The notes under the pieces are model-generated. The model was given only the letters and a program-made list of their open reading frames with translations. It did no database searches and was not told the DNA's origin. This document shows positions 1 through 64,000 of a DNA stretch of 64,000 nt, one piece after another (the stretch's first letter is position 1; each line of letters begins with the position of its first letter). The translations under genes were made by a program, and so were the position numbers. The DNA is from an uncultured bacterium (GTDB lineage: Bacteria; Cyanobacteriota; Vampirovibrionia; Gastranaerophilales; Gastranaerophilaceae). Location: positions 1-64,000 of the forward strand of contig CASELF010000056.1 in NCBI GenBank assembly GCA_949288725.1, read 5' to 3'.

Positions 1-54
1 ATTAAGTATTGTTTCTCGAGAGGTTGAACCCTTGTCTTGCTTTGCAATAAACAG

Positions 55-88
55 ACAAAAAGAAAGGCTTGAGGGAATCTCAAGCCTT
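55..88 (-). terminator. Rho-independent terminator of tRNA-Glu
   Basis: A perfect 10-bp stem (AAGGCTTGAG / CTCAAGCCTT, arms 64-73 and 79-88) with a 5-nt loop is followed, reading the minus strand, by TCTTTTTT. It lies just downstream of the minus-strand tRNA. Confidence 0.9.
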
Positions 89-94
89 CTTTAA

Positions 95-166
95 CGGCGG
101 TAAGGGGAATTGAACCCCTGTTTGGAGAATGAGAATCTCCCGTCCTAACCACTAGACGATACCGCT
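95..166 (-). tRNA. tRNA-Glu (anticodon CTC)
   Basis: Read on the minus strand the sequence folds as a cloverleaf. The D arm is GTC/GAC. The anticodon stem GGAGA/TCTCC encloses the loop TTCTCAT, giving anticodon CTC (Glu, codon GAG). The T arm is AGGGG-TTCAATT-CCCCT and the discriminator base is G95. The acceptor stem pairs over six positions (GCGGTA/TACCGC), but positions 1 and 72 read A and C, a mismatch where G1-C72 is usual. No CCA is encoded. Confidence 0.93.
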
Positions 167-303
167 TTGTGTATATAATTATTATGGCACAAAAACAAAT
201 TAAAACAAATAAATTTTTCTTATTAAAAATATATAAAGGAATAGATTTATTATCTTTATCGTGTATAATTGATAAGTACAAATAGCGAACGGGGCTTTAA
301 AGT

Positions 304-1098
304 ATGCAAAATGTATTAGAAAGAAAGTCAATAAAAAATATCGATTTCAACTGTGATTTAGCACAGAGTTTTGGAATATATAAAAACAGCACAGAATCAA
401 GGTTATTAGATTATGTGAGTTCAGTAAATATTTCTTGCGGATTTCACGCGGGGGATCCCCTGACAATAAAAGAAGCATTATTAAATGCAAAATCAAAAAA
501 CATAGTAATAGGAGCGCATATCGGGTTTGACGATATACAAGGATTTGGATATCGCAGAATGGATTTGGCGCCTGATGAATTAGAAGCGCTTGTAATGTAC
601 CAAGTAGGTGCACTAATGACATTTGCAAAGGCATACCATATGGAAATTGAACACGTAAGACCACATGGAGCGATGTATAGACAAGCAGCAGAAGATATTG
701 AGACATCAAGAACAATAGCAAAAGCGATAAAAAAATGTTCAAAATGGTTAATATATTATGGTGCAACAGGCGAAAATCTTGCACAGATAGGAGCAGAAGA
801 AGACATCCAAGTTGCGCACGAAGTACATTTAGAAAAAATATACGATAGAAATGGTAATATAGATTTTTCTGCAAGAGATTTAGAAAACACGCAAATTTCA
901 ATTCAGCGATTGAAAGACTTACTTCAAAATTCACAAGTAACGAATAATGAAGGCGGAAAGACAATAGTTAGAGCGGATTCTATTCACTTTTCAAACAAAC
1001 TTGCAAATGCAAAAGAATTGATTATGCAAGCAAGGGAATTAGTAGAACCTCTTCCATACAATTATATGAACGCGCAAAAGTCCGGCTGGGTAGAATAA
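304..1098 (+). CDS. pxpA: LamB/YcsF family protein, 5-oxoprolinase subunit A-like
   Basis: The 264-aa protein has the LamB/YcsF N-terminal signature NIDFNCDLAQSFGIY, the metal-site-like segment SCGFHAGDP, then GAHIGFDD and HVRPHGAMYR, in the family order. PxpA is the subunit that with PxpB and PxpC cleaves 5-oxoproline to glutamate using ATP. No pxpB or pxpC lies nearby, so the reaction here is inferred from the family only. The ATG at 304 is preceded by a weak GGGG ribosome site, and a TATAAT box sits at 274-279. It begins a + strand run with yvcK, panB and panC. Length is close to the family norm of about 250 residues. Confidence 0.88.
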   Translation: MQNVLERKSIKNIDFNCDLAQSFGIYKNSTESRLLDYVSSVNISCGFHAGDPLTIKEALLNAKSKNIVIGAHIGFDDIQGFGYRRMDLAPDELEALVMYQVGALMTFAKAYHMEIEHVRPHGAMYRQAAEDIETSRTIAKAIKKCSKWLIYYGATGENLAQIGAEEDIQVAHEVHLEKIYDRNGNIDFSARDLENTQISIQRLKDLLQNSQVTNNEGGKTIVRADSIHFSNKLANAKELIMQARELVEPLPYNYMNAQKSGWVE

Positions 1099-1136
1099 TA
1101 AATAATAAAAAATAAAAAAAAGGAAATGGTCTAAGT

Positions 1137-2432
1137 ATGATAAAGAAAATAAAAGTACCAAAGCAAGCAGGGTGGTTAATTCCGGGATTACAGGTAAAAA
1201 GATGGTTTTTACTAATATTTATCGGTGCAGCATTTATAACTCTTGGAATATTGATTTTATTTGATTTGCAGCCAATATATAACACAATGCAATTTATTCA
1301 AAAAATTGCGACCAAAATTTCAACCGAATGGTTAGCCTTTGCGATAATAATGTTTGGAGCTGCATTATTTTTCAAAGGATGGACAAAAACAAATTTATCA
1401 ATACTTGACATTGGAGATGACAGAGCTCAAGACGCTTTGTTAGAAAATTTATATAGGAGAAGAAAACTAAACAGAGGACCAAGAATAGTTGCAGTAGGTG
1501 GCGGAACAGGGTTATCAATGTTGTTAAGCGGAATTAAAAACATAACCAATAATATTACAGCCGTTGTAACCGTTGGAGATGATGGCGGAAGTTCCGGAAA
1601 ACTCAGAGAATCATTGGGGATTTTACCACCTGGAGATATTCGTCACTGTATCACAGCACTGGCAGATGATGAGGATTTGGTTAACAAATTATTCAAATAC
1701 AGATTTGATGATGGTCAATGTTTAGAAGGTCATAGTTTCGGAAACTTGTTTATCACCGCGTTATGTGAAATAACAGGCGATATGGTATCTGCAGTAAGAG
1801 CATCTTCTAATGTATTATCAATCAGAGGGAGAGTTTTACCTGCGACATTAGATGATATGAAACTTGTTGCTGAAATGGAAGATGGAAGAATTATTCACGG
1901 AGAATCCACAATACCGGAAGCACATGGCAAAATAAAAAGACTATTTACTGAACCTAAAAATTGTAAGGCACTACCGGAAGTAATTGATGCAATAAGAAAT
2001 GCCGAATTAATAATTTTAGGACCAGGAAGTTTATATACAAGCGTAATACCTAATTTGCTAATAAAAGAAATTTCAGAAGAAATTGCAAAATCAAAAGCAA
2101 AGAAAATATATGTATGTAATATTATGACTCAACCCGGAGAAACAGATAATTACAAAGTATCAGACCACTTGAAGGCATTAATCAAACATGCAGGTTCAAA
2201 TAAAATTATTGATACCGTATTAGTAAATAATTATTTACCGGAAAAACTAGCCGATAAATATCAAAAATCAGGCTCATACCCTGTAGCACTGGACGCAACA
2301 GAAGTCAAGAGAATGGGAATAAAAATTTGTGCGAAAAAACTTATTGAAGATAACAAAGAAGGATTAGTCCGCCACAGTTCAAATAGGGTTGCCAGAACTA
2401 TTTATTATTGGTTTAGAAAATCTTCAAAATAG
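1137..2432 (+). CDS. yvcK: YvcK-type gluconeogenesis factor with N-terminal membrane segments
   Basis: The 431-aa protein carries the CofD/YvcK fold. The glycine-rich nucleotide loop VAVGGGTGLSMLL is at about residue 118, followed by TVGDDGGSSGKLR and PPGDIRHCITALA. Family members bind UDP-sugars and are needed for wall and carbon balance on gluconeogenic substrates. Residues 23-44 and 63-80 are two hydrophobic membrane segments, absent from Bacillus YvcK but seen in cyanobacterial-type homologs. It lies 38 bp after pxpA and only 8 bp before panB, so probably is cotranscribed with both. The ribosome site AGGA is rather far from the ATG. Confidence 0.93.
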   Translation: MIKKIKVPKQAGWLIPGLQVKRWFLLIFIGAAFITLGILILFDLQPIYNTMQFIQKIATKISTEWLAFAIIMFGAALFFKGWTKTNLSILDIGDDRAQDALLENLYRRRKLNRGPRIVAVGGGTGLSMLLSGIKNITNNITAVVTVGDDGGSSGKLRESLGILPPGDIRHCITALADDEDLVNKLFKYRFDDGQCLEGHSFGNLFITALCEITGDMVSAVRASSNVLSIRGRVLPATLDDMKLVAEMEDGRIIHGESTIPEAHGKIKRLFTEPKNCKALPEVIDAIRNAELIILGPGSLYTSVIPNLLIKEISEEIAKSKAKKIYVCNIMTQPGETDNYKVSDHLKALIKHAGSNKIIDTVLVNNYLPEKLADKYQKSGSYPVALDATEVKRMGIKICAKKLIEDNKEGLVRHSSNRVARTIYYWFRKSSK

Positions 2433-2440
2433 GTAAATTT

Positions 2441-3247
2441 ATGATAAAAAAAGTAACAGTAAAAACTATCAAGAAATTTAAAGAAAATAACGAAAAATTT
2501 TCAGCCCTAACTGCATATGATTATTCTACGGCAAAATACCTTGATGAAGCAGGCATTGATTTAATATTAATAGGTGACAGTCTTGCAATGGTCGCATTAG
2601 GCTACGAAACAACAAACTCAATAGGCGTTGAAGAAATGTCAATATTCACAAAAGCCGTAGCCAAAGGCGTAAAAAGAGCAATGGTAATTACGGATATGCC
2701 ATTTTTAAGTTACCACACTGATATACCAACAGCCATCAAAAATTGTGGAAATATGATAAAACTTGGCGCAAATGGAGTTAAAATAGAAGGCTATAGCGAG
2801 TATATTCTGGAAGTAATAAAACGTTGCGTAGATTCAGGGATTCCGGTAGTTGGCCATTTAGGTTTTACTCCTCAATTTTTAAATACCTTAGGTGGCTACA
2901 AAATTCAAGGTAAAACCAAAGAAGCCGCAGAAGAAATTTTAAAACAAGCAAAAGAAGTACAAAAAGCGGGCGCCTTTGCAGTTGTATTAGAAATGGTTCC
3001 ACAAGAAAGCGCCAAATACATAACAGAAAACCTAAATATATCAACAATTTCATGCGGAGCAGGGAAATATTGTGATGCACAAGTTTTAGTAAGTGATGAT
3101 GTGTTTGGAAAATACTCAGACTTCACACCGAAATTTGCAAGAAAATACGGTGATATGAAAGAATTTATAATAACTTGCGCCAAACAATATAATGAAGATG
3201 TAAAAAGTGGAAAATTCCCATCTGAAAACGAAATTTTCCAGATTTGA
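2441..3247 (+). CDS. panB: 3-methyl-2-oxobutanoate hydroxymethyltransferase
   Basis: PanB transfers a hydroxymethyl group from methylenetetrahydrofolate to 2-oxoisovalerate, the first committed step of pantothenate (coenzyme A) synthesis, in the cytoplasm. The 268-aa protein shows the family blocks LTAYDYSTAKYLDEAGID, LIGDSLAMV, GANGVKIEG, PVVGHLGFTPQ and AFAVVLEMVP, which hold the Mg-binding Asp/Glu residues. It starts 8 bp after yvcK and is followed 34 bp later by panC, so the two pantothenate genes form one unit. Nothing in the sequence is unusual for the family. Confidence 0.97.
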   Translation: MIKKVTVKTIKKFKENNEKFSALTAYDYSTAKYLDEAGIDLILIGDSLAMVALGYETTNSIGVEEMSIFTKAVAKGVKRAMVITDMPFLSYHTDIPTAIKNCGNMIKLGANGVKIEGYSEYILEVIKRCVDSGIPVVGHLGFTPQFLNTLGGYKIQGKTKEAAEEILKQAKEVQKAGAFAVVLEMVPQESAKYITENLNISTISCGAGKYCDAQVLVSDDVFGKYSDFTPKFARKYGDMKEFIITCAKQYNEDVKSGKFPSENEIFQI

Positions 3248-3281
3248 TAAAATAAAATATCAAGGAAGAGGAAGTGAAATT

Positions 3282-4139
3282 ATGTTAAAACACACAATAG
3301 CCGAAGTCAGAGAACAAGTAAAACAATGGAAAAAAGAAGGATTAACAATAGGTCTTGTTCCAACAATGGGAGCATTACATGCCGGACATTTGAGCCTGAT
3401 AAAAAAAGCAGTAGAAAAATGTGATAAAGTAGTTGTATCAGTTTTTGTAAACCCAATCCAATTTTGTCCGGGAGAAGATTTAGACAAATACCCGAGAACA
3501 CTTGAAGCAGATACAAAACTATGCGAAGACGCAGGAGTCAGCATAATTTTTGCACCATCCCCAAATGAAATGTATGGCGAAGGTCAAATGAGAACAAATG
3601 ATTTTCTAACATATGTAATACCGCCATTTTTCTATGTAAATAAATTATGCGGAAAATCCAGAGTAGGACACTTTGACGGGGTTTGCACCGTTGTAAATAA
3701 ATTATTCAATATTGTACAACCGGATTACGCATTTTTTGGACAAAAAGATGCTCAACAATTAATTATTATCAAAAAAATGGTAAAAGACTTGAATATTCCG
3801 GTTGAAATAATCCCTTGCCCTATAGTAAGAGAAGAATCCGGACTTGCTCTAAGTTCAAGAAACAAATACCTTTCAGAAGAAGATAAGGTTCAAGCATTAG
3901 TATTATCAAAGATTCTAAACAATATAAAAAATTGCTACAAAAAAGGTATTACAGATGTTGAAGCACTAAAAGAAACTGCTTATACATTTTTAAATGAACA
4001 TCACGATTTAGAATACCTTGAATTTATGAACGAAGAAAACCTTGAAGAAGTCAAAAAAGCAGATGATAAAACAAGAGTATTTATTGCCTGCAAAGTTGGC
4101 GGTGTAAGATTAATAGATAATATTCTATTAGGTGAATAG
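3282..4139 (+). CDS. panC: Pantothenate synthetase
   Basis: PanC joins pantoate and beta-alanine using ATP. The 285-aa protein has the HIGH-type motif PTMGALHAGHLSLI, the segment FVNPIQF, then EDLDKYPRT, FGQKDAQQL and the KMSKS-like LSSRNKYLS. The start is placed at 3282 because GGAAGAGGAAG lies just upstream and because the homology begins at LVPTMGA; an upstream in-frame start at 3207 would overlap panB. One small departure is GKSRVGHFDGV, where most family members have GKSRPGHFDGV. It is the last gene of the pxpA-yvcK-panB-panC run and converges on an unknown minus-strand gene 4 bp away. Confidence 0.97.
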   Translation: MLKHTIAEVREQVKQWKKEGLTIGLVPTMGALHAGHLSLIKKAVEKCDKVVVSVFVNPIQFCPGEDLDKYPRTLEADTKLCEDAGVSIIFAPSPNEMYGEGQMRTNDFLTYVIPPFFYVNKLCGKSRVGHFDGVCTVVNKLFNIVQPDYAFFGQKDAQQLIIIKKMVKDLNIPVEIIPCPIVREESGLALSSRNKYLSEEDKVQALVLSKILNNIKNCYKKGITDVEALKETAYTFLNEHHDLEYLEFMNEENLEEVKKADDKTRVFIACKVGGVRLIDNILLGE

Positions 4140-4143
4140 CATT

Positions 4144-4986
4144 TTAGAAGGTTATTCTACCAGTAACCCCCATAAAGGATTGACCTTTTTCATAAGAAGC
4201 CATTGCACCAAGTGCAATATTTTGTTTTGGACCTTTCTTGGTATATAAAACGCTTGCGGCTGCCTTAACACCTTCCTCTGAAGTTTTTGAGATAGCAGCG
4301 TTTGCACCAATTTGAGTTTTATAGTTAATCCTTTGATTATAACTTGCATTTGCACCGACATTTTTGCCCTTTTGCCAAACAGATGCATTAAAATTAGTAG
4401 TATAATTACTTGTAGAATAACCTAATTCATTTTTACCCGAAGATAAATTGTGAGATAATTGAACTTTATCAGCACCATTTTGCCAACTTGCCCCAACTTT
4501 TTGTGACATAGGATCACCAAAGACAGAATATCGATTAGAACCTTTATCAATACTTGTTTTCAAAGTTGTTCCGCTAACATTTGCTTTTATTTTGCCCCAT
4601 TGAGTATCCGTTTCTGGTTGAACAGATTTTGGGATTGGTGTTGCGACTGTATATTTAGGATCTGTACTATCTGATAGTAACAATGATTCTTTTGCATTAG
4701 GAATTCCTATAGATGGAACAGGAGGTTTTTGCAAAGTATTTTCTGAATTTGGTTTTACATTTTCACTTGAAACATCAAATTTTTTATCTTTGTTAAAAAT
4801 TTTATTATATAAATTCTTACCCCAATTACCGGCATCATTACCTATTCGTTTTAAGGTTGGAGTATAGGCATCTTTCAGCGCATTTTCAACCGCATCTACT
4901 CCTCCTGCATTATCTAATTGCTCAAAAGCATCACTTGCAGTATTTTTTCTCATTGGGGTATTATGTTCCGGATTAAACTCAGCCAT
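4144..4986 (-). CDS. Unknown protein with outer-membrane-barrel-like C-terminal half
   Basis: I do not recognise this 280-aa protein. The first 80 residues are polar. From about residue 150 the sequence alternates polar and hydrophobic residues in short strands rich in Gly, Asn, Ser and Tyr (for example GANASYNQRINYKTQIGAN), and the protein ends in GRITF, an aromatic C-terminus typical of beta-barrel outer membrane proteins. There is no signal peptide at the chosen start. The start at 4986 has AGAGAG upstream; a longer frame to 5076 would run into the upstream terminator. It sits downstream of the 601-aa gene but behind that terminator, so it probably has its own promoter. Confidence 0.6.
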   Translation of the reverse strand: MAEFNPEHNTPMRKNTASDAFEQLDNAGGVDAVENALKDAYTPTLKRIGNDAGNWGKNLYNKIFNKDKKFDVSSENVKPNSENTLQKPPVPSIGIPNAKESLLLSDSTDPKYTVATPIPKSVQPETDTQWGKIKANVSGTTLKTSIDKGSNRYSVFGDPMSQKVGASWQNGADKVQLSHNLSSGKNELGYSTSNYTTNFNASVWQKGKNVGANASYNQRINYKTQIGANAAISKTSEEGVKAAASVLYTKKGPKQNIALGAMASYEKGQSFMGVTGRITF

Positions 4987-5061
4987 ATAATTCTCTCTTT
5001 TATATGTATATAAAAAATATATACCCTCCAAAATTGCCAATGTATTAAGATTTTTAAACAA

Positions 5062-5099
5062 AAAAACATCCTTCACTTATTATTTGGAAGGATGTTTTT
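5062..5099 (-). terminator. Terminator after the 601-aa MGLAASQ gene
   Basis: A 13-bp inverted repeat (AAAAACATCCTTC / GAAGGATGTTTTT) has a 12-nt loop and, on the minus strand, a run of seven T. It stands between the 601-aa gene and the next minus-strand gene. Confidence 0.85.
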
Positions 5100-5114
5100 G
5101 ATTTACATTAAATT

Positions 5115-6920
5115 CTATGCTTCATAACGTTTAAATGATTTTTCAATTGCTTTTGTTACAATTTGTTTTGTTGATTCATACTCTGTTGTTAATGAAGAAA
5201 TTTCAGTATCCAAATTTTTCATTTTCATATCAATTGTATCTTCTTTGTTTTCTATTTTTGTTTTTTCTGTATTATATTTAGCCTCTGCAACCGCAATAGC
5301 ATTGTCATCACTTACTTCTAATATTGCTCTATCAGTTGAATATGAACCTTGATAATAATATCCGTCCTCTGCTATAGAAGATATAAAGGCTAATCCATTT
5401 TTGAAAAGATCGGTCATATAATCAACGTTTTCAATTTGAGCATTTTCAGTCCAACCTTTAGTACAAATTTGGTTAAACAATGCATCATAGAAGTTAGCAT
5501 ACAAATTGTCTTCATCGCTTTCAACTTCTGTTTGAGTTGCTATAGTAAACTTGAAATCACTATGTTCAGGATCATACAAAACTGAACTTCCTTTAGAACC
5601 TCTATTATAACTGTAAGTAGAATTTTCAATCCCTTCTTGGTATTCTACAAAAGCAGTTAAAAATACTTGAGCAAGAGTATTAAGGTTTATTGATACACTA
5701 TGTTTGTTTTTACCATTACCGGCATCACCACAATATGAAATATAAGCACCAACAGAAGAAAATGCATTGTTTGCAACGGTATCATGGGTTGTGCCTTTCC
5801 ATTTCCAATAATGACCAGCAGCCATTTCATCAAGGGCTTCTCTAAATGTTCCATTATCTTCACCTCTGTCATTTCCTTCACGATCATGACGGCTACCTGT
5901 CACGTACTCTGGATGAGATGAAATAAGATTATTAGCAATATCCTGCACATTAGAATTTGGATAAACCAAATCATACACAGCATTTGCAGCATACTGTATC
6001 GCAGCCTCATTTGAACTTACCCCGCCAAGAACACTTCCAAACATTTGCATTAAATAATCAGTAAATGATCCTTCTTGGTTTTCTGTTCCACAAATCAACT
6101 GTTGCAAATACGCAGCCTCAGTAATAGGAGTAGCTGCACCATTAGGCGCCTGAATAGTCCAAACATATTGTTTTTCATTACTCAATAAATCTTTAAGAGT
6201 AATATTACTATCTTCATTCATATGACCAAGAAGTGACTGACGAGTCCCATCTGCATTATATACAGAAATGGTCATCCTATCACCACCAAGTCCAAGGCCT
6301 TGCAAATAAGCTCTTCCAGCAGTATCACCGGCATCCATAGATAATACCAAACCATAATCTGCAGTACTTTCATCTCCAGTAGTAGCGGTGATTAAATCAA
6401 TCAATTCATCATATGTAACTTCTGCAAATCCCTGAGTAACATTTGTAGTTGCACCTAAACCAATTGTATTGGCATAAGTAACAGATTCAATAGAAGCCGC
6501 TTTCGCAGGAGTAATTACACCGGTTTGAGCCAATGCTTCAATAAATGCATTACGAACATCACTTGATGGAGTACCGCTCAAACCTTCGGCAGGAATGCCG
6601 GCCGCTCTTGCAGCTGCTGCAAGTGATGAATTCAAGATAACTCGATTTTTTGCATCTGTAACCGTTTTTGGATAATAATCATTATAAACAGAAGGGGTCA
6701 TTAATAAATCATAATCAACTGCAATATCACTATCCCCTGTGCCATAATAATCATAAACTAATTTTGTTTGATTTAAAGCGTTTTGATATTCATTAGAGAC
6801 ATTTTCCATATCTCTGGACAATGCAAGTTTTTGATGCGACAAAGTCATAGACGCAAACTCACAATCTGCCTTTCTGGCAGTTATGGTTAATAATCTTGCT
6901 TGTGATGCTGCTAAACCCAT
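5115..6920 (-). CDS. MGLAASQ-family structural protein, 601 aa, sigma28-type promoter
   Basis: The 601-aa protein begins MGLAASQARLLTITAR and ends with a helical segment containing MKNLDTEISSLTTEYES and AIEKSFKRY. The same start and end frame the 693-aa protein at 57769, while the long middle parts (Ser/Thr/Asn/Asp-rich here) differ. Conserved helical ends around a variable centre recall flagellin and hook-type axial proteins, but I see no flagellin consensus. There is no signal peptide and almost no Cys (positions 20, 274, 402 and 487 region only). The start is fixed by homology and the GAAAGGA ribosome site. The promoter at 6976-7002 matches the FliA/sigma28 consensus closely. A role in a surface filament or export apparatus is inference. 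Confidence 0.75.
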   Translation of the reverse strand: MGLAASQARLLTITARKADCEFASMTLSHQKLALSRDMENVSNEYQNALNQTKLVYDYYGTGDSDIAVDYDLLMTPSVYNDYYPKTVTDAKNRVILNSSLAAAARAAGIPAEGLSGTPSSDVRNAFIEALAQTGVITPAKAASIESVTYANTIGLGATTNVTQGFAEVTYDELIDLITATTGDESTADYGLVLSMDAGDTAGRAYLQGLGLGGDRMTISVYNADGTRQSLLGHMNEDSNITLKDLLSNEKQYVWTIQAPNGAATPITEAAYLQQLICGTENQEGSFTDYLMQMFGSVLGGVSSNEAAIQYAANAVYDLVYPNSNVQDIANNLISSHPEYVTGSRHDREGNDRGEDNGTFREALDEMAAGHYWKWKGTTHDTVANNAFSSVGAYISYCGDAGNGKNKHSVSINLNTLAQVFLTAFVEYQEGIENSTYSYNRGSKGSSVLYDPEHSDFKFTIATQTEVESDEDNLYANFYDALFNQICTKGWTENAQIENVDYMTDLFKNGLAFISSIAEDGYYYQGSYSTDRAILEVSDDNAIAVAEAKYNTEKTKIENKEDTIDMKMKNLDTEISSLTTEYESTKQIVTKAIEKSFKRYEA

Positions 6921-6975
6921 TGTTTTCCTTTCAAAATCGCTTTTCGTAACTTATACGTTGAGGTATACATATTGG

Positions 6976-7002
6976 TTATCGGCATTATTGTGTTTAACTT
7001 TA
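6976..7002 (-). promoter_or_regulatory. Sigma28 (FliA)-type promoter of the 601-aa gene
   Basis: On the minus strand TAAAGTTA (6995-7002), exactly 11 bp, then GCCGATAA (6976-6983). The enterobacterial FliA consensus is TAAAGTTT-N11-GCCGATAA, so 15 of 16 consensus positions agree. The predicted start point near 6969 gives a leader of about 50 nt. Confidence 0.85.
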
Positions 7003-7020
7003 ATATTTCGAGGCATAACC

Positions 7021-7034
7021 GTTACAAAAGTTAA
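7021..7034. promoter_or_regulatory. GTTACAAAAGTTAA box, copy 1
   Basis: The 14-mer TTAACTTTTGTAAC (minus strand) also occurs exactly at 30964-30977 and 57110-57123, each time about 80-100 bp upstream of a gene of no known family. Here it lies just upstream of the sigma28-type promoter. A regulator binding site is a guess. Confidence 0.4.
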
Positions 7035-7169
7035 CAAATTTAATTATAATATGTTTGGGGTATGATAAATAAGGGACATGGGTTTTTCTATGTACTTTTT
7101 TGAATTTCATTTTAGAATTTTTATAGAAAATAATATAAGTTATAGAAAATAAGAGGAAAGAAAAAGAAA

Positions 7170-8123
7170 ATGGGAAAAAGAATTGGTATTGATGTAGGTG
7201 GAACAAACGTTAAGATAGCACTAGTTGATGATAAGGGTAAAATTATATACTCAAACAGCGTTCCTACATACGCTCAAATGGGTTATGAATATACAGTAAA
7301 CAATATTAAACAAGCAATAAAAGACCTAATGAGAGAAACTAATACAAAACCAACTGACATACAAGGAATAGGTTTTGATTTCCCGGGACAAGTTGATTAC
7401 AAAACAGGCATAGTAAAATTAGCGCCAAATATTCCAGGCTGGGTGAATGTACCTATTGCAAAAATGATTGAAGATGAATTTCACATCCCAACAAGAATAG
7501 ATAATGATGTAAGATGCGCAGCACTGGGAGAATTGAAATTCGGAGCCGGCAAAGGTTGTGAGAATTTTGTATGTATAACAGTAGGTACAGGAATTGGCTC
7601 AGGCCTTGTAATAAACGGCAAACTTGTTAGAGGTGCAGCAAATGCAGCAGGAGAAATCGGACACATCAAATTACAAATGCAAGGTGGACCAATTTGCGGC
7701 TGCGGTGACACAGGTTGTTTAGAAGCATTTGCATCAGGACCATCAATTGTTGCAATGGCTCAAGAATATCTAAAAGGCGGGAAATCTACAAAATTCAGAG
7801 AAATGGCAGGCGCAGACGGCGAAATAACACCTTATATAGTAGCCAAAGCAGCAGAAGCAGGAGATCCTGTAGCAAAAAGAATTTTTGAAATCACCGGTTA
7901 TTATATTGGTATGGGATTAGTAAGCGTAATAAACCTTCTTAACCCTGAAAAAGTAATCATTGGAGGTGGAGTAGCAGAAGCAGGAGATTTATTACTTGAA
8001 CCAATCAGAAAAACAATAAAAGAAAGAGCAATGGTTATTGCAGGAAATTCAGTAGAAATCGTACCAGCACAACTTGGAAATTCAGCAGGTGTAATCGGTG
8101 CAAGTATGCTAGTTGAAGGCTAA
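7170..8123 (+). CDS. ROK family sugar kinase, probable glucokinase
   Basis: The 317-aa protein has the ROK-family ATP loop IGIDVGGTNVKIALVDD, the sugar-binding segments DNDVRCAALGE and GEIGHIK, and the zinc motif CGCGDTGCLEAFASG. ROK glucokinases phosphorylate glucose or a related hexose with ATP in the cytoplasm. The sugar cannot be read from sequence, but glucose fits best with the pgi gene later in the window. GAGGA lies about 12 bp before the ATG. A TATAAT box is at 7035-7040. The gene stands alone between a divergent structural gene and a convergent methyltransferase. Confidence 0.92.
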   Translation: MGKRIGIDVGGTNVKIALVDDKGKIIYSNSVPTYAQMGYEYTVNNIKQAIKDLMRETNTKPTDIQGIGFDFPGQVDYKTGIVKLAPNIPGWVNVPIAKMIEDEFHIPTRIDNDVRCAALGELKFGAGKGCENFVCITVGTGIGSGLVINGKLVRGAANAAGEIGHIKLQMQGGPICGCGDTGCLEAFASGPSIVAMAQEYLKGGKSTKFREMAGADGEITPYIVAKAAEAGDPVAKRIFEITGYYIGMGLVSVINLLNPEKVIIGGGVAEAGDLLLEPIRKTIKERAMVIAGNSVEIVPAQLGNSAGVIGASMLVEG

Positions 8124-8143
8124 ATTAAGATATAAAAATATAG

Positions 8144-8181
8144 AAAAGGGGCGATTACAAAGCAATCGCCCCTTTTCTTTT
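8144..8181. terminator. Bidirectional terminator between sugar kinase and methyltransferase
   Basis: A 13-bp stem (AAAAGGGGCGATT / AATCGCCCCTTTT) with a 7-nt loop lies between two convergent genes and has T-rich tracts on both strands. Confidence 0.92.
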
Positions 8182-8194
8182 CAAAAATTTCACA

Positions 8195-9091
8195 TTATGG
8201 CTTTTGGAACACAAAAAGATATTCGTGAGTAAATATGCTAAACCCACCAGCCAAAGCACGGTATCTCCAAAGGTTAGCCGTTTTACCTTTTCCTCTTTCA
8301 TTACCTTGAATATCTTTAACAATTGTAGATTTCAGTTTAAATCCGATTTTTCTCATTCTATCCATACATTCAAAACCAAGAGGCTGAACTTCTGAATTTT
8401 TATAACTATCGCCGATAATCAAACAAGCAAATCTACCGCTTTCTAACAAATCGTAACCATTTCTTGCAACTTTTTCAAACAAGTCATAAAATTCTTCTGT
8501 TGTAGCACAATTTGACAAATCTTCTTTTCTATCGGAGAACTTAATAATATCATCATAAGGCGGATGTAACATTAAGAATTGCGCTTTTTCTTCACCCATA
8601 ATTTCTAATCTGCCCTTAATTTTATCAACGGCAATATCAGAGGCTGAATCTGCACAAATAATATTTACATCAGTAACCAACTGTTTAGGAGTAAATTTTT
8701 CAGAAACACTTTCAGCAAGTTCAGGCTTCAACTCTACACCAATACAACGTCTATTCATATTAATAGCTTCAATCCCTGAAGTTCCTGAGCCGAAAAACAA
8801 ATCTAATACAACATCTCCTTTTTTAGTGTAACGTTCATACATTTGTTGCGCAATTTGCGGAATATAATTTCCGTGATATTCGTTAGAATGACCATTTTCT
8901 TTCAATCTTGAAGGGAATTGCCATAGAGTACCTGTTAATATATGAGCATAATCTCGCCATCTTTTCAGGTTTATATCACTGTATTTGGTTGTTTTTACAT
9001 CAGGTTGTTTTACAATCTGCAAGCCGTTATTATTATCCGGCTTCAATTTTAAATTAGATAAAACTTTCTTAACCAAAATCTCCTCCGCCAA
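8195..9091 (-). CDS. Orphan DNA (N4-cytosine or N6-adenine) methyltransferase
   Basis: The protein of up to 298 aa has methyltransferase motif I at VVLDLFFGSGTSGIEA (about residue 94) with the SAM acidic residue in CIGVELKPE, and catalytic motif IV as HPPYDDI (about residue 176), a (D/N/S)PPY variant. The ending resembles a short target-recognition tail. No restriction endonuclease or specificity subunit is nearby, so it is likely a solitary methylase; the recognised sequence is unknown. Every possible start is TTG: the frame opens at 9091 right after a stop codon, but a second TTG at 9076 has a perfect GGAGGAG five bases upstream and may be the true start, shortening the protein by 5 residues. 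Confidence 0.88.
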   Translation of the reverse strand: MAEEILVKKVLSNLKLKPDNNNGLQIVKQPDVKTTKYSDINLKRWRDYAHILTGTLWQFPSRLKENGHSNEYHGNYIPQIAQQMYERYTKKGDVVLDLFFGSGTSGIEAINMNRRCIGVELKPELAESVSEKFTPKQLVTDVNIICADSASDIAVDKIKGRLEIMGEEKAQFLMLHPPYDDIIKFSDRKEDLSNCATTEEFYDLFEKVARNGYDLLESGRFACLIIGDSYKNSEVQPLGFECMDRMRKIGFKLKSTIVKDIQGNERGKGKTANLWRYRALAGGFSIFTHEYLFVFQKP

Positions 9092-9216
9092 TCAATATTC
9101 AATTATTGTTCAAGTCTAATATACAAATCTATCGTATAAAAATGTTTCAAATTTGTAATCAAACGTTTAGATGATTTTGTGTTTGATGTAGATTAGGATT
9201 AAATTAAGGGGGATAT

Positions 9217-11016
9217 ATGGGAAGGATTAAACAATTATCCAAACATTTGATAAACCAGATAGCAGCAGGAGAAGTAATAGAGCGTCCGGCATCGGTAGTA
9301 AAAGAATTAACAGAGAATTCAATTGATGCAGGAGCAACACGAATAAGTATCGAAATCAATAATGAATGCAGAGATATCCGCGTTGCGGATAACGGTTGCG
9401 GGATACATCCTGACGATATAATGTTAGCATTCTCAAAACACGCAACAAGCAAACTGCAAGAAGATGAAGATTTATTTGATATAAAAACTTTAGGTTTCAG
9501 AGGAGAAGCACTGGCAAGTATAATCTCTATATCCAAAGTTACTTGTATAACAAGAACCAAAGATTTTGAAACAGGAACAAAAGTACAATGTGAAAACTCA
9601 GAAGTAACAAAAACAGAAACAGGCTGCGCTGTTGGAACAATAATGAATATTAAAGATTTATTTTACAATATTCCTGTAAGATTAAAATTCCTAAAAAATC
9701 AAAATACAGAATTTTCATACATTCAAGAAATAGTTCAGTCAATTGCACTTTCCCACCCTGAAGTTGCTATTGAATTGAAGAAAAACGGAAAAACTTCACT
9801 AAAAACCACAGGGCAAAATAACCTTACCCAATGCATAAAAGAAGTTTTCTCATCAGATGTAACAAACAACTTAAAAGAGGTCCTGAAAACCGATAAACTA
9901 TCAGGTCTAAAAATCTATGGATATGTAAGCACACCTGATTATACCCGTTCAAGCAAAAAGAATTATCATATCTACATAAATTCAAGAACCGTAAAATGCC
10001 CGATATTCCAAAAAGCAATTGATATGGTATATAAACACCTAACAGCAAACAACAAATACCCATTTGTCGTTCTTAATTTAGAAATTCCACCACACGATGT
10101 TGATGTAAATGTTCACCCAACCAAAAAAGAAGTTCGCTACAAAAACCCTAATCAAATATTTAATTTCATATATTCATCAATAGAAGCAGGACTTGCCAAT
10201 TATAAAGAAACACAACTTCAAACAAACACCCCTACTTTGACAAACAATACTATTGAATATAATAGAAATAATTTTCAAACAACAGCACCGGAAATATTTT
10301 CTCAAACACAGATGAATAATGAAGTTCTGGTGGACGAAAAAGCCGATACCATATTTGTTCCTGAAAATAAAATGAACATTTTTCCTATCAAAAATACGAA
10401 CCAAAATGAAATAATAAAACAAGAACAAATATTTCACCCTCAACAAACCCAAGAAATAGAACCTCAAGATAACATTATAGGACAATACCACGATACATAT
10501 ATATTAATAGATACAGAAGAAGGACTTGAGATTGTTGATCAACATATAGCAGAAGAAAGATATATTTATGAAAAATTAAAAAATGAAAAAGATGTAGTAT
10601 CTCAAATGCTTTTTATATCAGACCTTATTCATCTATCCTCAACAGAAATTGAGATAATAAAAGAGAATAAAGACAAATTTGAAAGATTTGGATATGGAAT
10701 AGAAATTATAGATGATAACAATATAACATTTAGAAAAGTTCCGCAATTATTAACAAAAGTAAATCCTAAAGATATAATCGCCGACATCTTAGATAACATA
10801 GAAGGCGATATAAATAATCTTGAAGAAAAAATACTGATAACAACCTCTTGCAAAGCCGCAGTAAAAGCCAATACAAAACTTTCTATATGGCAAATGCAAG
10901 ATATAATAAAAAAATGGCGGACGACAAAAATGCCATATACCTGTCCGCACGGACGCCCGATTTGCAAACTAATACCACACAAAGAATTAGCCGGCTATTT
11001 TCAGCGCAATAAATAA
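9217..11016 (+). CDS. mutL: DNA mismatch repair protein MutL, endonuclease type
   Basis: The 599-aa protein has the GHKL ATPase motifs in order: QIAAGEVIERPASVVKEL, NSIDAGAT, DNGCGI, and ATSK with GFRGEALASI. The middle is an Asn/Gln-rich linker (residues about 330-420). The C-terminal domain has DQHIAEERYIYE, a variant of DQHA(x)2E(x)4E with Ile for Ala, plus SCKAAVKAN and CPHGRP, the metal-binding parts of a nicking MutL as in organisms without MutH. MutS is not in this window. AGGGGG precedes the ATG closely. MutL nicks the new strand after mismatch recognition. Confidence 0.97.
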   Translation: MGRIKQLSKHLINQIAAGEVIERPASVVKELTENSIDAGATRISIEINNECRDIRVADNGCGIHPDDIMLAFSKHATSKLQEDEDLFDIKTLGFRGEALASIISISKVTCITRTKDFETGTKVQCENSEVTKTETGCAVGTIMNIKDLFYNIPVRLKFLKNQNTEFSYIQEIVQSIALSHPEVAIELKKNGKTSLKTTGQNNLTQCIKEVFSSDVTNNLKEVLKTDKLSGLKIYGYVSTPDYTRSSKKNYHIYINSRTVKCPIFQKAIDMVYKHLTANNKYPFVVLNLEIPPHDVDVNVHPTKKEVRYKNPNQIFNFIYSSIEAGLANYKETQLQTNTPTLTNNTIEYNRNNFQTTAPEIFSQTQMNNEVLVDEKADTIFVPENKMNIFPIKNTNQNEIIKQEQIFHPQQTQEIEPQDNIIGQYHDTYILIDTEEGLEIVDQHIAEERYIYEKLKNEKDVVSQMLFISDLIHLSSTEIEIIKENKDKFERFGYGIEIIDDNNITFRKVPQLLTKVNPKDIIADILDNIEGDINNLEEKILITTSCKAAVKANTKLSIWQMQDIIKKWRTTKMPYTCPHGRPICKLIPHKELAGYFQRNK

Positions 11017-11060
11017 CAAGAAAATTATTACAAAACATATACAAATTTCAAATATAATAA

Positions 11061-11089
11061 TTGACAAAAGTAGCAGATTTTGCTACAAT
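11061..11089 (+). promoter_or_regulatory. Consensus sigma70-type promoter with operator in the spacer
   Basis: TTGACA (11061-11066), 17 bp, TACAAT (11084-11089). The spacer holds an inverted repeat GTAGCA / TGCTAC (11070-11075, 11081-11086, 5-bp gap) running into the -10 box, a natural place for a repressor. It also decides the next gene's start: an upstream TTG at 11061 is the -35 box, not a start codon. Confidence 0.8.
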
Positions 11090-11108
11090 TATAGTAGGAG
11101 TGTGTAGT

Positions 11109-11459
11109 ATGGACGCATTAGCGAAACAAGCATTAATTAGTAGGAATTATAATCACATATATGCCCACGAAATGGCACATAAAACTGCCGGAGGAAGTTT
11201 TGCGGGAGCCATAGCGATAGAGAAGAATTCAGATGGCATCCCAGTATCAGGACATGTGCCTATAGCAATGCCGGTTTTAGATAAAAGAAATCCACAGAAT
11301 ACAATAGATCACGCAAATACCGTAATAAGAGCAGCATTAGCACCATCAGATCCATCAGGACAAGATTTCAAGGTTGCAAATCAGGCTGCCAGAATAAAAA
11401 TGCAAGCCATGGCTTGTAAAACAAAACATCAAGGTAACAGATTGGACGTAAACGCATAA
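11109..11459 (+). CDS. Small putative zinc metalloprotease (SprA-related / CJM1_0395-like)
   Basis: The 116-aa protein contains HEMAH (an HExxH zinc motif) in YAHEMAHKTAGG, then DGIPVSGHVPIAMPV and SDPSGQDFKVANQAARIKM. This order of blocks fits the SprA-related putative metalloprotease family (HE..H, G.DG....G.V, ...P..PS.QD..VA..A), known only by sequence. The ATG at 11109 is preceded by TAGGAG and lies about 13 nt after the predicted transcription start. It has no signal peptide, so a cytoplasmic place is likely. It stands alone between mutL and ftsZ with its own strong promoter. Confidence 0.7.
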   Translation: MDALAKQALISRNYNHIYAHEMAHKTAGGSFAGAIAIEKNSDGIPVSGHVPIAMPVLDKRNPQNTIDHANTVIRAALAPSDPSGQDFKVANQAARIKMQAMACKTKHQGNRLDVNA

Positions 11460-11538
11460 TATTTATTACCATTATGCACTCCGTGTAATTACATATATTA
11501 CGAAAAATTCAAATATGTGTAATGTTGAATTTTTTGTA

Positions 11539-11573
11539 TATAATGTAGTTATGACATAATATACATAGGAGGT
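11539..11573 (+). promoter_or_regulatory. ftsZ -10 box and strong ribosome site
   Basis: TATAAT at 11539-11544 with a TG three to four bases upstream, but no good -35 box at normal spacing. AGGAGGT at 11567-11573 directly precedes the ftsZ ATG. Confidence 0.55.
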
Positions 11574-11576
11574 ATA

Positions 11577-12734
11577 ATGGAAAATATCGTATCATCAAGT
11601 TATGACAACAATCACGTATCAAATATAAATCCGACCAAAATAAAAGTAGTCGGAGTAGGTGGAGGCGGGGGAAACGCAGTTAACCGAATGATAAAAGCGA
11701 AATTAGCCGGAGTTGAATTCTGGTTAATGAATACGGATTTGCAAGTTTTAACATATAGCAATGTTCAACATAAATTACAACTAGGCTCAACAACCACAAA
11801 AGGCTTAGGAGCAGGCGGCGATCCAACAACAGGAGAAAAAGCTGCAATAGAAAATAAAGATGACATAATGAAAGCACTTGATGGTGCAGATATGGTTTTT
11901 GTCACCGCCGGAATGGGTGGAGGAACAGGAACAGGAGCAGCACCTGTAGTAGCACAAATTGCAAAAGATTTAGGCATCTTAACTATTGCTTTTGTAACAA
12001 AACCTTTCAGTTGGGAAGGTAAAAAGAGAATGGCTCAAGCCGAAGCAGGTATTGAAAAATTAAAGAAATATGTAGATGCAATTTTGGTTGTACCGAATGA
12101 TAAACTTCTTCAAGTTGTTGAACGTCAAATCGGAATTAGAGAAGCCTTCTGCGTAACTGATGAAGTACTATATAGAGGTATTCAAGGTATATCTGATATC
12201 ATTACAATTCCTGGAATGATAAATATTGACTTTGCAGATGTAAGAAAAGTTGTAAAAGATTCAGGTACAGCATTGATGGGTATAGGAAGAGCTCAAGGTG
12301 AAGGAAGAGCAATTAAGGCCGCTGAAATGGCAATTAATTCCCAACTTCTTGAATCTTCTATTGATGGTGCTAAAGGTATTATCGTTAATATTACAGGTAG
12401 TTCAAATATGACATTATATGAAATTAATGATGCTACAAACATTATTAATAATGTTGTTAATGAAGATGCTGACGTAATTATAGGTACTGCAATAAATGAA
12501 GCATTCCAAAACGAAATTCAAATAACAGTAATAGCAACAGGATTTTCCGGAAAATCACAGCCATCATTAACAACCCCTCAGTTGTCAGCGGCTGAATATT
12601 TTCAAGGAAAAACCACACCAACAATTAATTCATCAATATCAACAGGTTCATCATCAACATCCTCCAGCAATATAGGATTTCCGAAGATTCCTGCTATGAA
12701 TCTTGATGTTCCTGACTTTTTAAAGAAAAATTAA
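11577..12734 (+). CDS. ftsZ: Cell division protein FtsZ
   Basis: FtsZ is the tubulin-like GTPase that forms the division ring. The 385-aa protein has the N-terminal VVGVGGGGGNAVNRM, the tubulin signature GGGTGTGAAPVVA, and the synergy loop with NIDFADVRKV. A short Ser/Thr-rich linker (about residues 340-370) leads to the C-terminal tail DVPDFLKKN, the usual binding tail for membrane anchors. It is transcribed alone rather than behind ftsQ/ftsA, and is closed by a clear terminator. Confidence 0.98.
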   Translation: MENIVSSSYDNNHVSNINPTKIKVVGVGGGGGNAVNRMIKAKLAGVEFWLMNTDLQVLTYSNVQHKLQLGSTTTKGLGAGGDPTTGEKAAIENKDDIMKALDGADMVFVTAGMGGGTGTGAAPVVAQIAKDLGILTIAFVTKPFSWEGKKRMAQAEAGIEKLKKYVDAILVVPNDKLLQVVERQIGIREAFCVTDEVLYRGIQGISDIITIPGMINIDFADVRKVVKDSGTALMGIGRAQGEGRAIKAAEMAINSQLLESSIDGAKGIIVNITGSSNMTLYEINDATNIINNVVNEDADVIIGTAINEAFQNEIQITVIATGFSGKSQPSLTTPQLSAAEYFQGKTTPTINSSISTGSSSTSSSNIGFPKIPAMNLDVPDFLKKN

Positions 12735-12760
12735 TCTTTTAAAACCATACAATATATGAA

Positions 12761-12788
12761 AAGTTCCCTAATACAGGGAACTTTTTTA
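12761..12788 (+). terminator. ftsZ terminator
   Basis: A 9-bp stem AAGTTCCCT / AGGGAACTT with loop AATAC is followed by TTTTT. Confidence 0.9.
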
Positions 12789-13188
12789 TTGCGCATTTTT
12801 ACCAGAAAATTTCAAAATCACAAATATTGTAAACAAAAGTAAAGCACTCAAACCCAGTTATTTCAAGAAGTTTTATAATTTTACAAAATTTTACCAATAT
12901 TTGTTAAAGTTTACTTTTACAAATGACGAAAAACATATAAAAGATTATTACACCTAATTGTAGAAAGAGAACAATGGTAAAATTAATTTCTCCAAGGGCA
13001 AAGCCTTCTTAACAAAAGTTAATACTTTTAGAAATCACCTAAAACCCTAATTCTAGGCGATTTAGAGAGTTTGTATATACTCATAATATACAAAACAAAT
13101 AAAAAATAGGCAATTTTTAAATAAAAAATACGTTTATTTAACTATAAAACAAAAAAGCAAAGTATAAAGAAAGAAAGGACAAGAAAAA
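12789..13188. other. Long AT-rich leader upstream of the 840-aa gene
   Basis: About 400 bp without a gene. I see an imperfect hairpin at 13032-13063 (arms AAATC.CCTA / TAGG.GATTT) and the dyad TTAAC-AAAA-GTTAA at 13009-13022, which resembles the GTTACAAAAGTTAA boxes elsewhere in the window. A clear ribosome site GAAAGGA lies before the ATG at 13189. No convincing small ORF. Confidence 0.5.
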
Positions 13189-15711
13189 ATGAGTGGAGAA
13201 GTGAACAATAATGCTTCAATCAATACCAGGTACGCCCAGTACATGGACAAATTGAACAGCGATGTAAAAAGTGGCAAAACCACGACAAAAGAAGCTCAAC
13301 AAGCATTATTAGAATTTAGGAAAGAGAATCAAATAGGTGAATTTGCGCCTAAAACAGTATCAGATGCAGAACTTGAAGCAAAAGAATCTGCAGGTGCAGC
13401 ATTTGGCTTTACAAAAACCACCACCCAAAATTATGCAGCATCAACAACACCAACAGCAGATGCAGCAAAAGGCAATGAAGAAGTACAGCAAAATCAAAAA
13501 CCAAAAGAATATACACCAATCCAAGAATTATTGTTAAAACAAGGACAAGCAAAATACCCAGACAATGGTGTAACATTGGATGATAAAGGTAATATTATTG
13601 TAAAAGATAAAAAGACAGGCGAAATAGATGAAGCCAAAACAAAAGAAGCAAAAGAAATCAAAGTTGACGGCAGCACATCTGAAGTAACAATAAAAGAAGG
13701 TTCTGCAAAACCTGACGTTAAATTAACTGTACCTAATCAAAAAAGTGTCGAAGATATGAAACAATATGACACTAAGAAAGAAGCACATAATGAGTTTACA
13801 ACAGGTTCAAAAGCAGATACAGAAAGCGCAAAAGCCGACTATGAAAAACAAAAAGATCAAATAAAAGACCTACAAGACGAAGCAAAAAGACTTGATAAAG
13901 AAGGCAACTACCAAGAGTCAGTCCGAATAAGAGTCGAAATAGCCATGAAAGAAAAAGAGCTTCAAAAATTAGAAAACAAATATGAAAATGCAAAAGCACT
14001 AAGCAGTACACGAGGAGAACGAGGTATTGCAAGAGCAGCAAAACGAAACGCTAAAAACTATGATAATATAGACAATGTTCACCAAGTCTTTACATCTAAA
14101 GCTGCAAGAGATGCATACCTCAAAGAGCATCCTGAAGAAAAAGATCATGCCGTAGTATTATCCAAAAAACAAAATTCGACATTAAGTAAAGCAATTGGTT
14201 ATTCACAAGCATACATAAAAATAGCAGAAGAAGATTTAGCAAATGCAACAGATCCAGCAGCAAAAGCAGAAGCCGAAGCAAGACTAAACGAAGCCAAAGC
14301 AAAATATGGTGATTTAGCAACCTGTATGGATGAAAAAGGTAATATAGATGCTAAAAAACTTCAAAGTGGTTTAATGGTATTTTCAGGAGCAGACGGACGC
14401 TTCAATATTGATGAAAAAGATGAAGTTGCCAAAAAATTCGGACTATCAAGATCAAAAGTAAGAAGTTTAGCATCAGAAGTCGGATTTGGAAATGAAAGTG
14501 CAACACTTAGAAGATTTGGAGCAGCTGGAGCAGCTGCAGCCGCAACAGCACTTGGCAGTTTAATCGGACCACACAAGAAAACTGCAAGAAGTGAATCACA
14601 TGCAAGTTCAACAGCGACACAAACAGTAACACAAACAGCCTCCGAAACAGCAACCGCAACCGCACACGCATTTGATGAACAAACATCAGTTGAAATATAC
14701 AAATTCTTAGATAGCAGTGGAAACCCTGTATTTAAAGAAATTTCTGCAACAGCAAAAGCAGAAGCAACAGAGACTGTATCAAAAACAGCAACGGCAACAG
14801 CAACGGCAACAGCAACTACAACAGCCGTAGCAGATGCAGTAGCTTCAGCATGTGCTAAGGTTCCGGTTCTTGGACAATTGGCAGGACCAGTAATTGCAGG
14901 TATTTCAGCATTTATTATTGCTAACCCACAATCAAAAGATGCATTTAATGGAAATTCTGTAGATACAGTACTTGAAAATCTAAATGCTGTATCAGGACGT
15001 GACAACAAGAAAATTGTTGCACAAATTCAAAATATGGAAATTACAGGTGATACGACAAGAGATAAAGCAATCAAAGCAGCAGTAATAGAAGCTTCTCTTG
15101 GCGGAGAAAGTGCAAAAGCAAATACAGAAGAATTACTTGCAGCATACCAAAACTTAGTAGATACAAAAAATGCACTTGATAAAATCAATAATTTACCACC
15201 AGTTGAGGAACCAACAGTGGCAACAACCCCAACAGTGCCATCTGAACCAACAATATCAACCACTCCAACGGTACCATCAGAACCTTGTACAGATTGGGAG
15301 ACAAGAAATTCTCACAGTGAACCAATTCCATCAAGAGAAGTAATGGGACACGGACAATCTCCATACTGGATAGCAAAAGGTTATATAAACTCTAACGGAG
15401 AAGAATTAACCCCTGCACAACGTAAAGAAGTACAAAAACTACTTGGCAAAGAAGAAAATAAACAAGTCCAAGAAAGAGGTAACTTTAATGGTTCACGTAT
15501 CGGATACAGATATAGAAAAGAGATTACTCTATCAGACGGAACAGTCGTGAAACTTGCAGATGATGCAGCAAAACGTATTGGTACCGGCAAAATGGTAAAA
15601 ACCAGAAAAGTAATCAAAAACGGTAAAATGATTATCGAACAAAGAGAAGTCGATTGTGAAACAAGAAAACCTGTTGATGGACCAACCGGTCAATGGCACA
15701 GGGTTGAGTAA
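13189..15711 (+). CDS. Large unknown low-complexity protein with degenerate LysM-like C-terminus
   Basis: I do not recognise this 840-aa protein as a whole. It has no signal peptide. Residues about 200-390 are strongly charged and likely coiled coil. GADGRFNIDEKDE near residue 400 looks like an EF-hand-type loop. About 440-460 is Ala/Gly-rich and hydrophobic, 470-500 and 525-545 are Thr/Ala dipeptide runs, and 555-578 is hydrophobic enough to span a membrane. Two copies of TPTVPSEP follow near residue 690. The end (GHGQSPYWIAKGYI ... ITLSDGTVVKL) resembles a stretched LysM domain like the one in the protein at 48266. GAAAGGA precedes the start. A long leader and a terminator make it a single-gene unit. 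A surface or envelope role is inference. Confidence 0.7.
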   Translation: MSGEVNNNASINTRYAQYMDKLNSDVKSGKTTTKEAQQALLEFRKENQIGEFAPKTVSDAELEAKESAGAAFGFTKTTTQNYAASTTPTADAAKGNEEVQQNQKPKEYTPIQELLLKQGQAKYPDNGVTLDDKGNIIVKDKKTGEIDEAKTKEAKEIKVDGSTSEVTIKEGSAKPDVKLTVPNQKSVEDMKQYDTKKEAHNEFTTGSKADTESAKADYEKQKDQIKDLQDEAKRLDKEGNYQESVRIRVEIAMKEKELQKLENKYENAKALSSTRGERGIARAAKRNAKNYDNIDNVHQVFTSKAARDAYLKEHPEEKDHAVVLSKKQNSTLSKAIGYSQAYIKIAEEDLANATDPAAKAEAEARLNEAKAKYGDLATCMDEKGNIDAKKLQSGLMVFSGADGRFNIDEKDEVAKKFGLSRSKVRSLASEVGFGNESATLRRFGAAGAAAAATALGSLIGPHKKTARSESHASSTATQTVTQTASETATATAHAFDEQTSVEIYKFLDSSGNPVFKEISATAKAEATETVSKTATATATATATTTAVADAVASACAKVPVLGQLAGPVIAGISAFIIANPQSKDAFNGNSVDTVLENLNAVSGRDNKKIVAQIQNMEITGDTTRDKAIKAAVIEASLGGESAKANTEELLAAYQNLVDTKNALDKINNLPPVEEPTVATTPTVPSEPTISTTPTVPSEPCTDWETRNSHSEPIPSREVMGHGQSPYWIAKGYINSNGEELTPAQRKEVQKLLGKEENKQVQERGNFNGSRIGYRYRKEITLSDGTVVKLADDAAKRIGTGKMVKTRKVIKNGKMIIEQREVDCETRKPVDGPTGQWHRVE

Positions 15712-15732
15712 AACTAACTTAGAATATAGTTT

Positions 15733-15773
15733 AATGAGCGGACAAATTTAAAAATTTGTCCGCTCATTTTTTA
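15733..15773 (+). terminator. Terminator of the 840-aa gene
   Basis: A 17-bp inverted repeat, arms AATGAGCGGACAAATTT and its complement, followed by TTTTTTA. Confidence 0.92.
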
Positions 15774-15808
15774 CTTTAGATTTACACCAAATTAACAATA
15801 AATTCTTT

Positions 15809-16057
15809 TTAACAACCACCACTTATTGAAGAGTGGAATGTTCTTGAAATAACATCGTCTTGTTGTTCTTTTGTTAATTTAATAAAGTTTACAGCATAAC
15901 CTGATACTCTAACTGTTAATTGAGGATATTTTTCAGGATGTGCTTGAGCATCTAACAAGGTTTCTCTGTTAAATACATTTACATTCAAATGGTGTCCGCC
16001 TTTTTCAACATAACCATCTAACAAATTTATTAAGTTTTCTTCTTGCATTGTAGTCAT
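15809..16057 (-). CDS. grcA: Detached glycyl-radical domain of pyruvate formate-lyase (GrcA-like)
   Basis: The 82-aa protein equals the C-terminal domain of full-length Pfl[20 protein letters not shown], then [17 protein letters not shown], whose Gly in RVSGYAV is the radical site, then [14 protein letters not shown]. In E. coli the free protein GrcA (YfiD) has this form and replaces an oxygen-damaged PFL end. Here the adjacent large PFL protein has no such domain, so this chain must supply the radical. It ends SISGGC, a Cys-bearing tail. AGGAG precedes the ATG by 8 bp. It lies 107 bp after pflB on the same strand and has its own promoter. Confidence 0.95.
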
Positions 16058-16080
16058 TGTTTAATCTCCTTTCATTGGAT

Positions 16081-16097
16081 TTTGAGCAATACTCAAA
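16081..16097 (-). promoter_or_regulatory. Palindrome in the grcA leader
   Basis: TTTGAG-CAATA-CTCAAA, a 6-bp inverted repeat 24-40 bp upstream of the grcA ATG and downstream of its promoter. It could be an operator or an mRNA hairpin near the ribosome site. No T-run follows it, so it is not a terminator. Confidence 0.45.
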
Positions 16098-16132
16098 TTA
16101 TTTTAACTATTATATATTTTTAGAATAAAGAT

Positions 16133-16162
16133 ATTATAACATATTTTTCATAATAATATCAA
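16133..16162 (-). promoter_or_regulatory. Promoter of grcA
   Basis: On the minus strand TTGATA (16157-16162), 18 bp, TATAAT (16133-16138), with an extended -10 TGT directly upstream. The -35 box begins 3 bp after the pflB stop codon. Confidence 0.75.
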
Positions 16163-16164
16163 TT

Positions 16165-18246
16165 TTATTCACAAGTGCCTTCACTGCAACCACAATCAAG
16201 TCTGATAGCCAAGTCACCCATAAATACCTCATCTTTACCTAAAGCATTAGGTATAATTGAGAAGGTGTTTGAAATACCATCTTGAGCATCATTGAACGGA
16301 AGTTTTGCAACAGAAGCAAGTGAAGCAACAGCACCATTACTATCTCTTCCGTGCATTGGGTTAGCACCAGGTGCTAGAGGAATACCTGCTTTTCTTCCAT
16401 CAGGAGTATTACCTGTTTTCTTACCGTAAACAACGTTTGATGTAATTGTCAATATTGACATTGTAGGAATTGAATTTCTATAAGTATGATGTTTTCTAAT
16501 CATATTCATAAACTTCTTAACCAAATCTACCGCAAATTGGTCAACTCTATCATCGTTGTTACCATATTTAGGATAGTCACCTTCAACTTCATAATCAACA
16601 ACTATGCCATTTTCATCTCTGATAGTCTTAACTTTTGCATATTTAATTGCAGAAAGTGAATCAGCAACAACTGAAAGACCTGCAATACCTGTTGCAAAAT
16701 ATCTTTTTACATCTCTGTCATGAAGAGCCATTTGAGATCTTTCATAACAATATTTGTCATGCATATAGTGAATGCAGTTAAGAGTATTAACATACAAACC
16801 TGCTAACCATTCCATCATATCATCATATCTTTCCATAACCTCATCAAAATCAAGATATTCTGATGTAATTGGTCTGTATTTAGGACCAACTTGTTCTTTC
16901 AATCTTTCGTCTACACCACCGTTTATCGCATACAATAAACATTTAGCAAGGTTTGCACGAGCACCGAAGAACTGCATTTCTTTACCAACAACCATTGATG
17001 ATACACAACAAGCAATAGCATAATCATCACCATGTGTAACTCTCATCAAATCATCATTTTCATATTGAATAGATGATGTTGTAATAGAAATATGTGCTGC
17101 ATATTGTTTGAATGCATGCGGTAATCTTGTTGACCAAAGTACTGTCAAATTAGGTTCAGGTGCAGTACCTAAGTTTTCAAGAGTATGAAGATATCTGAAA
17201 GAGTTTTTAGTAACTAATGGACGTCCATCAATACCTACACCACCGATTGATTCAGTAACCCAAGTAGGATCTCCTGAGAACAAAGAATTATATTCAGGTG
17301 TTCTTGCAAATTTCACCAATCTCAACTTCATAATAAAGTGGTCGATCATTTCTTGAGCTTCTGATTCAGTAATGATACCATCTTTCAAATCTCTTTCGAT
17401 ATAAATATCTAAGAATGTAGAAGTTCTACCAATACTCATTGCAGCACCGTTTTGTTCTTTTACCGCTGACAAGTATCCGAAATATAACCATTGAATTGCT
17501 TCTTTGGCATTTCTTGCAGGTTGAGAAATATCAAAGCCGTAAATTTTACCTAATTCAATCATTTCTTGAAGTGCTCTGATTTGCTCAGCGATTTCTTCTT
17601 TTAATTGAATTTTTTCTGCTGTCATTTCTCCGTCTAAAGAAGCGTGTTGTTCTTTTTTGTCTTGAATCAATCTATCAATACCATATAATGCAACTCTTCT
17701 GTAGTCACCAATTATACGGCCTCTGCCATAAGCATCAGGAAGTCCTGTTAAAATAGCAGCATGACGTGCTTTTCTCATCTCAGGAGTATATACATCAAAT
17801 ACACCTTGGTTATGAGTTTTTCTATATTTAGTGAAAATCTCTGAAATTTCTGGATCAACTTTGTATCCATAAGCTTTACAAGCAGCCTCTGCCATTCTAA
17901 TACCGCCAAATGGCTGCATAGATCTTTTTAAAGGTGCGTCAGTTTGTAAACCAACAATAGTTTCTAAGTCTTTATCTATATAACCTGCACCGTGTGAAGT
18001 TATTGTTGACACAACTTTTGTATCCATATCAAGAACTCCACCGTTTTCTCTTTCTTTTTTAAACAACTCACAGCATTCTTCCCATAATTTTGTAGTTGCT
18101 GCAGTTGGTCCTGCTAAGAAACTTGCATCACCTTCATATACTGTGTAGTTTCTCTGAATGAAATCTCTTACATTAATTTCATGCTGCCATTTTCCTCCAA
18201 CAAACTCTGTTGTGGAATATTTCGCTTTTTCTAATGTTTGTGTCAT
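16165..18246 (-). CDS. pflB: Pyruvate formate-lyase catalytic body lacking its glycyl-radical domain
   Basis: PflB cleaves pyruvate with CoA to acetyl-CoA and formate. The 693-aa protein has the paired active-site cysteines in [13 protein letters not shown] and the typical [25 protein letters not shown] and TPDGRKAG...GANPMHGRD. It aligns with E. coli PflB (760 aa) up to [11 protein letters not shown] and then stops with a short Cys-rich tail, CGCSEGTCE, where the enzyme should continue into its radical domain. That domain is the next gene. The interruption is not a single frameshift, because a stop, a promoter and a new start with ribosome site separate them. GGGGAGAAGG precedes the ATG, and a TATAAT box stands at 18318-18323. 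No activating enzyme is nearby. Confidence 0.97.
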
Positions 18247-18420
18247 TTCCTTCTCCCCTTATAAGTTTATGTATTATTAATTGTACTTTTTACGCTTATT
18301 ATTTTATACCACTATACATTATATCGAAAAAGCAGACTTATTTGTACATATTTGCTCTATTTTGGAGGAAAATTGTTACAAAAATTTAATTGCTAATTTG
18401 TCTATATAACAGAAATAACC

Positions 18421-18843
18421 CTAAAACAGTTCAGGACGCAATGATTGCAAGTCAGTGTCTTTAGTTTTGACATCATTTACATTTCCCAATGGGTACTTAA
18501 TCTCACCGGTTAAAATTTTTGATAATTGTTTTTTTACTCTTGCAGCAATTGTTCTGATAAGTTCATCCTTTTCCCCACTTGTTTGGAAAAATCTACCATT
18601 ATTTTTAAAGTAATTGTCACTCCAACCATCCATATATCTTATATTTATTGCATTAGGATTTTTTGTGTGCGGAAGAATGTACACATCAACATTTCTGTCA
18701 TCAGCCATTTTATATAATGTTGAAATGCTTACAGAATCTGCAACTTTATCACTTAAAGTTTTCTGAACCTTATTCATTTGAGATGAATAAATGTATAACT
18801 TGCCAAAGGTTTGTGAATTATTATTTAATTTTTCGATTTTCAT
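18421..18843 (-). CDS. Unknown 140-aa protein
   Basis: I do not recognise this protein. It starts MKIEKLNNNSQTFGKLYIY and has no signal peptide or membrane segment. The middle (VDVYILPHTKNPNAINIRYM) looks like alternating beta strands, and the part around residues 90-110 is a basic helix. It stands alone upstream of pflB on the same strand, 174 bp away, with no sign of cotranscription. The upstream region holds an AT-rich promoter-like zone. Confidence 0.6.
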   Translation of the reverse strand: MKIEKLNNNSQTFGKLYIYSSQMNKVQKTLSDKVADSVSISTLYKMADDRNVDVYILPHTKNPNAINIRYMDGWSDNYFKNNGRFFQTSGEKDELIRTIAARVKKQLSKILTGEIKYPLGNVNDVKTKDTDLQSLRPELF

Positions 18844-18979
18844 TTTATTATTATTCCCCCATCTGTACCTTCATTATAAAACGGCAAAATATAAAATTTG
18901 CTATCATTATTAAAATATTAAGTATTGTAACAAATTTAAGTATATATGAAATAAATACTTTGGTATATACTTTATATAT

Positions 18980-19114
18980 ATGTAAGCATTAAATAGATAC
19001 GAGAGATACTAAGAGAGAGACAAAATATACCGTTTAAATAAAGACAAGAGAGATATTTAATTCCTATTCCTAATTCCTAAATGAAATTTACCCCGCATCT
19101 GCGGGGCTTTTTTT
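18980..19114 (+). ncRNA. Candidate small RNA ending in an orphan terminator
   Basis: A strong hairpin CCCCGC-ATCT-GCGGGG (19091-19106) followed by C and seven T reads on the + strand, although both flanking genes are on the minus strand. About 110 bp upstream, ATACTTTATATATATG (18967-18982) matches the promoter-region sequence in front of the genes at 30885 and 49870. No ORF with a ribosome site lies between. A transcript of about 130 nt is inferred; the hairpin might instead serve dapB on the other strand, but its T-run there is poor. Confidence 0.45.
19091..19114 (+). terminator. Orphan + strand terminator
   Basis: A GC-rich 6-bp stem with loop ATCT, then CTTTTTTT. No + strand protein gene lies upstream of it. 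Confidence 0.8.
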
Positions 19115-19136
19115 ATATTAAATTTCATATTTAAAA

Positions 19137-19883
19137 TTACAAAATATTTTCAAGTCCATAAACAAAGTTATTTTCTTTCATCACATGTCTTACAGCAAGA
19201 AGCACACCGCCCATATAACATTGTCTATCCATAGAATCATGTCTAATCTTAAAAATTTGACCTGAAGAGCCGAATATAACTTCTTGAGAAGCAATATAAC
19301 CCGGCATTCTAACTGAATGAATCTGTATATCAGAATATGAAGTTCCGCCACGAGCCCCTTTGATTGTTTCTACTTCCGGACAATTTCCTTTTTTAAAGGT
19401 TTCTTTGGCTTGGGACATCATAAGAGCAGTTTTTATAGCCGTACCTGACGGAGCATCTTTTTTCTGATTATGGTGAAGTTCAATAATTTCAGCATTATCA
19501 AAATATTTTGCTGCCATTTGAGAAAACATCATCATCAAAACTGCACCTGTTGAGAAGTTTGGTGCTATCAAACATCCGGTTTTATTTTTTTCGGACAAGC
19601 CTTTTAATGTTTCGATTTCATCATCCTTCAAACCTGTTGTTCCAATTACTATTTTTATGCTGTTATTCAAGCAATATTTTGCATTTTCAAATATTGATTT
19701 TGGTTGTGTAAAATCGATTACAATATCAAAAGGAGAATTTTTATATGCGTCTTCAATTGTTCTAAAAGCATCTCCAACTAAATCAATTTTTGCAACAAGT
19801 TCCATATCTGAACTGTTTTCGACTGCACGACAAACTTCCATACCCATTTTTCCATAGGCACCGCAAACTGCAACTTTTATCAT
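19137..19883 (-). CDS. dapB: 4-hydroxy-tetrahydrodipicolinate reductase
   Basis: DapB reduces the dihydrodipicolinate precursor with NAD(P)H on the way to diaminopimelate and lysine, needed for peptidoglycan. The 248-aa protein has the nucleotide loop VAVCGAYGKMGMEV, the segments DFTQPKS and GTTGLKDDE, and the substrate motif ELHHNQKKDAPSGTA. Length is slightly short but complete. It is the last gene of the minus-strand signalling operon, 15 bp after the pentapeptide-repeat gene; the link between signalling and lysine synthesis may be only positional. Confidence 0.97.
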   Translation of the reverse strand: MIKVAVCGAYGKMGMEVCRAVENSSDMELVAKIDLVGDAFRTIEDAYKNSPFDIVIDFTQPKSIFENAKYCLNNSIKIVIGTTGLKDDEIETLKGLSEKNKTGCLIAPNFSTGAVLMMMFSQMAAKYFDNAEIIELHHNQKKDAPSGTAIKTALMMSQAKETFKKGNCPEVETIKGARGGTSYSDIQIHSVRMPGYIASQEVIFGSSGQIFKIRHDSMDRQCYMGGVLLAVRHVMKENNFVYGLENIL

Positions 19884-19898
19884 AATATACTCCTTATA

Positions 19899-20429
19899 CT
19901 AATAATCTTCTGAAACAGCATCATCTTCATCTTTTAAAGAAGATAAATCATCTTTGCAAGCCATATCGAAATCATTTGGCAACATATCATCATCCGGCCA
20001 AACTGTATCACTATCATATCTGGCTGAACTTAAATTTATAGATGAAGACAATTCAGAATTAGACAAATCTGTTTCTGCCAATACAGTTCCGGCTAAATCA
20101 CAATCAGTAAAATTGCAATATGTCATCTCGGCATAACTACAATCAGCACCAACCAAGGTACTTTCAGTAAAATCACACTGTGTAACAACCGCTCTTGTCA
20201 TATCTACAGCCGTTAAATCTGCACCGTAAAAATTCACTGAAGATAATACCGCATCTGAAAAAGAACTTGAATTTAAATCTACATCAGAAAAATCAATTTC
20301 ATTAAGTGTCATATTTGAAAAATCAACTTCACTCAAATCGACCTCTTCAACCCCTTTTTTCCAATCATTAAATTTTTCCGGGGTATTTTGAATCATTGAT
20401 AGTAATTCATCTTTTGTATAATCTAACAT
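19899..20429 (-). CDS. Acidic pentapeptide-repeat-like protein
   Basis: The 176-aa protein has, from residue 28 to about 135, a five-residue periodicity with F/L at the centre (VDFSN, IDFSD, VNFYG, ADLTA, CDFTE, CNFTD, TDLSN), the hallmark of the right-handed quadrilateral beta helix of pentapeptide repeats. The N-terminal 25 residues look helical, and the last 40 are Asp/Glu-rich and likely disordered. The biochemical role of such proteins is mostly unknown. It is flanked by 15-16 bp gaps on both sides, so belongs to the operon with the response regulators and dapB. Confidence 0.8.
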   Translation of the reverse strand: MLDYTKDELLSMIQNTPEKFNDWKKGVEEVDLSEVDFSNMTLNEIDFSDVDLNSSSFSDAVLSSVNFYGADLTAVDMTRAVVTQCDFTESTLVGADCSYAEMTYCNFTDCDLAGTVLAETDLSNSELSSSINLSSARYDSDTVWPDDDMLPNDFDMACKDDLSSLKDEDDAVSEDY

Positions 20430-20445
20430 TCTTATCTCCTTAATA

Positions 20446-21078
20446 TTATTTATTTTCTTCTAATAAATTTACGTGCATAGCCAAAAGCACTAACTGGGTA
20501 CGATTAGTTACGTTCAATTTTTTGAAAATACTGCTTAAATGACTTTTGACCGTTACTTCACTTAGGACTAATTTGTCCGCAATGGATTTATTATTTTCTC
20601 CCTGTGTAACTAATAATAAAACATCTTTTTCCCTTCTAGTCAAGGAGTTAAATTGATTATTCTTATTAATTGTAACATTGTTTTGTTCAATTGTACCTGA
20701 ACCTCTTTTACTTCTTCGCAATACAGCTTCTATTCTTGCCAAAAGATTTGGAAGTACAAACGGTTTAACAATATAATCATCTGCACCTATTTTCAGACCC
20801 GAAATCATTTTTTGATCTTCATTAACCGCTGTTACCATTATGACAGGAAGATTTTTGGTTTGTGGATTTTTTCTTATTTCTTTTAACGTATCCCACCCGT
20901 TCATTTTAGGCATCATAACATCTAAAAGAACTATATCTATTAATTTATCCTTATTTAATATCTCTAATGCCTCAATCCCGTTTGTTGCGCATATCACTTC
21001 ATATCCGTAATACGGCAAAACATCTTTTATATATTTAGGATTATCATCCACTAAAAGTAATCTACACAATTCCGCCAT
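20446..21078 (-). CDS. Response regulator, receiver plus LuxR-type HTH (2)
   Basis: The 210-aa protein starts with a receiver domain: acidic pair LLVDDN, phospho-acceptor Asp in VLLDVMMPKMNG, and the Lys in DDYIVKPF. After a linker at 125-145 comes a LuxR/FixJ helix-turn-helix with LTRREKDVLLLVTQGENN and VKSHLSSIFKKLNV. It should act as a DNA-binding regulator switched by phosphorylation. The layout resembles cyanobacterial regulators of this class. No histidine kinase is in the operon. It is 16 bp downstream of the other regulator. Confidence 0.93.
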   Translation of the reverse strand: MAELCRLLLVDDNPKYIKDVLPYYGYEVICATNGIEALEILNKDKLIDIVLLDVMMPKMNGWDTLKEIRKNPQTKNLPVIMVTAVNEDQKMISGLKIGADDYIVKPFVLPNLLARIEAVLRRSKRGSGTIEQNNVTINKNNQFNSLTRREKDVLLLVTQGENNKSIADKLVLSEVTVKSHLSSIFKKLNVTNRTQLVLLAMHVNLLEENK

Positions 21079-21094
21079 AATTCATTCCGATATA

Positions 21095-21742
21095 TTAAAC
21101 AATTTTATATTTTAATGCTTTTAATGCGGCCTGTAATCTGTCATCTACTTCCAATTTTTGCAAGATACTTGCAACATGTGCTTTGGTTGTATTAACACTT
21201 ATTACAAGTTTTTGTGCAATTTCCATATTGCTGTGACCTTCTGTCATTAGTTTCAGAATTTGTGCCTCTCTTGCTGTTAAATCGTAATCTTTATATTTTG
21301 AATTCATTTCTGTAGTTTGAGAATTTGCACCTGCTTGCAATACAACATGCGCAATACTTGGATCAAACCACGCTGCGCCGTCTGCTACTGATTGAACAAC
21401 CTGAACCAAACGCTCTAAATTAATTTCCTTTGAGCAATAAGCATTTGCACCTGCTTTCAAACTGTTTAAAACTTCTTTTTCATCATTATGCGACGTCAAT
21501 ATTATTATTTTGGCATCCTTATTCATATCATGAATGGCTTGAGTTGCTTCTATACCGTTCATATTAGGCAAGCCTAAGTCCATTATTACCACATTTATCG
21601 GATTATTCTTAAAAATTTCTAAGGCTTCCTCAGCAGAGGCTGCCTCATATATTGTTTCTATAAAATCCACATCTTCAAATGCTGTTTTTAAACCAAATCT
21701 TGTTAACTCATGATCTTCTACTATTAATATGTTTATCTTCAT
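21095..21742 (-). CDS. Response regulator, NarL/FixJ type (1)
   Basis: The 215-aa protein has a receiver domain with LIVEDHE, the acceptor Asp in VIMDLGLPNMNG, and Thr/Lys switch positions in ILTSHND and AYCSKE, then a LuxR-type HTH with LTAREAQILKLMTEGHSN and VNTTKAHVASILQKL. It begins inside the last codons of the TPR gene (ATGA overlap at 21739-21742), which implies translational coupling. Its partner kinase is not in the window. Together with the second regulator it gives this operon two DNA-binding outputs. Confidence 0.94.
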   Translation of the reverse strand: MKINILIVEDHELTRFGLKTAFEDVDFIETIYEAASAEEALEIFKNNPINVVIMDLGLPNMNGIEATQAIHDMNKDAKIIILTSHNDEKEVLNSLKAGANAYCSKEINLERLVQVVQSVADGAAWFDPSIAHVVLQAGANSQTTEMNSKYKDYDLTAREAQILKLMTEGHSNMEIAQKLVISVNTTKAHVASILQKLEVDDRLQAALKALKYKIV

Positions 21743-23286
21743 ATTTCCAATTCCTTCTTCACTAAATCAAAATTTGAATTTAAGTTATAACTCTTTTCAA
21801 AATTCTTTGATGCTTCAGTCAATAAGCCTTTATTTTTCATCACCATTCCCAGATAATAATAATATCTGTAATCAACATCCCCGATATACTTGGCAATGTC
21901 CAAATAAGATAATGCCTGTTCATAGGAATCTTTATCGATTTCTATTCTTGCAAGATCTACCCAACCTGCACCAAAGGCAGGGTTGATGGCAACTGATTTT
22001 TTTAGATAATTTTCTTCTCTTTCCTTATCTAATAATGCCATATGATAATATGCTTTGTATGCCTTTGAACTGTTTTTCAAGACTTTTGAATATATATCTT
22101 TCGCCTTTTTTATATTATTTTGAAGTTGATATATTTCCGCAAGTTTTATTTCAGCATTATCGGTATCATCTTTTGGTGCGGCCTTCTTGTAATATGATTC
22201 TGCCATTTGTATTTCGTTATTTCGTTTAGCAATATCACCTAAAATAATCAATGAATCAACTGATGAATTATCAATTGCTATTGCTTTTAAGGCATAATCC
22301 TGAGCCTTTTCATATTCTTTCAATTCATAATAAACTTTTGCAGTTAGTGTATAAACTTCCTTATTTATATTCTTCTTTCCTGATATTGAAGTTTGAAGAA
22401 CTCTTAATGCTTTATTATATTCACCTTTATCATAGTAATAATAGGCAAGATAATATTTTTTCCAATACTCATTTTTTTCTGCTTTATATAAAATATACTG
22501 CTGTGATGCGTGTAATTCATTATCAAAAATTACAGTATTAATACTTTGAGAATTTAATTCATCTAAATATTTCACACCATCTTTAGGTTTTTCTGATTGG
22601 GAAAAGATTTCTGCTTTTAGTCTTTTGTAATTTATATTAACCGGATTTTTATCAATCGCTGCAGAAATAGATTTTTCGGCTTGTTTTATATCACCATTTT
22701 TCATACTTCCGATAGCAACTATATAATTTGCATAATCAGAAACAGCCAACAAACCGCTTTGCTTTAACAATTCATTTGTACATTCTTTGCTTTGATCATT
22801 GTACATTATATTAGAATATATTTCGGCCAAATATATTTGATCCTTATATGTCAAATTATAATTCGGGAAATAATAATTTTTAACATCTTCTTCTAATAAT
22901 GAAGAAATTTCACCATCATGAATTTTAGACAATGACAATTCTGCTAACGTAAAAAATCCAATAGATGCCATTTCCTGAGATAATCTCATATAGACAAAAT
23001 CATTTGGGACAACATTATCAATTAAAATCTTGAAATCCTGATAAGATGCTCTGACATTACTTTGCATAAATTTGTCCATTGCAATAGTATATTGGTTTTT
23101 TATGGCATTTTTAGTAAGTGTTCCACGCTTTAAATCATAAGTCGGAATAATAACTTTTTCCTGATAAGTATCATTTCCCTTATTCAAAGGATTAATTGGT
23201 GCAATATCACCAACCTCATATCCCCAACCCGGATTTATGAGAACGAATGATAATAAATTAAGAATTATTATAAATCGTTTTATCAT
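21739..23286 (-). CDS. Secreted or periplasmic TPR protein
   Basis: The 515-aa protein has a signal peptide (MIKRFIIILNLLSFVLINPG, cleavage near GWGYE) and then repeated helix pairs of the TPR type from about residue 190 to the end, for instance EYEKAQDYALKAIAIDNSS, EIQMAESYYKKAAP and SYEQALSYLDIAKYI. TPRs are protein-binding scaffolds. It overlaps both neighbours by four bases (ATGA), upstream HD-GYP and downstream response regulator, so the three are translationally coupled. A role as a periplasmic sensor or adaptor for the signalling operon is inference. Confidence 0.88.
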   Translation of the reverse strand: MIKRFIIILNLLSFVLINPGWGYEVGDIAPINPLNKGNDTYQEKVIIPTYDLKRGTLTKNAIKNQYTIAMDKFMQSNVRASYQDFKILIDNVVPNDFVYMRLSQEMASIGFFTLAELSLSKIHDGEISSLLEEDVKNYYFPNYNLTYKDQIYLAEIYSNIMYNDQSKECTNELLKQSGLLAVSDYANYIVAIGSMKNGDIKQAEKSISAAIDKNPVNINYKRLKAEIFSQSEKPKDGVKYLDELNSQSINTVIFDNELHASQQYILYKAEKNEYWKKYYLAYYYYDKGEYNKALRVLQTSISGKKNINKEVYTLTAKVYYELKEYEKAQDYALKAIAIDNSSVDSLIILGDIAKRNNEIQMAESYYKKAAPKDDTDNAEIKLAEIYQLQNNIKKAKDIYSKVLKNSSKAYKAYYHMALLDKEREENYLKKSVAINPAFGAGWVDLARIEIDKDSYEQALSYLDIAKYIGDVDYRYYYYLGMVMKNKGLLTEASKNFEKSYNLNSNFDLVKKELEI

Positions 23287-25028
23287 TGTTGTTGCTCTCC
23301 TGTTTTTGCTGTTGATTGTCCGGTGTAATAATAATTGAATAAATCGAAAATTTCCTTTTCTTCCGGTGTAGCATTTTCATTAGAACCTATTTCATATATA
23401 TTTAATAAGTTGTAATGGCTGAGTGTTAATTCATTTTCTTTTGACATTTTACCATGAGATTCAGATAAAAACACGCCAATAATTTTATTAACAGGAATTG
23501 CTAAAAATTCATCAACAAGTCTTTTTTCAAAATGAGAACCTGCACCCTTCAGCAAAATATCTATAACATTAACAATAGGCATTTTATCACGATAGTGACG
23601 TTTAGACGTAATCGCATCGAACACATCAGCAACAGCCAAAATTCTACCGCCAAGGGTAATTTCTTCACCCTTTAAATGTCTGCAATATCCTGTACCATCC
23701 CATTTTTCGTGATGAGAACAAGCCATTTCAGTAATAATTCTGAAATCCTGAGACATATAAATTCTATTCAAAATATTATGAGTAATTCTCACGTGCTCTT
23801 GAATATGTTTATATTCTTCGTCAGTAAGTTTACCCTCTTTTTGTAAAACAGAATCTCTAATACCGATTTTACCAATATCATGTAAAGTTGCAGCTTTAGC
23901 AAGTAAACTTATATCCTTTGGACTCATTCCAATAAATTGAGCCAGCAATACAGCATACATTCTAACCCTTGCAGAATGACCTGCAGTAATTTTATCACGA
24001 GCATCAATAGACATTGCAAGCGTGTCAATAAAACTGTCAAACATCAATTTCTGTTCATGATACATTTGAAGCATCTTATCAAATAATTGAGCGTTTTCTA
24101 AAGCAATACTTGCACTGCCACCGATTGCAATTAGTAAATCTTCGTCATTTGCGGTAAATACTCCGCCGATTTTATTAAGAACCTGAATTGCACCGATAAT
24201 CTCTTTATTGTTATTTGTAATCGGCATACAAAGAATAGTTTTTGTTTTATAACCGGTTTTTGTATCAACTTCAGGGTTAAACCTGGAATCTTTATATGCA
24301 TCAACAATATTAACCGTTTCTCCGGTTTTAACAACATAACCTGCTAAACCTTTATCAGCAGGAAAACGAATTTCTTTGCTCTCCTCTATCCCCAAAGCAA
24401 CTTTTGACCATAATTCATCGGTATCTTTGTCCCATAAAAATACAGTACAACGATCAGCCTGCATTGCATTTTTTGTTTCTTCCGCAATTACCCTTAACAA
24501 TTCATCAATATCAGTTAAGGCAGTGATTGAGCGGCTAATTTTAACCAACGATACCAAAGGATCACTTTTTGTCGGTAAAGAATAATCCATATTATTCTGC
24601 AATTGCCTTATTCTGGTATTTATTGTATTTGAGAGCAAATATTTATCTTCTTCCTTGGTAAGTTTTAAAGCATTATTGTAATGCATTAATGCCGTATCAC
24701 GATTTTCCTCAGAAAAATTTATATTTCCTAGAACTAATTCATTAATCAATAAAGCAGTAACACTACCTGCACGATTAGCCATAAAGGCACCGTCTTTTAG
24801 CAATTTTATTGATTTTTCGTAATTGTTATTTTTATCATCAGAATAATCTAAAAATGCTATCAAACTCAAACAAATAGACAAACCTTCAATATAGCGAATA
24901 TTCTGAGATATAGAATTTGCTTTATCTGCATAAACACGAGCCTCTTGATAATTTTTTTCATCAAGATTTTTGAACACTTCGCATATTAAACTCTCTACAG
25001 TTTCGATATTATTTATAATTTTAGCCAT
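23283..25028 (-). CDS. GAF plus HD-GYP domain signalling protein
   Basis: The 581-aa cytoplasmic protein has an N-terminal helical TPR-like region (1-145), a GAF sensor domain (about 155-330, with CTVFLWDKDTDELWS and DKGLAGYVVKTGE), and an HD-GYP domain (about 345-520) with HDIGKIG and HHEKWDGTGY. HD-GYP enzymes hydrolyse cyclic di-GMP or related dinucleotides. The metal-binding His/Asp residues are present, but the name-giving GYP reads GYC here. It opens the six-gene operon down to dapB from a promoter at 25045-25073. No diguanylate cyclase is seen in the window. Confidence 0.93.
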   Translation of the reverse strand: MAKIINNIETVESLICEVFKNLDEKNYQEARVYADKANSISQNIRYIEGLSICLSLIAFLDYSDDKNNNYEKSIKLLKDGAFMANRAGSVTALLINELVLGNINFSEENRDTALMHYNNALKLTKEEDKYLLSNTINTRIRQLQNNMDYSLPTKSDPLVSLVKISRSITALTDIDELLRVIAEETKNAMQADRCTVFLWDKDTDELWSKVALGIEESKEIRFPADKGLAGYVVKTGETVNIVDAYKDSRFNPEVDTKTGYKTKTILCMPITNNNKEIIGAIQVLNKIGGVFTANDEDLLIAIGGSASIALENAQLFDKMLQMYHEQKLMFDSFIDTLAMSIDARDKITAGHSARVRMYAVLLAQFIGMSPKDISLLAKAATLHDIGKIGIRDSVLQKEGKLTDEEYKHIQEHVRITHNILNRIYMSQDFRIITEMACSHHEKWDGTGYCRHLKGEEITLGGRILAVADVFDAITSKRHYRDKMPIVNVIDILLKGAGSHFEKRLVDEFLAIPVNKIIGVFLSESHGKMSKENELTLSHYNLLNIYEIGSNENATPEEKEIFDLFNYYYTGQSTAKTGEQQQ

Positions 25029-25044
25029 TTTTTACCTTTATTAT

Positions 25045-25073
25045 ATTGTACAATATTTTTATAATTAATACAA
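25045..25073 (-). promoter_or_regulatory. Promoter of the signalling operon
   Basis: On the minus strand TTGTAT (25068-25073), 17 bp, TACAAT (25045-25050), about 20 bp upstream of the GAF/HD-GYP start. Confidence 0.6.
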
Positions 25074-25181
25074 AACTTTTTATCATCTTAACAGAAAATA
25101 ATATAATCAGATGATGAAAAAATGCGATAAAATGATATCCTAATGGTGATATTTAGAAGAAAAAACGGAAGGTGAATTATT

Positions 25182-25697
25182 ATGGCTGATACACAAAAAA
25201 TTTTAAAATGTCCGGCATGTGGCAAGGATATGGAAAAAGTATTCATACCATCACAAGGTATAAACCTTGATATCTGTACTCAAGGTTGTGGTGGAATATA
25301 CTTTGATAATAGAGAATTTGCTAATTTTGACGAACAAGATGAAGACATATCAGCTATTTTGGAAAAAATCGCAAATAAGGAATTTGAAAAAGTAGATACT
25401 ACCCAAGATAGAATATGCCCGAATTGTGGCGCGAAAATGGTAAAAAACAGTACCAGTATCAAAAAGACAATAGAAGTTGATGATTGTTATTCTTGCGGTG
25501 GAAAATTCTTAGATAACGAAGAACTTATAAAAATTAGAGAAGAATACGAAAATAATGAACAACGAGATGCTGATATTCTTAAATTTGTATATAGTACAGT
25601 AGGCAAAGAAATGGAAGAAATTGACAAAAATTATGCCAAATCTATTACAAACAGAAATATGGCACAAAAATTATTCTACAGAATTATGGGTCTGTAA
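25182..25697 (+). CDS. Double zinc-ribbon protein (zf-TFIIB type)
   Basis: The 171-aa protein has two similar zinc ribbons: CPACGK ... CTQGCGGIYFDNREF (residues 9-47) and CPNCGA ... CYSCGGKFLDNEEL (about 79-112). Each has two CxxC/CxxxC pairs and the WxD-like ending (YFDN, FLDN) of the zf-TFIIB family. The tail is a charged helix. The biochemical role of such small ribbons is not known. GGAAGGTG precedes the ATG. Its last 27 bases overlap the convergent gene downstream. Confidence 0.85.
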   Translation: MADTQKILKCPACGKDMEKVFIPSQGINLDICTQGCGGIYFDNREFANFDEQDEDISAILEKIANKEFEKVDTTQDRICPNCGAKMVKNSTSIKKTIEVDDCYSCGGKFLDNEELIKIREEYENNEQRDADILKFVYSTVGKEMEEIDKNYAKSITNRNMAQKLFYRIMGL

Positions 25698-26495
25698 TAT
25701 TTGAAAAACATTAGACAATTCCATATAATATCCGGAATTTAAAAGTTCATAAAAACGATTATAAACATGAGGGGCTGTAAGTTTTACCTGTTGAGGGTAC
25801 AAATACAACCCCTCTACAAATCTTGCAAACAATTCTGTCGGTTTTGAATAATATTTTCTCAAGCGGTTGATTTTACTTGAAATTCTTGCCTGTCGTCTTT
25901 GGTAGGATTTTAATCTTATATATGCACAAAATTCACTTGGCATATCCTTGAAATCTTGCTCAATATTTTCAACCGATAAAATTTTGGTCGTCTTAAACAG
26001 CCAACCTGTCACAAGTTTTACTCTGTCATATTTTAATAAATACTTTGCCTCAGATTTTTTAATATATTTATCAAATTCTTTAAACTTTTTAGAACGCAGA
26101 AATTTTGGATATCTTTGTTTAATAACATTTTCACAATACTGCAATTTACGTTTAACAGTTAGTTTATGATTGTTTAAGAGTTCAAATTTTGCATGCTTAT
26201 CAACAAGTTTTGTAACCTCAAACAACTCTTCTTCATAAATCTCTAATGGTGAAGTTAAATCAAAAATTACCTCTAAACTTCCGCCATTACTATATATTTT
26301 AGGCTCTAATTTTGAATGGATATAATGTGCAAATTCATGCAAAAGAGTCGGGATAATTCGCTCTTGAGGGATATTTTTAGAAATATCAATTCTGTTTTTT
26401 ACATAAAACCCCAGATGACCGCGCGCTTTGGTAGAGGTATGTATATCAAGCCCCAAACTTCTGTAATATTTGATTAAATCCCTTTCTAAAGTCAT
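25671..26495 (-). CDS. Putative zinc metallopeptidase with HEFAH motif
   Basis: The 274-aa protein contains TLLHEFAHYIHS (HExxH, about residue 53) and a later PTELFARFVEG (about residue 232) whose Glu could be the third zinc ligand, a pattern like ImmA/IrrE or SprT-type gluzincins. The middle is very basic (Lys/Arg-rich) and could bind nucleic acid. No signal peptide is present, so a cytoplasmic place is likely. The 3' end overlaps the zinc-ribbon gene by 27 bases tail to tail. I cannot name the family with certainty. Confidence 0.7.
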   Translation of the reverse strand: MTLERDLIKYYRSLGLDIHTSTKARGHLGFYVKNRIDISKNIPQERIIPTLLHEFAHYIHSKLEPKIYSNGGSLEVIFDLTSPLEIYEEELFEVTKLVDKHAKFELLNNHKLTVKRKLQYCENVIKQRYPKFLRSKKFKEFDKYIKKSEAKYLLKYDRVKLVTGWLFKTTKILSVENIEQDFKDMPSEFCAYIRLKSYQRRQARISSKINRLRKYYSKPTELFARFVEGLYLYPQQVKLTAPHVYNRFYELLNSGYYMELSNVFQILQTHNSVE

Positions 26496-26535
26496 AATCC
26501 AAATATACAGTTAAACTCTAAATAATTCAACAAAT

Positions 26536-26823
26536 TTATACATATTCAGTTTTTTCCATTTCATCACGCAACGGATTAGGCTGAACATTTGGTTCTATCC
26601 TGCTTGGAACACGATAAAATACAGGTGATGTTTTATAATATCTTGTTCTTGTCCCGCTACCCAATTCAGGCGGATTATATTGAATTGTACGACCTGAAGG
26701 ATTATAGTTTACCGTAGTTTGTACAGGATTTCCAAAAACCCAATTGTCTTGACCGAATGCAGGTGTATTTCCACCTAAAAATGTTATTAACAACAATGTT
26801 AAAAACAAATATTTGTAATACAT
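26536..26823 (-). CDS. Small secreted protein
   Basis: The 95-aa protein starts with a signal peptide (MYYKYLFLTLLLITFLGGNT, cleavage near AFGQ), followed by a Pro/Asn/Tyr-rich mature part of about 70 residues with no Cys. The start at 26823 is chosen because AAAGGG lies 6 bp upstream and the signal peptide begins there; a longer frame reaches 26913 but would cover the promoter region. No family is recognised. Confidence 0.7.
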   Translation of the reverse strand: MYYKYLFLTLLLITFLGGNTPAFGQDNWVFGNPVQTTVNYNPSGRTIQYNPPELGSGTRTRYYKTSPVFYRVPSRIEPNVQPNPLRDEMEKTEYV

Positions 26824-26911
26824 GTTAACCCTTTCTGTTCCCCAAATATTTTCCCTTACATAATCTGATATATATAATAAATGCAGAAATGAAAAATTTT
26901 TGATAATAAAC

Positions 26912-26951
26912 AAAGCGTATTGTTACATTATTTAATGTTGCAATACGCCTT
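26912..26951 (-). terminator. Terminator after the rubredoxin gene
   Basis: The inverted repeat AAGGCGTATTG ... ACAATACGCTTT (minus strand) continues as AACAT/ATGT across a short loop and is followed by GTTTATT. The T-run is imperfect. Confidence 0.7.
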
Positions 26952-26982
26952 GAAAATAATTTAATAAATATACAATGTTAAT

Positions 26983-27123
26983 TTATTCTTCTTTTTCAAA
27001 TTGGTCTTTGCCTACAGAACAAAGCGGACAAACGTAATCTGCCGGTAAATCTTCAAAACTTACATTATCATGTTCTGCCGGATCATAAACGTAACCACAT
27101 ACTGTACAAACCCATTTTTCCAT
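26983..27123 (-). CDS. Rubredoxin
   Basis: This 46-aa gene starts [15 protein letters not shown], continues [20 protein letters not shown], and so carries both CxxC pairs (CTVC, CPLC) that hold one iron atom. Rubredoxins carry single electrons, in anaerobes often to oxygen or peroxide reductases. It is slightly shorter than the usual 52-54 residues; the second site reads CPLCSVGKD where CPxCGVGKD is usual. GAAAGGA lies 9 bp before the ATG. It has a terminator downstream and stands alone, so its partner enzyme is not indicated by context. Confidence 0.95.
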
Positions 27124-27205
27124 AAGTATAATTCCTTTCTAAATTTAAATTAATACCAATTATAATTTTATATGCTTATATAAGTTTGTCAATATGACAA
27201 AAGAG

Positions 27206-28501
27206 TTATTGCTGGGCTAATTTCATTTCAATATCTTTTCTAACCTGATAATCAGAATTGTTACCTAATTTTCTTGTTAGAAGCATTATTGAAGGAGCAA
27301 TAACACCCAATGCACCGATACAAGCACCGATATTTTTCAATACAGCACCTTTTTTAAGTTTTCTTACTGCTTTGAAAAATTCATCCGCATTTTTTCCGGA
27401 GGATTCGTATTGACCAAGAAGTTTTTCAAGTTTTTCGCCAACTCCTCTTAATTTCTTAAGGTCAATGTATCTTCTTGTATCAACCATATCAGACCCTTTG
27501 ACAAGTTCTATAATATCTGAATTTTTTGCAAACTCAACAACAATGTTTTTGTTATTTGGTTTTACTGCAAACTTATAAATATCGACATCAGAAACATCTG
27601 CCTTTTTAAATTCCTCAATATGTTTTTTGATAGAACCGTCTTTGAAAGAGTTTTTCAGTTTTTCGCCAAAAATTACTCTTGCATCAAGGTCAATTGATGT
27701 ACCTTTCTTATCTGCACTTTTTTCTAAAGCATCTGATATCCATTGTCCGGCAAAATACATAAATGCCCAGAAACTGCCTTCCTTAATTACATATCCCAAG
27801 AAATCCTGAGGATTTTTAGCATGGGTAAATCTTTCTCCCGTAATTGCAGCATCTACTATCATAAGATTTTTTACAGGATCAAATATAAAATCTTGTAACC
27901 CCGTAAAGGATACATTTTTATTCTTCTCATTCTTCTTTGGATTATGAACATCCGCAAATGCAGATGAAAATGGAACTTGTGAAGATTTTAATTTGTTATT
28001 TAAAGAATGTTTTTCAAAATAATCTTTCTTAATTTGCTGTTCGGTATAATTGTGTCTGAACTTTGTCAAACCTAAATATGTTACTGCAGTTAACAAAGTT
28101 GAAATCGCAAATTTCGCAATTGTCAAACCTTTTGCTAATTTTTGATTAGAAGCAGCTTTTTGCAAACTGGTCAAAATCTCTTTTGTTGGTGCAAATTCTT
28201 GTGCAGCCTTTAGAATTTCTGGATTTTTGAATATTCTTACATCAACTTTTGGATCAATTTTTGCAGGTTTATACATAGCAAGATCAATTACTTTTTGATA
28301 TCCGGGAATACCCCAAAGCCAAATGGCTTGAGTGCCGAATTCATCTATCAATCTATCATTTCCCTCTGCCTTATCCCCTGAAAGGTATGATGCTGTTGTT
28401 AAACCGCAACTATTTGCTATATCTTTTATTGCTAACGGAACCCTTGAACTGTTGTTTCCTAATATAGAGTAAACTGTACTAACTGTTATATTTGGTATCA
28501 T
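27206..28501 (-). CDS. Unknown membrane-associated protein, lineage-specific
   Basis: I do not recognise a named family in this 431-aa protein. It has hydrophobic segments at about residues 128-148 (AKFAISTLLTAVTYLGL), 236-258 (around SFWAFMYFAGQWISDAL) and 393-412 (IGACIGALGVIAPSIMLL). The rest is Lys-rich. The motif VSFTGLQDF near residue 200 resembles short xSFxG motifs I associate with proteins of this lineage (memory, not searched). No signal peptide is seen. TAAGGAAAA precedes the ATG. A long 5' region with RNA structure lies upstream on the same strand. Confidence 0.65.
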   Translation of the reverse strand: MIPNITVSTVYSILGNNSSRVPLAIKDIANSCGLTTASYLSGDKAEGNDRLIDEFGTQAIWLWGIPGYQKVIDLAMYKPAKIDPKVDVRIFKNPEILKAAQEFAPTKEILTSLQKAASNQKLAKGLTIAKFAISTLLTAVTYLGLTKFRHNYTEQQIKKDYFEKHSLNNKLKSSQVPFSSAFADVHNPKKNEKNKNVSFTGLQDFIFDPVKNLMIVDAAITGERFTHAKNPQDFLGYVIKEGSFWAFMYFAGQWISDALEKSADKKGTSIDLDARVIFGEKLKNSFKDGSIKKHIEEFKKADVSDVDIYKFAVKPNNKNIVVEFAKNSDIIELVKGSDMVDTRRYIDLKKLRGVGEKLEKLLGQYESSGKNADEFFKAVRKLKKGAVLKNIGACIGALGVIAPSIMLLTRKLGNNSDYQVRKDIEMKLAQQ

Positions 28502-28583
28502 TTTTCCTTATCCTATTAGGTTTGTATTGTGCTGTATATATTATTCATACAAAAGACAATACATAACCCGCTCAACTAATGTA

Positions 28584-28670
28584 CTATAGGCCCCAAATTA
28601 AATTCATCAATTTCACGATTGGAGCATTCGCTTTTATTGTTGAGTTTCGTCGAATATTTCTATGTTTCAT
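28584..28670 (-). CDS. Possible 28-aa basic peptide
   Basis: A short frame begins MKHRNIRRNSTIK and ends VKLMNLIWGL, with GAAGG 9-10 bp before the ATG. It is basic at the start and hydrophobic at the end. It sits between a terminator and the membrane protein gene at 28501. Size alone makes this uncertain. Confidence 0.25.
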   Translation of the reverse strand: MKHRNIRRNSTIKANAPIVKLMNLIWGL

Positions 28671-28753
28671 TGATCTAACCTTCACTTTCATCTTAAAATT
28701 ACTAAATTAAATAAATTGCTATTTTGTTAATACTTTTTTAAATTTTGTTACAT

Positions 28754-28788
28754 AAAAAACAAGACCTCTTAATCAAAAAGGTCTTGCT
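28754..28788 (-). terminator. Terminator inside the 28.5-29.1 kb intergenic region
   Basis: Minus strand: CAAGACCT / AGGTCTTG with an 11-nt loop, then TTTTTT. It would end a transcript coming from about 28945. Confidence 0.85.
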
Positions 28789-28945
28789 TAAACTTATATA
28801 ACTAACCGACACGACAAATATTCTGTTTAAAACAAGCCTTTCAAAATATTTCTGCTACGTCGGTTTAATCTAATCATTTAGTAAAATTCCTTCTATTTAT
28901 ATTTACGATAAAGAGAATAACATAGAAGAATAAAAAAAACAATAG
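28757..28945 (-). ncRNA. Candidate structured RNA or leader transcript
   Basis: Minus strand: a TATAAT box at 28952-28957, a long hairpin at 28804-28865 (arms AACCGAC / GTCGGTT, extended by wobble pairs), and the terminator at 28754-28788. Inside the hairpin a 16-codon frame (28827-28877, MIRLNRRSRNILKGLF) has AGAAGGA upstream, so the RNA may be a peptide leader rather than purely noncoding. Function unknown. Confidence 0.45.
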
Positions 28946-29014
28946 TGGTTAATTATAAACAATAAACAAATTTAACAAAACTTGAAACACTTTGTAATAG
29001 CGATATAAAATTTA

Positions 29015-29043
29015 TGTAAAGATAAAAAAAGGTATGGTATAAT
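29015..29043 (+). promoter_or_regulatory. Extended -10 promoter of the DegT gene
   Basis: TGGTATAAT (29035-29043) is an extended -10 element; the -35 region TGTAAA (29015-29020) is weak, as allowed for this type. AAGGAG lies 7 bp before the ATG at 29083. Confidence 0.65.
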
Positions 29044-29082
29044 AAACACATAAGGTTTGGTAGTTAATAAAAGGAGATAAAA

Positions 29083-30210
29083 ATGATTCCTATTTTTGAT
29101 TCAAAACGCCAATACGCACAAATTGGTGAAGAAGCTGAAAAAGCCGTATGCGAAGTTATGCGTTCAGGTTGCTATATTCTAGGACCTAATGTTAAGGCAT
29201 TAGAAAGTGAATTAGCAGATTATATCGGATGCAAATACACTGTTTCATTAAACTCAGGAACAGACGCTTTGCACGTTGCTTTAAGAGCATTAGATATAGG
29301 CAAAGGTGATGAAGTTATAACAACAGCATTCACATTTGTAGCAACAGCAGAAGCAATTGGCATGGTTAATGCAAAACCTGTTTTTGTAGATATTGATGAA
29401 AATACATTTAACATTGATCCTGCAAAAATTGAAGCAGCAATTACCCCTAGAACAAAAGCAATTATTCCTGTTCACTTGTATGGTCAACCTTGTGATATGG
29501 ATGCAATTATGGCTATTGCTAAAAAACATAACTTAAGAGTTGTTGAAGATTGTTGTCAAGCAATTGGCGCAACTTATAAAGGTCAAAAAGTAGGTACTTT
29601 TGGTGATATAGGATGTTATAGTTTCTACCCAACCAAAAACTTAGGTACTATGGGTGATGGCGGACTTTGTACCGTTAATGATGAAAAATTAAGAGATAGA
29701 TTAATTGCTCTAAGAAACCACGGTTCAATGGTACGTTATCACAATGATGAACTTGGTGTTAACAGCAGACTTGATGAAATTCAAGCAGCTATATTAAGGG
29801 TAAAAGCAAAATATGTTGACGAATGGAATACAAGAAGAAGAGAACACGCAGCATACTATAACAAATTATTTGCAAATTGTCCTGATATTCAAACTCCGGT
29901 TGAATTAGATAATACATATTGCATATACCACCAATACACTGTAAAAATTCCAAACAGAGATGCTGTTCACAAAATGTTAGGCGAAAATGGTATTGGCGCA
30001 ATGTTATATTACCCAATTCCGCTACATTTCCAAAAAGTTAATGCTTGGCTTGGAATGGGTAAAGGTTCTTTACCTATCACTGAAAAGAACACAGAAGTTG
30101 TAATATCACTTCCAATGTTCCCTGAATTAACAAAAGAAGAACAAGATACAGTTGCAAAAACATTGATTGATTGTATCGAAAAATCAAAATCTACTGCAGC
30201 TTGCTGCTAG
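29083..30210 (+). CDS. DegT/DnrJ/EryC1/StrS family sugar aminotransferase
   Basis: The 375-aa protein has the features of PLP-dependent sugar aminotransferases: [14 protein letters not shown] (phosphate loop), [21 protein letters not shown], and the PLP lysine in [15 protein letters not shown]. Such enzymes transaminate a keto-sugar nucleotide for glycan or lipopolysaccharide synthesis; the substrate cannot be read here. It ends STAACC, an unusual double-Cys tail. It stands alone with its own promoter and terminator, unlike the usual position inside glycan clusters. A nucleotidyltransferase gene lies 8 kb further on. Confidence 0.93.
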
Positions 30211-30232
30211 GTTTTATAAAAAATAAAAATTT

Positions 30233-30266
30233 AAAAACCTCTGCTATTATCAGCAGAGGTTTTTTA
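30233..30266. terminator. Terminator between DegT gene and convergent gene
   Basis: An 11-bp stem AAACCTCTGCT / AGCAGAGGTTT with loop ATTATC is followed by TTTTTT on the + strand. It overlaps the last codon of the minus-strand gene at 30264. Confidence 0.9.
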
Positions 30267-30521
30267 TGCTTGAGTAAATAATTTATGCGTCCCTTGAGTT
30301 AAATTTTGTTTTAAGCCGTTTGCTAAAAACAAATTATTCTTTGAATGATCAGGAACTCTTTCGGTTTGTTTACCGTTAAAGTCAGCCCTTAGCATATTAT
30401 ATACGGCAGAATAAGCAGACAATGTTGAATTATTAGTCAAGCCGGTATCAGGAACATTATATTGAGTAGCGAAATCTGTTCCCGGTCGAGATGAAAGTTG
30501 TACGCCATTTACTTGAAACAT
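30264..30521 (-). CDS. Unknown 85-aa protein
   Basis: I do not recognise this protein (starts MFQVNGVQLSSRPGTDF). It is polar, with no signal peptide, membrane segment or Cys, and rich in Asn/Thr/Ser. It lies 13 bp behind the 116-aa gene on the same strand and is surely cotranscribed with it. The small size, composition and pairing suggest a structural or secreted-substrate role, but that is a guess. Confidence 0.6.
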   Translation of the reverse strand: MFQVNGVQLSSRPGTDFATQYNVPDTGLTNNSTLSAYSAVYNMLRADFNGKQTERVPDHSKNNLFLANGLKQNLTQGTHKLFTQA

Positions 30522-30534
30522 AATTCAATATCCT

Positions 30535-30885
30535 TTACGCTAATGTTTGCATTGAAAAGCAACCGCCTGATGGATGACCATATTCATTGTACGCTTTTAA
30601 GTTTCCAACTCCCGGATGAGGGAAAAATTTCTTATTTCCAACCTCAATACATTGACTTGGATCCATCATAGTTTTTTCATAAGCAATGTTAACATTTGGT
30701 TCTAAACCAACAGAATACCACAAAGATTCAAGGTTATTTTTAAGCAGACCAAAAGTTGAACTTATTAAGTTACGAGTTTCATCATCAGAAACTCTTATCC
30801 CAAAATCAGTTTTTACATAATTATCCGTTGTCGCTGTTACATTAGTAATGTTTTGAACTGCTGATTTTTCATTAAATGAACCCAT
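30535..30885 (-). CDS. Unknown 116-aa protein
   Basis: I do not recognise this protein (starts MGSFNEKSAVQNITNV). It has an amphipathic helix around residues 38-60 (RNLISSTFGLLKNNLESLW) and a C-terminal part rich in Gly/Pro/His (FFPHPGVGNLKAYNEYGHP). No signal peptide. AAAGGA precedes the ATG. Upstream lies a promoter region that shares GCAATTAT-N11-ATACTTTATATATAT with the LysM-repeat gene at 49870. It leads a two-gene unit with the 85-aa gene. Confidence 0.6.
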   Translation of the reverse strand: MGSFNEKSAVQNITNVTATTDNYVKTDFGIRVSDDETRNLISSTFGLLKNNLESLWYSVGLEPNVNIAYEKTMMDPSQCIEVGNKKFFPHPGVGNLKAYNEYGHPSGGCFSMQTLA

Positions 30886-30908
30886 GGTAAATCCTTTATA
30901 TACTCTGC

Positions 30909-30943
30909 TCTATATATATAAAGTATCTACTATGTAAATAATT
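30909..30943 (-). promoter_or_regulatory. Shared promoter-region module, copy at 30.9 kb
   Basis: Minus strand GCAATTAT, 11 bp, ATACTTTATATATAT, about 30 bp before the start of the 116-aa gene. The same module with the same spacing stands before the gene at 49870. Confidence 0.5.
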
Positions 30944-30963
30944 GCCTTTTTATAAAAATAATA

Positions 30964-30977
30964 TTAACTTTTGTAAC
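30964..30977. promoter_or_regulatory. GTTACAAAAGTTAA box, copy 2
   Basis: An exact copy of TTAACTTTTGTAAC, about 80-90 bp upstream of the 116-aa minus-strand gene and in opposite orientation to it. Confidence 0.4.
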
Positions 30978-30998
30978 AAAACGATAACTAAACAAACC

Positions 30999-31667
30999 CT
31001 AAATCACATTCAAAAATTTATGAACTTGAGGGATTAATCTTGTATTTTTGTATTTTTTAGTAAATACATCAAGAATTTTGGTACAAAAATCTGATGAAAC
31101 AGCCATTTTATCGCCAATCATTTTAGGTTGAAGCACCAATTCAATATTAAATTCTTTTGCCAAATCAACGCATTTTGCAATTTCATCATCGATAATATTT
31201 TCATCAAACACGATTTTGGCAAACGTCTTTACACCTTTTGATTTTTCGAAAAATTTTCGATGTAATTCAAAACTATCAAATCCGGTTGAAGATTTCAGTT
31301 TAATATCAGCAGAAATTATATCAATATATTCTTTAATTTTGGTAATTTCATTAGACAAAGTTGCATTAGTTTCCAAATAAATTTGAACATCTTTTTTCAC
31401 CAAAGGCAAAAAAACTTTCAAAAAATCAACGGACAATAAAGGCTCTCCTCCCGTTAACGATATTGAATGGAAGGTTGCTAAATCATATTCAGAGGTAATT
31501 TTTTTATACAAATCTTCTTCTGAATATTCAACACCAGTTTGAAATTCCGTATCACAATAATTACATTTCAAATTACAATTACAAAATCTTATAAATAATT
31601 GCTTATAGCCAACAACCGGACCTTCTCCTTGAATTGAAGAAAAAATTTCATTAATTTTAGTTTTCAT
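30999..31667 (-). CDS. queE: 7-carboxy-7-deazaguanine synthase (radical SAM)
   Basis: QueE converts carboxy-tetrahydropterin to carboxy-deazaguanine in the queuosine (and deazapurine) pathway. The 222-aa protein starts with EIFSSIQGEGPVVGYKQLF, has the radical SAM cysteines as CNLKCNYC (Cx3Cx2C), then SLTGGEPLL and the ending IPQVHKF typical of QueE. It is more QueE-like than PFL-activase-like, so it is not the missing PflA. Its first 11 bases overlap the end of the dnaJ gene upstream. No other queuosine gene is nearby. Confidence 0.92.
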   Translation of the reverse strand: MKTKINEIFSSIQGEGPVVGYKQLFIRFCNCNLKCNYCDTEFQTGVEYSEEDLYKKITSEYDLATFHSISLTGGEPLLSVDFLKVFLPLVKKDVQIYLETNATLSNEITKIKEYIDIISADIKLKSSTGFDSFELHRKFFEKSKGVKTFAKIVFDENIIDDEIAKCVDLAKEFNIELVLQPKMIGDKMAVSSDFCTKILDVFTKKYKNTRLIPQVHKFLNVI

Positions 31668-32742
31668 TCATTAAATTCTTTCTGATATCATCTTTTGACA
31701 AATTTTTAAGTTTTTCATACAACTTAACTTCATCATCTGATAAATCATGAGAAAATTCAATACTTACAATAATAATTAAATCACCAACTTTTCCATTTTT
31801 TTTGATTCCCTGCCCTGCAATACGGAATTTTTGACCTGAACAAGTATTAGGCGGTAATTTCAATTTTATAATACCGTCAAATGTTGGAACTTTAATTTCT
31901 TCACCCAAAGCCGCTTCAAAAGGGGTAATCGGAACATTATAATAGATATTTTGCTTATCAAAATGGACTTTTGTACGAGTTTCTATTTTGACATTAATAT
32001 ATAAATCACCATTAGGTCCGCCATTCAAACCCGTTCCGCCTTCATTTTTTAATCGTAATTTTGCACCATCTTTTATCCCCTTTGGAATAGTTACAGTAAT
32101 TCTTTTGCGGTGAGAAACTTCGCCCTTGCCTCCGCATTCACTGCATTTTCCGCCATTAACAAATCTATGACCAAAACAAACCGGACATGTCCTTGTTGTT
32201 AGAACATTAATTACTCTTTTACTTCCTGTTATAACTTCTTCAGGAGTAATAGTAATATCTGTTCTGATATCTTGACCTTTTTGAGGTTTTCTGTTTGCCT
32301 TTGCTCTTTCTTCTTTTTTTAATTTTGCAAGAAAATATCGCAAACTTTTAATGATTGAAAATTTGTTGGATTTTCTTTGAGATTTTTTTGAATTTACACC
32401 GCCTGATTTTTGATTATTTGTTTTGTAGGTAGTTTTATTATTTGTTGAAGTTTCTTTATGAGTATTTGATGAATTTGAATTAGAACTTTGCGAATATGTT
32501 GTTTTTTCTTCTTCTGCAAAAATTCCATTTAAAATATTGTATTCATTACGTTTTTGAGGATTAGACAAAATCTCATAAGCTGATGTAATTTCTTTAAATT
32601 TTTCTATGGCATCAGCATTTTTGTTAATATCAGGATGATATTTGCGAGCAAGTTTTCTATAAGCAGTTTTTATTTCAGCCGTTGTTGCGCTGCTGCTTAC
32701 TTCTAGAATTTCATAATAATTTTTTATACCGTTAAACGCCAT
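31657..32742 (-). CDS. DnaJ-type co-chaperone with half a zinc domain
   Basis: The 361-aa protein has a J domain (residues 5-70) with KYHPDINK, a Ser/Thr/Asn/Lys-rich linker instead of the Gly/Phe region, and the DnaJ C-terminal substrate domains (GDLYINVKIE, PTFDGIIKLKLPP). The zinc domain holds only two cysteine pairs, CPVCFG and CSECGGKG, where canonical DnaJ has four, so it can form one zinc site at most. DnaJ proteins stimulate Hsp70 (DnaK). It is followed by queE with an 11-bp overlap. DnaK and GrpE are not in the window. Confidence 0.92.
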   Translation of the reverse strand: MAFNGIKNYYEILEVSSSATTAEIKTAYRKLARKYHPDINKNADAIEKFKEITSAYEILSNPQKRNEYNILNGIFAEEEKTTYSQSSNSNSSNTHKETSTNNKTTYKTNNQKSGGVNSKKSQRKSNKFSIIKSLRYFLAKLKKEERAKANRKPQKGQDIRTDITITPEEVITGSKRVINVLTTRTCPVCFGHRFVNGGKCSECGGKGEVSHRKRITVTIPKGIKDGAKLRLKNEGGTGLNGGPNGDLYINVKIETRTKVHFDKQNIYYNVPITPFEAALGEEIKVPTFDGIIKLKLPPNTCSGQKFRIAGQGIKKNGKVGDLIIIVSIEFSHDLSDDEVKLYEKLKNLSKDDIRKNLMNEN

Positions 32743-32790
32743 ACAATTTATCTAATGATAAATTATAAAATTTCAACATCCCCAAAATAT

Positions 32791-34032
32791 TTATTTGCAA
32801 ATGTCATTACGGTATCTTATTCCGTCAAATTTTATTTGGTTTAAATCTTCATACAAATAATCTTTTGCTCTTGAAAGAGTAGAGGCTGTCCTTGTTAATA
32901 CAAAGCAATCTCCTTTTTCTGTCAAATATTCGCCATTAGAAGTTTGTTTTACATCTATAAAATCAATGTCATTTATATCATCAACAATATTTAAACCTTT
33001 AATAACTTTATTATATTGCCTTGCCCAAACGACTGCCGAAACAGAAGCATAATTGTTTGTATTAATTATATTGTATTCATCGGCAAATAAACCTTCAATA
33101 CAAGCATGAAAAATTCTGATTAAATCATCTTCAACAAGCCTTAAAACAGTTGCCGCATCAAAATCCTGTAAAAAAGGTCTGAATTCATTAACTACAAACT
33201 TATCCTCATCCGTCAATGTACAGTCAATACCCAATATCCCCATATACGGAGTGTTCCTTTTATCAAGAGAACATAGAGTATTTTTTATAATATTTTCAAG
33301 CCTTGAAAAAACGACTTCAGAAACCTTGTAATCAGGTGCATAAGCCCCAACCCCATTTGTCAAAAATCCGCCATCACCATCTGATGTAAATTTATAATTT
33401 CCAACAGCACAAATAGGAATAGCACTGTAGCCATCTGTTATATAATAAACAGTAAAGTTATGCCCATAAGTGTATTCTTCTATTAGGATCTCATTTTCAC
33501 CTTTAGAAAATAAATTATCCAAAAATTCTCTGGCAAGTGACATTGTTGGACAAACAAGCCTGTCACCTTGCGAACTGGTTTCACTGCTGCGAATTAGGAC
33601 AGGGAAATTTGCAGATTTCAGCCAATCTTCAGCCACCTGCTGCTTATCAAAAATTCCAAATTTTGCCGTCTGAGCATGAATTTTATAAAGAAAACGCTTT
33701 CCATAAGCCTTGTTTAACGCTATTTTACAAGCCGGTGCGGTTGCCCCAAAAATGTTCTGTCCATTTTCTTGAAAAAATGACACAATATCAGATTTCAAAC
33801 TTTTTTCCGATACAGGAATAGTTAAATCAATCTCATTATCAAGAACAAATTTTAATAAACCCGTTAAATCGTCTTCTCTTAAATCAACTTTTTTGTATAT
33901 GTCAGAATCAATCCCGTTAGAAGGCGCAACAAAAATCTCTTCAATCCTAGAAATTTGCCTAAGTTTTCTGGCAAGTGCTGAAGAAACCGCTCCACTTCCT
34001 ACTATTAAAATCTTTTTTCTATTTTCTGCCAT
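32791..34032 (-). CDS. Divergent PurD-like ATP-grasp protein
   Basis: The 413-aa protein follows the layout of phosphoribosylamine-glycine ligase. The N-terminal ILIVGSGAVSSALARKL replaces the family GSGGREHAL. The ATP-grasp core keeps GDGG and TNGVGAYAPD, while the glycine-rich ATP loop (usually ADGLAAGKGV) reads RSSETSSQGD, and the metal-binding EFNxRFGDPE reads EFRPFLQDFDA. Most length and order are retained. It could be a fast-evolving PurD or a paralog with another or no activity. No purine gene is adjacent. The dnaJ gene follows 48 bp downstream on the same strand. Confidence 0.75.
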   Translation of the reverse strand: MAENRKKILIVGSGAVSSALARKLRQISRIEEIFVAPSNGIDSDIYKKVDLREDDLTGLLKFVLDNEIDLTIPVSEKSLKSDIVSFFQENGQNIFGATAPACKIALNKAYGKRFLYKIHAQTAKFGIFDKQQVAEDWLKSANFPVLIRSSETSSQGDRLVCPTMSLAREFLDNLFSKGENEILIEEYTYGHNFTVYYITDGYSAIPICAVGNYKFTSDGDGGFLTNGVGAYAPDYKVSEVVFSRLENIIKNTLCSLDKRNTPYMGILGIDCTLTDEDKFVVNEFRPFLQDFDAATVLRLVEDDLIRIFHACIEGLFADEYNIINTNNYASVSAVVWARQYNKVIKGLNIVDDINDIDFIDVKQTSNGEYLTEKGDCFVLTRTASTLSRAKDYLYEDLNQIKFDGIRYRNDICK

Positions 34033-34061
34033 ACAATATATTATACTACATAAAACAGATG

Positions 34062-34087
34062 ATTTTGTTAAGTTATTTTAACAAAAT
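34062..34087. promoter_or_regulatory. Perfect palindrome between divergent genes
   Basis: Two exact 10-bp arms, ATTTTGTTAA and TTAACAAAAT, are separated by 6 bp. They lie between the divergent purD-like gene and the 81-aa gene, where an operator controlling both would sit. Confidence 0.6.
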
Positions 34088-34165
34088 ACTAAATTATGTG
34101 TTAAAATAATGACAAAGGTAAAAAAAGTATTAAAAACAAACCATAGTAGAATGGATAGAGGTAAT

Positions 34166-34411
34166 ATGGCAGGTTTAGTAAATTTTTTATCAAATGCATT
34201 GCTTCCACAGCAAAATATCGGAACAACAGCACCGGTTGTAACACATACAACTGGCAGCAATCCGTTCAGCAACAATCCTTTTGTAAATTACAACGGGAAT
34301 CGTTACGGACAATATTATGCACAAAATAAACCCGTTAAAGGCGGATATTTTGCAGGCTATTACAATGGTAAACAAAATATTGTTGGCAGAAGGTTATTTA
34401 TAGAGATTTAG
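34166..34411 (+). CDS. Unknown 81-aa Asn/Tyr/Gly-rich protein
   Basis: The protein starts MAGLVNFLSNALLPQQN and then becomes rich in Asn, Tyr, Gly and Gln (NNPFVNYNGNRYGQYY, GGYFAGYYNG), ending with a basic stretch. I recognise no family. The start at 34166 is chosen because AGAGG lies 6 bp upstream, while the ATG codons at 34109 and 34151 have none. The first 15 residues are hydrophobic but lack a signal-peptide shape. It stands alone, divergent from the purD-like gene. Confidence 0.55.
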   Translation: MAGLVNFLSNALLPQQNIGTTAPVVTHTTGSNPFSNNPFVNYNGNRYGQYYAQNKPVKGGYFAGYYNGKQNIVGRRLFIEI

Positions 34412-34460
34412 GGTAAAAACATATAATATATTCCCGGTAAAAGGGTAAAATTTGCAAAAT

Positions 34461-34492
34461 AAACCATACTATAAAAAGTATGGTTTTATTTT
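34461..34492. terminator. Terminator between the 81-aa gene and cysK
   Basis: A 10-bp stem AAACCATACT / AGTATGGTTT with loop ATAAAA, followed by TATTTTTTA on the + strand and TATTTTG on the minus strand; it lies between convergent genes. Confidence 0.88.
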
Positions 34493-34505
34493 TTATCTAC
34501 CTTAA

Positions 34506-35423
34506 TTATTCCCATATTCCGCAACTTAAATAATGATCACCACAATCAGGAATAACTGTTACAATATTCTTCCCCTTATTTTCTTCTCTTTTAGAAAGTT
34601 CAACACTGGCAAAAATATTTGCTGCACCTGAAATTCCTGATAAAATTCCTTCTTTTTTAGGAAGAATTTTTGTCATTTCAATAGCATCGTCATCTTTTAC
34701 CGGAATAATCTCATCCGTTAACTCTGCATCATAATTTGCCGGAACAAAATTTGCACCTATTCCCTGCAGAGCATGCGAAGAAGCAGGCTTGCCCGCTAAA
34801 ACCTGAGAATTATACGGTTCAACTGCAACTATTTTAATATCTTTGTTCTTGCTTTTTAGCCCCTTTGCAATTCCTGAAATTGTTCCACCTGTTCCGACAC
34901 CTGCAACAAAAATATCAACATGCCCCTTCATATCCTCCCAAATTTCTTCTGATGTTGTCAGATAATGAGCCTTTGGATTTGAAGGATTGTCAAATTGAGA
35001 TGGGATGAACGAATCCGGATTTTCCTTGCTTAACTGGATTGCTTTGTCAACAGCACCTTTCATGCCTTCTTGAGCAGGTGTCAAAACAAGTTCTGCACCG
35101 TACGCCTTTAATAACATTCTTCTTTCCAAACTCATGGATTCTGGCATTGTCAAAATTATTCTATATCCTCTAACCGCGCAAATCATAGCAAGACCAATCC
35201 CTGTATTTCCGCTTGTTGGTTCTATTATTAAAGTATTTTTACCAATTTTACCTTCTTTTTCGGCATCCAAAATCATCTGCAATGCAGCCCTGTCTTTTAT
35301 TGAATTTGCAGGATTAAAATATTCCAACTTAGCAAATACATTTGCGCCTCCGGAATTTAATCTGTTTATTTTCACCATCGGAGTTCTTCCTACAAGTTGA
35401 GTTAAATCATTTGCTAATGTCAT
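34506..35423 (-). CDS. cysK: Cysteine synthase A
   Basis: CysK makes cysteine from O-acetylserine and sulfide with PLP. The 305-aa protein has the PLP lysine in NPANSIKDRAA, the substrate loop PTSGNTGIGLA, the phosphate loop GVGTGGTISGIAKGL and the ending VTVIPDCGDHYLS. Length matches the family. AAGGGGG lies just upstream. It is divergent from the Fe-S scaffold-like gene, which suggests (context only) a link between cysteine supply and iron-sulfur handling. The gene for serine acetyltransferase is not present. Confidence 0.96.
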   Translation of the reverse strand: MTLANDLTQLVGRTPMVKINRLNSGGANVFAKLEYFNPANSIKDRAALQMILDAEKEGKIGKNTLIIEPTSGNTGIGLAMICAVRGYRIILTMPESMSLERRMLLKAYGAELVLTPAQEGMKGAVDKAIQLSKENPDSFIPSQFDNPSNPKAHYLTTSEEIWEDMKGHVDIFVAGVGTGGTISGIAKGLKSKNKDIKIVAVEPYNSQVLAGKPASSHALQGIGANFVPANYDAELTDEIIPVKDDDAIEMTKILPKKEGILSGISGAANIFASVELSKREENKGKNIVTVIPDCGDHYLSCGIWE

Positions 35424-35491
35424 ATTTTTCTACCCCCTTCAATATTACCTAAAACAATCAATATCAAGTGTTTTATAATAATCAGTTTATC

Positions 35492-35520
35492 TTGACGAAA
35501 GTATTTTAGCAAGTTACAAT
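35492..35520 (+). promoter_or_regulatory. Promoter of the Fe-S scaffold-like / GGGtGRT pair
   Basis: TTGACG (35492-35497), 17 bp, TACAAT (35515-35520), a near-consensus strong promoter 31 bp upstream of the first ATG, with GAAGGGAG as ribosome site. Confidence 0.8.
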
Positions 35521-35551
35521 CTAGTTGTATATAAGGTGAAGGGAGTAGAAA

Positions 35552-36253
35552 ATGACTAATATACAAGTTTCACAAGAAATTCAAGAAAAATGCTGCGTAG
35601 CACGCGGTGTAAAAGGAGTACCTGCTCCAATTCCTCAAGAAGGAGAATGGACAAAGTGTAAAGAAATTAAAGACATTTCAGGTCTAACACACGGTTGCGG
35701 CTGCTGTGCACCTCAACAAGGTACTTGTAAATTAACATTAAACGTAAAAAATGGTATTATCCAAGAAGCACTAGTTGAAACAATTGGTTGCTCAGGCATG
35801 ACTCACTCTGCTGCAATGGCTGGTGAAATTCTTCCTGGTAAAACAATTTTAGAAGCATTAAATACTGACCTTGTATGTGATGCTATTAACGTTGCAATGA
35901 GAGAATTATTCTTGCAAATCGTTTATGGTAGAACTCAAACTGCATTTTCTGAAAACGGTTTACCTGTAGGTGCAGGTCTTGAAGATTTAGGTAAAGGTTT
36001 ATGCTCTATGTGTGGTACTATCCACTCAACTAAACAAAAAGGTGTAAGATATCTTTCATTAACTGAAGGTTACATCCTTGAACTTGGTTTGGATAAAAAT
36101 GATGAAGTTATCGGTTATAAATTCGTAAACCTTGGAAAAGTAATGGATGCAATCAAGAAAGGTGTTGATCCTAAAGAAGCTTACGAAAAGAATATCGGTA
36201 CTTATGGCAGATATGCTGATGCTGTTAAATATATCGATCCTCGTAAAGAATAA
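35552..36253 (+). CDS. Iron-sulfur cluster scaffold-like protein, partner of GGGtGRT
   Basis: The 233-aa protein has many Cys in a NifU/IscU-like setting: CC near residue 14, GCGCCAPQQGTC (about 49-60), ETIGCSGMTHS (about 77) and GLCSMCGTIHS (about 151). It is followed 66 bp later by the GGGtGRT gene, a pairing I know from anaerobic gut bacteria where this protein is annotated as Fe-S scaffold-like. Function is not established. Codon choice (many GGT, GCT, GTA) and the strong promoter suggest high expression. Divergent from cysK. Confidence 0.85.
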   Translation: MTNIQVSQEIQEKCCVARGVKGVPAPIPQEGEWTKCKEIKDISGLTHGCGCCAPQQGTCKLTLNVKNGIIQEALVETIGCSGMTHSAAMAGEILPGKTILEALNTDLVCDAINVAMRELFLQIVYGRTQTAFSENGLPVGAGLEDLGKGLCSMCGTIHSTKQKGVRYLSLTEGYILELGLDKNDEVIGYKFVNLGKVMDAIKKGVDPKEAYEKNIGTYGRYADAVKYIDPRKE

Positions 36254-36319
36254 TTAACGTGAGCCGGTAATAACTTGGCTTAATGTAACAAGTAAGAAAT
36301 TAAGAAAAGGAAAATAAAG

Positions 36320-37324
36320 ATGACAGTAAATTTTGAAGGAAAAGATAGACGTGAATCTACTTTGAAAAAAGTTTTACCTGAATATGGGTTCAAAAACTTA
36401 GAAGAAGCTCGCGATTTATGCTTATCAAAAGGCATTGACGTTGATGCTATAGTAAAAGGTATTCAACCAATCGCATTTGATAATGCTTCTTGGGCTTACA
36501 CATTGGGCTGTGCAATAGCCATTAAAAAAGGTATTAAAAACGCGGCTGATGCTGCAGAAGCAATCGGTATCGGATTACAAGCATTCGCAGTACCAGGTTC
36601 AGTTGGTGATACAAGAAAAGTTGGTCTTGGTCACGGTAATTTAGGCGCTATGCTTTTAAGAGAAGAAACAAAATGTTTCTGCTTCTTAGCTGGTCACGAA
36701 TCATTTGCAGCTGCTGAAGGTGCTATTGGTATTGCTAGAAACGCTAACAAAGTTAGAAAAGAACCTTTAAGAGTTATCTTAAACGGTCTTGGTAAAGATG
36801 CTGCTTATATTATTGCAAGAATCAACGGTTTTACTGCTGTTGAAACTGAATATGATTATAAAACAGGCGAATTAAAGATTACAAAAGAAATTCCATTCTC
36901 AGATGGTGAAAGAGCAAAAGTAAGATGCTATGGTGCTGATGATGTATCTGAAGGTGTTGCTATTATGATTAAAGAAGGTGTTGATGTATCTATCACAGGT
37001 AACTCAACTAACCCTACAAGATTCCAACACCCTGTTGCAGGTACTTATAAGAAATGGTGCTGGGAAAACGGAAGAAAATACTTCTCAGTAGCATCTGGTG
37101 GTGGTACTGGACGTACTCTTCACCCTGATAACGTTGCTGCAGGTCCTGCTTCTTACGGTATGACTGATACTATGGGAAGAATGCACGGTGATGCTCAATT
37201 CGCAGGTTCATCTTCTGTTCCTGCTCACGTTGAAATGATGGGCGTTATCGGTATGGGCAACAACCCTATGGTTGGTGCTACTGTTGCTTGTGCAGTTGCA
37301 GTTGCTGAAGCAATGAACAAATAA
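36320..37324 (+). CDS. GGGtGRT protein
   Basis: The 334-aa protein contains the name-giving ASGGGTGRTLHPDN at about residue 262, plus GLGHGNLGAMLLREE and the Gly/Ala-rich ending GMGNNPMVGATVACAV. The family is widespread in anaerobes and has no established function; it occurs next to the Fe-S scaffold-like protein, as here. No signal peptide. Ribosome site AAAAGGAAA. Codon use resembles highly expressed genes. A terminator follows that serves both this gene and the convergent neighbour. Confidence 0.9.
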   Translation: MTVNFEGKDRRESTLKKVLPEYGFKNLEEARDLCLSKGIDVDAIVKGIQPIAFDNASWAYTLGCAIAIKKGIKNAADAAEAIGIGLQAFAVPGSVGDTRKVGLGHGNLGAMLLREETKCFCFLAGHESFAAAEGAIGIARNANKVRKEPLRVILNGLGKDAAYIIARINGFTAVETEYDYKTGELKITKEIPFSDGERAKVRCYGADDVSEGVAIMIKEGVDVSITGNSTNPTRFQHPVAGTYKKWCWENGRKYFSVASGGGTGRTLHPDNVAAGPASYGMTDTMGRMHGDAQFAGSSSVPAHVEMMGVIGMGNNPMVGATVACAVAVAEAMNK

Positions 37325-37348
37325 TTATATCGGTTAAAACGATAAAAA

Positions 37349-37378
37349 ACAGGAGTAATTTATACTCCTGTTTTTTTT
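37349..37378. terminator. Terminator between GGGtGRT gene and nucleotidyltransferase
   Basis: A 9-bp stem ACAGGAGTA / TACTCCTGT with a 5-nt loop, T-run on the + strand and AAAAAA (T on minus) on the other side; it lies between convergent genes. Confidence 0.9.
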
Positions 37379-37417
37379 ATAATAATTTATAATATTATTC
37401 GGTATTAACCTGAATTT

Positions 37418-38422
37418 TTAAGCAGTAACCACTATATCTTTTTCTAATGAAACATTACCGCTGGCAAACGATGTTTGTTGAACAGGTAATACAATACAAT
37501 TATCCAACTCTGATCCCGGTTTAATCTCTGCATTATCAAGAACAATACAACTTTTTAAAGTAACATACTCACCAATCTTGCAGTTATTGCCAATGACATT
37601 ATTACCCAAAACTCGCAAATTATTCGGAAGTTTTGAATTTCCACATACATAACTTCCTAAATTAGTTTTAGTAATATTTCCATGTTTAATTTGGCAAACA
37701 CCGTTAAAAACGTCCTGAACTGATTGTTTGTACTGAGAAATCGTTCCAATATCATTCCAATATTCGCTCACAGTGAAAGTATTAATTTGTCCTTCTTCCA
37801 ACAACTTTGGAAACACATTTTTGGCAAAATCATAAAATGTATTTTCCGGAATATAGTCAAAAATTTTGTAATTAAAAATATAAATCCCTGTATTAATTAA
37901 ATTACTTTTAGCCTCCTCAACAGCAGGCTTTTCTTGAAATTCTTTGATATAACCTTTTTCATCAGTCACAACTACCCCAAAATTTGAAACCAAATCGTGA
38001 GGAATTTCCTTCACTCCAATAGTTGCAATTGCGCCTGAATTTTTATGAATTTCAATACCTTTTTTAAGATCTGCAGTTGTTAAAATATCACCAGACATAA
38101 CAATAAAATCTTCACCTGCATCAAAAAAGTATTGACATTTTTTCACTCCGCCGGCAGTACCGGAGAGTTTATCTTCTTTGATATAGTTAAAATTTATACC
38201 CAAATCATTGCTTTTATACCGTTCAACAATTTGATTTGATAAATAATAGGTATTAGAAATAATATCCTCAACTCCTATTTCCTTCAACTGAGAAAGAATA
38301 ATGTCCATAATCGGAATATTCATAATAGAAATTAAAGGCTTTGGCATAACCAAAGTAATGGGTTCTAAACGAGAGCCCATCCCTGCTGCCATTACCATTG
38401 CTTTCATTTTATTCATCTTCAT
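37418..38422 (-). CDS. Sugar nucleotidyltransferase (mannose-1-phosphate guanylyltransferase-like)
   Basis: The 334-aa protein has the N-terminal pyrophosphorylase signature MAAGMGSRLEPITLVMPKPL, the sugar/Mg segment VMSGDILTT, then FQEKPA, NTGIYIF and WNDIGTISQY. The C-terminal 90 residues carry hexapeptide-type beta-helix repeats (NNVIGNNCKIGEYVTLKSC). Such enzymes activate sugar-1-phosphates to NDP-sugars for glycans; the base and sugar are uncertain. It is the last gene of a minus-strand run starting at 42349, 28 bp after the pseudopilin-like gene. Confidence 0.9.
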   Translation of the reverse strand: MKMNKMKAMVMAAGMGSRLEPITLVMPKPLISIMNIPIMDIILSQLKEIGVEDIISNTYYLSNQIVERYKSNDLGINFNYIKEDKLSGTAGGVKKCQYFFDAGEDFIVMSGDILTTADLKKGIEIHKNSGAIATIGVKEIPHDLVSNFGVVVTDEKGYIKEFQEKPAVEEAKSNLINTGIYIFNYKIFDYIPENTFYDFAKNVFPKLLEEGQINTFTVSEYWNDIGTISQYKQSVQDVFNGVCQIKHGNITKTNLGSYVCGNSKLPNNLRVLGNNVIGNNCKIGEYVTLKSCIVLDNAEIKPGSELDNCIVLPVQQTSFASGNVSLEKDIVVTA

Positions 38423-38450
38423 CTACGAAAACCTATCAACTAAAATTGTA

Positions 38451-39206
38451 CTACCAAGGATAATTTTTATCAACAACCCAAGCATTTTGTTTTAACACTG
38501 CTAAACATGCACTTCCGACACCAAATCCGTTGTCAGATTGAATTGATTTCTTGTTGCAACCATCTTCGAAATCTTCACTGATTAAATCACTGTAAGGGTG
38601 AGCATCATGCGGAATTCCACATTTATCAACCCCACCCAAGTGTATTCCGCTATAGGTTAAAAATTTGTCATATTCTGAAGTCTTGCATAAATCAGGATGA
38701 TGTTCAGTATTGTATATTGAAAATACAAAAACATCCTGTCCCAAAATATTTGGCTTAACTTTACCATTTACATCCACAATTAAAGTCACAATATCATTTT
38801 TATCCTTATTAAACCCAACAACAGAACCATCAGTTAAAATTACACTATACAAAGATTTATTAAAATAAGAACTACCTTTCAAATCCTTATACTGAGGCGA
38901 ATTCCAACAACTATCCTGACTGCCTTTGCAGTACATATCAATTCTCAGATACGGGGTGAAATATTTTTCTGCAAACAGATTTATCGGCATATCAATTTTA
39001 AAATTCCCCATATCTTCATTATGAACCATAGAAGATATTCTTGACGCTTGAATCAATTCAGCATAAATATTCTTCAGTTTGGTAACCGCAACCTTCTGCA
39101 TAGAAATACTATAAAAATGGCAAACCGAAAACCCAAAAATAATCACCAAAACTATTACAATTATCACCGATAATATTGCACGATTAAATTTTCCGTCTAT
39201 TCCCAT
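38451..39206 (-). CDS. Pseudopilin-like membrane-anchored protein
   Basis: The 251-aa protein has a short basic head (MGIDGKFNRA), one strong membrane helix (residues 11-33), a helical continuation, and a globular part with seven or so Cys. The segment VDVNGKVKPNILGQDVFVFSI recalls type IV pilin-like proteins, where NG...PN..G.D...F is a common C-terminal element. The canonical prepilin cleavage motif (G-F-T-L-x-E) is missing, so it may be a minor or non-processed member. It is 28 bp behind the LipM-like gene. Confidence 0.65.
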   Translation of the reverse strand: MGIDGKFNRAILSVIIVIVLVIIFGFSVCHFYSISMQKVAVTKLKNIYAELIQASRISSMVHNEDMGNFKIDMPINLFAEKYFTPYLRIDMYCKGSQDSCWNSPQYKDLKGSSYFNKSLYSVILTDGSVVGFNKDKNDIVTLIVDVNGKVKPNILGQDVFVFSIYNTEHHPDLCKTSEYDKFLTYSGIHLGGVDKCGIPHDAHPYSDLISEDFEDGCNKKSIQSDNGFGVGSACLAVLKQNAWVVDKNYPW

Positions 39207-39233
39207 TTTTATAACACTCCTGATTATTTCTGA

Positions 39234-39881
39234 TTATGAACTTAGTATTTCAATTATTTTTTCTTTTGTCAAATTTTTATCAATTTCTTTTATTGTAGTA
39301 ATACTATTTGTATCAATTTCCTCATTAAAAATATCTTCTAAAAGTTTTTTATCGTAATCGTACAAAATAGAACCGTGTTGAAGAATATAACCATTCTTGC
39401 GACACTGAGCAGAACCTATAAGTTTTTTGTTTTGATAACACAAATCAGCCCCTGTTGACAATAACATACAATAATCAAACTTAGTTTTTATTGCCTTAGA
39501 AGTTCCAAAATCAAGTTCTATCCCAAGCCTTTTAAATTTATCAATAAGAATTTGAGAAATTTCCTTGTAAGACGAAACAACATGTTCCCCATTTTCAAGA
39601 TATGAAACAGGACACACAAAACTGTATGTTATCTCATTATCATGCAAAAGTGCTCTTCCTCCGGTCAATCTTCTTACAACATCAATATTATGCTTTTTCA
39701 AAATTTCATAATTTATGAAATCATCTTTTTGGTTTCTACCCAAAGAAACACATGCCGGAGACCACCCATATAATCTAAATATAGGAGTTTTAAGTTGTCT
39801 TGCTATAGCCGAATCCAAAATTTCAGCATCTATTGCCATATTACGCTCACCGGTATTAGAGCGGTACGGAATCATCTCCAT
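39234..39881 (-). CDS. Lipoate/octanoate transferase family protein (LipM/LplA-like)
   Basis: The 215-aa protein has the family motifs NMAIDAEIL, RRLTGGRALLHDNEITYS, and KKLIGSAQCRKNGYILQHGS. A Cys in DYCMLLSTGADL is at the place of the LipM acyl-acceptor Cys, which favours octanoyltransferase over ligase. These proteins attach octanoyl or lipoyl groups to E2/GcvH-type domains. The start at 39881 is chosen from GGAG 6 bp upstream; the frame opens further upstream at 39926. It overlaps the end of the preceding gene by 26 bp. At 215 aa it is shorter than typical LipM (about 270). Confidence 0.85.
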   Translation of the reverse strand: MEMIPYRSNTGERNMAIDAEILDSAIARQLKTPIFRLYGWSPACVSLGRNQKDDFINYEILKKHNIDVVRRLTGGRALLHDNEITYSFVCPVSYLENGEHVVSSYKEISQILIDKFKRLGIELDFGTSKAIKTKFDYCMLLSTGADLCYQNKKLIGSAQCRKNGYILQHGSILYDYDKKLLEDIFNEEIDTNSITTIKEIDKNLTKEKIIEILSS

Positions 39882-41535
39882 AATAATCTCCATAATCATA
39901 ATCACTATGAATTGAATATCCGCCATCTAATTGTGGAGGTTTGATTTCATCCAAAGGCATAAGACCTGATGTATCTATTGCATTTTGAGGCTTTGGTTTT
40001 TGCTGAACAGGTTTTAGTGGCTCTGTCTGTTCCGTAGTTTGAGTTTGAGCATTATTATCAGGCTCAGATTTTGCATCAGACTTAGACTTTTCCTTTGATT
40101 TTGATCTAAAATTAAATTTTGATTTTAAACTATCATCTTCATTTTTAACGGATTCAGCCTGTGCTTGCTGAGCTTGACCTTCTCTTTCAGGATGCAAAAA
40201 TATTAAATGCTCATTAACTTTATTTTTCTTTGCAGGTTTTTCTGCCTTCTCTTTTTTTTCAGATTTAACTTTCTTTTTTGATTTTCCAGAACCATCACCA
40301 CTAACCTCAGATTCATCCTGTTCTAAATTTGAAGACAATCCTGTAACTTTGTTTGTATTAGGTTCTTTATTATTCTCCGCAATGTTCAATTTGTTATGTT
40401 CATAATCTCTTAGTTGAACATTATGATTATCAACATTATTATCTACGGTATCTAGCTCCTGCGCAATTGGTAATACTTTTGCATTATTCATTTCTGTATT
40501 TGTATTATCATTTGCTGTAGCATTCGCATCTTTATTTGCATTTTCTGTATATTTTTCTACATTTTGAACAGTTTGAGCATATTCTTCATTTTGCTTTTGT
40601 GAATCGGCAGTTTCCGTTGTTTTCTTTTCACCATTTTCTCTTGCTACTAATTCATTTTCAAATTGTAAAAGAGTTTCATTTCCTACAAATTGTTCTAAGG
40701 CAGCACGTTTTGACAAGAATTCAGATTTTGCGGTTCTTTGCTTGTCCAGAGAGGTTCTATAATAAGCATCTGTTATTACAACTAATTCTCTTGGGGCATT
40801 ATTTGCTTGAGCATATTCAAACTTTGACCTGCGTTCATCCACCAACTCATTCACCATCTCAAGCTGCTTTTTAGCACTCATATAGTCGTAATACAAATCA
40901 ACAGTTCTTTGCTGCAAGTCCTCAACTTTTCTGATTAAAATAATCATATCAGCATCGTTAACTCTTGTATATTTGTAATTTAGAGCCTTGGTATCCTGTG
41001 TCATAATTCCTAAAACATTACCACTTATTAAAGATGTTCCGGCAATCAAAGGATTACCTATACTTGCACCAACAAGTGTAGACATGCTGGCTATTGTTGT
41101 TAATATTTTTTTAATAGATTTTTCATCAGGTTTATCCGCATCAGGATTTGCTAATTTGTATAATGCAAAATTTATTGTATCACTTTGCATAGCAGCGCCC
41201 TGCCATAACAAAGACAAATCTGAAAGCATATCTTGTCCGTCATAATCTAATTCCTTAGAAATTTCTTTTGACATTCTTTTCAAATCTAAATCTGCATAAG
41301 TATAATCTGCAATTTCCGCTTCTCTTGAATTATCAACTCTTGCATAGGCTTTTTCTGTCACTGCAGACTTATCTTCTTCTGCTTGAATGTATTGTGTTTC
41401 AGGCAAATCTGATATTCCGACTCTGAATGCAGGCGGCTTTGGGAACTCAACATCAGGCAATATTTCTGCCGAAAAAGATGGTAATATAGTCATTGCTGTA
41501 ATTAGAGAATATAATAAAATTTTATTTCTTAGCAT
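39856..41535 (-). CDS. TolC-like coiled-coil envelope protein with long disordered tail
   Basis: The 559-aa protein has a signal peptide (MLRNKILLYSLITAMTILP, cleavage near SFSA), a glycine-rich hydrophobic stretch at about 150-175, and a helical hairpin at about 190-290 resembling half of an outer membrane efflux protein (YYDYMSAKKQLEMVNEL, then RTAKSEFLSKRAALEQFVG). Residues 300-559 are Lys/Glu/Gln/Asn-rich and probably disordered. The first 300 residues are related to the 275-aa protein just upstream. The start overlaps that gene by 14 bp. Export to the envelope is likely; function unknown. Confidence 0.75.
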   Translation of the reverse strand: MLRNKILLYSLITAMTILPSFSAEILPDVEFPKPPAFRVGISDLPETQYIQAEEDKSAVTEKAYARVDNSREAEIADYTYADLDLKRMSKEISKELDYDGQDMLSDLSLLWQGAAMQSDTINFALYKLANPDADKPDEKSIKKILTTIASMSTLVGASIGNPLIAGTSLISGNVLGIMTQDTKALNYKYTRVNDADMIILIRKVEDLQQRTVDLYYDYMSAKKQLEMVNELVDERRSKFEYAQANNAPRELVVITDAYYRTSLDKQRTAKSEFLSKRAALEQFVGNETLLQFENELVARENGEKKTTETADSQKQNEEYAQTVQNVEKYTENANKDANATANDNTNTEMNNAKVLPIAQELDTVDNNVDNHNVQLRDYEHNKLNIAENNKEPNTNKVTGLSSNLEQDESEVSGDGSGKSKKKVKSEKKEKAEKPAKKNKVNEHLIFLHPEREGQAQQAQAESVKNEDDSLKSKFNFRSKSKEKSKSDAKSEPDNNAQTQTTEQTEPLKPVQQKPKPQNAIDTSGLMPLDEIKPPQLDGGYSIHSDYDYGDYYGDDSVPL

Positions 41536-42349
41536 TATTACCTCCCACCAAAGCAGAATTATAATCGTACTGATACATATTCAGATTATCTACAACTTTC
41601 TTTCCTGCTAAACGTTGTAATTCCAAATGATATTTCTTTGCCATTTGCTCATACTTTAACTCTTCTACTTGCATATCCTTATACATTGCAGAAGAAATCG
41701 CAATTTCTAAAAAGTCTTCTTCATCCATAGCCTTTACATAGTTCTTGCTGTAAAGCATTTCTCTGGAGCGAATTTCCTTTAACTGAGATAATGTGTTTTT
41801 GTAATTATAATAAGCGTTAATAATTTTATCCTGTAAATTTTCAACAAGTCCTGCAAGTTCAATCAATTCCGTATCAGTCAAAGGCACTTCTTGTGGAATA
41901 TTTTTTCTATTAATCAAGTTCTGAACCATTCTCCCTGCCGCATAACTGCCTGACTGAATTGCATAATCAGCACCAATCAAAGCAGGAGCAAGCGCTGCAC
42001 CTGATACAATAGCAGAAAGAGTTTTTGCCATCAATGAAGAATGTATTCTTCTCTGACTTTCTGGTGTAGATAGTTTTTTCAGCGCAAAACCTATTACCTG
42101 ATTGTTTTCAACAGTTCCTTTCCAAAGATTATCAATATCTTCCATATCTTTTTCTTTTTGCAGTTTAACTATTTCATCCATAATTTCCTGCTCACTGATA
42201 ACCAATGAACCTTGTTCCTTACAATCAACTTTTGGCAATTCAATTTTTGCCTGCTCAACATTTCCAAGTTGAACTTCATCCCCAAATGTCATGCCGGAAG
42301 TTAGAACTAAGATACCAACTATCCCTATTATAAATTTTACACTTCTCAT
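41522..42349 (-). CDS. TolC-like coiled-coil envelope protein, short paralog
   Basis: The 275-aa protein starts with a signal peptide (MRSVKFIIGIVGILVLTSG, cleavage near TFGD). It then repeats the plan of the next gene: NLWKGT with FALKKLSTPES, a small-residue hydrophobic stretch, and a helical hairpin (AYYNYKNTLSQLKEIRSRE ... YHLELQRLAG). It lacks the long tail. The start at 42349 is set by the signal peptide; a longer frame to 42583 would overlap the divergent TPR gene. It heads the five-gene minus-strand run down to 37418. Confidence 0.75.
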   Translation of the reverse strand: MRSVKFIIGIVGILVLTSGMTFGDEVQLGNVEQAKIELPKVDCKEQGSLVISEQEIMDEIVKLQKEKDMEDIDNLWKGTVENNQVIGFALKKLSTPESQRRIHSSLMAKTLSAIVSGAALAPALIGADYAIQSGSYAAGRMVQNLINRKNIPQEVPLTDTELIELAGLVENLQDKIINAYYNYKNTLSQLKEIRSREMLYSKNYVKAMDEEDFLEIAISSAMYKDMQVEELKYEQMAKKYHLELQRLAGKKVVDNLNMYQYDYNSALVGGNNAKK

Positions 42350-42466
42350 AATAAAGTTATACCACAAGTACAAGAATAAATCCAATGGTTGATTAATCTT
42401 TAAATCTCTTGATTGTTCAACAAAACACAAATAAAACCTACAATAAACAAGAAGAGGTAAGAAGAG

Positions 42467-43234
42467 TTGAGTAGTAGTAAAACTAAGTCGTGTTATATGA
42501 GTCCCCTTGTTTCTAAAAGCGTTTCTAATAACACCTTCAAACAAAAAGGGGATGTTTTTAAGGCAAAAAAATCTTACAAACAAGCAGTTTCTAATTATTT
42601 GAATGCCCTATTAACAGACAGAAATAATGCTGAAATATATTTTTCACTTGGAGTTTGTTATAAAAATCAAGACAAACTTGATAAAGCTATCGAAAATCTA
42701 GAAAAAGCAGTTCTGCTTGATTCAGATAACTACGAATATTTTTATGAATTAGGACTCTGCCACTTAAAAAATGAAGTTCCATGTAAAGCAATCAAATGCT
42801 TTATTCAGGCAATTCAACTTGAACCTGAAAATCCTGAAATTATTTATCATCTTGGACTAGCCCATGAACAATGTGAAGAACCCGATATGGCGATGATGAT
42901 TTATCAAAAATTAATAGAAAATTCACCAACATATTTAAGCGCCTATTTAAGAAAATCATATCTTCTGTCTAAAATGGGCTTATATTCACAAGCATTAAAT
43001 CTATATCTTAACGCTCTCAAAATAAACCCTAATTACACCAAAATTTATTCCGAAATCGGAATGTGCTTTGACAAATTAGGGAAATCTAAAGAAGCAAAAA
43101 GATATTACCGCAAATTTCTATCAGCCCAACCAAATGATGAAAATGCCATAAACATTATGCACAGAATTGAAAATTTGAGAAAATTAAAACCTCAAGTCAA
43201 TACTATAGAAAAATCTAAACTTTCTATAGTCTAA
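42467..43234 (+). CDS. TPR protein
   Basis: The 255-aa protein is built almost wholly of tetratricopeptide repeats from about residue 25 (KQAVSNYLNALLTDRNNAE, KLDKAIENLEKAVLLDSDN, CKAIKCFIQAIQLEPENPE, LYSQALNLYLNALKINPNY). It has no signal peptide, so should act in the cytoplasm as a binding scaffold. The start is TTG at 42467, with AGAGG 8-9 bp upstream; an ATG at 42497 has no ribosome site. Divergent from the TolC-like pair. Confidence 0.85.
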   Translation: MSSSKTKSCYMSPLVSKSVSNNTFKQKGDVFKAKKSYKQAVSNYLNALLTDRNNAEIYFSLGVCYKNQDKLDKAIENLEKAVLLDSDNYEYFYELGLCHLKNEVPCKAIKCFIQAIQLEPENPEIIYHLGLAHEQCEEPDMAMMIYQKLIENSPTYLSAYLRKSYLLSKMGLYSQALNLYLNALKINPNYTKIYSEIGMCFDKLGKSKEAKRYYRKFLSAQPNDENAINIMHRIENLRKLKPQVNTIEKSKLSIV

Positions 43235-43327
43235 CTTCAGATAAATATTTTAATATTATTGGATGATGTGAGAGATTTTAATTTTCAATAGAATATTTAA
43301 TGTAAAAGAGGATATGAAATTTACATT

Positions 43328-44344
43328 ATGCCGAAAAAAATATTTGCAATAATATTAAATATATTTTTATGTGTCGGATTATGCCATGCAACAGAAACAA
43401 AACTTGATACAATTAATGGCATCAATCAACTGGAAAAAAAGATGAATATACAATTCATCAACAAACTTCAAGCAACAGCAGACAACGATGGAATAAGTTT
43501 TTCTTCAAACTGGCCTGATGAATATTTCAGCAAGCAAAAGAAACAAGCATATTTATACATTGCCCAAAACGGAATAAATACATTGGAATTGATTATGTTC
43601 AACATAATATCTCCAAGCGACAAATGTTTTACAGGCGATAACCCGAATTTTTGCATTCCTGAAATAACACCGGAAATAGAAAAATTCTCATACCAAAACA
43701 GATTTTTAAAAGAATGGATCCCCAATTTTATAGAAAATAAAAATAATTTTGCAAAATCAGAAATCCTAATCCAAAACGGGAAATATTTTGATACTAAAAA
43801 TATAACCCTTTTAAAACATTCTACCCCTGACAACACTTACAAAAGTTGCACCTATGACCAAGACGGTTTTGTTGAGGAATGCAAAACTTTTTATAAAAGG
43901 CATGATGAACTTAAATACCTAGAAAAACTCGACAGAAAACCAAATATTGCAAATAACCATATATATCGTTACGTAAAATTTTCACCACAAGGAAATAAAA
44001 TGGAAGAATATTACTATTCAAGCGGAAAACATATAGTTTACTCTCCGAAAGGTGAAATTCAAAAATATACCCAACTTAACCAAGATAAATTTAAGTTCTA
44101 TGACAAAGACTTTCAAGATCTGTATGTTGAAACAGAATTTCTACGTGACGAAAACGGGAAAATAACAGAAGAAAGAATTTATGATCGCAACCACAGACTA
44201 ATAAGAGATTACAGCGCTACATATAAAGAAAACGATATAATAAACGAAATTCTAGTAAAAGATTTCATAAATAATGCAAAATGGACAATCCGTCCTATAG
44301 GAATAGATGATATTGTATATATTCCTTTTAGAATAAGAATGTAG
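43328..44344 (+). CDS. Secreted protein of unknown function
   Basis: The 338-aa protein has a signal peptide (MPKKIFAIILNIFLCVGLCH, cleavage near ATE). The rest is hydrophilic, Lys/Asn/Tyr-rich. From about residue 225 it has short strands with turns (YVKFSPQGNKMEEYYYSSGK, FLRDENGKITEERIYDRNHR) like toxin- or MORN-type beta-hairpin repeats. No family is recognised. GAGGATAT lies upstream but far from the ATG. It stands between two + strand genes with separate leaders. Confidence 0.7.
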   Translation: MPKKIFAIILNIFLCVGLCHATETKLDTINGINQLEKKMNIQFINKLQATADNDGISFSSNWPDEYFSKQKKQAYLYIAQNGINTLELIMFNIISPSDKCFTGDNPNFCIPEITPEIEKFSYQNRFLKEWIPNFIENKNNFAKSEILIQNGKYFDTKNITLLKHSTPDNTYKSCTYDQDGFVEECKTFYKRHDELKYLEKLDRKPNIANNHIYRYVKFSPQGNKMEEYYYSSGKHIVYSPKGEIQKYTQLNQDKFKFYDKDFQDLYVETEFLRDENGKITEERIYDRNHRLIRDYSATYKENDIINEILVKDFINNAKWTIRPIGIDDIVYIPFRIRM

Positions 44345-44429
44345 TAGCAAATTTTTTTCTTTTGTTCTATTATAATTTTGGCTGTGATATATATAATGAT
44401 ATCGTAGCAGATATAACGGAATTTAAATT

Positions 44430-45140
44430 ATGCCAATAGATATAATTACTCCGAATATAACCCACCAATACTGTATGTCAAATTTTCAAGCGGGGAAACG
44501 AGAAATTTCATACGGTCAGATTAATATGCCAAGAAAAAATCCGGAAAGTAAACTTACCACAAAAGATAAAATAAAGGCTGGCCTAGGTTCTTCAATAGGT
44601 GTAGCAATTCCATTAGCAATGTTTATGAAAAAACAAAACACTAAAAATATCTTCCATGTAAAATACGGGCTTAAAGAAATGCTAATAATGGCAGCCTGTG
44701 GAAACATTGGGGGAATATTATTAAGTTCAATAGGCGATAAAAAGGAAGATAAAATAAAAAAATGGAAAGAAGGGGCTTTCCAAATGGCATTAACAACAAT
44801 CCCAATGCTATTAATAGATAATATTATCGCATTTTGTGAAAAATCAAAAAATCCTAAAATAAATAACAACTTAACTAAAATAGCAGGTTCAATAGCAGGC
44901 GTTATAATAGGTTCAAATGCCTCACTTGAGATATTTAACAAATTAAGAGGTCAAAAAGATGCTAAAAAACCTGAAAGAGAACTTAAATGGATAGATATGA
45001 TTTCAAATCTTGATGATGCAGTTGCAATATGTGTATTGGCAAAAATTCCTTTTGCAGACAAAATCCATATAGAAAGAGCATTACCGTTCATATATGCCTT
45101 TTGCGGCTACCGTTCAGGCACAGGCGAAAATCGTTATTAA
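44430..45140 (+). CDS. Membrane protein of unknown function
   Basis: The 236-aa protein has hydrophobic segments at about residues 50-68 (AGLGSSIGVAIPLAMFM), 84-104 (LIMAACGNIGGILLSSI), 118-136 (ALTTIPMLLIDNIIAF) and 152-170 (IAGSIAGVIIGSNASL), separated by Lys-rich loops. The soluble start ends in REISYGQINMP. I recognise no family; the layout is like the membrane protein at 27206. Upstream is a TATATAAT box near 44387. Its 3' end overlaps the convergent hydrolase remnant by 4 bases. Confidence 0.65.
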   Translation: MPIDIITPNITHQYCMSNFQAGKREISYGQINMPRKNPESKLTTKDKIKAGLGSSIGVAIPLAMFMKKQNTKNIFHVKYGLKEMLIMAACGNIGGILLSSIGDKKEDKIKKWKEGAFQMALTTIPMLLIDNIIAFCEKSKNPKINNNLTKIAGSIAGVIIGSNASLEIFNKLRGQKDAKKPERELKWIDMISNLDDAVAICVLAKIPFADKIHIERALPFIYAFCGYRSGTGENRY

Positions 45141-45858
45141 TCTTTCATCAACCATTTTTTGCACAATTTAACAAACTTCATCGGGTAATCGTTAAACAAA
45201 TCTTCTGCATGATTTGCATTTTCAAATAACTTATAAGATTTTTCACATACAGCCTCTTTATATAAAAGTTCTGTATGCCAAGGGAAAACAGTAGGATCAT
45301 TTTCACCTGCCAAAAATAATGTTGGAGATTTAACATTTTTAATAACATCGATTGGTCTTTTTTAGGCAAAAAAGGATTTCCTGCTCTGATTGTAACCCAT
45401 CTTTTAGGTTCGAATTTTTGAAACAATGTAGGATACCAGGCATGCGGTGAATACATATGATTTTCGATTTTATAAAAATCAACAGGTGCAGAAACAACTA
45501 TATTTTTCTTTATTCCAAAATCTTTCGAACTATGAAGAACAACCAATGCTCCTCCAAGAGAAAAACCCATTAACGAAACTTTTTTATAATTCTTTTTAGC
45601 AAATTCAACAACTATATCCAAATCTTTTTCTTCATTTGCTGTAAACGTATAAAATCCGCTGCTTTTCCCATGACCTCTAAAATCCATTGATATAACATCA
45701 CAAAAAGACTTAAATGTATCAGCAATATTTGTAATAGATTTGGAATCCTTAGTCATAAACCACCCCGGACAAATAATAACGACTTCATCTTTATTATTTA
45801 TATAGTGGTTTACCTTTATTTCAATATTATCTTCTGTTTTCAGAAGCACTTCGTTCAA
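45137..45858 (-). pseudogene. Alpha/beta hydrolase broken by one frameshift
   Basis: Reading from 45858, the protein has the hydrolase fold with ICPGWFM (oxyanion region), DFRGHGKS and the nucleophile elbow MGFSLGGALV. After AGNPFLPKK (near 45370) this frame leaves the family and runs to a stop at 45178. A shift of one base restores it: PIDVIKNVKSPTLFLAGEND, then FENANHAEDLF and a stop at 45137, giving the catalytic Asp and His. The break lies in CTTTTTTAGGCAAAAAAGG (six T, six A), where one base appears lost. It may be a true mutation, a phase-variable tract, or a sequencing error. GAAAATTG-type weak ribosome site. Confidence 0.85.
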
Positions 45859-45861
45859 TTT

Positions 45862-46524
45862 TTATAGACCTCCTGAATTCATTAACTCAGAAAAACTATT
45901 AATCAATTCCTCCTTATTCAAAATTTTACATGCCTGACCACCAACAAGAAGTGATATTAATTTTTCTTCTTCAGGAGTTAATTCAGTTTTTTTCTGGGTA
46001 TATTTTTTTTCAGGAGATTCAAGCATTTGAGAAATCATAACTTCGTTTCTTTCTCCGCGTGCAATAATTGCAGCAACAATAGTATTCAAATCACCCTTAG
46101 TGAAATTACATTCAATTTTCGGTTCAAATTTACTTATTGTTTCATCAGGAATATTTAATTCAAAAACTTCTTTAATATCTTTCCCTAATCCACCAATTTT
46201 TCCTGTCAAAGCATAATTACATTTCTTTTCGACCCAACCGTTTATATCAATTTTTAAATCAAGTTTCAAGCCAAAAATGTCCATACTCTGGCTATAATGT
46301 AAAGGCTCACATGTTCTTATATTATTAAGATAACGATTTGTTAACTCTTCTGCTTTTTCTACCAACACAGCATTTTCAGCAGCCTTTTTAGTAACAATTT
46401 GATTAACAGTACCCTTGTTAATATCCTTTTGATTATCAACATTTACTGCAGAAAGCGCATTCCCTACAGGTTGTATTGCCGCAAATATTGCTAACACCGT
46501 TAGTATTGTTAAAATCTTTTTCAT
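45862..46524 (-). CDS. Secreted protein of unknown function, paralog A
   Basis: The 220-aa protein has a signal peptide (MKKILTILTVLAIFAAIQPV, cleavage near NALSA). The mature part has the pattern LNNIRTCEP ... LKLDLKIDINGWVEKKCNY ... KIECNFTKGDLNTIV and a final C before the end (GGQACKIL). The same order (MTCTP, KINGWQKDKCEVD, KCSFTKQQLESV, EGACSL) occurs in the next gene upstream. Four conserved Cys suggest two disulfides. The start at 46524 is chosen by the signal peptide. Only 3 bp separate it from the hydrolase remnant. Confidence 0.7.
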   Translation of the reverse strand: MKKILTILTVLAIFAAIQPVGNALSAVNVDNQKDINKGTVNQIVTKKAAENAVLVEKAEELTNRYLNNIRTCEPLHYSQSMDIFGLKLDLKIDINGWVEKKCNYALTGKIGGLGKDIKEVFELNIPDETISKFEPKIECNFTKGDLNTIVAAIIARGERNEVMISQMLESPEKKYTQKKTELTPEEEKLISLLVGGQACKILNKEELINSFSELMNSGGL

Positions 46525-46557
46525 ACTCAAATATCCTCTATATTCCATTCCTAAAAA

Positions 46558-47163
46558 CTACAGTCCCAAAAGTCCAAAACCCTTCAAATTAATAGGTCTG
46601 TTATTCCCAGTTGTCAAACTACAAGCACCTTCTTTAAATATAATATTCATAAGAGCCTCATCATTTGCAGACATATTAGTAAATTCTGAAAGATCAATTT
46701 CATCAGGATTTTTTAACATCTTGCTACCTCTTTTACGTGCTTCCTCCTGCAATATTGAATCGCCAACACTTTCGAGTTGTTGCTTTGTGAATGAACATTT
46801 AGCAAAAGATTGATTATTTGAATCTACATCAGATACAGGACCATCAATTGACTGATATGTCAGTGTAACAGTAACTTTTGCGTTAAAATCAACTTCGCAT
46901 TTATCTTTTTGCCAACCATTAATCTTAATAACAAAATTAAAAGGAAAACCTAAAAATGCAGAATTAAGCGTTTCTGAATATGGTGTACAAGTCATAATAT
47001 TATTAGCAAGTTTTGAACTTACAGTAGTATTTGAAATAGTATTTGCAGCAGGTGTTTTCTTGGTTTGTTGCGGCACTGCCCTTCTTGTTGTAACGACTTC
47101 TGCAACAGCACTTGTACATATAAGTATTGTTAACAAAGAAGCAATCAAATATATCTTTTTCAT
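46558..47163 (-). CDS. Secreted protein of unknown function, paralog B
   Basis: The 201-aa protein has a signal peptide (MKKIYLIASLLTILICTSAVA, cleavage near AEV), a Thr/Pro/Asn-rich stretch, then the conserved block NNIMTCTPYSETLN, FVIKINGWQKDKCEVDF, KCSFTKQQLESVGDS and KEGACSLTTG shared with paralog A. The ATG at 47163 has AGGAG 8 bp upstream; the GTG two codons earlier is too close. It heads the unit B-A-hydrolase. A tandem duplication is the simplest origin. Confidence 0.7.
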   Translation of the reverse strand: MKKIYLIASLLTILICTSAVAEVVTTRRAVPQQTKKTPAANTISNTTVSSKLANNIMTCTPYSETLNSAFLGFPFNFVIKINGWQKDKCEVDFNAKVTVTLTYQSIDGPVSDVDSNNQSFAKCSFTKQQLESVGDSILQEEARKRGSKMLKNPDEIDLSEFTNMSANDEALMNIIFKEGACSLTTGNNRPINLKGFGLLGL

Positions 47164-47272
47164 ACGCACGGCTCCTAATATTAATCTTTAGTTATATTAT
47201 ACCAATATTTTGAAAATTTGTTATAATAATTTTATGACATTTTAGCATAAATAAAAGAAGAAAGAGTAAAAT

Positions 47273-47989
47273 ATGAGCAAAGATCTACTTATAAATAATG
47301 AATTGCTTATGATTGGAGCAGGAATACTTATAATTGGAGTAGTTCTGGCATCATATTCATATTCGACATATATCGAAATGCAAAAATTGAGTGAACGTAT
47401 AGATTTTGAAACAGTCGACAAAAATAACCAAATTTCAACCTCTGACAAATATTACAAATACATGGAATATGCAGACTTTTTAAATTCTAAATTGAAAAAA
47501 AACAGCAAAGTTCCTCTAAAAAGAATATCTTGTGTCTATCTTGATTATGCACAGCATAATGCCGTTGAAATGTATTATCTGACAAAAAACAAAATGCCAT
47601 ACGATCCTAACAAAACAAAATTTGCAACTGATAATATTCAAAATTTGTACGATTTAACTAACAGTTATAAAACCTGCAAACAAAGTTCTGACTATAAGAC
47701 TACTTTAGAAGAACTTTTGGAAGATGCTAAAAATTCAGAAAAAGAAAGACTTGAAGCAGATGAACGCTTGGATGAATTTCTATACGGCAACAGTCCGATT
47801 ATTCCTCAACAAGAAGCACCTGAGCCTATTCAAGAAACAGCACCACCTCTAGAGCAAACTTCAACAACAAGTTCAAACCAACCACAGCCCAATTATATAG
47901 ATAACAATGGTAATGCCCAAACATTAACACCTGAACAAATTGAATACATCAATAAACAACAAGCATCTCATAAAAATTCTGCCGAATAA
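47273..47989 (+). CDS. Membrane-anchored protein with disordered tail
   Basis: The 238-aa protein has one membrane helix (residues 12-30, MIGAGILIIGVVLASYSYS), a Lys/Tyr-rich helical domain with two Cys (about 85 and 136), and a Pro/Gln/Thr-rich tail from about 180. No family is recognised. The short polar head suggests the tail faces outward. The ribosome site AAGAAAGAG is close to the ATG. It converges exactly on the stop codon of the 56-aa gene. Confidence 0.6.
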   Translation: MSKDLLINNELLMIGAGILIIGVVLASYSYSTYIEMQKLSERIDFETVDKNNQISTSDKYYKYMEYADFLNSKLKKNSKVPLKRISCVYLDYAQHNAVEMYYLTKNKMPYDPNKTKFATDNIQNLYDLTNSYKTCKQSSDYKTTLEELLEDAKNSEKERLEADERLDEFLYGNSPIIPQQEAPEPIQETAPPLEQTSTTSSNQPQPNYIDNNGNAQTLTPEQIEYINKQQASHKNSAE

Positions 47990-48160
47990 TTAATCAATAT
48001 CTTCAGGTATGTATAATGGATTCTGCGTTAGAATTTCTCTTGTATGTTCATAACAACAAGATTTGTTTGTTGTTAACCTTTGATATTCTCTTACAATATT
48101 TAATACATCATCAACGGATAATCTAACCATTCTTCTTTGTGATTCAATAATTTTTGCCAT
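47990..48160 (-). CDS. Unknown 56-aa protein
   Basis: A small gene starting MAKIIESQRRMVRLSVDDVL and ending NPLYIPEDID. It is basic in the first third, with SCCYEH in the middle (two adjacent Cys). GAAAGGA stands 8 bp before the ATG. Codon use matches neighbours. The helical basic start resembles small DNA-binding or adaptor proteins, but no family is recognised. The ribosome site lies in one arm of a long hairpin (48165-48199). Confidence 0.6.
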   Translation of the reverse strand: MAKIIESQRRMVRLSVDDVLNIVREYQRLTTNKSCCYEHTREILTQNPLYIPEDID

Positions 48161-48164
48161 AAAT

Positions 48165-48199
48165 AAAATCCTTTCGATATCAATATCGGAAAGGATTTT
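48165..48199 (-). terminator. Long hairpin: terminator of the LysM gene or attenuator of the 56-aa gene
   Basis: A 16-bp inverted repeat with one bulge, arms AAAATCCTTTCGATAT and its complement, has a 2-nt gap. On the minus strand it ends TTTTATTT immediately before the 56-aa gene's ATG and includes that gene's ribosome site GAAAGGA. A sigma28-like pair TAAAGACC-N12-TCCGATAT (48183-48210) overlaps it. Confidence 0.6.
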
Positions 48200-48265
48200 A
48201 TCGGTCTTTAATTTATCATTTACCAGATTTAGATTTTTTTATTAAGATTATAACTTATTTTATAA

Positions 48266-49870
48266 TTAGTGCCAGCCTTTTTCAATATCCCATTGTGCTC
48301 GAGGCATAGAATTCCAATCATAAGTTTTATATTCTGTTTTTGTAGCTTCCGGTTTTTTGTAAGGAACTCCTTGCCAAGTCTTTTGCCAAAGTTCAGGGTC
48401 AACTTGTTGAACATATTCTGGTTTTAGATTAGTTCCGTCTTTTGCGTAAAAATTCCAAGTATCGCCATTTTTCTCTGCCCAACGACCTGATTTACTTTGA
48501 ATTCTTGTTCCTTGTGAACTGTAACGACCATTTTTGATTTCTGTAGTATTTATTGTGTTATGAACGCCTTTAAATTCTTTTTCGCTCATTGGGTTACCAT
48601 CTTTATCAAAATATTGAAGTTTTCCATCTTTACCCTTGGTTATAAAATCTCCATTTTCTGCTGTATAAATAGAATCGTCTATATTACCTTTTGCAGAAGT
48701 ACCATTTTCATTATTGTCTTCAGGAACTTTATTGCTATCCTCTGAAACTTCTTCAGTACTATCACCATACTTGATAACATCACCAGGTTTGATAAGAACT
48801 TTAGTATTCTTACTATCAGAGTAATTCAATCCATTAACTTCCATCAAACGTTTTGTTTCTGCTAAAATTTCAGCATTTGTAGGTGCTGTACCATTCTTCT
48901 CTTTAAGATGTTGTTTTGCAATATTCCATAGATTATCACCAGATTTTACTGTGTAAGTATCATTTTTATTTGTTTTACCAGTACCATCTGTTCCTTCAGG
49001 TTTACCAGTACCATTTGTTCCATCTGTTTTACCAGTACCATTTGTTCCATCAGGTTTGCCAGTGCCATCTGTTCCATCAGGTTTGCCAGTGCCATCTGTT
49101 CCATCTGGTTTACCAGTACCATTTGTTCCATCAGGTTTGCCAGTGCCATTTGTTCCATCAGGTTTACCAGTGCCATCTGTTCCATCAGGTTTACCAGTAC
49201 CATTTGTTCCATCAGGTTTACCAGTGCCATCTGTTCCATCAGGTTTGCCAGTGCCATTTGTTCCATCAGGTTTGCCAGTACCATTTGTTCCATCAGGTTT
49301 GCCAGTGCCATTTGTTCCATCAGGTTTGCCAGTACCATTTGTTCCATCAGGTTTGCCTGCTCCATCTGCATTTTCAGTACCTGTTGTTGGGACAGAAGAA
49401 TTATCACCTTTCATAGCACTAACAACTTGCTCGTATGTGGCCTTTTCTAACTTAGTTTGACCGTCTTTTGTAGCAACTGTATATGTACCATCAGGATTTT
49501 GTACTATATTATATTTTGAACCATATAATGTTTGTAAATTTTGTAATCCGTTGGCAGCAGGTTGAGCACCAAAACCGCCATAATTACCAAATCCACCCAT
49601 ACCGTATTGCGGAGCATAAGAAACTGCAGGTTGGTTTTTACGAGTAAGCCATCCGAATAAGCCGCCTAAAACAAAACCAACACCGCCGGAAATCAATGCC
49701 CCTGTAGGATTGAACCCACAACAATGATGAGTTGGAGGTGCTACAAGAAATATTGGAGTTCTTGCCATTGGGAATCTGGCAACAGGCATCATTTTTGTTG
49801 CCGGTCTATAAACCGGTGCGCCAACTTGAAATCTATTTGCAAATGCTCGTCCCATGCCAAACATGCCCAT
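48266..49870 (-). CDS. LysM protein with tandem GKPDGTNGT repeats
   Basis: The 534-aa protein starts MGMFGMGRAFANRF. Residues about 57-77 form a glycine-zipper membrane segment (GALISGGVGFVLGGLFGWL). Fourteen nine-residue repeats of the type GTGKPDGTN/D follow (residues 170-295), then a LysM domain (TYTVKSGDNLWNIAKQHL ... KVLIKPGDVIKYG) that should bind peptidoglycan, and a polar 150-residue tail (GDTWNFYAKDGTNL). The start at 49870 has AAGGA 9 bp upstream; an upstream ATG at 49900 has none. The promoter region shares a module with the gene at 30885. A wall-linked surface protein is likely. Confidence 0.85.
   Translation of the reverse strand: MGMFGMGRAFANRFQVGAPVYRPATKMMPVARFPMARTPIFLVAPPTHHCCGFNPTGALISGGVGFVLGGLFGWLTRKNQPAVSYAPQYGMGGFGNYGGFGAQPAANGLQNLQTLYGSKYNIVQNPDGTYTVATKDGQTKLEKATYEQVVSAMKGDNSSVPTTGTENADGAGKPDGTNGTGKPDGTNGTGKPDGTNGTGKPDGTNGTGKPDGTDGTGKPDGTNGTGKPDGTDGTGKPDGTNGTGKPDGTNGTGKPDGTDGTGKPDGTDGTGKPDGTNGTGKTDGTNGTGKPEGTDGTGKTNKNDTYTVKSGDNLWNIAKQHLKEKNGTAPTNAEILAETKRLMEVNGLNYSDSKNTKVLIKPGDVIKYGDSTEEVSEDSNKVPEDNNENGTSAKGNIDDSIYTAENGDFITKGKDGKLQYFDKDGNPMSEKEFKGVHNTINTTEIKNGRYSSQGTRIQSKSGRWAEKNGDTWNFYAKDGTNLKPEYVQQVDPELWQKTWQGVPYKKPEATKTEYKTYDWNSMPRAQWDIEKGWH
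48986..49363 (-). repeat. 27-bp tandem coding repeat (GTGKPDGTN x14)
   Basis: Fourteen in-frame 27-bp units within the LysM protein, differing mainly by N/D at the last position and by a few synonymous changes (TTTGCC/TTTACC, CCATTT/CCATCT). The last two units are diverged (KTD, KPE) and a partial fifteenth follows. Confidence 0.97.
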
Positions 49871-49887
49871 CTTATCAGTCCTTATAT

Positions 49888-49930
49888 TTTGTACTCTCAT
49901 ATATATAAAGTATATATAAGTTAGATAATT
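49888..49930 (-). promoter_or_regulatory. Shared promoter-region module, copy at 49.9 kb
   Basis: Minus strand GCAATTAT, 11 bp, ATACTTTATATATATG, just upstream of the LysM-repeat gene. The same sequence and spacing stand before the gene at 30885. Confidence 0.5.
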
Positions 49931-49999
49931 GCTATATTGTAAACAAATTGTTACAATTATTTTAAAGTAATTATGAATTGGGACTTTAAGAAGAAAGAG

Positions 50000-50024
50000 G
50001 GTAAATATTTTTTTAATATTTACC
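50000..50024. terminator. Weak terminator after the 220-aa gene
   Basis: Inverted repeat GGTAAATATT / AATATTTACC with loop TTTTT, 20 bp beyond the stop of the minus-strand gene. The stem is AT-rich and no strong T-run follows. Confidence 0.45.
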
Positions 50025-50044
50025 CCCCAATAAATATATACACC

Positions 50045-50707
50045 TTAACTACTAGCAAGGAAAGATAAGAAGTTAGAGCCTAGATTACCGATTGTACTAT
50101 ACAATCCATTTAGACCACTTGAAGATCCGTTTGCTTGATAAGCATTACGATTGTAATTATTACCTGATGCAGAATTTGACTGAGCCATTTGCATATAACT
50201 TAAAATATTATTATTCATTGCGGTATTCAAGTTACTCAATAAGGTGATATAGTTCATTCTATTTCTAAGTTCATCATTATATAATTCATCTTGTTTTGTT
50301 AATAGACTTTCGCTCAAATCTGCAACAGCTTCAGACTGTTTATCTGTTATAGTATTCAAGTTATCCATGAAAATTGAATTATCCAAATTGCCAAAACGAG
50401 CAGCAATATTATCACGCAGGTCATTTATCATTGGGGTATAAATACTTTCAATTTCTTCCATGCCTGCTTTTTTATACGCATCTAACTCATCATTCCATTG
50501 TTGTTGTTTTTCATCAGAAATTGTATATAAATTAGCAAGTGAAGAAGCCAAATTATCCTGAATCCCGTCATAAATTGACTTTTCCGTAGTATTCATATTA
50601 TAAGAACTGGTCACATTATTATTTTTCTTTTTAGAAGTCGAAACGGTATTACCGTTAACAGTGACAGTTCCCGCAGAATAAGACGGGTATTTTGATGTTT
50701 TACTCAT
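50045..50707 (-). CDS. Unknown coiled-coil protein
   Basis: The 220-aa protein has a Ser/Thr/Asn-rich head of about 45 residues, a long helical middle (45-170; for example KSIYDGIQDNLASSLANL and DELYNDELRNRMNYITLL), and an Asn/Ser/Gly-rich end closing with LGSNFLSFLASS. It has no Cys and no signal peptide. The composition is like axial or tail-fibre-type structural proteins, but I know no family. AAAGGAG lies in a 12-bp palindrome before the ATG. It is divergent from uvrA and has its own promoter. Confidence 0.65.
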   Translation of the reverse strand: MSKTSKYPSYSAGTVTVNGNTVSTSKKKNNNVTSSYNMNTTEKSIYDGIQDNLASSLANLYTISDEKQQQWNDELDAYKKAGMEEIESIYTPMINDLRDNIAARFGNLDNSIFMDNLNTITDKQSEAVADLSESLLTKQDELYNDELRNRMNYITLLSNLNTAMNNNILSYMQMAQSNSASGNNYNRNAYQANGSSSGLNGLYSTIGNLGSNFLSFLASS

Positions 50708-50762
50708 ATAAAATATCTCCTTTATAAAGGAAATATCTGTAATTCAAAAAGCCGGACAATTA

Positions 50763-50790
50763 ATTATACTATTTTTATCGAATAATGTAA
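50763..50790 (-). promoter_or_regulatory. Promoter of the 220-aa gene
   Basis: Minus strand TTACAT (50785-50790), 16 bp, TATAAT (50763-50768). Confidence 0.65.
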
Positions 50791-50842
50791 AGTTAGATTG
50801 AAATTATTTGAAAATTAAATATTCTCGTATAATAATAAACGT

Positions 50843-53677
50843 ATGAACGATGTTATTAAGATTTCGGGAGCAAAAGAACATAATTTAAAAAATGTATCAT
50901 TAGAAATCCCCAAAAATGAACTTGTAGTTTTTACAGGAGTATCAGGTTCCGGCAAAAGTTCGCTGGCATTTGACACCATTTTTGCAGAAGGTCAAAGAAG
51001 ATATATTGAAAGTTTGTCAACCTATGCAAGACAATTTTTAGGGCAATTAGACAAACCTAATGTTGAATACATTGACGGGTTATCCCCGGCGATTTCTATT
51101 GACCAAAAATCAAAAAGCAATAACCCTCGTTCAACCGTAGGTACAATAACCGAAATCTACGATTATTTAAGGTTGTTATATGCAAGAATTGGAACACCAT
51201 ACTGCCCAATTTGCGGAAAAAAGATTAAACCACAAACACTTGATGAAATAGTAAACAAAATAATAGCCCTTGGAGAAGGGACAAAAATTCAGATATTAGC
51301 CCCAATTGTTCGAGGCAAAAAGGGTGAATATTCCTCAACATTTGAAGAACTTAGACAAGAAGGTTTTGTAAGAGTTAAAGTTGACAAAAAAATCTATAGT
51401 CTTGATGAGGATGAAATTGAATTAGAAAAAACAAAAAAGCACGATATTAGTATAATTGTTGACAGAATTGTAGTAAAAGAATCTGCTACATCACGTATTG
51501 CAGACAGTGTACAAATCGCACTAAAAAAAGGTAATGGAGTTATCATTGTAGATATTCCGGATAGAGAAGAAATTGTATTTAGCGAAAAACTTGCCTGCCC
51601 TGATTGCAACATAAGTTTTGAAGAATTAACACCGCGTATATTTTCATTTAATGCACCATACGGAGCCTGTGAAAGATGTTCCGGATTAGGAGCGGATTTT
51701 ATAGTAGATCCTGATTTAGTTGTTCCTGATAAAAGTTTATCGTTAAACGAAGGTGCTATATACGCTTGGGCAACAAGAAGCGCTACAACTTATTATCATG
51801 ATTTATTAAGTTCTGTTTGCTCAGCATACGATATTGATATGGATATGCCATTTGAAAAACTTACCCAAGAGCAAAGAGATATTATTTTATATGGTTCAAA
51901 AGAACCAATCAAAATACGAGTTCAACAATTCGGCACACACAGATACACCTCAAATATCCAACCATTTGTTGGCGTCATACCATTTTTAGAAAAAAGATAT
52001 AATGACGCATCAGGTGATTATTGGAGAGAAGAAATAGAAAAATTTATGGTTGCAAAGCCATGTCCAAAATGTGGAGGTGCAAGATTAAAGCCATTTCCGC
52101 TTGCTGTAAAAATCAATGGCAAAAACATTTATGAATTTACATTGATGTCGGTTAGTGATGAATTACAATTTATAACTGATTTATATTTAGACTTAACAGA
52201 ATATCAATTAAAAATAGCCAAACAAATTCTTGATGAAATTAGAGCAAGATTAAAATTTTTAAGTGATGTCGGATTACATTACCTAAACCTTGCCCGCATG
52301 GCAGGAACACTATCAGGCGGAGAATCTCAAAGAATAAGATTAGCCTCTCAAATAGGCAGCGGCTTAAGCGGTGTGTTGTATGTACTTGATGAACCATCAA
52401 TAGGACTTCATCAAAGAGATAACAATATGCTTATAAAAACCCTGTTTAAACTTCGTAACCTGGGAAATACTCTTATTGTAGTTGAACACGACGAAGATAC
52501 AATAAGAAGTGCTGATTATATCGTAGATATAGGACCAAAAGCAGGAGAATACGGCGGCGAAATTATTGCACAAGGTTCTGTTCAAGATATCATTGATGCT
52601 CCAAGATCAATTACTGGCAAGTATTTAAGCGGAGAAAAATATATTCCCGTACCTAAGAAAGTTAGAGAAGGAAATGGACATTTTCTACAAATTAAAAATG
52701 CACACTTAAATAACTTAAAAAATATTGATGTTGATATTCCGCTTGGCAAAATCGTTATTTTAACAGGTGTTTCAGGCTCCGGAAAATCAACACTTATGCA
52801 AGATATTATTTATGAATATGCAGCACATAAACTTAGGAAAAACAAACCAAAACCCAAAGGTGTTGATGAAATTCTTGGATTTGAAAATATTGACAAAGTC
52901 ATTGATATAGACCAATCACCAATAGGAAGAACACCTCGTTCAAACCCTGCAACATATACTGATGTATTTACACCAATAAGAGAACTTTTTGCAAAAACTA
53001 ACGAATCAAAAGTTAGAGGATATAAACCGGGAAGATTTAGTTTTAATGTAAAAGGCGGAAGATGCGAAGCCTGCAAGGGTGACGGACTTGTAAAAATAGA
53101 AATGAACTTTCTGTCAGACGTCTATGTAAAATGTGATGTCTGCAAAGGGAAACGATACAACAGAGAAACACTTGAAGTCAAATACAAAGGAAAAACTATA
53201 TCTGATGTACTTGATATGAGCGTAAAAGAAGCATTAGAATTTTTCGATAGTATTCCTGCAATAAAAAACAAACTACAAACACTTTATGATGTGGGACTAG
53301 ATTATATGAAACTCGGACAAAGTGCAACAACACTATCCGGCGGTGAAGCTCAACGTATCAAACTGGCTTCAGAACTGAATAAACGCTCTACAGGCAAAAC
53401 TCTATATCTTTTAGATGAACCATCTGTAGGACTACATTGGGCAGATTTGGACAAATTAGCCAAAATTCTTCACGCACTTGCAGATCAGGGCAACACTATC
53501 CTAATGATTGAACATAACCTTGATTTAATCAAAATCGCAGACCACATAATTGATTTGGGACCGGAAGGCGGAGTTGAAGGAGGAAGAATTGTTGCTCAAG
53601 GAACTCCTCAAGAGATTACGAAATATAAAGTTTCTTATACCGGACAATTTTTATCCAAAATCCTTCAAAAGCACTGA
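50843..53677 (+). CDS. uvrA: Excinuclease ABC subunit A
   Basis: UvrA is the damage-recognising ATPase of nucleotide excision repair. The 944-aa protein has two ABC modules: Walker A GVSGSGKSSLAFDT (about 33) and GVSGSGKSTLMQDI (about 645), signatures LSGGESQRIRLAS and LSGGEAQRIKLAS, Walker B VLDEPSIGLH and LLDEPSVGLH. Zinc sites are CPICGK, CPDC...CERC, and CEAC...CDVC. Length matches the family. A TATAAT box (50828-50833) lies only 9 bp before the ATG and no ribosome site is present, so the mRNA may be leaderless. UvrB and UvrC are not in the window. Confidence 0.98.
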   Translation: MNDVIKISGAKEHNLKNVSLEIPKNELVVFTGVSGSGKSSLAFDTIFAEGQRRYIESLSTYARQFLGQLDKPNVEYIDGLSPAISIDQKSKSNNPRSTVGTITEIYDYLRLLYARIGTPYCPICGKKIKPQTLDEIVNKIIALGEGTKIQILAPIVRGKKGEYSSTFEELRQEGFVRVKVDKKIYSLDEDEIELEKTKKHDISIIVDRIVVKESATSRIADSVQIALKKGNGVIIVDIPDREEIVFSEKLACPDCNISFEELTPRIFSFNAPYGACERCSGLGADFIVDPDLVVPDKSLSLNEGAIYAWATRSATTYYHDLLSSVCSAYDIDMDMPFEKLTQEQRDIILYGSKEPIKIRVQQFGTHRYTSNIQPFVGVIPFLEKRYNDASGDYWREEIEKFMVAKPCPKCGGARLKPFPLAVKINGKNIYEFTLMSVSDELQFITDLYLDLTEYQLKIAKQILDEIRARLKFLSDVGLHYLNLARMAGTLSGGESQRIRLASQIGSGLSGVLYVLDEPSIGLHQRDNNMLIKTLFKLRNLGNTLIVVEHDEDTIRSADYIVDIGPKAGEYGGEIIAQGSVQDIIDAPRSITGKYLSGEKYIPVPKKVREGNGHFLQIKNAHLNNLKNIDVDIPLGKIVILTGVSGSGKSTLMQDIIYEYAAHKLRKNKPKPKGVDEILGFENIDKVIDIDQSPIGRTPRSNPATYTDVFTPIRELFAKTNESKVRGYKPGRFSFNVKGGRCEACKGDGLVKIEMNFLSDVYVKCDVCKGKRYNRETLEVKYKGKTISDVLDMSVKEALEFFDSIPAIKNKLQTLYDVGLDYMKLGQSATTLSGGEAQRIKLASELNKRSTGKTLYLLDEPSVGLHWADLDKLAKILHALADQGNTILMIEHNLDLIKIADHIIDLGPEGGVEGGRIVAQGTPQEITKYKVSYTGQFLSKILQKH

Positions 53678-53726
53678 TTTTGCTGAATATTTGAAATTTG
53701 TAAAATAATTTGTTATTATACATAAT

Positions 53727-54398
53727 ATGAAATATCTTAATAAAAGGCAATTTTTAATTAGTTTTGGTTTTTTATTAATAGTAGTTTGCACATTCACAAA
53801 GGCATATGGACAAACTATTGAAGTTGTATCTCAAGATACTTTTTCAACAGTAAGCCCGCCTAAAGAGATTTCCGTCAAGTTATTGGAACCGCTTGTACTA
53901 TCGGAGAAAGATATATATGCGGCTGGTACAGTAATGAAAGGCAATTTGACTAATGTTATTAGCCCTAAAAGGTTAAAACGAGATGCTGGATTTACCTTTA
54001 AACCAACAATTTATTATGATTTAAGTGGTAATATTCAAAATATAAGTTCTAACCTGGAAGCAGAATATACTGTTCCAATAGACAAAGGGGATCTGGCAAA
54101 GAATGTAACTCTTGGAGTTGGCAGTTATTTTGTCAAAGGGCTATCACTGGGAGTTGCGGCAGTTTCCGGAGCAATCAAAAATGAAGACAATAACAGATTG
54201 AAATCTTCAGCAACTGCAGTATATGAGGCAACACCAATGTCATATATTGAAAAAGGTGAAGATCTTTATATTAATAAAGAAGAACATTTCTTCTTAAAAT
54301 TTTCTTCAAACGAAGATAACAAAAAGGATACAAAGACAGAGACTCAAGAAAATACAATGAAAGGAAAAAATTATTCATATACAACAGAAAAGGAGTAA
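53727..54398 (+). CDS. Secreted protein, paralog of the next gene plus extension
   Basis: The 223-aa protein has a signal peptide (about residues 1-28, FLISFGFLLIVVCTFTKAYG). The mature start, IEVVSQDTFSTVSPPKEISV, followed by a domain with GTVMKGNLTNVISPK and FTFKPTIYYDLSGN, parallels the next protein (IQVTTLEDFQSSNPPQVLHI ... GFQVTGRILGKSGGG). It then has an extra 100 residues with a Gly-rich hydrophobic part (LGVGSYFVKGLSLGVAAVSG) and a charged tail. No family is known to me. Only 6 bp separate it from the next gene. Confidence 0.65.
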   Translation: MKYLNKRQFLISFGFLLIVVCTFTKAYGQTIEVVSQDTFSTVSPPKEISVKLLEPLVLSEKDIYAAGTVMKGNLTNVISPKRLKRDAGFTFKPTIYYDLSGNIQNISSNLEAEYTVPIDKGDLAKNVTLGVGSYFVKGLSLGVAAVSGAIKNEDNNRLKSSATAVYEATPMSYIEKGEDLYINKEEHFFLKFSSNEDNKKDTKTETQENTMKGKNYSYTTEKE

Positions 54399-54404
54399 CA
54401 AAAG

Positions 54405-54821
54405 ATGAAAAAGTTATTTATGTTATTTATAGCAGGACTATTTTCTCTAACAATGGCACTATCTGCACAAGCAAAAACTATACAAGTAACTACATTGGAA
54501 GATTTTCAATCCAGCAATCCTCCACAAGTTTTGCATATTCAAATGAACGGTAATTTAAGACTGGATTATGATACTATGTTATTTCAAGGATTTCAGGTAA
54601 CAGGACGTATCTTGGGGAAATCAGGCGGCGGATATGTATTTGTTCCAGTAAGTTATATCAACTATCAGGAAGAACAAATTCCTCTTAAAAAAGAATATCC
54701 TGCAATAATTAAAACAAGATCTGAAATTGTAAGACAAAACCAACCATTTACATTGGTTTTTCCAAATCCAAAGGCTGAAAGTTTTCAATACTATGTACCT
54801 AGTGTCAGTGATATGAATTAG
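54405..54821 (+). CDS. Small secreted protein
   Basis: The 138-aa protein has a clear signal peptide (MKKLFMLFIAGLFSLTMALS, cleavage AQA-K). The mature part is beta-rich with IQVTTLEDFQSSNPPQVLHI and PFTLVFPNPKAES. It resembles the first half of the protein encoded just upstream, so the pair probably arose by duplication and works together in the envelope. AAAGGAG lies before the ATG. A strong terminator follows. Confidence 0.65.
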   Translation: MKKLFMLFIAGLFSLTMALSAQAKTIQVTTLEDFQSSNPPQVLHIQMNGNLRLDYDTMLFQGFQVTGRILGKSGGGYVFVPVSYINYQEEQIPLKKEYPAIIKTRSEIVRQNQPFTLVFPNPKAESFQYYVPSVSDMN

Positions 54822-54854
54822 TTTACTCTATTGTATAGAATGATATAAAAATAT

Positions 54855-54893
54855 AAAAGATTCCCTTGACTTTAAACAAGGGAATCTTTTTAA
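54855..54893 (+). terminator. Terminator of the paired secreted-protein genes
   Basis: A 14-bp stem AAAAGATTCCCTTG / CAAGGGAATCTTTT with an 8-nt loop, then T-rich sequence. Confidence 0.92.
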
Positions 54894-54973
54894 TGCATTT
54901 AAAGGATACACCAAACTCTCATTTTTAATTTATTATAATATATATGTTTAGATAAAGAAGAAAGGTTAATATT

Positions 54974-56014
54974 ATGATAAGATACTTTTTAGGCTCATAT
55001 TTGCTAACAATAGTGGGCGTTTTGTGTGCTTATTTACTTGGAGAGCACTCTCATCCGGGCGGAGGACTTTCAAGTGTATTTATTGTTCTTGTGTTAGCAG
55101 TATTGGAAATCAGTTTATCTTTTGACAATGCAGTTGTTAACGCAATGAAATTAGAAAAAATGACCGAAAAATGGCGTCACAGATTTATTACGTGGGGCAT
55201 ATTAATCGCAGTTTTTGGTATGAGATTTTTATTTCCTGTATTAGTAGTTTCAATTTTTGCAAAACTTGATATGGTATCTGTTACAAAAATGGCGCTATAT
55301 AATGCAGATCAGTATGCTAACTACTTAAAAGCAACTCATGCGCCTATAGTAACATTTGGCGGATTATTTTTAATAATGTTATTCTTAAACTACTTTTTCA
55401 ACCACAAAAAAGAAGTTCATTGGATAAAATTTATAGAAGCTCCATTAGCACATTTTGACCATATTACAGGGATTGAAGTTATTATATCATTGTTTGTAAT
55501 TATGGGTTTACAAACAGTAATTCCAGCAGAAGAAAAATTAGCGGTAATTTTAGCCGGAATTTCAGGAATTATAACATTTATGGTAATTGATGGAGTTTCA
55601 CATTATTTAGAAAGACACGAAGAAATGCGAAATGCACAATGTGTTGCTCAAGGTGCAAAATGTGCAGGATTTATCAGTTTTATGTATTTAGAATTGATAG
55701 ATGCATCGTTTTCATTAGATGGAGTTTTAGGCGCATTTGCACTAAGTAATGATGTTGTCATAATAACAATAGGTCTTGCAATCGGCGCAATGTTTGTAAG
55801 ATCCCTGACAATTATGCTGGTTGAAAAGAAAACCCTTGATAGTTTCTTATACTTAGAACACGGAGCACACTGGGCAATCGGAGCGTTGGCTGTTTTGATG
55901 TTAGTTTCAACAGTAAAAGAAGTTCCTGAAGTAGTAACCGGATTAATCGGATTATTCTTTATTGTAGCAGCACTTATTTCTTCAATAATTCATAACAGAA
56001 AAAAAGCAAACTAA
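54974..56014 (+). CDS. TerC/DUF475 family integral membrane protein
   Basis: The 346-aa protein has about eight or nine membrane helices and the conserved segments LEISLSFDNAVVNAMKL (start) and LIDASFSLDGVLGAFAL (second half), the repeated acidic (S/F)D motifs of TerC-type transporters. Relatives export metal ions (manganese in some) or add metals to exported proteins. I looked for a yybP-ykoY manganese riboswitch upstream and saw none; the leader is short, with TATAAT at 54934-54939 and GAAAGG before the ATG. It is a single-gene unit with its own terminator. Confidence 0.9.
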   Translation: MIRYFLGSYLLTIVGVLCAYLLGEHSHPGGGLSSVFIVLVLAVLEISLSFDNAVVNAMKLEKMTEKWRHRFITWGILIAVFGMRFLFPVLVVSIFAKLDMVSVTKMALYNADQYANYLKATHAPIVTFGGLFLIMLFLNYFFNHKKEVHWIKFIEAPLAHFDHITGIEVIISLFVIMGLQTVIPAEEKLAVILAGISGIITFMVIDGVSHYLERHEEMRNAQCVAQGAKCAGFISFMYLELIDASFSLDGVLGAFALSNDVVIITIGLAIGAMFVRSLTIMLVEKKTLDSFLYLEHGAHWAIGALAVLMLVSTVKEVPEVVTGLIGLFFIVAALISSIIHNRKKAN

Positions 56015-56041
56015 TAATATTACTAAATCAAATAAGAAATC

Positions 56042-56080
56042 AGAGGCGCTGACATTTATAAATGTCAGCGCCTCTTTTTA
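56042..56080 (+). terminator. Terminator of the TerC gene
   Basis: A near-perfect 15-bp stem starting AGAGGCGCTGACATT, a tight TATA-type loop, then TTTTTATTT. Confidence 0.95.
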
Positions 56081-56144
56081 TTTAGTCAATGTAATTAAAA
56101 TATATTCCTACTCATCCAAATAGAGGATATTTAAAGAGAACAAC

Positions 56145-56171
56145 TCAAGAAAAATCTTTTGATACCGATAA
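56145..56171 (+). promoter_or_regulatory. Sigma28-type promoter before the predicted small RNA
   Basis: TCAAGAAA (56145-56152), exactly 11 bp, ACCGATAA (56164-56171). Compared with the promoter at 57697 (TAAAGAAA-N11-GCCGATAT) and the FliA consensus it differs at one base per box. Confidence 0.6.
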
Positions 56172-56177
56172 ATAAAA

Positions 56178-56257
56178 TATAGATATGGAAAACGAAAGTT
56201 TTTCATACCTCCTCCCCAAGTCTGGTAGCCGTTCTTTTTTAAGACGGCTTTTTTTTA
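56178..56257 (+). ncRNA. Predicted small RNA, Yfr1-like architecture with anti-Shine-Dalgarno tract
   Basis: A transcript starting about 7 bases after the sigma28-type -10 box would have: a 7-bp hairpin with a GAAA tetraloop (56187-56204), an unpaired pyrimidine tract ACCTCCTCCCC (56207-56217) complementary to Shine-Dalgarno sequences, and a Rho-independent terminator (arms AGCCGT.CTT / AAGACGGCT, 56227-56249, then eight T). This order (hairpin, exposed CU-rich core, terminator hairpin) is that of cyanobacterial Yfr1, whose core is ACUCCUCACAC. No ORF is present. RNA existence and any relation to Yfr1 are inferences. Confidence 0.65.
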
Positions 56258-56283
56258 TTTGACAAACCTATTATTCAAGCAAA

Positions 56284-56309
56284 TAAAAAGCAAGTTTAAA
56301 AAAACTTGC
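56284..56309 (-). terminator. Terminator of the AMIN-like protein gene
   Basis: Minus strand GCAAGTTT / AAACTTGC with a 4-nt loop, then TTTTTATTT, about 50 bp beyond the stop at 56360. Confidence 0.88.
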
Positions 56310-56359
56310 ATGACATAAAATGTTTTAGGGATATATTTAAATTTTGAGGTTTAAATAAC

Positions 56360-57007
56360 TTATTTTATATTAGAAATTAATCTTTCATCTATCTTTCTAT
56401 CAATTTTTTTGACCAAAGTTTTTAAGCGAGCATCGCTATTGTGGTCTAAAGATGGATAAATTGAAATATCCTTTCTGTACTTTTTATACATCTGAATTTC
56501 TCTATTTTTAATATCTTTTCTGATAGAAAACTGTTCTTCATCTTCAGTAATATGTTTAGAGAACTTAACAATAACAGTAACCAAAGACAATACAAATAAA
56601 GCCCACAATATCTTATCTAGAGGAACAGATTCACCAACAATAGCAGGTTCACCTTGAATAGGTTCAACAATAACTGTTGAATTACTTATATCATTTGCCG
56701 TAATATGTATTCTTAAACGATTACGTCCCGGACTTTCGATAACCAAACCATCAATACTATTAGTACCTTTATATAACGCATTAACAGATTCTGATGAAGA
56801 TATTCCGCTAAGTTCAAGAATTAATTCATTATTCTCAGGGGATTTTTTAACAACCTTAGTCATTTTATCAGAACCAAGAATTACGTTATACCCGGAGTCA
56901 TTTTTTTCTAAAGTAATTGTATGTAAGAAATTACCATCCGCTAGTACGGATGCGGCAGAGAATACAAATGTAATTAAAAATGCGAATATAATAAAAATCT
57001 TTTTCAA
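56360..57007 (-). CDS. Membrane-anchored protein with AMIN-like periplasmic domain
   Basis: The 215-aa protein has a signal peptide (MKKIFIIFAFLITFVFSAAS, cleavage near VLA-D). Residues 27-120 form a beta-rich domain with a spacing like AMIN domains (HTITLEKNDSGYNVILGS ... IDGLVIESPGRNRLRIHI), which localise envelope proteins. One membrane helix at about 133-148 (ILWALFVLSLVTVIV) leads to a basic cytoplasmic tail of 65 residues. The assignment of the domain is tentative. It stands alone with a terminator. Confidence 0.6.
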   Translation of the reverse strand: MKKIFIIFAFLITFVFSAASVLADGNFLHTITLEKNDSGYNVILGSDKMTKVVKKSPENNELILELSGISSSESVNALYKGTNSIDGLVIESPGRNRLRIHITANDISNSTVIVEPIQGEPAIVGESVPLDKILWALFVLSLVTVIVKFSKHITEDEEQFSIRKDIKNREIQMYKKYRKDISIYPSLDHNSDARLKTLVKKIDRKIDERLISNIK

Positions 57008-57109
57008 TTCCCTTACCTCCCTAATCTACACACTAATAATACATTTGATTTTGTAAATAGACATCAATCTAAGGGTGGAAATCGATACGTCAAACGATTT
57101 AGTTTAATA

Positions 57110-57123
57110 TTAACTTTTGTAAC
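57110..57123. promoter_or_regulatory. GTTACAAAAGTTAA box, copy 3
   Basis: An exact copy of TTAACTTTTGTAAC, 87 bp upstream of the Cys/Gly/Ser-rich gene at 57210. Confidence 0.4.
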
Positions 57124-57209
57124 AAATAAATCAGTAATTGAAATTGAATAAAATTTAAAACCTTTATATAAGTGTAAATAAAAAACACGAGAACTTAGGA
57201 GCTAAAAAA

Positions 57210-57569
57210 ATGATTTTATTATTTGGAGAGCAAAAAACAAGAACAACATCAACACAAAAAAATACCAATACTAAAAGCAATCCGGTAGAAAACGCAGGAA
57301 TTTTAGCAATGAATTTTACAGATGCAAAAAGCACCTTATCAATGGGCGAATTTGATACCTATGTATCATCAAACCCAACAGCAATAGATTATTCAAATTA
57401 TGCAAATACAGAATCATTTGATTCATCATCAGTTGGCTTTATGGGAGATTTTGCAGCAGCAGTTGCAGTTTTAGGCGATTGTGGCGGCTTCAGCGATGGT
57501 GGATTTGCAGGAAGTTACTCAGGATGTTCAAGCAGCAGTTCTTGTGGATCATTTGCATCCTTCTGTTAA
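57210..57569 (+). CDS. Cys/Gly/Ser-rich protein of unknown function
   Basis: The 119-aa protein has a polar first half (MILLFGEQKTRTTSTQKN, then NAGILAMNFTDAKSTL) and a last 40 residues made almost only of Gly, Ser, Ala, Phe and Cys: DCGGFSDGGFAGSYSGCSSS, then SCGSFASFC. Such tails occur in peptides modified after translation, in cysteine-linked surface proteins, and in disordered linkers; I cannot choose. No modifying enzyme is next to it. GGAG lies 8 bp before the ATG. It is just upstream of the 693-aa MGLAASQ gene but separated by a terminator. Confidence 0.65.
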   Translation: MILLFGEQKTRTTSTQKNTNTKSNPVENAGILAMNFTDAKSTLSMGEFDTYVSSNPTAIDYSNYANTESFDSSSVGFMGDFAAAVAVLGDCGGFSDGGFAGSYSGCSSSSSCGSFASFC

Positions 57570-57592
57570 AAAAGAAAATGATATGATGGATT

Positions 57593-57628
57593 AACGGGCA
57601 GATAAATAAAATTTATCTGCCCGTTTTA
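57593..57628 (+). terminator. Terminator of the Cys/Gly/Ser-rich gene
   Basis: A 15-bp stem beginning AACGGGCAGATAAAT with loop AAA, then TTTT. Confidence 0.92.
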
Positions 57629-57696
57629 CATGTAAAAAACAGAAAAAATTTTACAAAAATAATGTAAAGAAATCTTTACAAAACCCTATAAAACAT

Positions 57697-57723
57697 TAAA
57701 GAAACAGAAAAAAAAGCCGATAT
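57697..57723 (+). promoter_or_regulatory. Sigma28 (FliA)-type promoter of the 693-aa gene
   Basis: TAAAGAAA (57697-57704), exactly 11 bp, GCCGATAT (57716-57723). The predicted start near 57730 gives a leader of about 40 nt. Confidence 0.82.
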
Positions 57724-57768
57724 ACAGAATACGAAAACTTTAAGGAAAAGCGAAAGGACTGAGTAACA

Positions 57769-59850
57769 ATGGGATTGGCAGCATCACAAGCAAGATTGTT
57801 AACGATAACAGCTCGATTAGCAGATAACGAGTTGAGATCACAAACGATTAACAATGCTAAAATGCGTTTATCAACACAGAGTTCACAAGCAAGTGAAAAC
57901 TATGTAAACGCATTAAACAATGCTACTATGAAATTCACCAATTACGCACTAGACGGAGAGTCACAAACCCAAAACTTAACCTATAACGCTTTAACTGCAT
58001 ATAGTTCATATAACAATCAATATGGACTTGTAAATTCATCAGGACAACTTTTAGTAAGTGAATCAGAAGCATTACTATATGAAAAGTCAAATGGAAACCT
58101 TAATTCATACTTACAATATCACGGTTTGGAATACAAAACTACATACTATGATAATGTTGGCTCAATAACCAATGATGGTTACATTGAACCATTCAATCAT
58201 ATCTCAGTAGAAGATATGAAAACTTACTTTGAAGAATATAACAGTTATGAAAATTCTCAAGAAGTAGAAAAATATCAGAATGCATACAATACATATATTT
58301 CATCAACAAGCACATTACAAAATGTAGCAAAAACTGTAATGACATCATTTTTAACAGCAGGAACAAATCCTAATAAAATCGAAAAAACTAATGGTGCATT
58401 TACAATGCAATATGCATCAGGCAATTTAGTTGATATGTTGAATGAACTAAAAGGAGCATTTAACAACAGTAATAATACCTATGCTTTTAACAATCAAATA
58501 ATAAGTGATTTAGGACTTACAGAAGGTGATCCTTCAGCATTAACAACATACAACGAAATATTAAATTCAATAAATATAAATGCAGATGGAACCTATACCT
58601 CATCAGATGAAGGCACATTAACAGAAGTTGCAGATAACAGTGCCGGAGAAAACACTAAAGTATATCAACTTGATAACGTTAAAATATATGTAGACACAAC
58701 AAACGGAACAGTAACAAGTGTTTCTTTAACTGACGGTGAAAGTTCTGAGTTAACAGAATCCAAAACAGGAGTTTCACTGGCTGAATGTATAAATTCATTA
58801 AAAGTATCACATAAAAATGATGATGGAGCTGTTGATGAAGTAAACACTTATTCAGTAAAGGATTATTATGAAGATTCAGACATTCCTAAAACAATCAGTA
58901 TTAATAGTAGTATAACAGCACCAACAACACCTGAAGAATCTAAAGAAGTTGCAAATGAACTATTGAACGAAATCTTAAACAGTATGCTAAGTGATTTTAG
59001 TATTGGATTTGCAGAAGCATTATACAGCACAGAAAATCCTGATGCAGAAGCAAATAGAACATATTTTCAATCTTTAGGGTTTAATCTTTCAGATAAAGTT
59101 ACCGGAACAACCCAAACACTTGGACAATACTACACAGATTACAAAAAAGCAGAAAGTGTTTACTTAAATACAATCTTTTCAGCAGATTCTATAGACCATG
59201 TAAAACAAGACTTACTAAATGGTCATGCCTCAACATTTAAAGATGCTGATGGCAATCCTATAGAAATATCTTACAGAGATTTGACAGATGTAGATTTTGT
59301 TCTTCGATATATGGCAGCCGAAGGCTTAGATCCGTCTGAGACATTCTTAACAGTTATAAAAGACTTTGTTGTTGATAACATTATAGATGAATATGGAAGC
59401 CCAAAATATGCCTGGGTAGATTCAACAGATCCTGATAATACAGGTAATGCAGATGCAAAAGCACAATGGTACACCAACTTATTTAACAGAATGAAACAAG
59501 GATATAAAGCACTTGAAAACGGCTTAGCATCTTCTCCAGAATGGATAGAATACGCATTAGAAAGCGGAATTGTAACAATGGAACAAGTTGATAGTGAATA
59601 TCATTGGCAAGGTTTAGATTACAAAGCCTGCGCAAGAATAACCGAAGAAACAGATGATGCTGCAGTAGCAAAAGCCGAAGCAGAATATTCAAGAGCAATG
59701 AACGATATTGAAGCAAAAGATAATATCTACGACCTTGAATTGAAAAATATCGATACAGAACACACTTCACTACAAACAGAATATGATTCTATTAAAAATG
59801 TAATTTCTAAAAACATAGAAAGAACATTTAATTTCTACAAAAACGCATAA
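57769..59850 (+). CDS. MGLAASQ-family structural protein, 693 aa, sigma28-type promoter
   Basis: The protein begins MGLAASQARLLTITARLADN and ends with AEYSRAMNDIEAKDNIYDLE, then KNIDTEHTSLQTEYDS and ISKNIERTFNFYK. Both ends match the 601-aa protein at 5115, the middle hardly at all (here rich in Asn/Ser/Thr/Tyr/Glu, one Cys near residue 340 and one near 625). Both ends should be long helices able to pair. No signal peptide. GAAAGGA lies about 10 bp before the ATG. It is transcribed alone from a sigma28-type promoter. I know similar sequences only as unnamed proteins of gut bacteria; a filament or flagellum-linked role is inference. Confidence 0.75.
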   Translation: MGLAASQARLLTITARLADNELRSQTINNAKMRLSTQSSQASENYVNALNNATMKFTNYALDGESQTQNLTYNALTAYSSYNNQYGLVNSSGQLLVSESEALLYEKSNGNLNSYLQYHGLEYKTTYYDNVGSITNDGYIEPFNHISVEDMKTYFEEYNSYENSQEVEKYQNAYNTYISSTSTLQNVAKTVMTSFLTAGTNPNKIEKTNGAFTMQYASGNLVDMLNELKGAFNNSNNTYAFNNQIISDLGLTEGDPSALTTYNEILNSININADGTYTSSDEGTLTEVADNSAGENTKVYQLDNVKIYVDTTNGTVTSVSLTDGESSELTESKTGVSLAECINSLKVSHKNDDGAVDEVNTYSVKDYYEDSDIPKTISINSSITAPTTPEESKEVANELLNEILNSMLSDFSIGFAEALYSTENPDAEANRTYFQSLGFNLSDKVTGTTQTLGQYYTDYKKAESVYLNTIFSADSIDHVKQDLLNGHASTFKDADGNPIEISYRDLTDVDFVLRYMAAEGLDPSETFLTVIKDFVVDNIIDEYGSPKYAWVDSTDPDNTGNADAKAQWYTNLFNRMKQGYKALENGLASSPEWIEYALESGIVTMEQVDSEYHWQGLDYKACARITEETDDAAVAKAEAEYSRAMNDIEAKDNIYDLELKNIDTEHTSLQTEYDSIKNVISKNIERTFNFYKNA

Positions 59851-59877
59851 AATTTATAAATAAAAAAAACAATACAA

Positions 59878-59912
59878 ACAAGGTATTATATACTTATAAT
59901 ACCTTGTCTTAT
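59878..59912 (+). terminator. Terminator-like hairpin after the 693-aa gene
   Basis: A perfect 13-bp stem ACAAGGTATTATA and its complement with loop TACT, followed by CTTATATAT, a weak T-run. Confidence 0.7.
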
Positions 59913-59993
59913 ATATATTACTACTTGAAATTTTATGATTTTTATATACAATAAAAAGTAGAGTTTAGATATAGAAGGGATATTTGGGATTAA

Positions 59994-61394
59994 ATGATTA
60001 ATTTCGATTATAGAAATGCAGATTCTAGCGTAATTGGTAGCGAAAACGGTTTAGATTTGGCAAATGAATTTTCTCAATATAAAGACAGAATTCGTGAGAT
60101 TATAGCAGATTTAAACAAGAGAAAAGACAAACCCGGTCAATGGCTACAATGGATGAATTTAGGATACAATGAAGAAACCTTATGGTATGTCAAAGAATAC
60201 GCATCAATGGTAAGAGGAAGATTTGACAATGTGCTTGTTCTTGGAATTGGAGGCTCTGCGCTTGGTGGGCTTGCAGTAACAGAAGCATTATTAAAGCCAT
60301 ATTGGAACCTTTTAACCCCTGAACAACGAAACAATTTCCCTAGAATATTCTTTCTTGACAACATTGATCCGGACACAATGAACGGACTTTTTGAACTGCT
60401 TGATTTCAAAAAGACTCTGGTAAATGTTATAACAAAATCAGGCTCAACTGCTGAAACAATGTCACAATTTATGATTGTAAAAGACTTATTAGTAAAAGCA
60501 GTAGGCGAAGATGAATACCGAAAACATGTTGTAGCAACAACAGACAAACAAACAGGGGTATTAAGACAAATTGCAGAACAAGAAGGTTACAAAACCTTTG
60601 TAGTACCTGATGATGTAGGCGGAAGATTTTCGGTATTTTCAGCAGTAGGTTTATTACCGTTTGCTCTTGCAGGCATTGATATAGACGAAATTATGAACGG
60701 TATCAAAGATATGGATTTAGCGCTTAAAAATACCGACATTAATGAAAATATTGCAGCACAAAGTGCGCTTATACAGTTCTTAATGGACGTAAAAAAAGGT
60801 AAAAATTTGTCAGTAATGATGCCGTATTCAAGCCGTTTGAGATACATTTCCGATTGGTATGTTCAACTGTGGGCAGAATCTCTTGGAAAATGCGAAACAT
60901 TACAAGGACAACATGTTCACGTCGGCCCAACACCGATTAAGGCATTAGGTGCAACAGATCAACATTCACAAATTCAACTATATAATGAGGGTCCTAATGA
61001 TAAAATCATAACCTTTATAAGAGTAGAAAATTTTGATACACAATTAGAAATACCTAAAATTTTTGAATACACCGGAATAGGTTATCTTGGCGGAAAAACA
61101 ATAAATGCTCTAATGAATGCAGAAGCTGATTCAACAAGAGTATCGCTATCTGATTATGCAAGACCAACAGTAACAATAACGTTGCCAAAAATTGACGGAT
61201 ACCACGTTGCACAACTTATATACATGCTAGAGATTCAAGCAGCAATCGCAGGTGAATTGTATAATATCAATACATTTAATCAACCTGGAGTAGAACAGGC
61301 TAAAAATTATACTTATGCTTTGATGGGTAGAGCAGGATATGAGGATTCCGCAAAGAGCCTGCAATCAAAACTTGAAATGATTACAAAATCATAA
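59994..61394 (+). CDS. pgi: Glucose-6-phosphate isomerase
   Basis: Pgi interconverts glucose-6-phosphate and fructose-6-phosphate in glycolysis. The 466-aa protein has VLGIGGSALGGLAVTEAL (phosphate-binding), NVITKSGSTAETMSQF, VPDDVGGRFSVFSAVGLLP (containing the family's GGRFSVFSAVG signature) and the substrate segment GATDQHSQIQLYNEGP. It is near the length of the short bacterial forms. It starts a run with the small secreted-protein gene and trxB (15 bp and 10 bp gaps). Initiation is at ATG 59994, with GGGAT-type weak ribosome site. Confidence 0.97.
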   Translation: MINFDYRNADSSVIGSENGLDLANEFSQYKDRIREIIADLNKRKDKPGQWLQWMNLGYNEETLWYVKEYASMVRGRFDNVLVLGIGGSALGGLAVTEALLKPYWNLLTPEQRNNFPRIFFLDNIDPDTMNGLFELLDFKKTLVNVITKSGSTAETMSQFMIVKDLLVKAVGEDEYRKHVVATTDKQTGVLRQIAEQEGYKTFVVPDDVGGRFSVFSAVGLLPFALAGIDIDEIMNGIKDMDLALKNTDINENIAAQSALIQFLMDVKKGKNLSVMMPYSSRLRYISDWYVQLWAESLGKCETLQGQHVHVGPTPIKALGATDQHSQIQLYNEGPNDKIITFIRVENFDTQLEIPKIFEYTGIGYLGGKTINALMNAEADSTRVSLSDYARPTVTITLPKIDGYHVAQLIYMLEIQAAIAGELYNINTFNQPGVEQAKNYTYALMGRAGYEDSAKSLQSKLEMITKS

Positions 61395-61409
61395 CTTTGG
61401 TTTATATAT

Positions 61410-61916
61410 ATGAAGTTATTTTTGAGATTAATATTAATATTGTTGGTATGCTTGTTTTCATATTTAAACATCAACAATACTGGCTATACACAAACCTTGC
61501 TTCACGGCTCTGTAGAGAAAGTTCCTGATGGATTTTTCGGGACTTGGCGAGTTGCATCCAAACTATTATCATCAGATTCTCCTGAAATTTTCAAAACCAA
61601 AGGTGTAGATATATGGAACTTATACACAGAAGCAAACGTCATAATATTAAGTAATCCGTTTTCCGGAGCAAATGCCCAAATAAGCATAAATAATGCAGGA
61701 AAAACCTTCATCCAATTTTCCAAAACAGGAAAATATGATAACAAAATTTTAACAGATAAAGTTAGCATTAACATTGAAGGGGACAATTTTTCGGGCACAG
61801 ATGAGATAAAATTAGAAACACTTTCAGATGTTGACGGAAAAGTAATCAAAACACAACAAGCAAACTATGCAATAAAAGGCGAAAGGATATCGGGTCAAGA
61901 CGTAATCGTTAAGTGA
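61410..61916 (+). CDS. Small secreted protein of unknown function
   Basis: The 168-aa protein has an N-terminal signal sequence (LFLRLILILLVCLFSYLNI). The mature part is beta-rich with VPDGFFGTWRVASKLLSSDS, a GxW motif like those of lipocalin-type barrels, and many Gly/Asn turns. No family is certain. It is squeezed between pgi (15 bp) and trxB (10 bp), so is cotranscribed with them, although a functional link is not obvious. Confidence 0.65.
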   Translation: MKLFLRLILILLVCLFSYLNINNTGYTQTLLHGSVEKVPDGFFGTWRVASKLLSSDSPEIFKTKGVDIWNLYTEANVIILSNPFSGANAQISINNAGKTFIQFSKTGKYDNKILTDKVSINIEGDNFSGTDEIKLETLSDVDGKVIKTQQANYAIKGERISGQDVIVK

Positions 61917-61926
61917 GGATAAGACA

Positions 61927-62868
61927 ATGACACAAGTTTATAATTTTGATGTTGTAATATTAGGCGGAGGTCCGGCAGGCTTGAGTTCTGCAATTTACGC
62001 CGCAAGGGGGAATGTTTCAACTGCAGTTATTGACATAAATCCATTTGGAGGACAACCTTCAAATTATATGGTATTAGAAAATTATCCCGGCAATATCAAT
62101 TCAGGCGGTTTTGAATTGATGGAAACATTTGAACAACAAGCAGACTTATTCGGAGTAAAAAAATTTCCGATGCAAGAAATTTTATCAATAGATTTAATCT
62201 CAGAACCAAAAGTAATTTTAACCACAGAGGCAAGATTTAATGCAAAAACCGTAATTATTGCAACAGGCGCACATGCAAAAAAACTTGGAGTAAAAGGTGA
62301 AGAAGAATTTACCGGACGAGGTGTAAGTTATTGTGCAGTTTGTGATGGAGCATTTTACAAAGATAAAATTGTTACCGTTGTTGGCGGGGGAAATTCCGCA
62401 ATAGAAGAAGCAATGTATCTTGCAAGATTTGCGTCTAAAATATATATAATTCATAGAAGAAATGAACTTAGAGCAGATAAAATTTTACAAGACAGATTAA
62501 AAAATTTTTCCAATATAGAAATTATCTATAACTCTGTAGTAAAAGAAATTATCGGAGAAACAAACGTTACAAAAGTTCTGTTACTAAACACTATAACTAA
62601 TGAAACCTCAGAACTTCAAACAGACGGAGTTTTCCCGTATATCGGATTAATTCCTAATGTAGAAGGCTTTAGCGGTCAAATAAAACAAGATGCTATGGGA
62701 TTTATCTATACTGATGAAACACTAAAAACCTCAGTAGATGGAGTTTACGCAGCAGGAGATGTTAGAGTAACCCCCCTACGACAGGTTATAACTGCCGCCT
62801 CAGATGGTGCAATTTCTGCAGTTTATGCGGTTAAATATCTTGAATCAGTCAAAGAAAAAGTTCTATAA
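61927..62868 (+). CDS. trxB: Thioredoxin reductase
   Basis: TrxB reduces thioredoxin with NADPH through FAD and a Cys pair. The 313-aa protein has the FAD loop VVILGGGPAGLSSAIYA, the redox-active CAVC in GVSYCAVCDGAF, the NADPH loop VVGGGNSAIEEA with IIHRRNELRA, and the second FAD motif VYAAGDVRVTPLRQ. Length matches the family. GAGG precedes the ATG. The FAD-side GGQ motif reads GGQPSNYMVLENYPG. It closes the pgi unit; no thioredoxin gene is nearby. Confidence 0.96.
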   Translation: MTQVYNFDVVILGGGPAGLSSAIYAARGNVSTAVIDINPFGGQPSNYMVLENYPGNINSGGFELMETFEQQADLFGVKKFPMQEILSIDLISEPKVILTTEARFNAKTVIIATGAHAKKLGVKGEEEFTGRGVSYCAVCDGAFYKDKIVTVVGGGNSAIEEAMYLARFASKIYIIHRRNELRADKILQDRLKNFSNIEIIYNSVVKEIIGETNVTKVLLLNTITNETSELQTDGVFPYIGLIPNVEGFSGQIKQDAMGFIYTDETLKTSVDGVYAAGDVRVTPLRQVITAASDGAISAVYAVKYLESVKEKVL

Positions 62869-62921
62869 AATTAATCATATTAATATTATTAATATAAAAA
62901 CAATAAAATAAAATACAACTC

Positions 62922-62958
62922 AAAAGCCTTATCCTACAAGCGATAGGGCTTTAATATT
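62922..62958 (+). terminator. Terminator after trxB
   Basis: Stem AAAAGCCTTATC / GATAGGGCTTT (one T-G pair) with an 8-nt loop, then AATATTTTA. Confidence 0.75.
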
Positions 62959-63086
62959 TTATATAAAATTTGTAAGAAGTAAAGAAAATATTAATACGAT
63001 ATAAAGATTATGTAAGGAAATCAAGGTTTAAGTATTTTTTAATTTATAATAATAATGTAGATAACAAATAGATGGAGAAAATAATT

Positions 63087-63368
63087 ATGCAATCAGTAAA
63101 TGAGATTCTTTCAAAATTAGACAATGCAGATAACGTAACAAAAAATAAAGTAGAAAACCAATTAGTAAGCATCGGAACATCAGTAGTTCCACAATTAGTT
63201 GATCAATTACAAGTAGTAAGAGGAGTAAAAAGAGGCGTTGTAGCAATGACTCTTATTCGTCTTGGTGATATTTCTGTACGTTACTTAGAAAAAGCTGCTC
63301 ACGAAAACAAAGATTTTGAATGGGTTGCTGAATATCTTATTAGAGAAATCAAAGGACAAGCTGCATAA
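63087..63368 (+). CDS. Small HEAT-like repeat protein
   Basis: The 93-aa protein (starts MQSVNEILSKLDNADNV) consists of short amphipathic helices in the HEAT pattern: NQLVSIGTSVVPQLVDQL, then GVVAMTLIRLGDISVRYL and FEWVAEYLIREI. Two or three repeats fit. It should bind another protein in the cytoplasm; the partner is unknown. The start at 63087 has GGAG 9 bp upstream; an ATG at 63072 has no ribosome site. It is a single-gene unit with a strong terminator. Confidence 0.75.
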   Translation: MQSVNEILSKLDNADNVTKNKVENQLVSIGTSVVPQLVDQLQVVRGVKRGVVAMTLIRLGDISVRYLEKAAHENKDFEWVAEYLIREIKGQAA

Positions 63369-63390
63369 TTTTAATATAAAATAAAATAAC

Positions 63391-63432
63391 AAAAAGAGAG
63401 ATTGACAGATGAATGTTAATCTCTCTTTTTAT
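63391..63432 (+). terminator. Terminator of the HEAT-like gene
   Basis: A 13-bp stem AAAAAGAGAGATT / AATCTCTCTTTTT with a 14-nt loop and T-run. Confidence 0.92.
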
Positions 63433-63447
63433 GTTAAAATTAAACTT

Positions 63448-64000
63448 ATGAGAGAGTACGACAATCAGAACTATACGTGTTTATTTGGAGGCGGAGCAAT
63501 ACGAGGCTCAGCGCACGCTGGAGTTGTAAAATGCCTTGAAGAGATGGGAATTCAACCTAAAATTATTGCAGGTTCATCTGTAGGCTCAATGGTTGCAATG
63601 CTTTATGCAGTAGGATATACATCCGAAGAATTATCACAAGCATTTCTTTCTGTAAATTTTGAACTATTTCGAGATATTTCATTTGGATTTAACCAAAAAT
63701 TTGCATTAAGTAAAGGTGAAGTGTTCTTAAACTGGCTAAGAGAATTGATTGAAAAAAAATATTATGGAGAAAATTATGTAAGCGGGCAAAATAAACCCGT
63801 AAAATTTTCTGATATAGACAAAAACTTGGTAATAATAACAACAGATTTACACACTTTTAAATGTAAGGAATTTTCCACCTTTGAAACTCCTGATTATGAG
63901 ATCGCAATGGCAGTAAGAATTTCTTGTTGCATGCCAGGTCTTATGCGAGCAATAAATATAAACAATGAACTTTTAGTTGACGGCGATTTGATGAAGGGCA
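63448..64000 (+). CDS. Patatin-like phospholipase, truncated by the window end
   Basis: From the ATG at 63448 the frame stays open to the end (184 codons). It shows the patatin motifs: the oxyanion loop FGGGAIRGSAHAGV, the nucleophile elbow AGSSVGSMV (GxSxG), and LVDGDLMKG near the end with the catalytic Asp (DG(A/G/D)). Patatins hydrolyse acyl ester bonds of lipids using a Ser-Asp dyad. There is no ribosome site: the ATG lies 8 bp after a TAAAAT box, so a leaderless mRNA is possible. The rest of the gene is outside the window. Confidence 0.9.
   Translation, partial: MREYDNQNYTCLFGGGAIRGSAHAGVVKCLEEMGIQPKIIAGSSVGSMVAMLYAVGYTSEELSQAFLSVNFELFRDISFGFNQKFALSKGEVFLNWLRELIEKKYYGENYVSGQNKPVKFSDIDKNLVIITTDLHTFKCKEFSTFETPDYEIAMAVRISCCMPGLMRAININNELLVDGDLMKG

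Follow-up and report, generated by a model that had tools for sequence, protein, structure and literature searches.

Does a short intergenic segment of the window (the whole 64,000-nucleotide stretch analysed) encode a regulatory RNA, what would drive its transcription and on what would it act? A preliminary description proposed a sigma28-linked small RNA (sRNA) with an exposed anti-Shine-Dalgarno (aSD) tract, possibly a Yfr1-like repressor of envelope genes. The promoter boxes, the GAAA-capped hairpin, the tract ACCTCCTCCCC and the terminator that it named are all found at the coordinates given for them, and recur together far beyond chance. They form what is, as read from the DNA, a single transcription unit (Table 1), and we have hardly any doubt that a conserved sRNA gene is present at this locus. 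The tract is followed by a conserved AAGTCTRGTAGCCG, which the preliminary description did not mention. A TTACAAA-like sequence occupies the position of the upstream element in several other families.

Table 1. Coordinates in the window of the sRNA locus and its surroundings
Feature	Coordinates	Strand	Remarks
Terminator hairpin after upstream terC/DUF475 gene	56042..56075	+	separate, perfect hairpin
Upstream element GAGGATATTT	56123..56132	+	most copies in the genus resemble GAGGATATTT or GATGAGATTT; read directly, unscored
-35 element TCAAGAAA	56145..56152	+	family consensus TAAAGTTT
-10 element ACCGATAA	56164..56171	+	family consensus GCCGATAA; 11-nt spacer to -35
Predicted sRNA transcript, about 80 nt	56177..56257	+	5' end inferred from promoter spacing
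5' hairpin, 10-bp stem	56184..56207	+	arms 56184-56193/56198-56207; GAAA loop 56194-56197
Anti-SD tract ACCTCCTCCCC	56207-56217	+	within core
Ultraconserved core ACCTCCTCCCCAAGTCTGGTAGCCG	56207..56231	+	includes anti-SD tract ACCTCCTCCCC
Intrinsic terminator AGCCGT...ACGGCT + T run	56227..56257	+	stem 56227-56249

The predicted transcript folds with an energy of -21.4, compared with -11.6 (sd 2.8) for shuffled sequences (z -3.5). Folding of the sequence 5' of the core has a median z of -4.5 over 109 distinct copies, in which the tract remains mostly unpaired, as the proposal of an exposed tract implied; 11 of these copies have no 5' structure. From a sequence alignment, RNAalifold retrieves no stem but that of the terminator, in which two pairs are changed on both sides. 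The 5' hairpin is therefore supported by the recurrence of stems that are unlike in sequence, and not by a formal covariation test.

With a 133-bp query, BLAST matches at E<=0.01 are obtained in 74 of 98 relatives, some of the weaker ones, from distant genomes, spanning only part of the query. A covariance model identifies the sRNA in 287 of the 382 genomes of the class, including nearly all of those in its own family. Hairpin, tract and terminator, whose conservation in close relatives had been put forward as a test, occur as a set with the promoter and the rest of the core, both in the closest 30 copies and in other families of the order. The hairpin sequence differs between families (a stem is retained), and a class-wide structure-aware model did not work because the stems cannot be aligned from one family to another. 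Two additional families of the class, f9 and f15, yielded loci when 20 chosen genomes were scanned. Read directly, these are arranged in the same way, with CCCCAACCTCCTCCCCAAGTCAYGCTACCG; the hairpin is new, as is the terminator stem (GCTACCG/CGGTAGC), and the core CCTCCTCCCCAAGTC is nearly unchanged in these divergent copies; two f9 genera carry CCTCCTCCCCAAATGATGGCGC in place of CCCCAACCTCCTCCCCAAGTCAYGCTACCG. In one f9 genome a lysine riboswitch (RF00168, 73.5 bits; L235:1810-2023) is found near the sRNA.

Most genomes of the window's family have one copy and some others have several, with six strong hits in G059. Three tandem copies occur 362 nt apart at L130:2989-3760, two of them with identical upstream sequence, and family f2 includes a paralogue type with the core TCTCTTCCCCAAGTCTGG and no 5' hairpin (L131, L133, L134, L135 and L136). 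The model scan gives no clear hit in G048, G246, G274 and G294, genomes scored as 93-99% complete. A weak hit in G048 (L232, E 0.027), a genome without a full copy, includes CTCAAATCTCCTCCCAAG and a terminator and is possibly a diverged relic; two other weak hits (L227 and L228) do not carry the core in full and seem to be due to chance. Among 386 genomes of the phylum, model R2 has weak matches (E 0.001-0.009) in seven outside the class. No viral copies with an exact pattern were found.

At gathering level, no Rfam family matches the RNA, whether that of the window or those of 20 relatives' loci; in further loci, none matches it at E<=1. The likeness to Yfr1 was to be checked with the corresponding Rfam covariance model (RF01116), which has no match in the window region even at E<=10, let alone at the gathering score, and none in the genomes of the class that were listed. 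Yfr1 itself is found in 61 of 146 genomes of the phylum, all outside the class, and model R2 does not match four Yfr1 loci. Identity with Yfr1 was rejected: its ultraconserved unpaired undecamer ACUCCUCACAC is absent and neither model matches the loci of the other. What stands of the earlier proposal is the plan. Yfr1 consists of a 5' stem-loop, an unpaired stretch of 16-20 nt and a 3' terminator (PMC2190773); the same parts are present here, with a conserved C/U-rich motif in a slightly longer stretch of about 19-25 nt. The two RNAs differ in motif (ACUCCUCACAC in Yfr1, ACCUCCUCCCCAAGUC here, in its own order and class), in the sigma28-type promoter of the present locus and in position, which is conserved for yfr1 in most genomes studied (PMC2190773) whereas the neighbours vary here. 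Descent of both from a common ancestral RNA, with a motif that has since diverged, is a question of origin and is compatible with the mechanism that we favour below. The shared plan (PMC2190773), the CUCCUC common to both, the lack of overlap among the genomes listed and envelope-type targets (Yfr1 in Nostoc represses wall and outer-membrane genes (PMC6974561); here there is a candidate target only) would all fit. We nevertheless consider it unlikely, given two models that do not recognise each other's loci and two different motifs, that of Yfr1 being a single perfectly conserved undecamer.

The best two-block site upstream of the RNA averages to TAAAGTTT-N11-GCCGATAA over 102 distinct copies, which is the enterobacterial FliA (sigma28) consensus. 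A score of at least 13 of 16 against it is reached by 46 of the 102 copies and by about 0.2% of shuffles. Of the 95 copies that score at least 10, 73 have a spacer of 11. All 98 relatives have a match to the FliA/WhiG family at E<=0.001, in 89 cases above the curated cut-off. Two features expected of a sigma28-dependent sRNA, this promoter match and a FliA-like sigma factor in the genome, are thus present. They bear out this part of the earlier proposal, and the promoter is very probably of the sigma28 type. Of 98 genomes, 33 have matches to the flagellin N-domain, several each in most f2-f7 genomes and in both f9 genomes tested; among the 98 genomes searched, none was found in the window's own genus with the exception of one genome. 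FliA and the promoter therefore persist where flagellin was not found.

Other sigma28-like sites were also seen. Those in a relative (G100) precede genes of the MG(M)AxxQAR type; the whole G100 genome includes 66 such sites compared with 62 in a reversed control, so that only the best intergenic ones are meaningful. The window has one such site (TAAAGAAA...GCCGATA, 57697-57722) upstream of a gene (57769-59850) for a 693-aa protein, MGLAASQARLL..., for which Pfam has no match; proteins like it are encoded downstream of sigma28-like sites in G100.

The reading that we consider probable is that of a trans-acting aSD sRNA under FliA control which represses by pairing with Shine-Dalgarno regions. 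The FliA (sigma28)-type promoter would give rise to an RNA of ~80 nt, in which the variable 5' hairpin and the 3' terminator hairpin would protect and display a mostly unpaired core, ACCUCCUCCCCAAGUCURGUAGCC. This core would pair with purine-rich translation-initiation regions (GGGGAGGA-type Shine-Dalgarno sites and their flanks) and so block ribosome binding. In the window's family one target would likely be a membrane-anchored class A beta-lactamase/DD-peptidase-like gene, and the sRNA would then lower the level of this envelope enzyme when FliA is active.

Target prediction was run on the leaders of G100, where, ranked by energy, the real core performs no better than shuffled cores. Across 98 genomes, leaders with TTGGGGAGG before the ATG do not, overall, outnumber those of a reversed control, and perfect 9-nt complements at this position show no overall enrichment. 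Among the loci read, one gene recurs with TTGGGGAGG as its Shine-Dalgarno site. It encodes a protein of about 380-410 aa that matches Beta-lactamase2 (PF13354, E 1.9e-58) and also Peptidase_S11, and is present in 85 of the 98 relatives; in the window's own genome its leader carries TTGGGGAGGA at -20 to -11. Complements to the core of at least 7 nt (7-12 nt) are found in 23 of 29 leaders of this gene in the genus (79%) but in 1 of 98 other leaders from the fetched loci (1%), and those of at least 9 nt in 12 of 29 (41%) and 0 of 98 (0%), counts that are not independent, since some of the related genomes searched for the pattern that led to the target also served to test it. Taken by itself, the 11-nt match of G100 is equalled by about 5% of shuffled cores. 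In the 20 genomes read from outside the genus, the complement measures 4-7 nt (GGGAGGA or TGGGGAG for some genera of the family and, for other families, usually no more than GGGAG), so that this target cannot explain conservation throughout the class. As the best candidate it agrees with the envelope genes proposed initially; we propose it tentatively, a little on the side of doubt. A search with two seed sequences did not find Hfq in G100.

G100 also includes 48 tracts (L251-L340) of C followed by G10 or G11, nearly always G10, that are able to pair fully with CCUCCUCCCC; many of them closely follow an ATG and precede type IV prepilin-like genes. Such tracts are rich in some genomes but scarce or missing in most sRNA carriers, and were rejected as a general target for this reason. 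In two of these genes of G100, C2:100994 and C2:476841, G11 fuses the frames, and the tract genes look like a phase-variable prepilin family.

The core could act instead as a decoy that binds a protein or the ribosome and titrates a factor rather than pairing with mRNA. Its ACCUCCU is identical to the usual 16S anti-SD tail, its near invariance extends beyond the aSD tract and no class of mRNA leader is enriched overall. The recurrence of complements in the leader of one gene throughout the genus points the other way, as does a related aSD sRNA that works by pairing (PMC10746234), and we regard a decoy as quite unlikely.

A hairpin followed by a terminator, together with a weak, sub-threshold PyrR match, might also suggest a cis-acting leader, an attenuator or a 3'-UTR fragment of a neighbouring gene. 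The RNA has its own promoter, and the upstream terC/DUF475 gene ends in its own terminator, so that the sRNA is a separate transcription unit. Flanking genes vary widely among genomes, on either strand, which argues for a stand-alone unit independent of any neighbouring gene, as for trans-encoded sRNAs and as first described; the copies in L130 are in tandem. A cis element is thus very improbable. The segment had also been described as having no ORF. An ATG at 56185 opens a frame to beyond the terminator; this start, with no Shine-Dalgarno site ahead of it, is missing in other families, the changes are indels in the hairpin loops and terminators, and third codon positions in the core are invariant, so that it is not a conserved ORF and a small protein gene can be dismissed.

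The host is, as proposed, a non-photosynthetic relative of the cyanobacteria. The module of sigma28 promoter and sRNA may go back to flagellated lineages of the class and have outlasted the loss of flagellin in this gut family, and may now tie FliA activity to envelope and peptidoglycan enzymes as a non-photosynthetic counterpart of Yfr1; we offer this as speculation that is unlikely to hold. The RNA would be a new family, missing from Rfam, and an independent example, within the same phylum, of the plan seen in Yfr1. The presence of a flagellar-type promoter in genomes where flagellin was not found makes the role of FliA there testable.

A literature search found no described sRNA for this lineage. 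NfeR1, of the alpha-r14 family, uses aSD motifs, CCUCCUCCC, to silence ntrB, and shares with the present RNA, as do related rhizobial aSD sRNAs, an identical CCUCCUCCC tract in an unpaired region and variable stems (PMC10746234). It differs in having three hairpins, each with the motif, where a single tract lies between two hairpins here, in belonging to another phylum and in being under LsrB/NtrC control rather than having a sigma28-type promoter. Regulatory RNAs controlled by sigma28, as predicted here, include UhpU, MotR, FliX and FlgO of E. coli and CJnc170/FlmR of Campylobacter (PMC10578931, PMC11187230). Those of E. coli are derived from UTRs, the sequences are unlike, and the RNA described here also occurs in genomes without flagellin found. 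The simplest reading is that it would be comparable to NfeR1 in its action and to Yfr1 in its plan and, by the features tested, a member of neither family.
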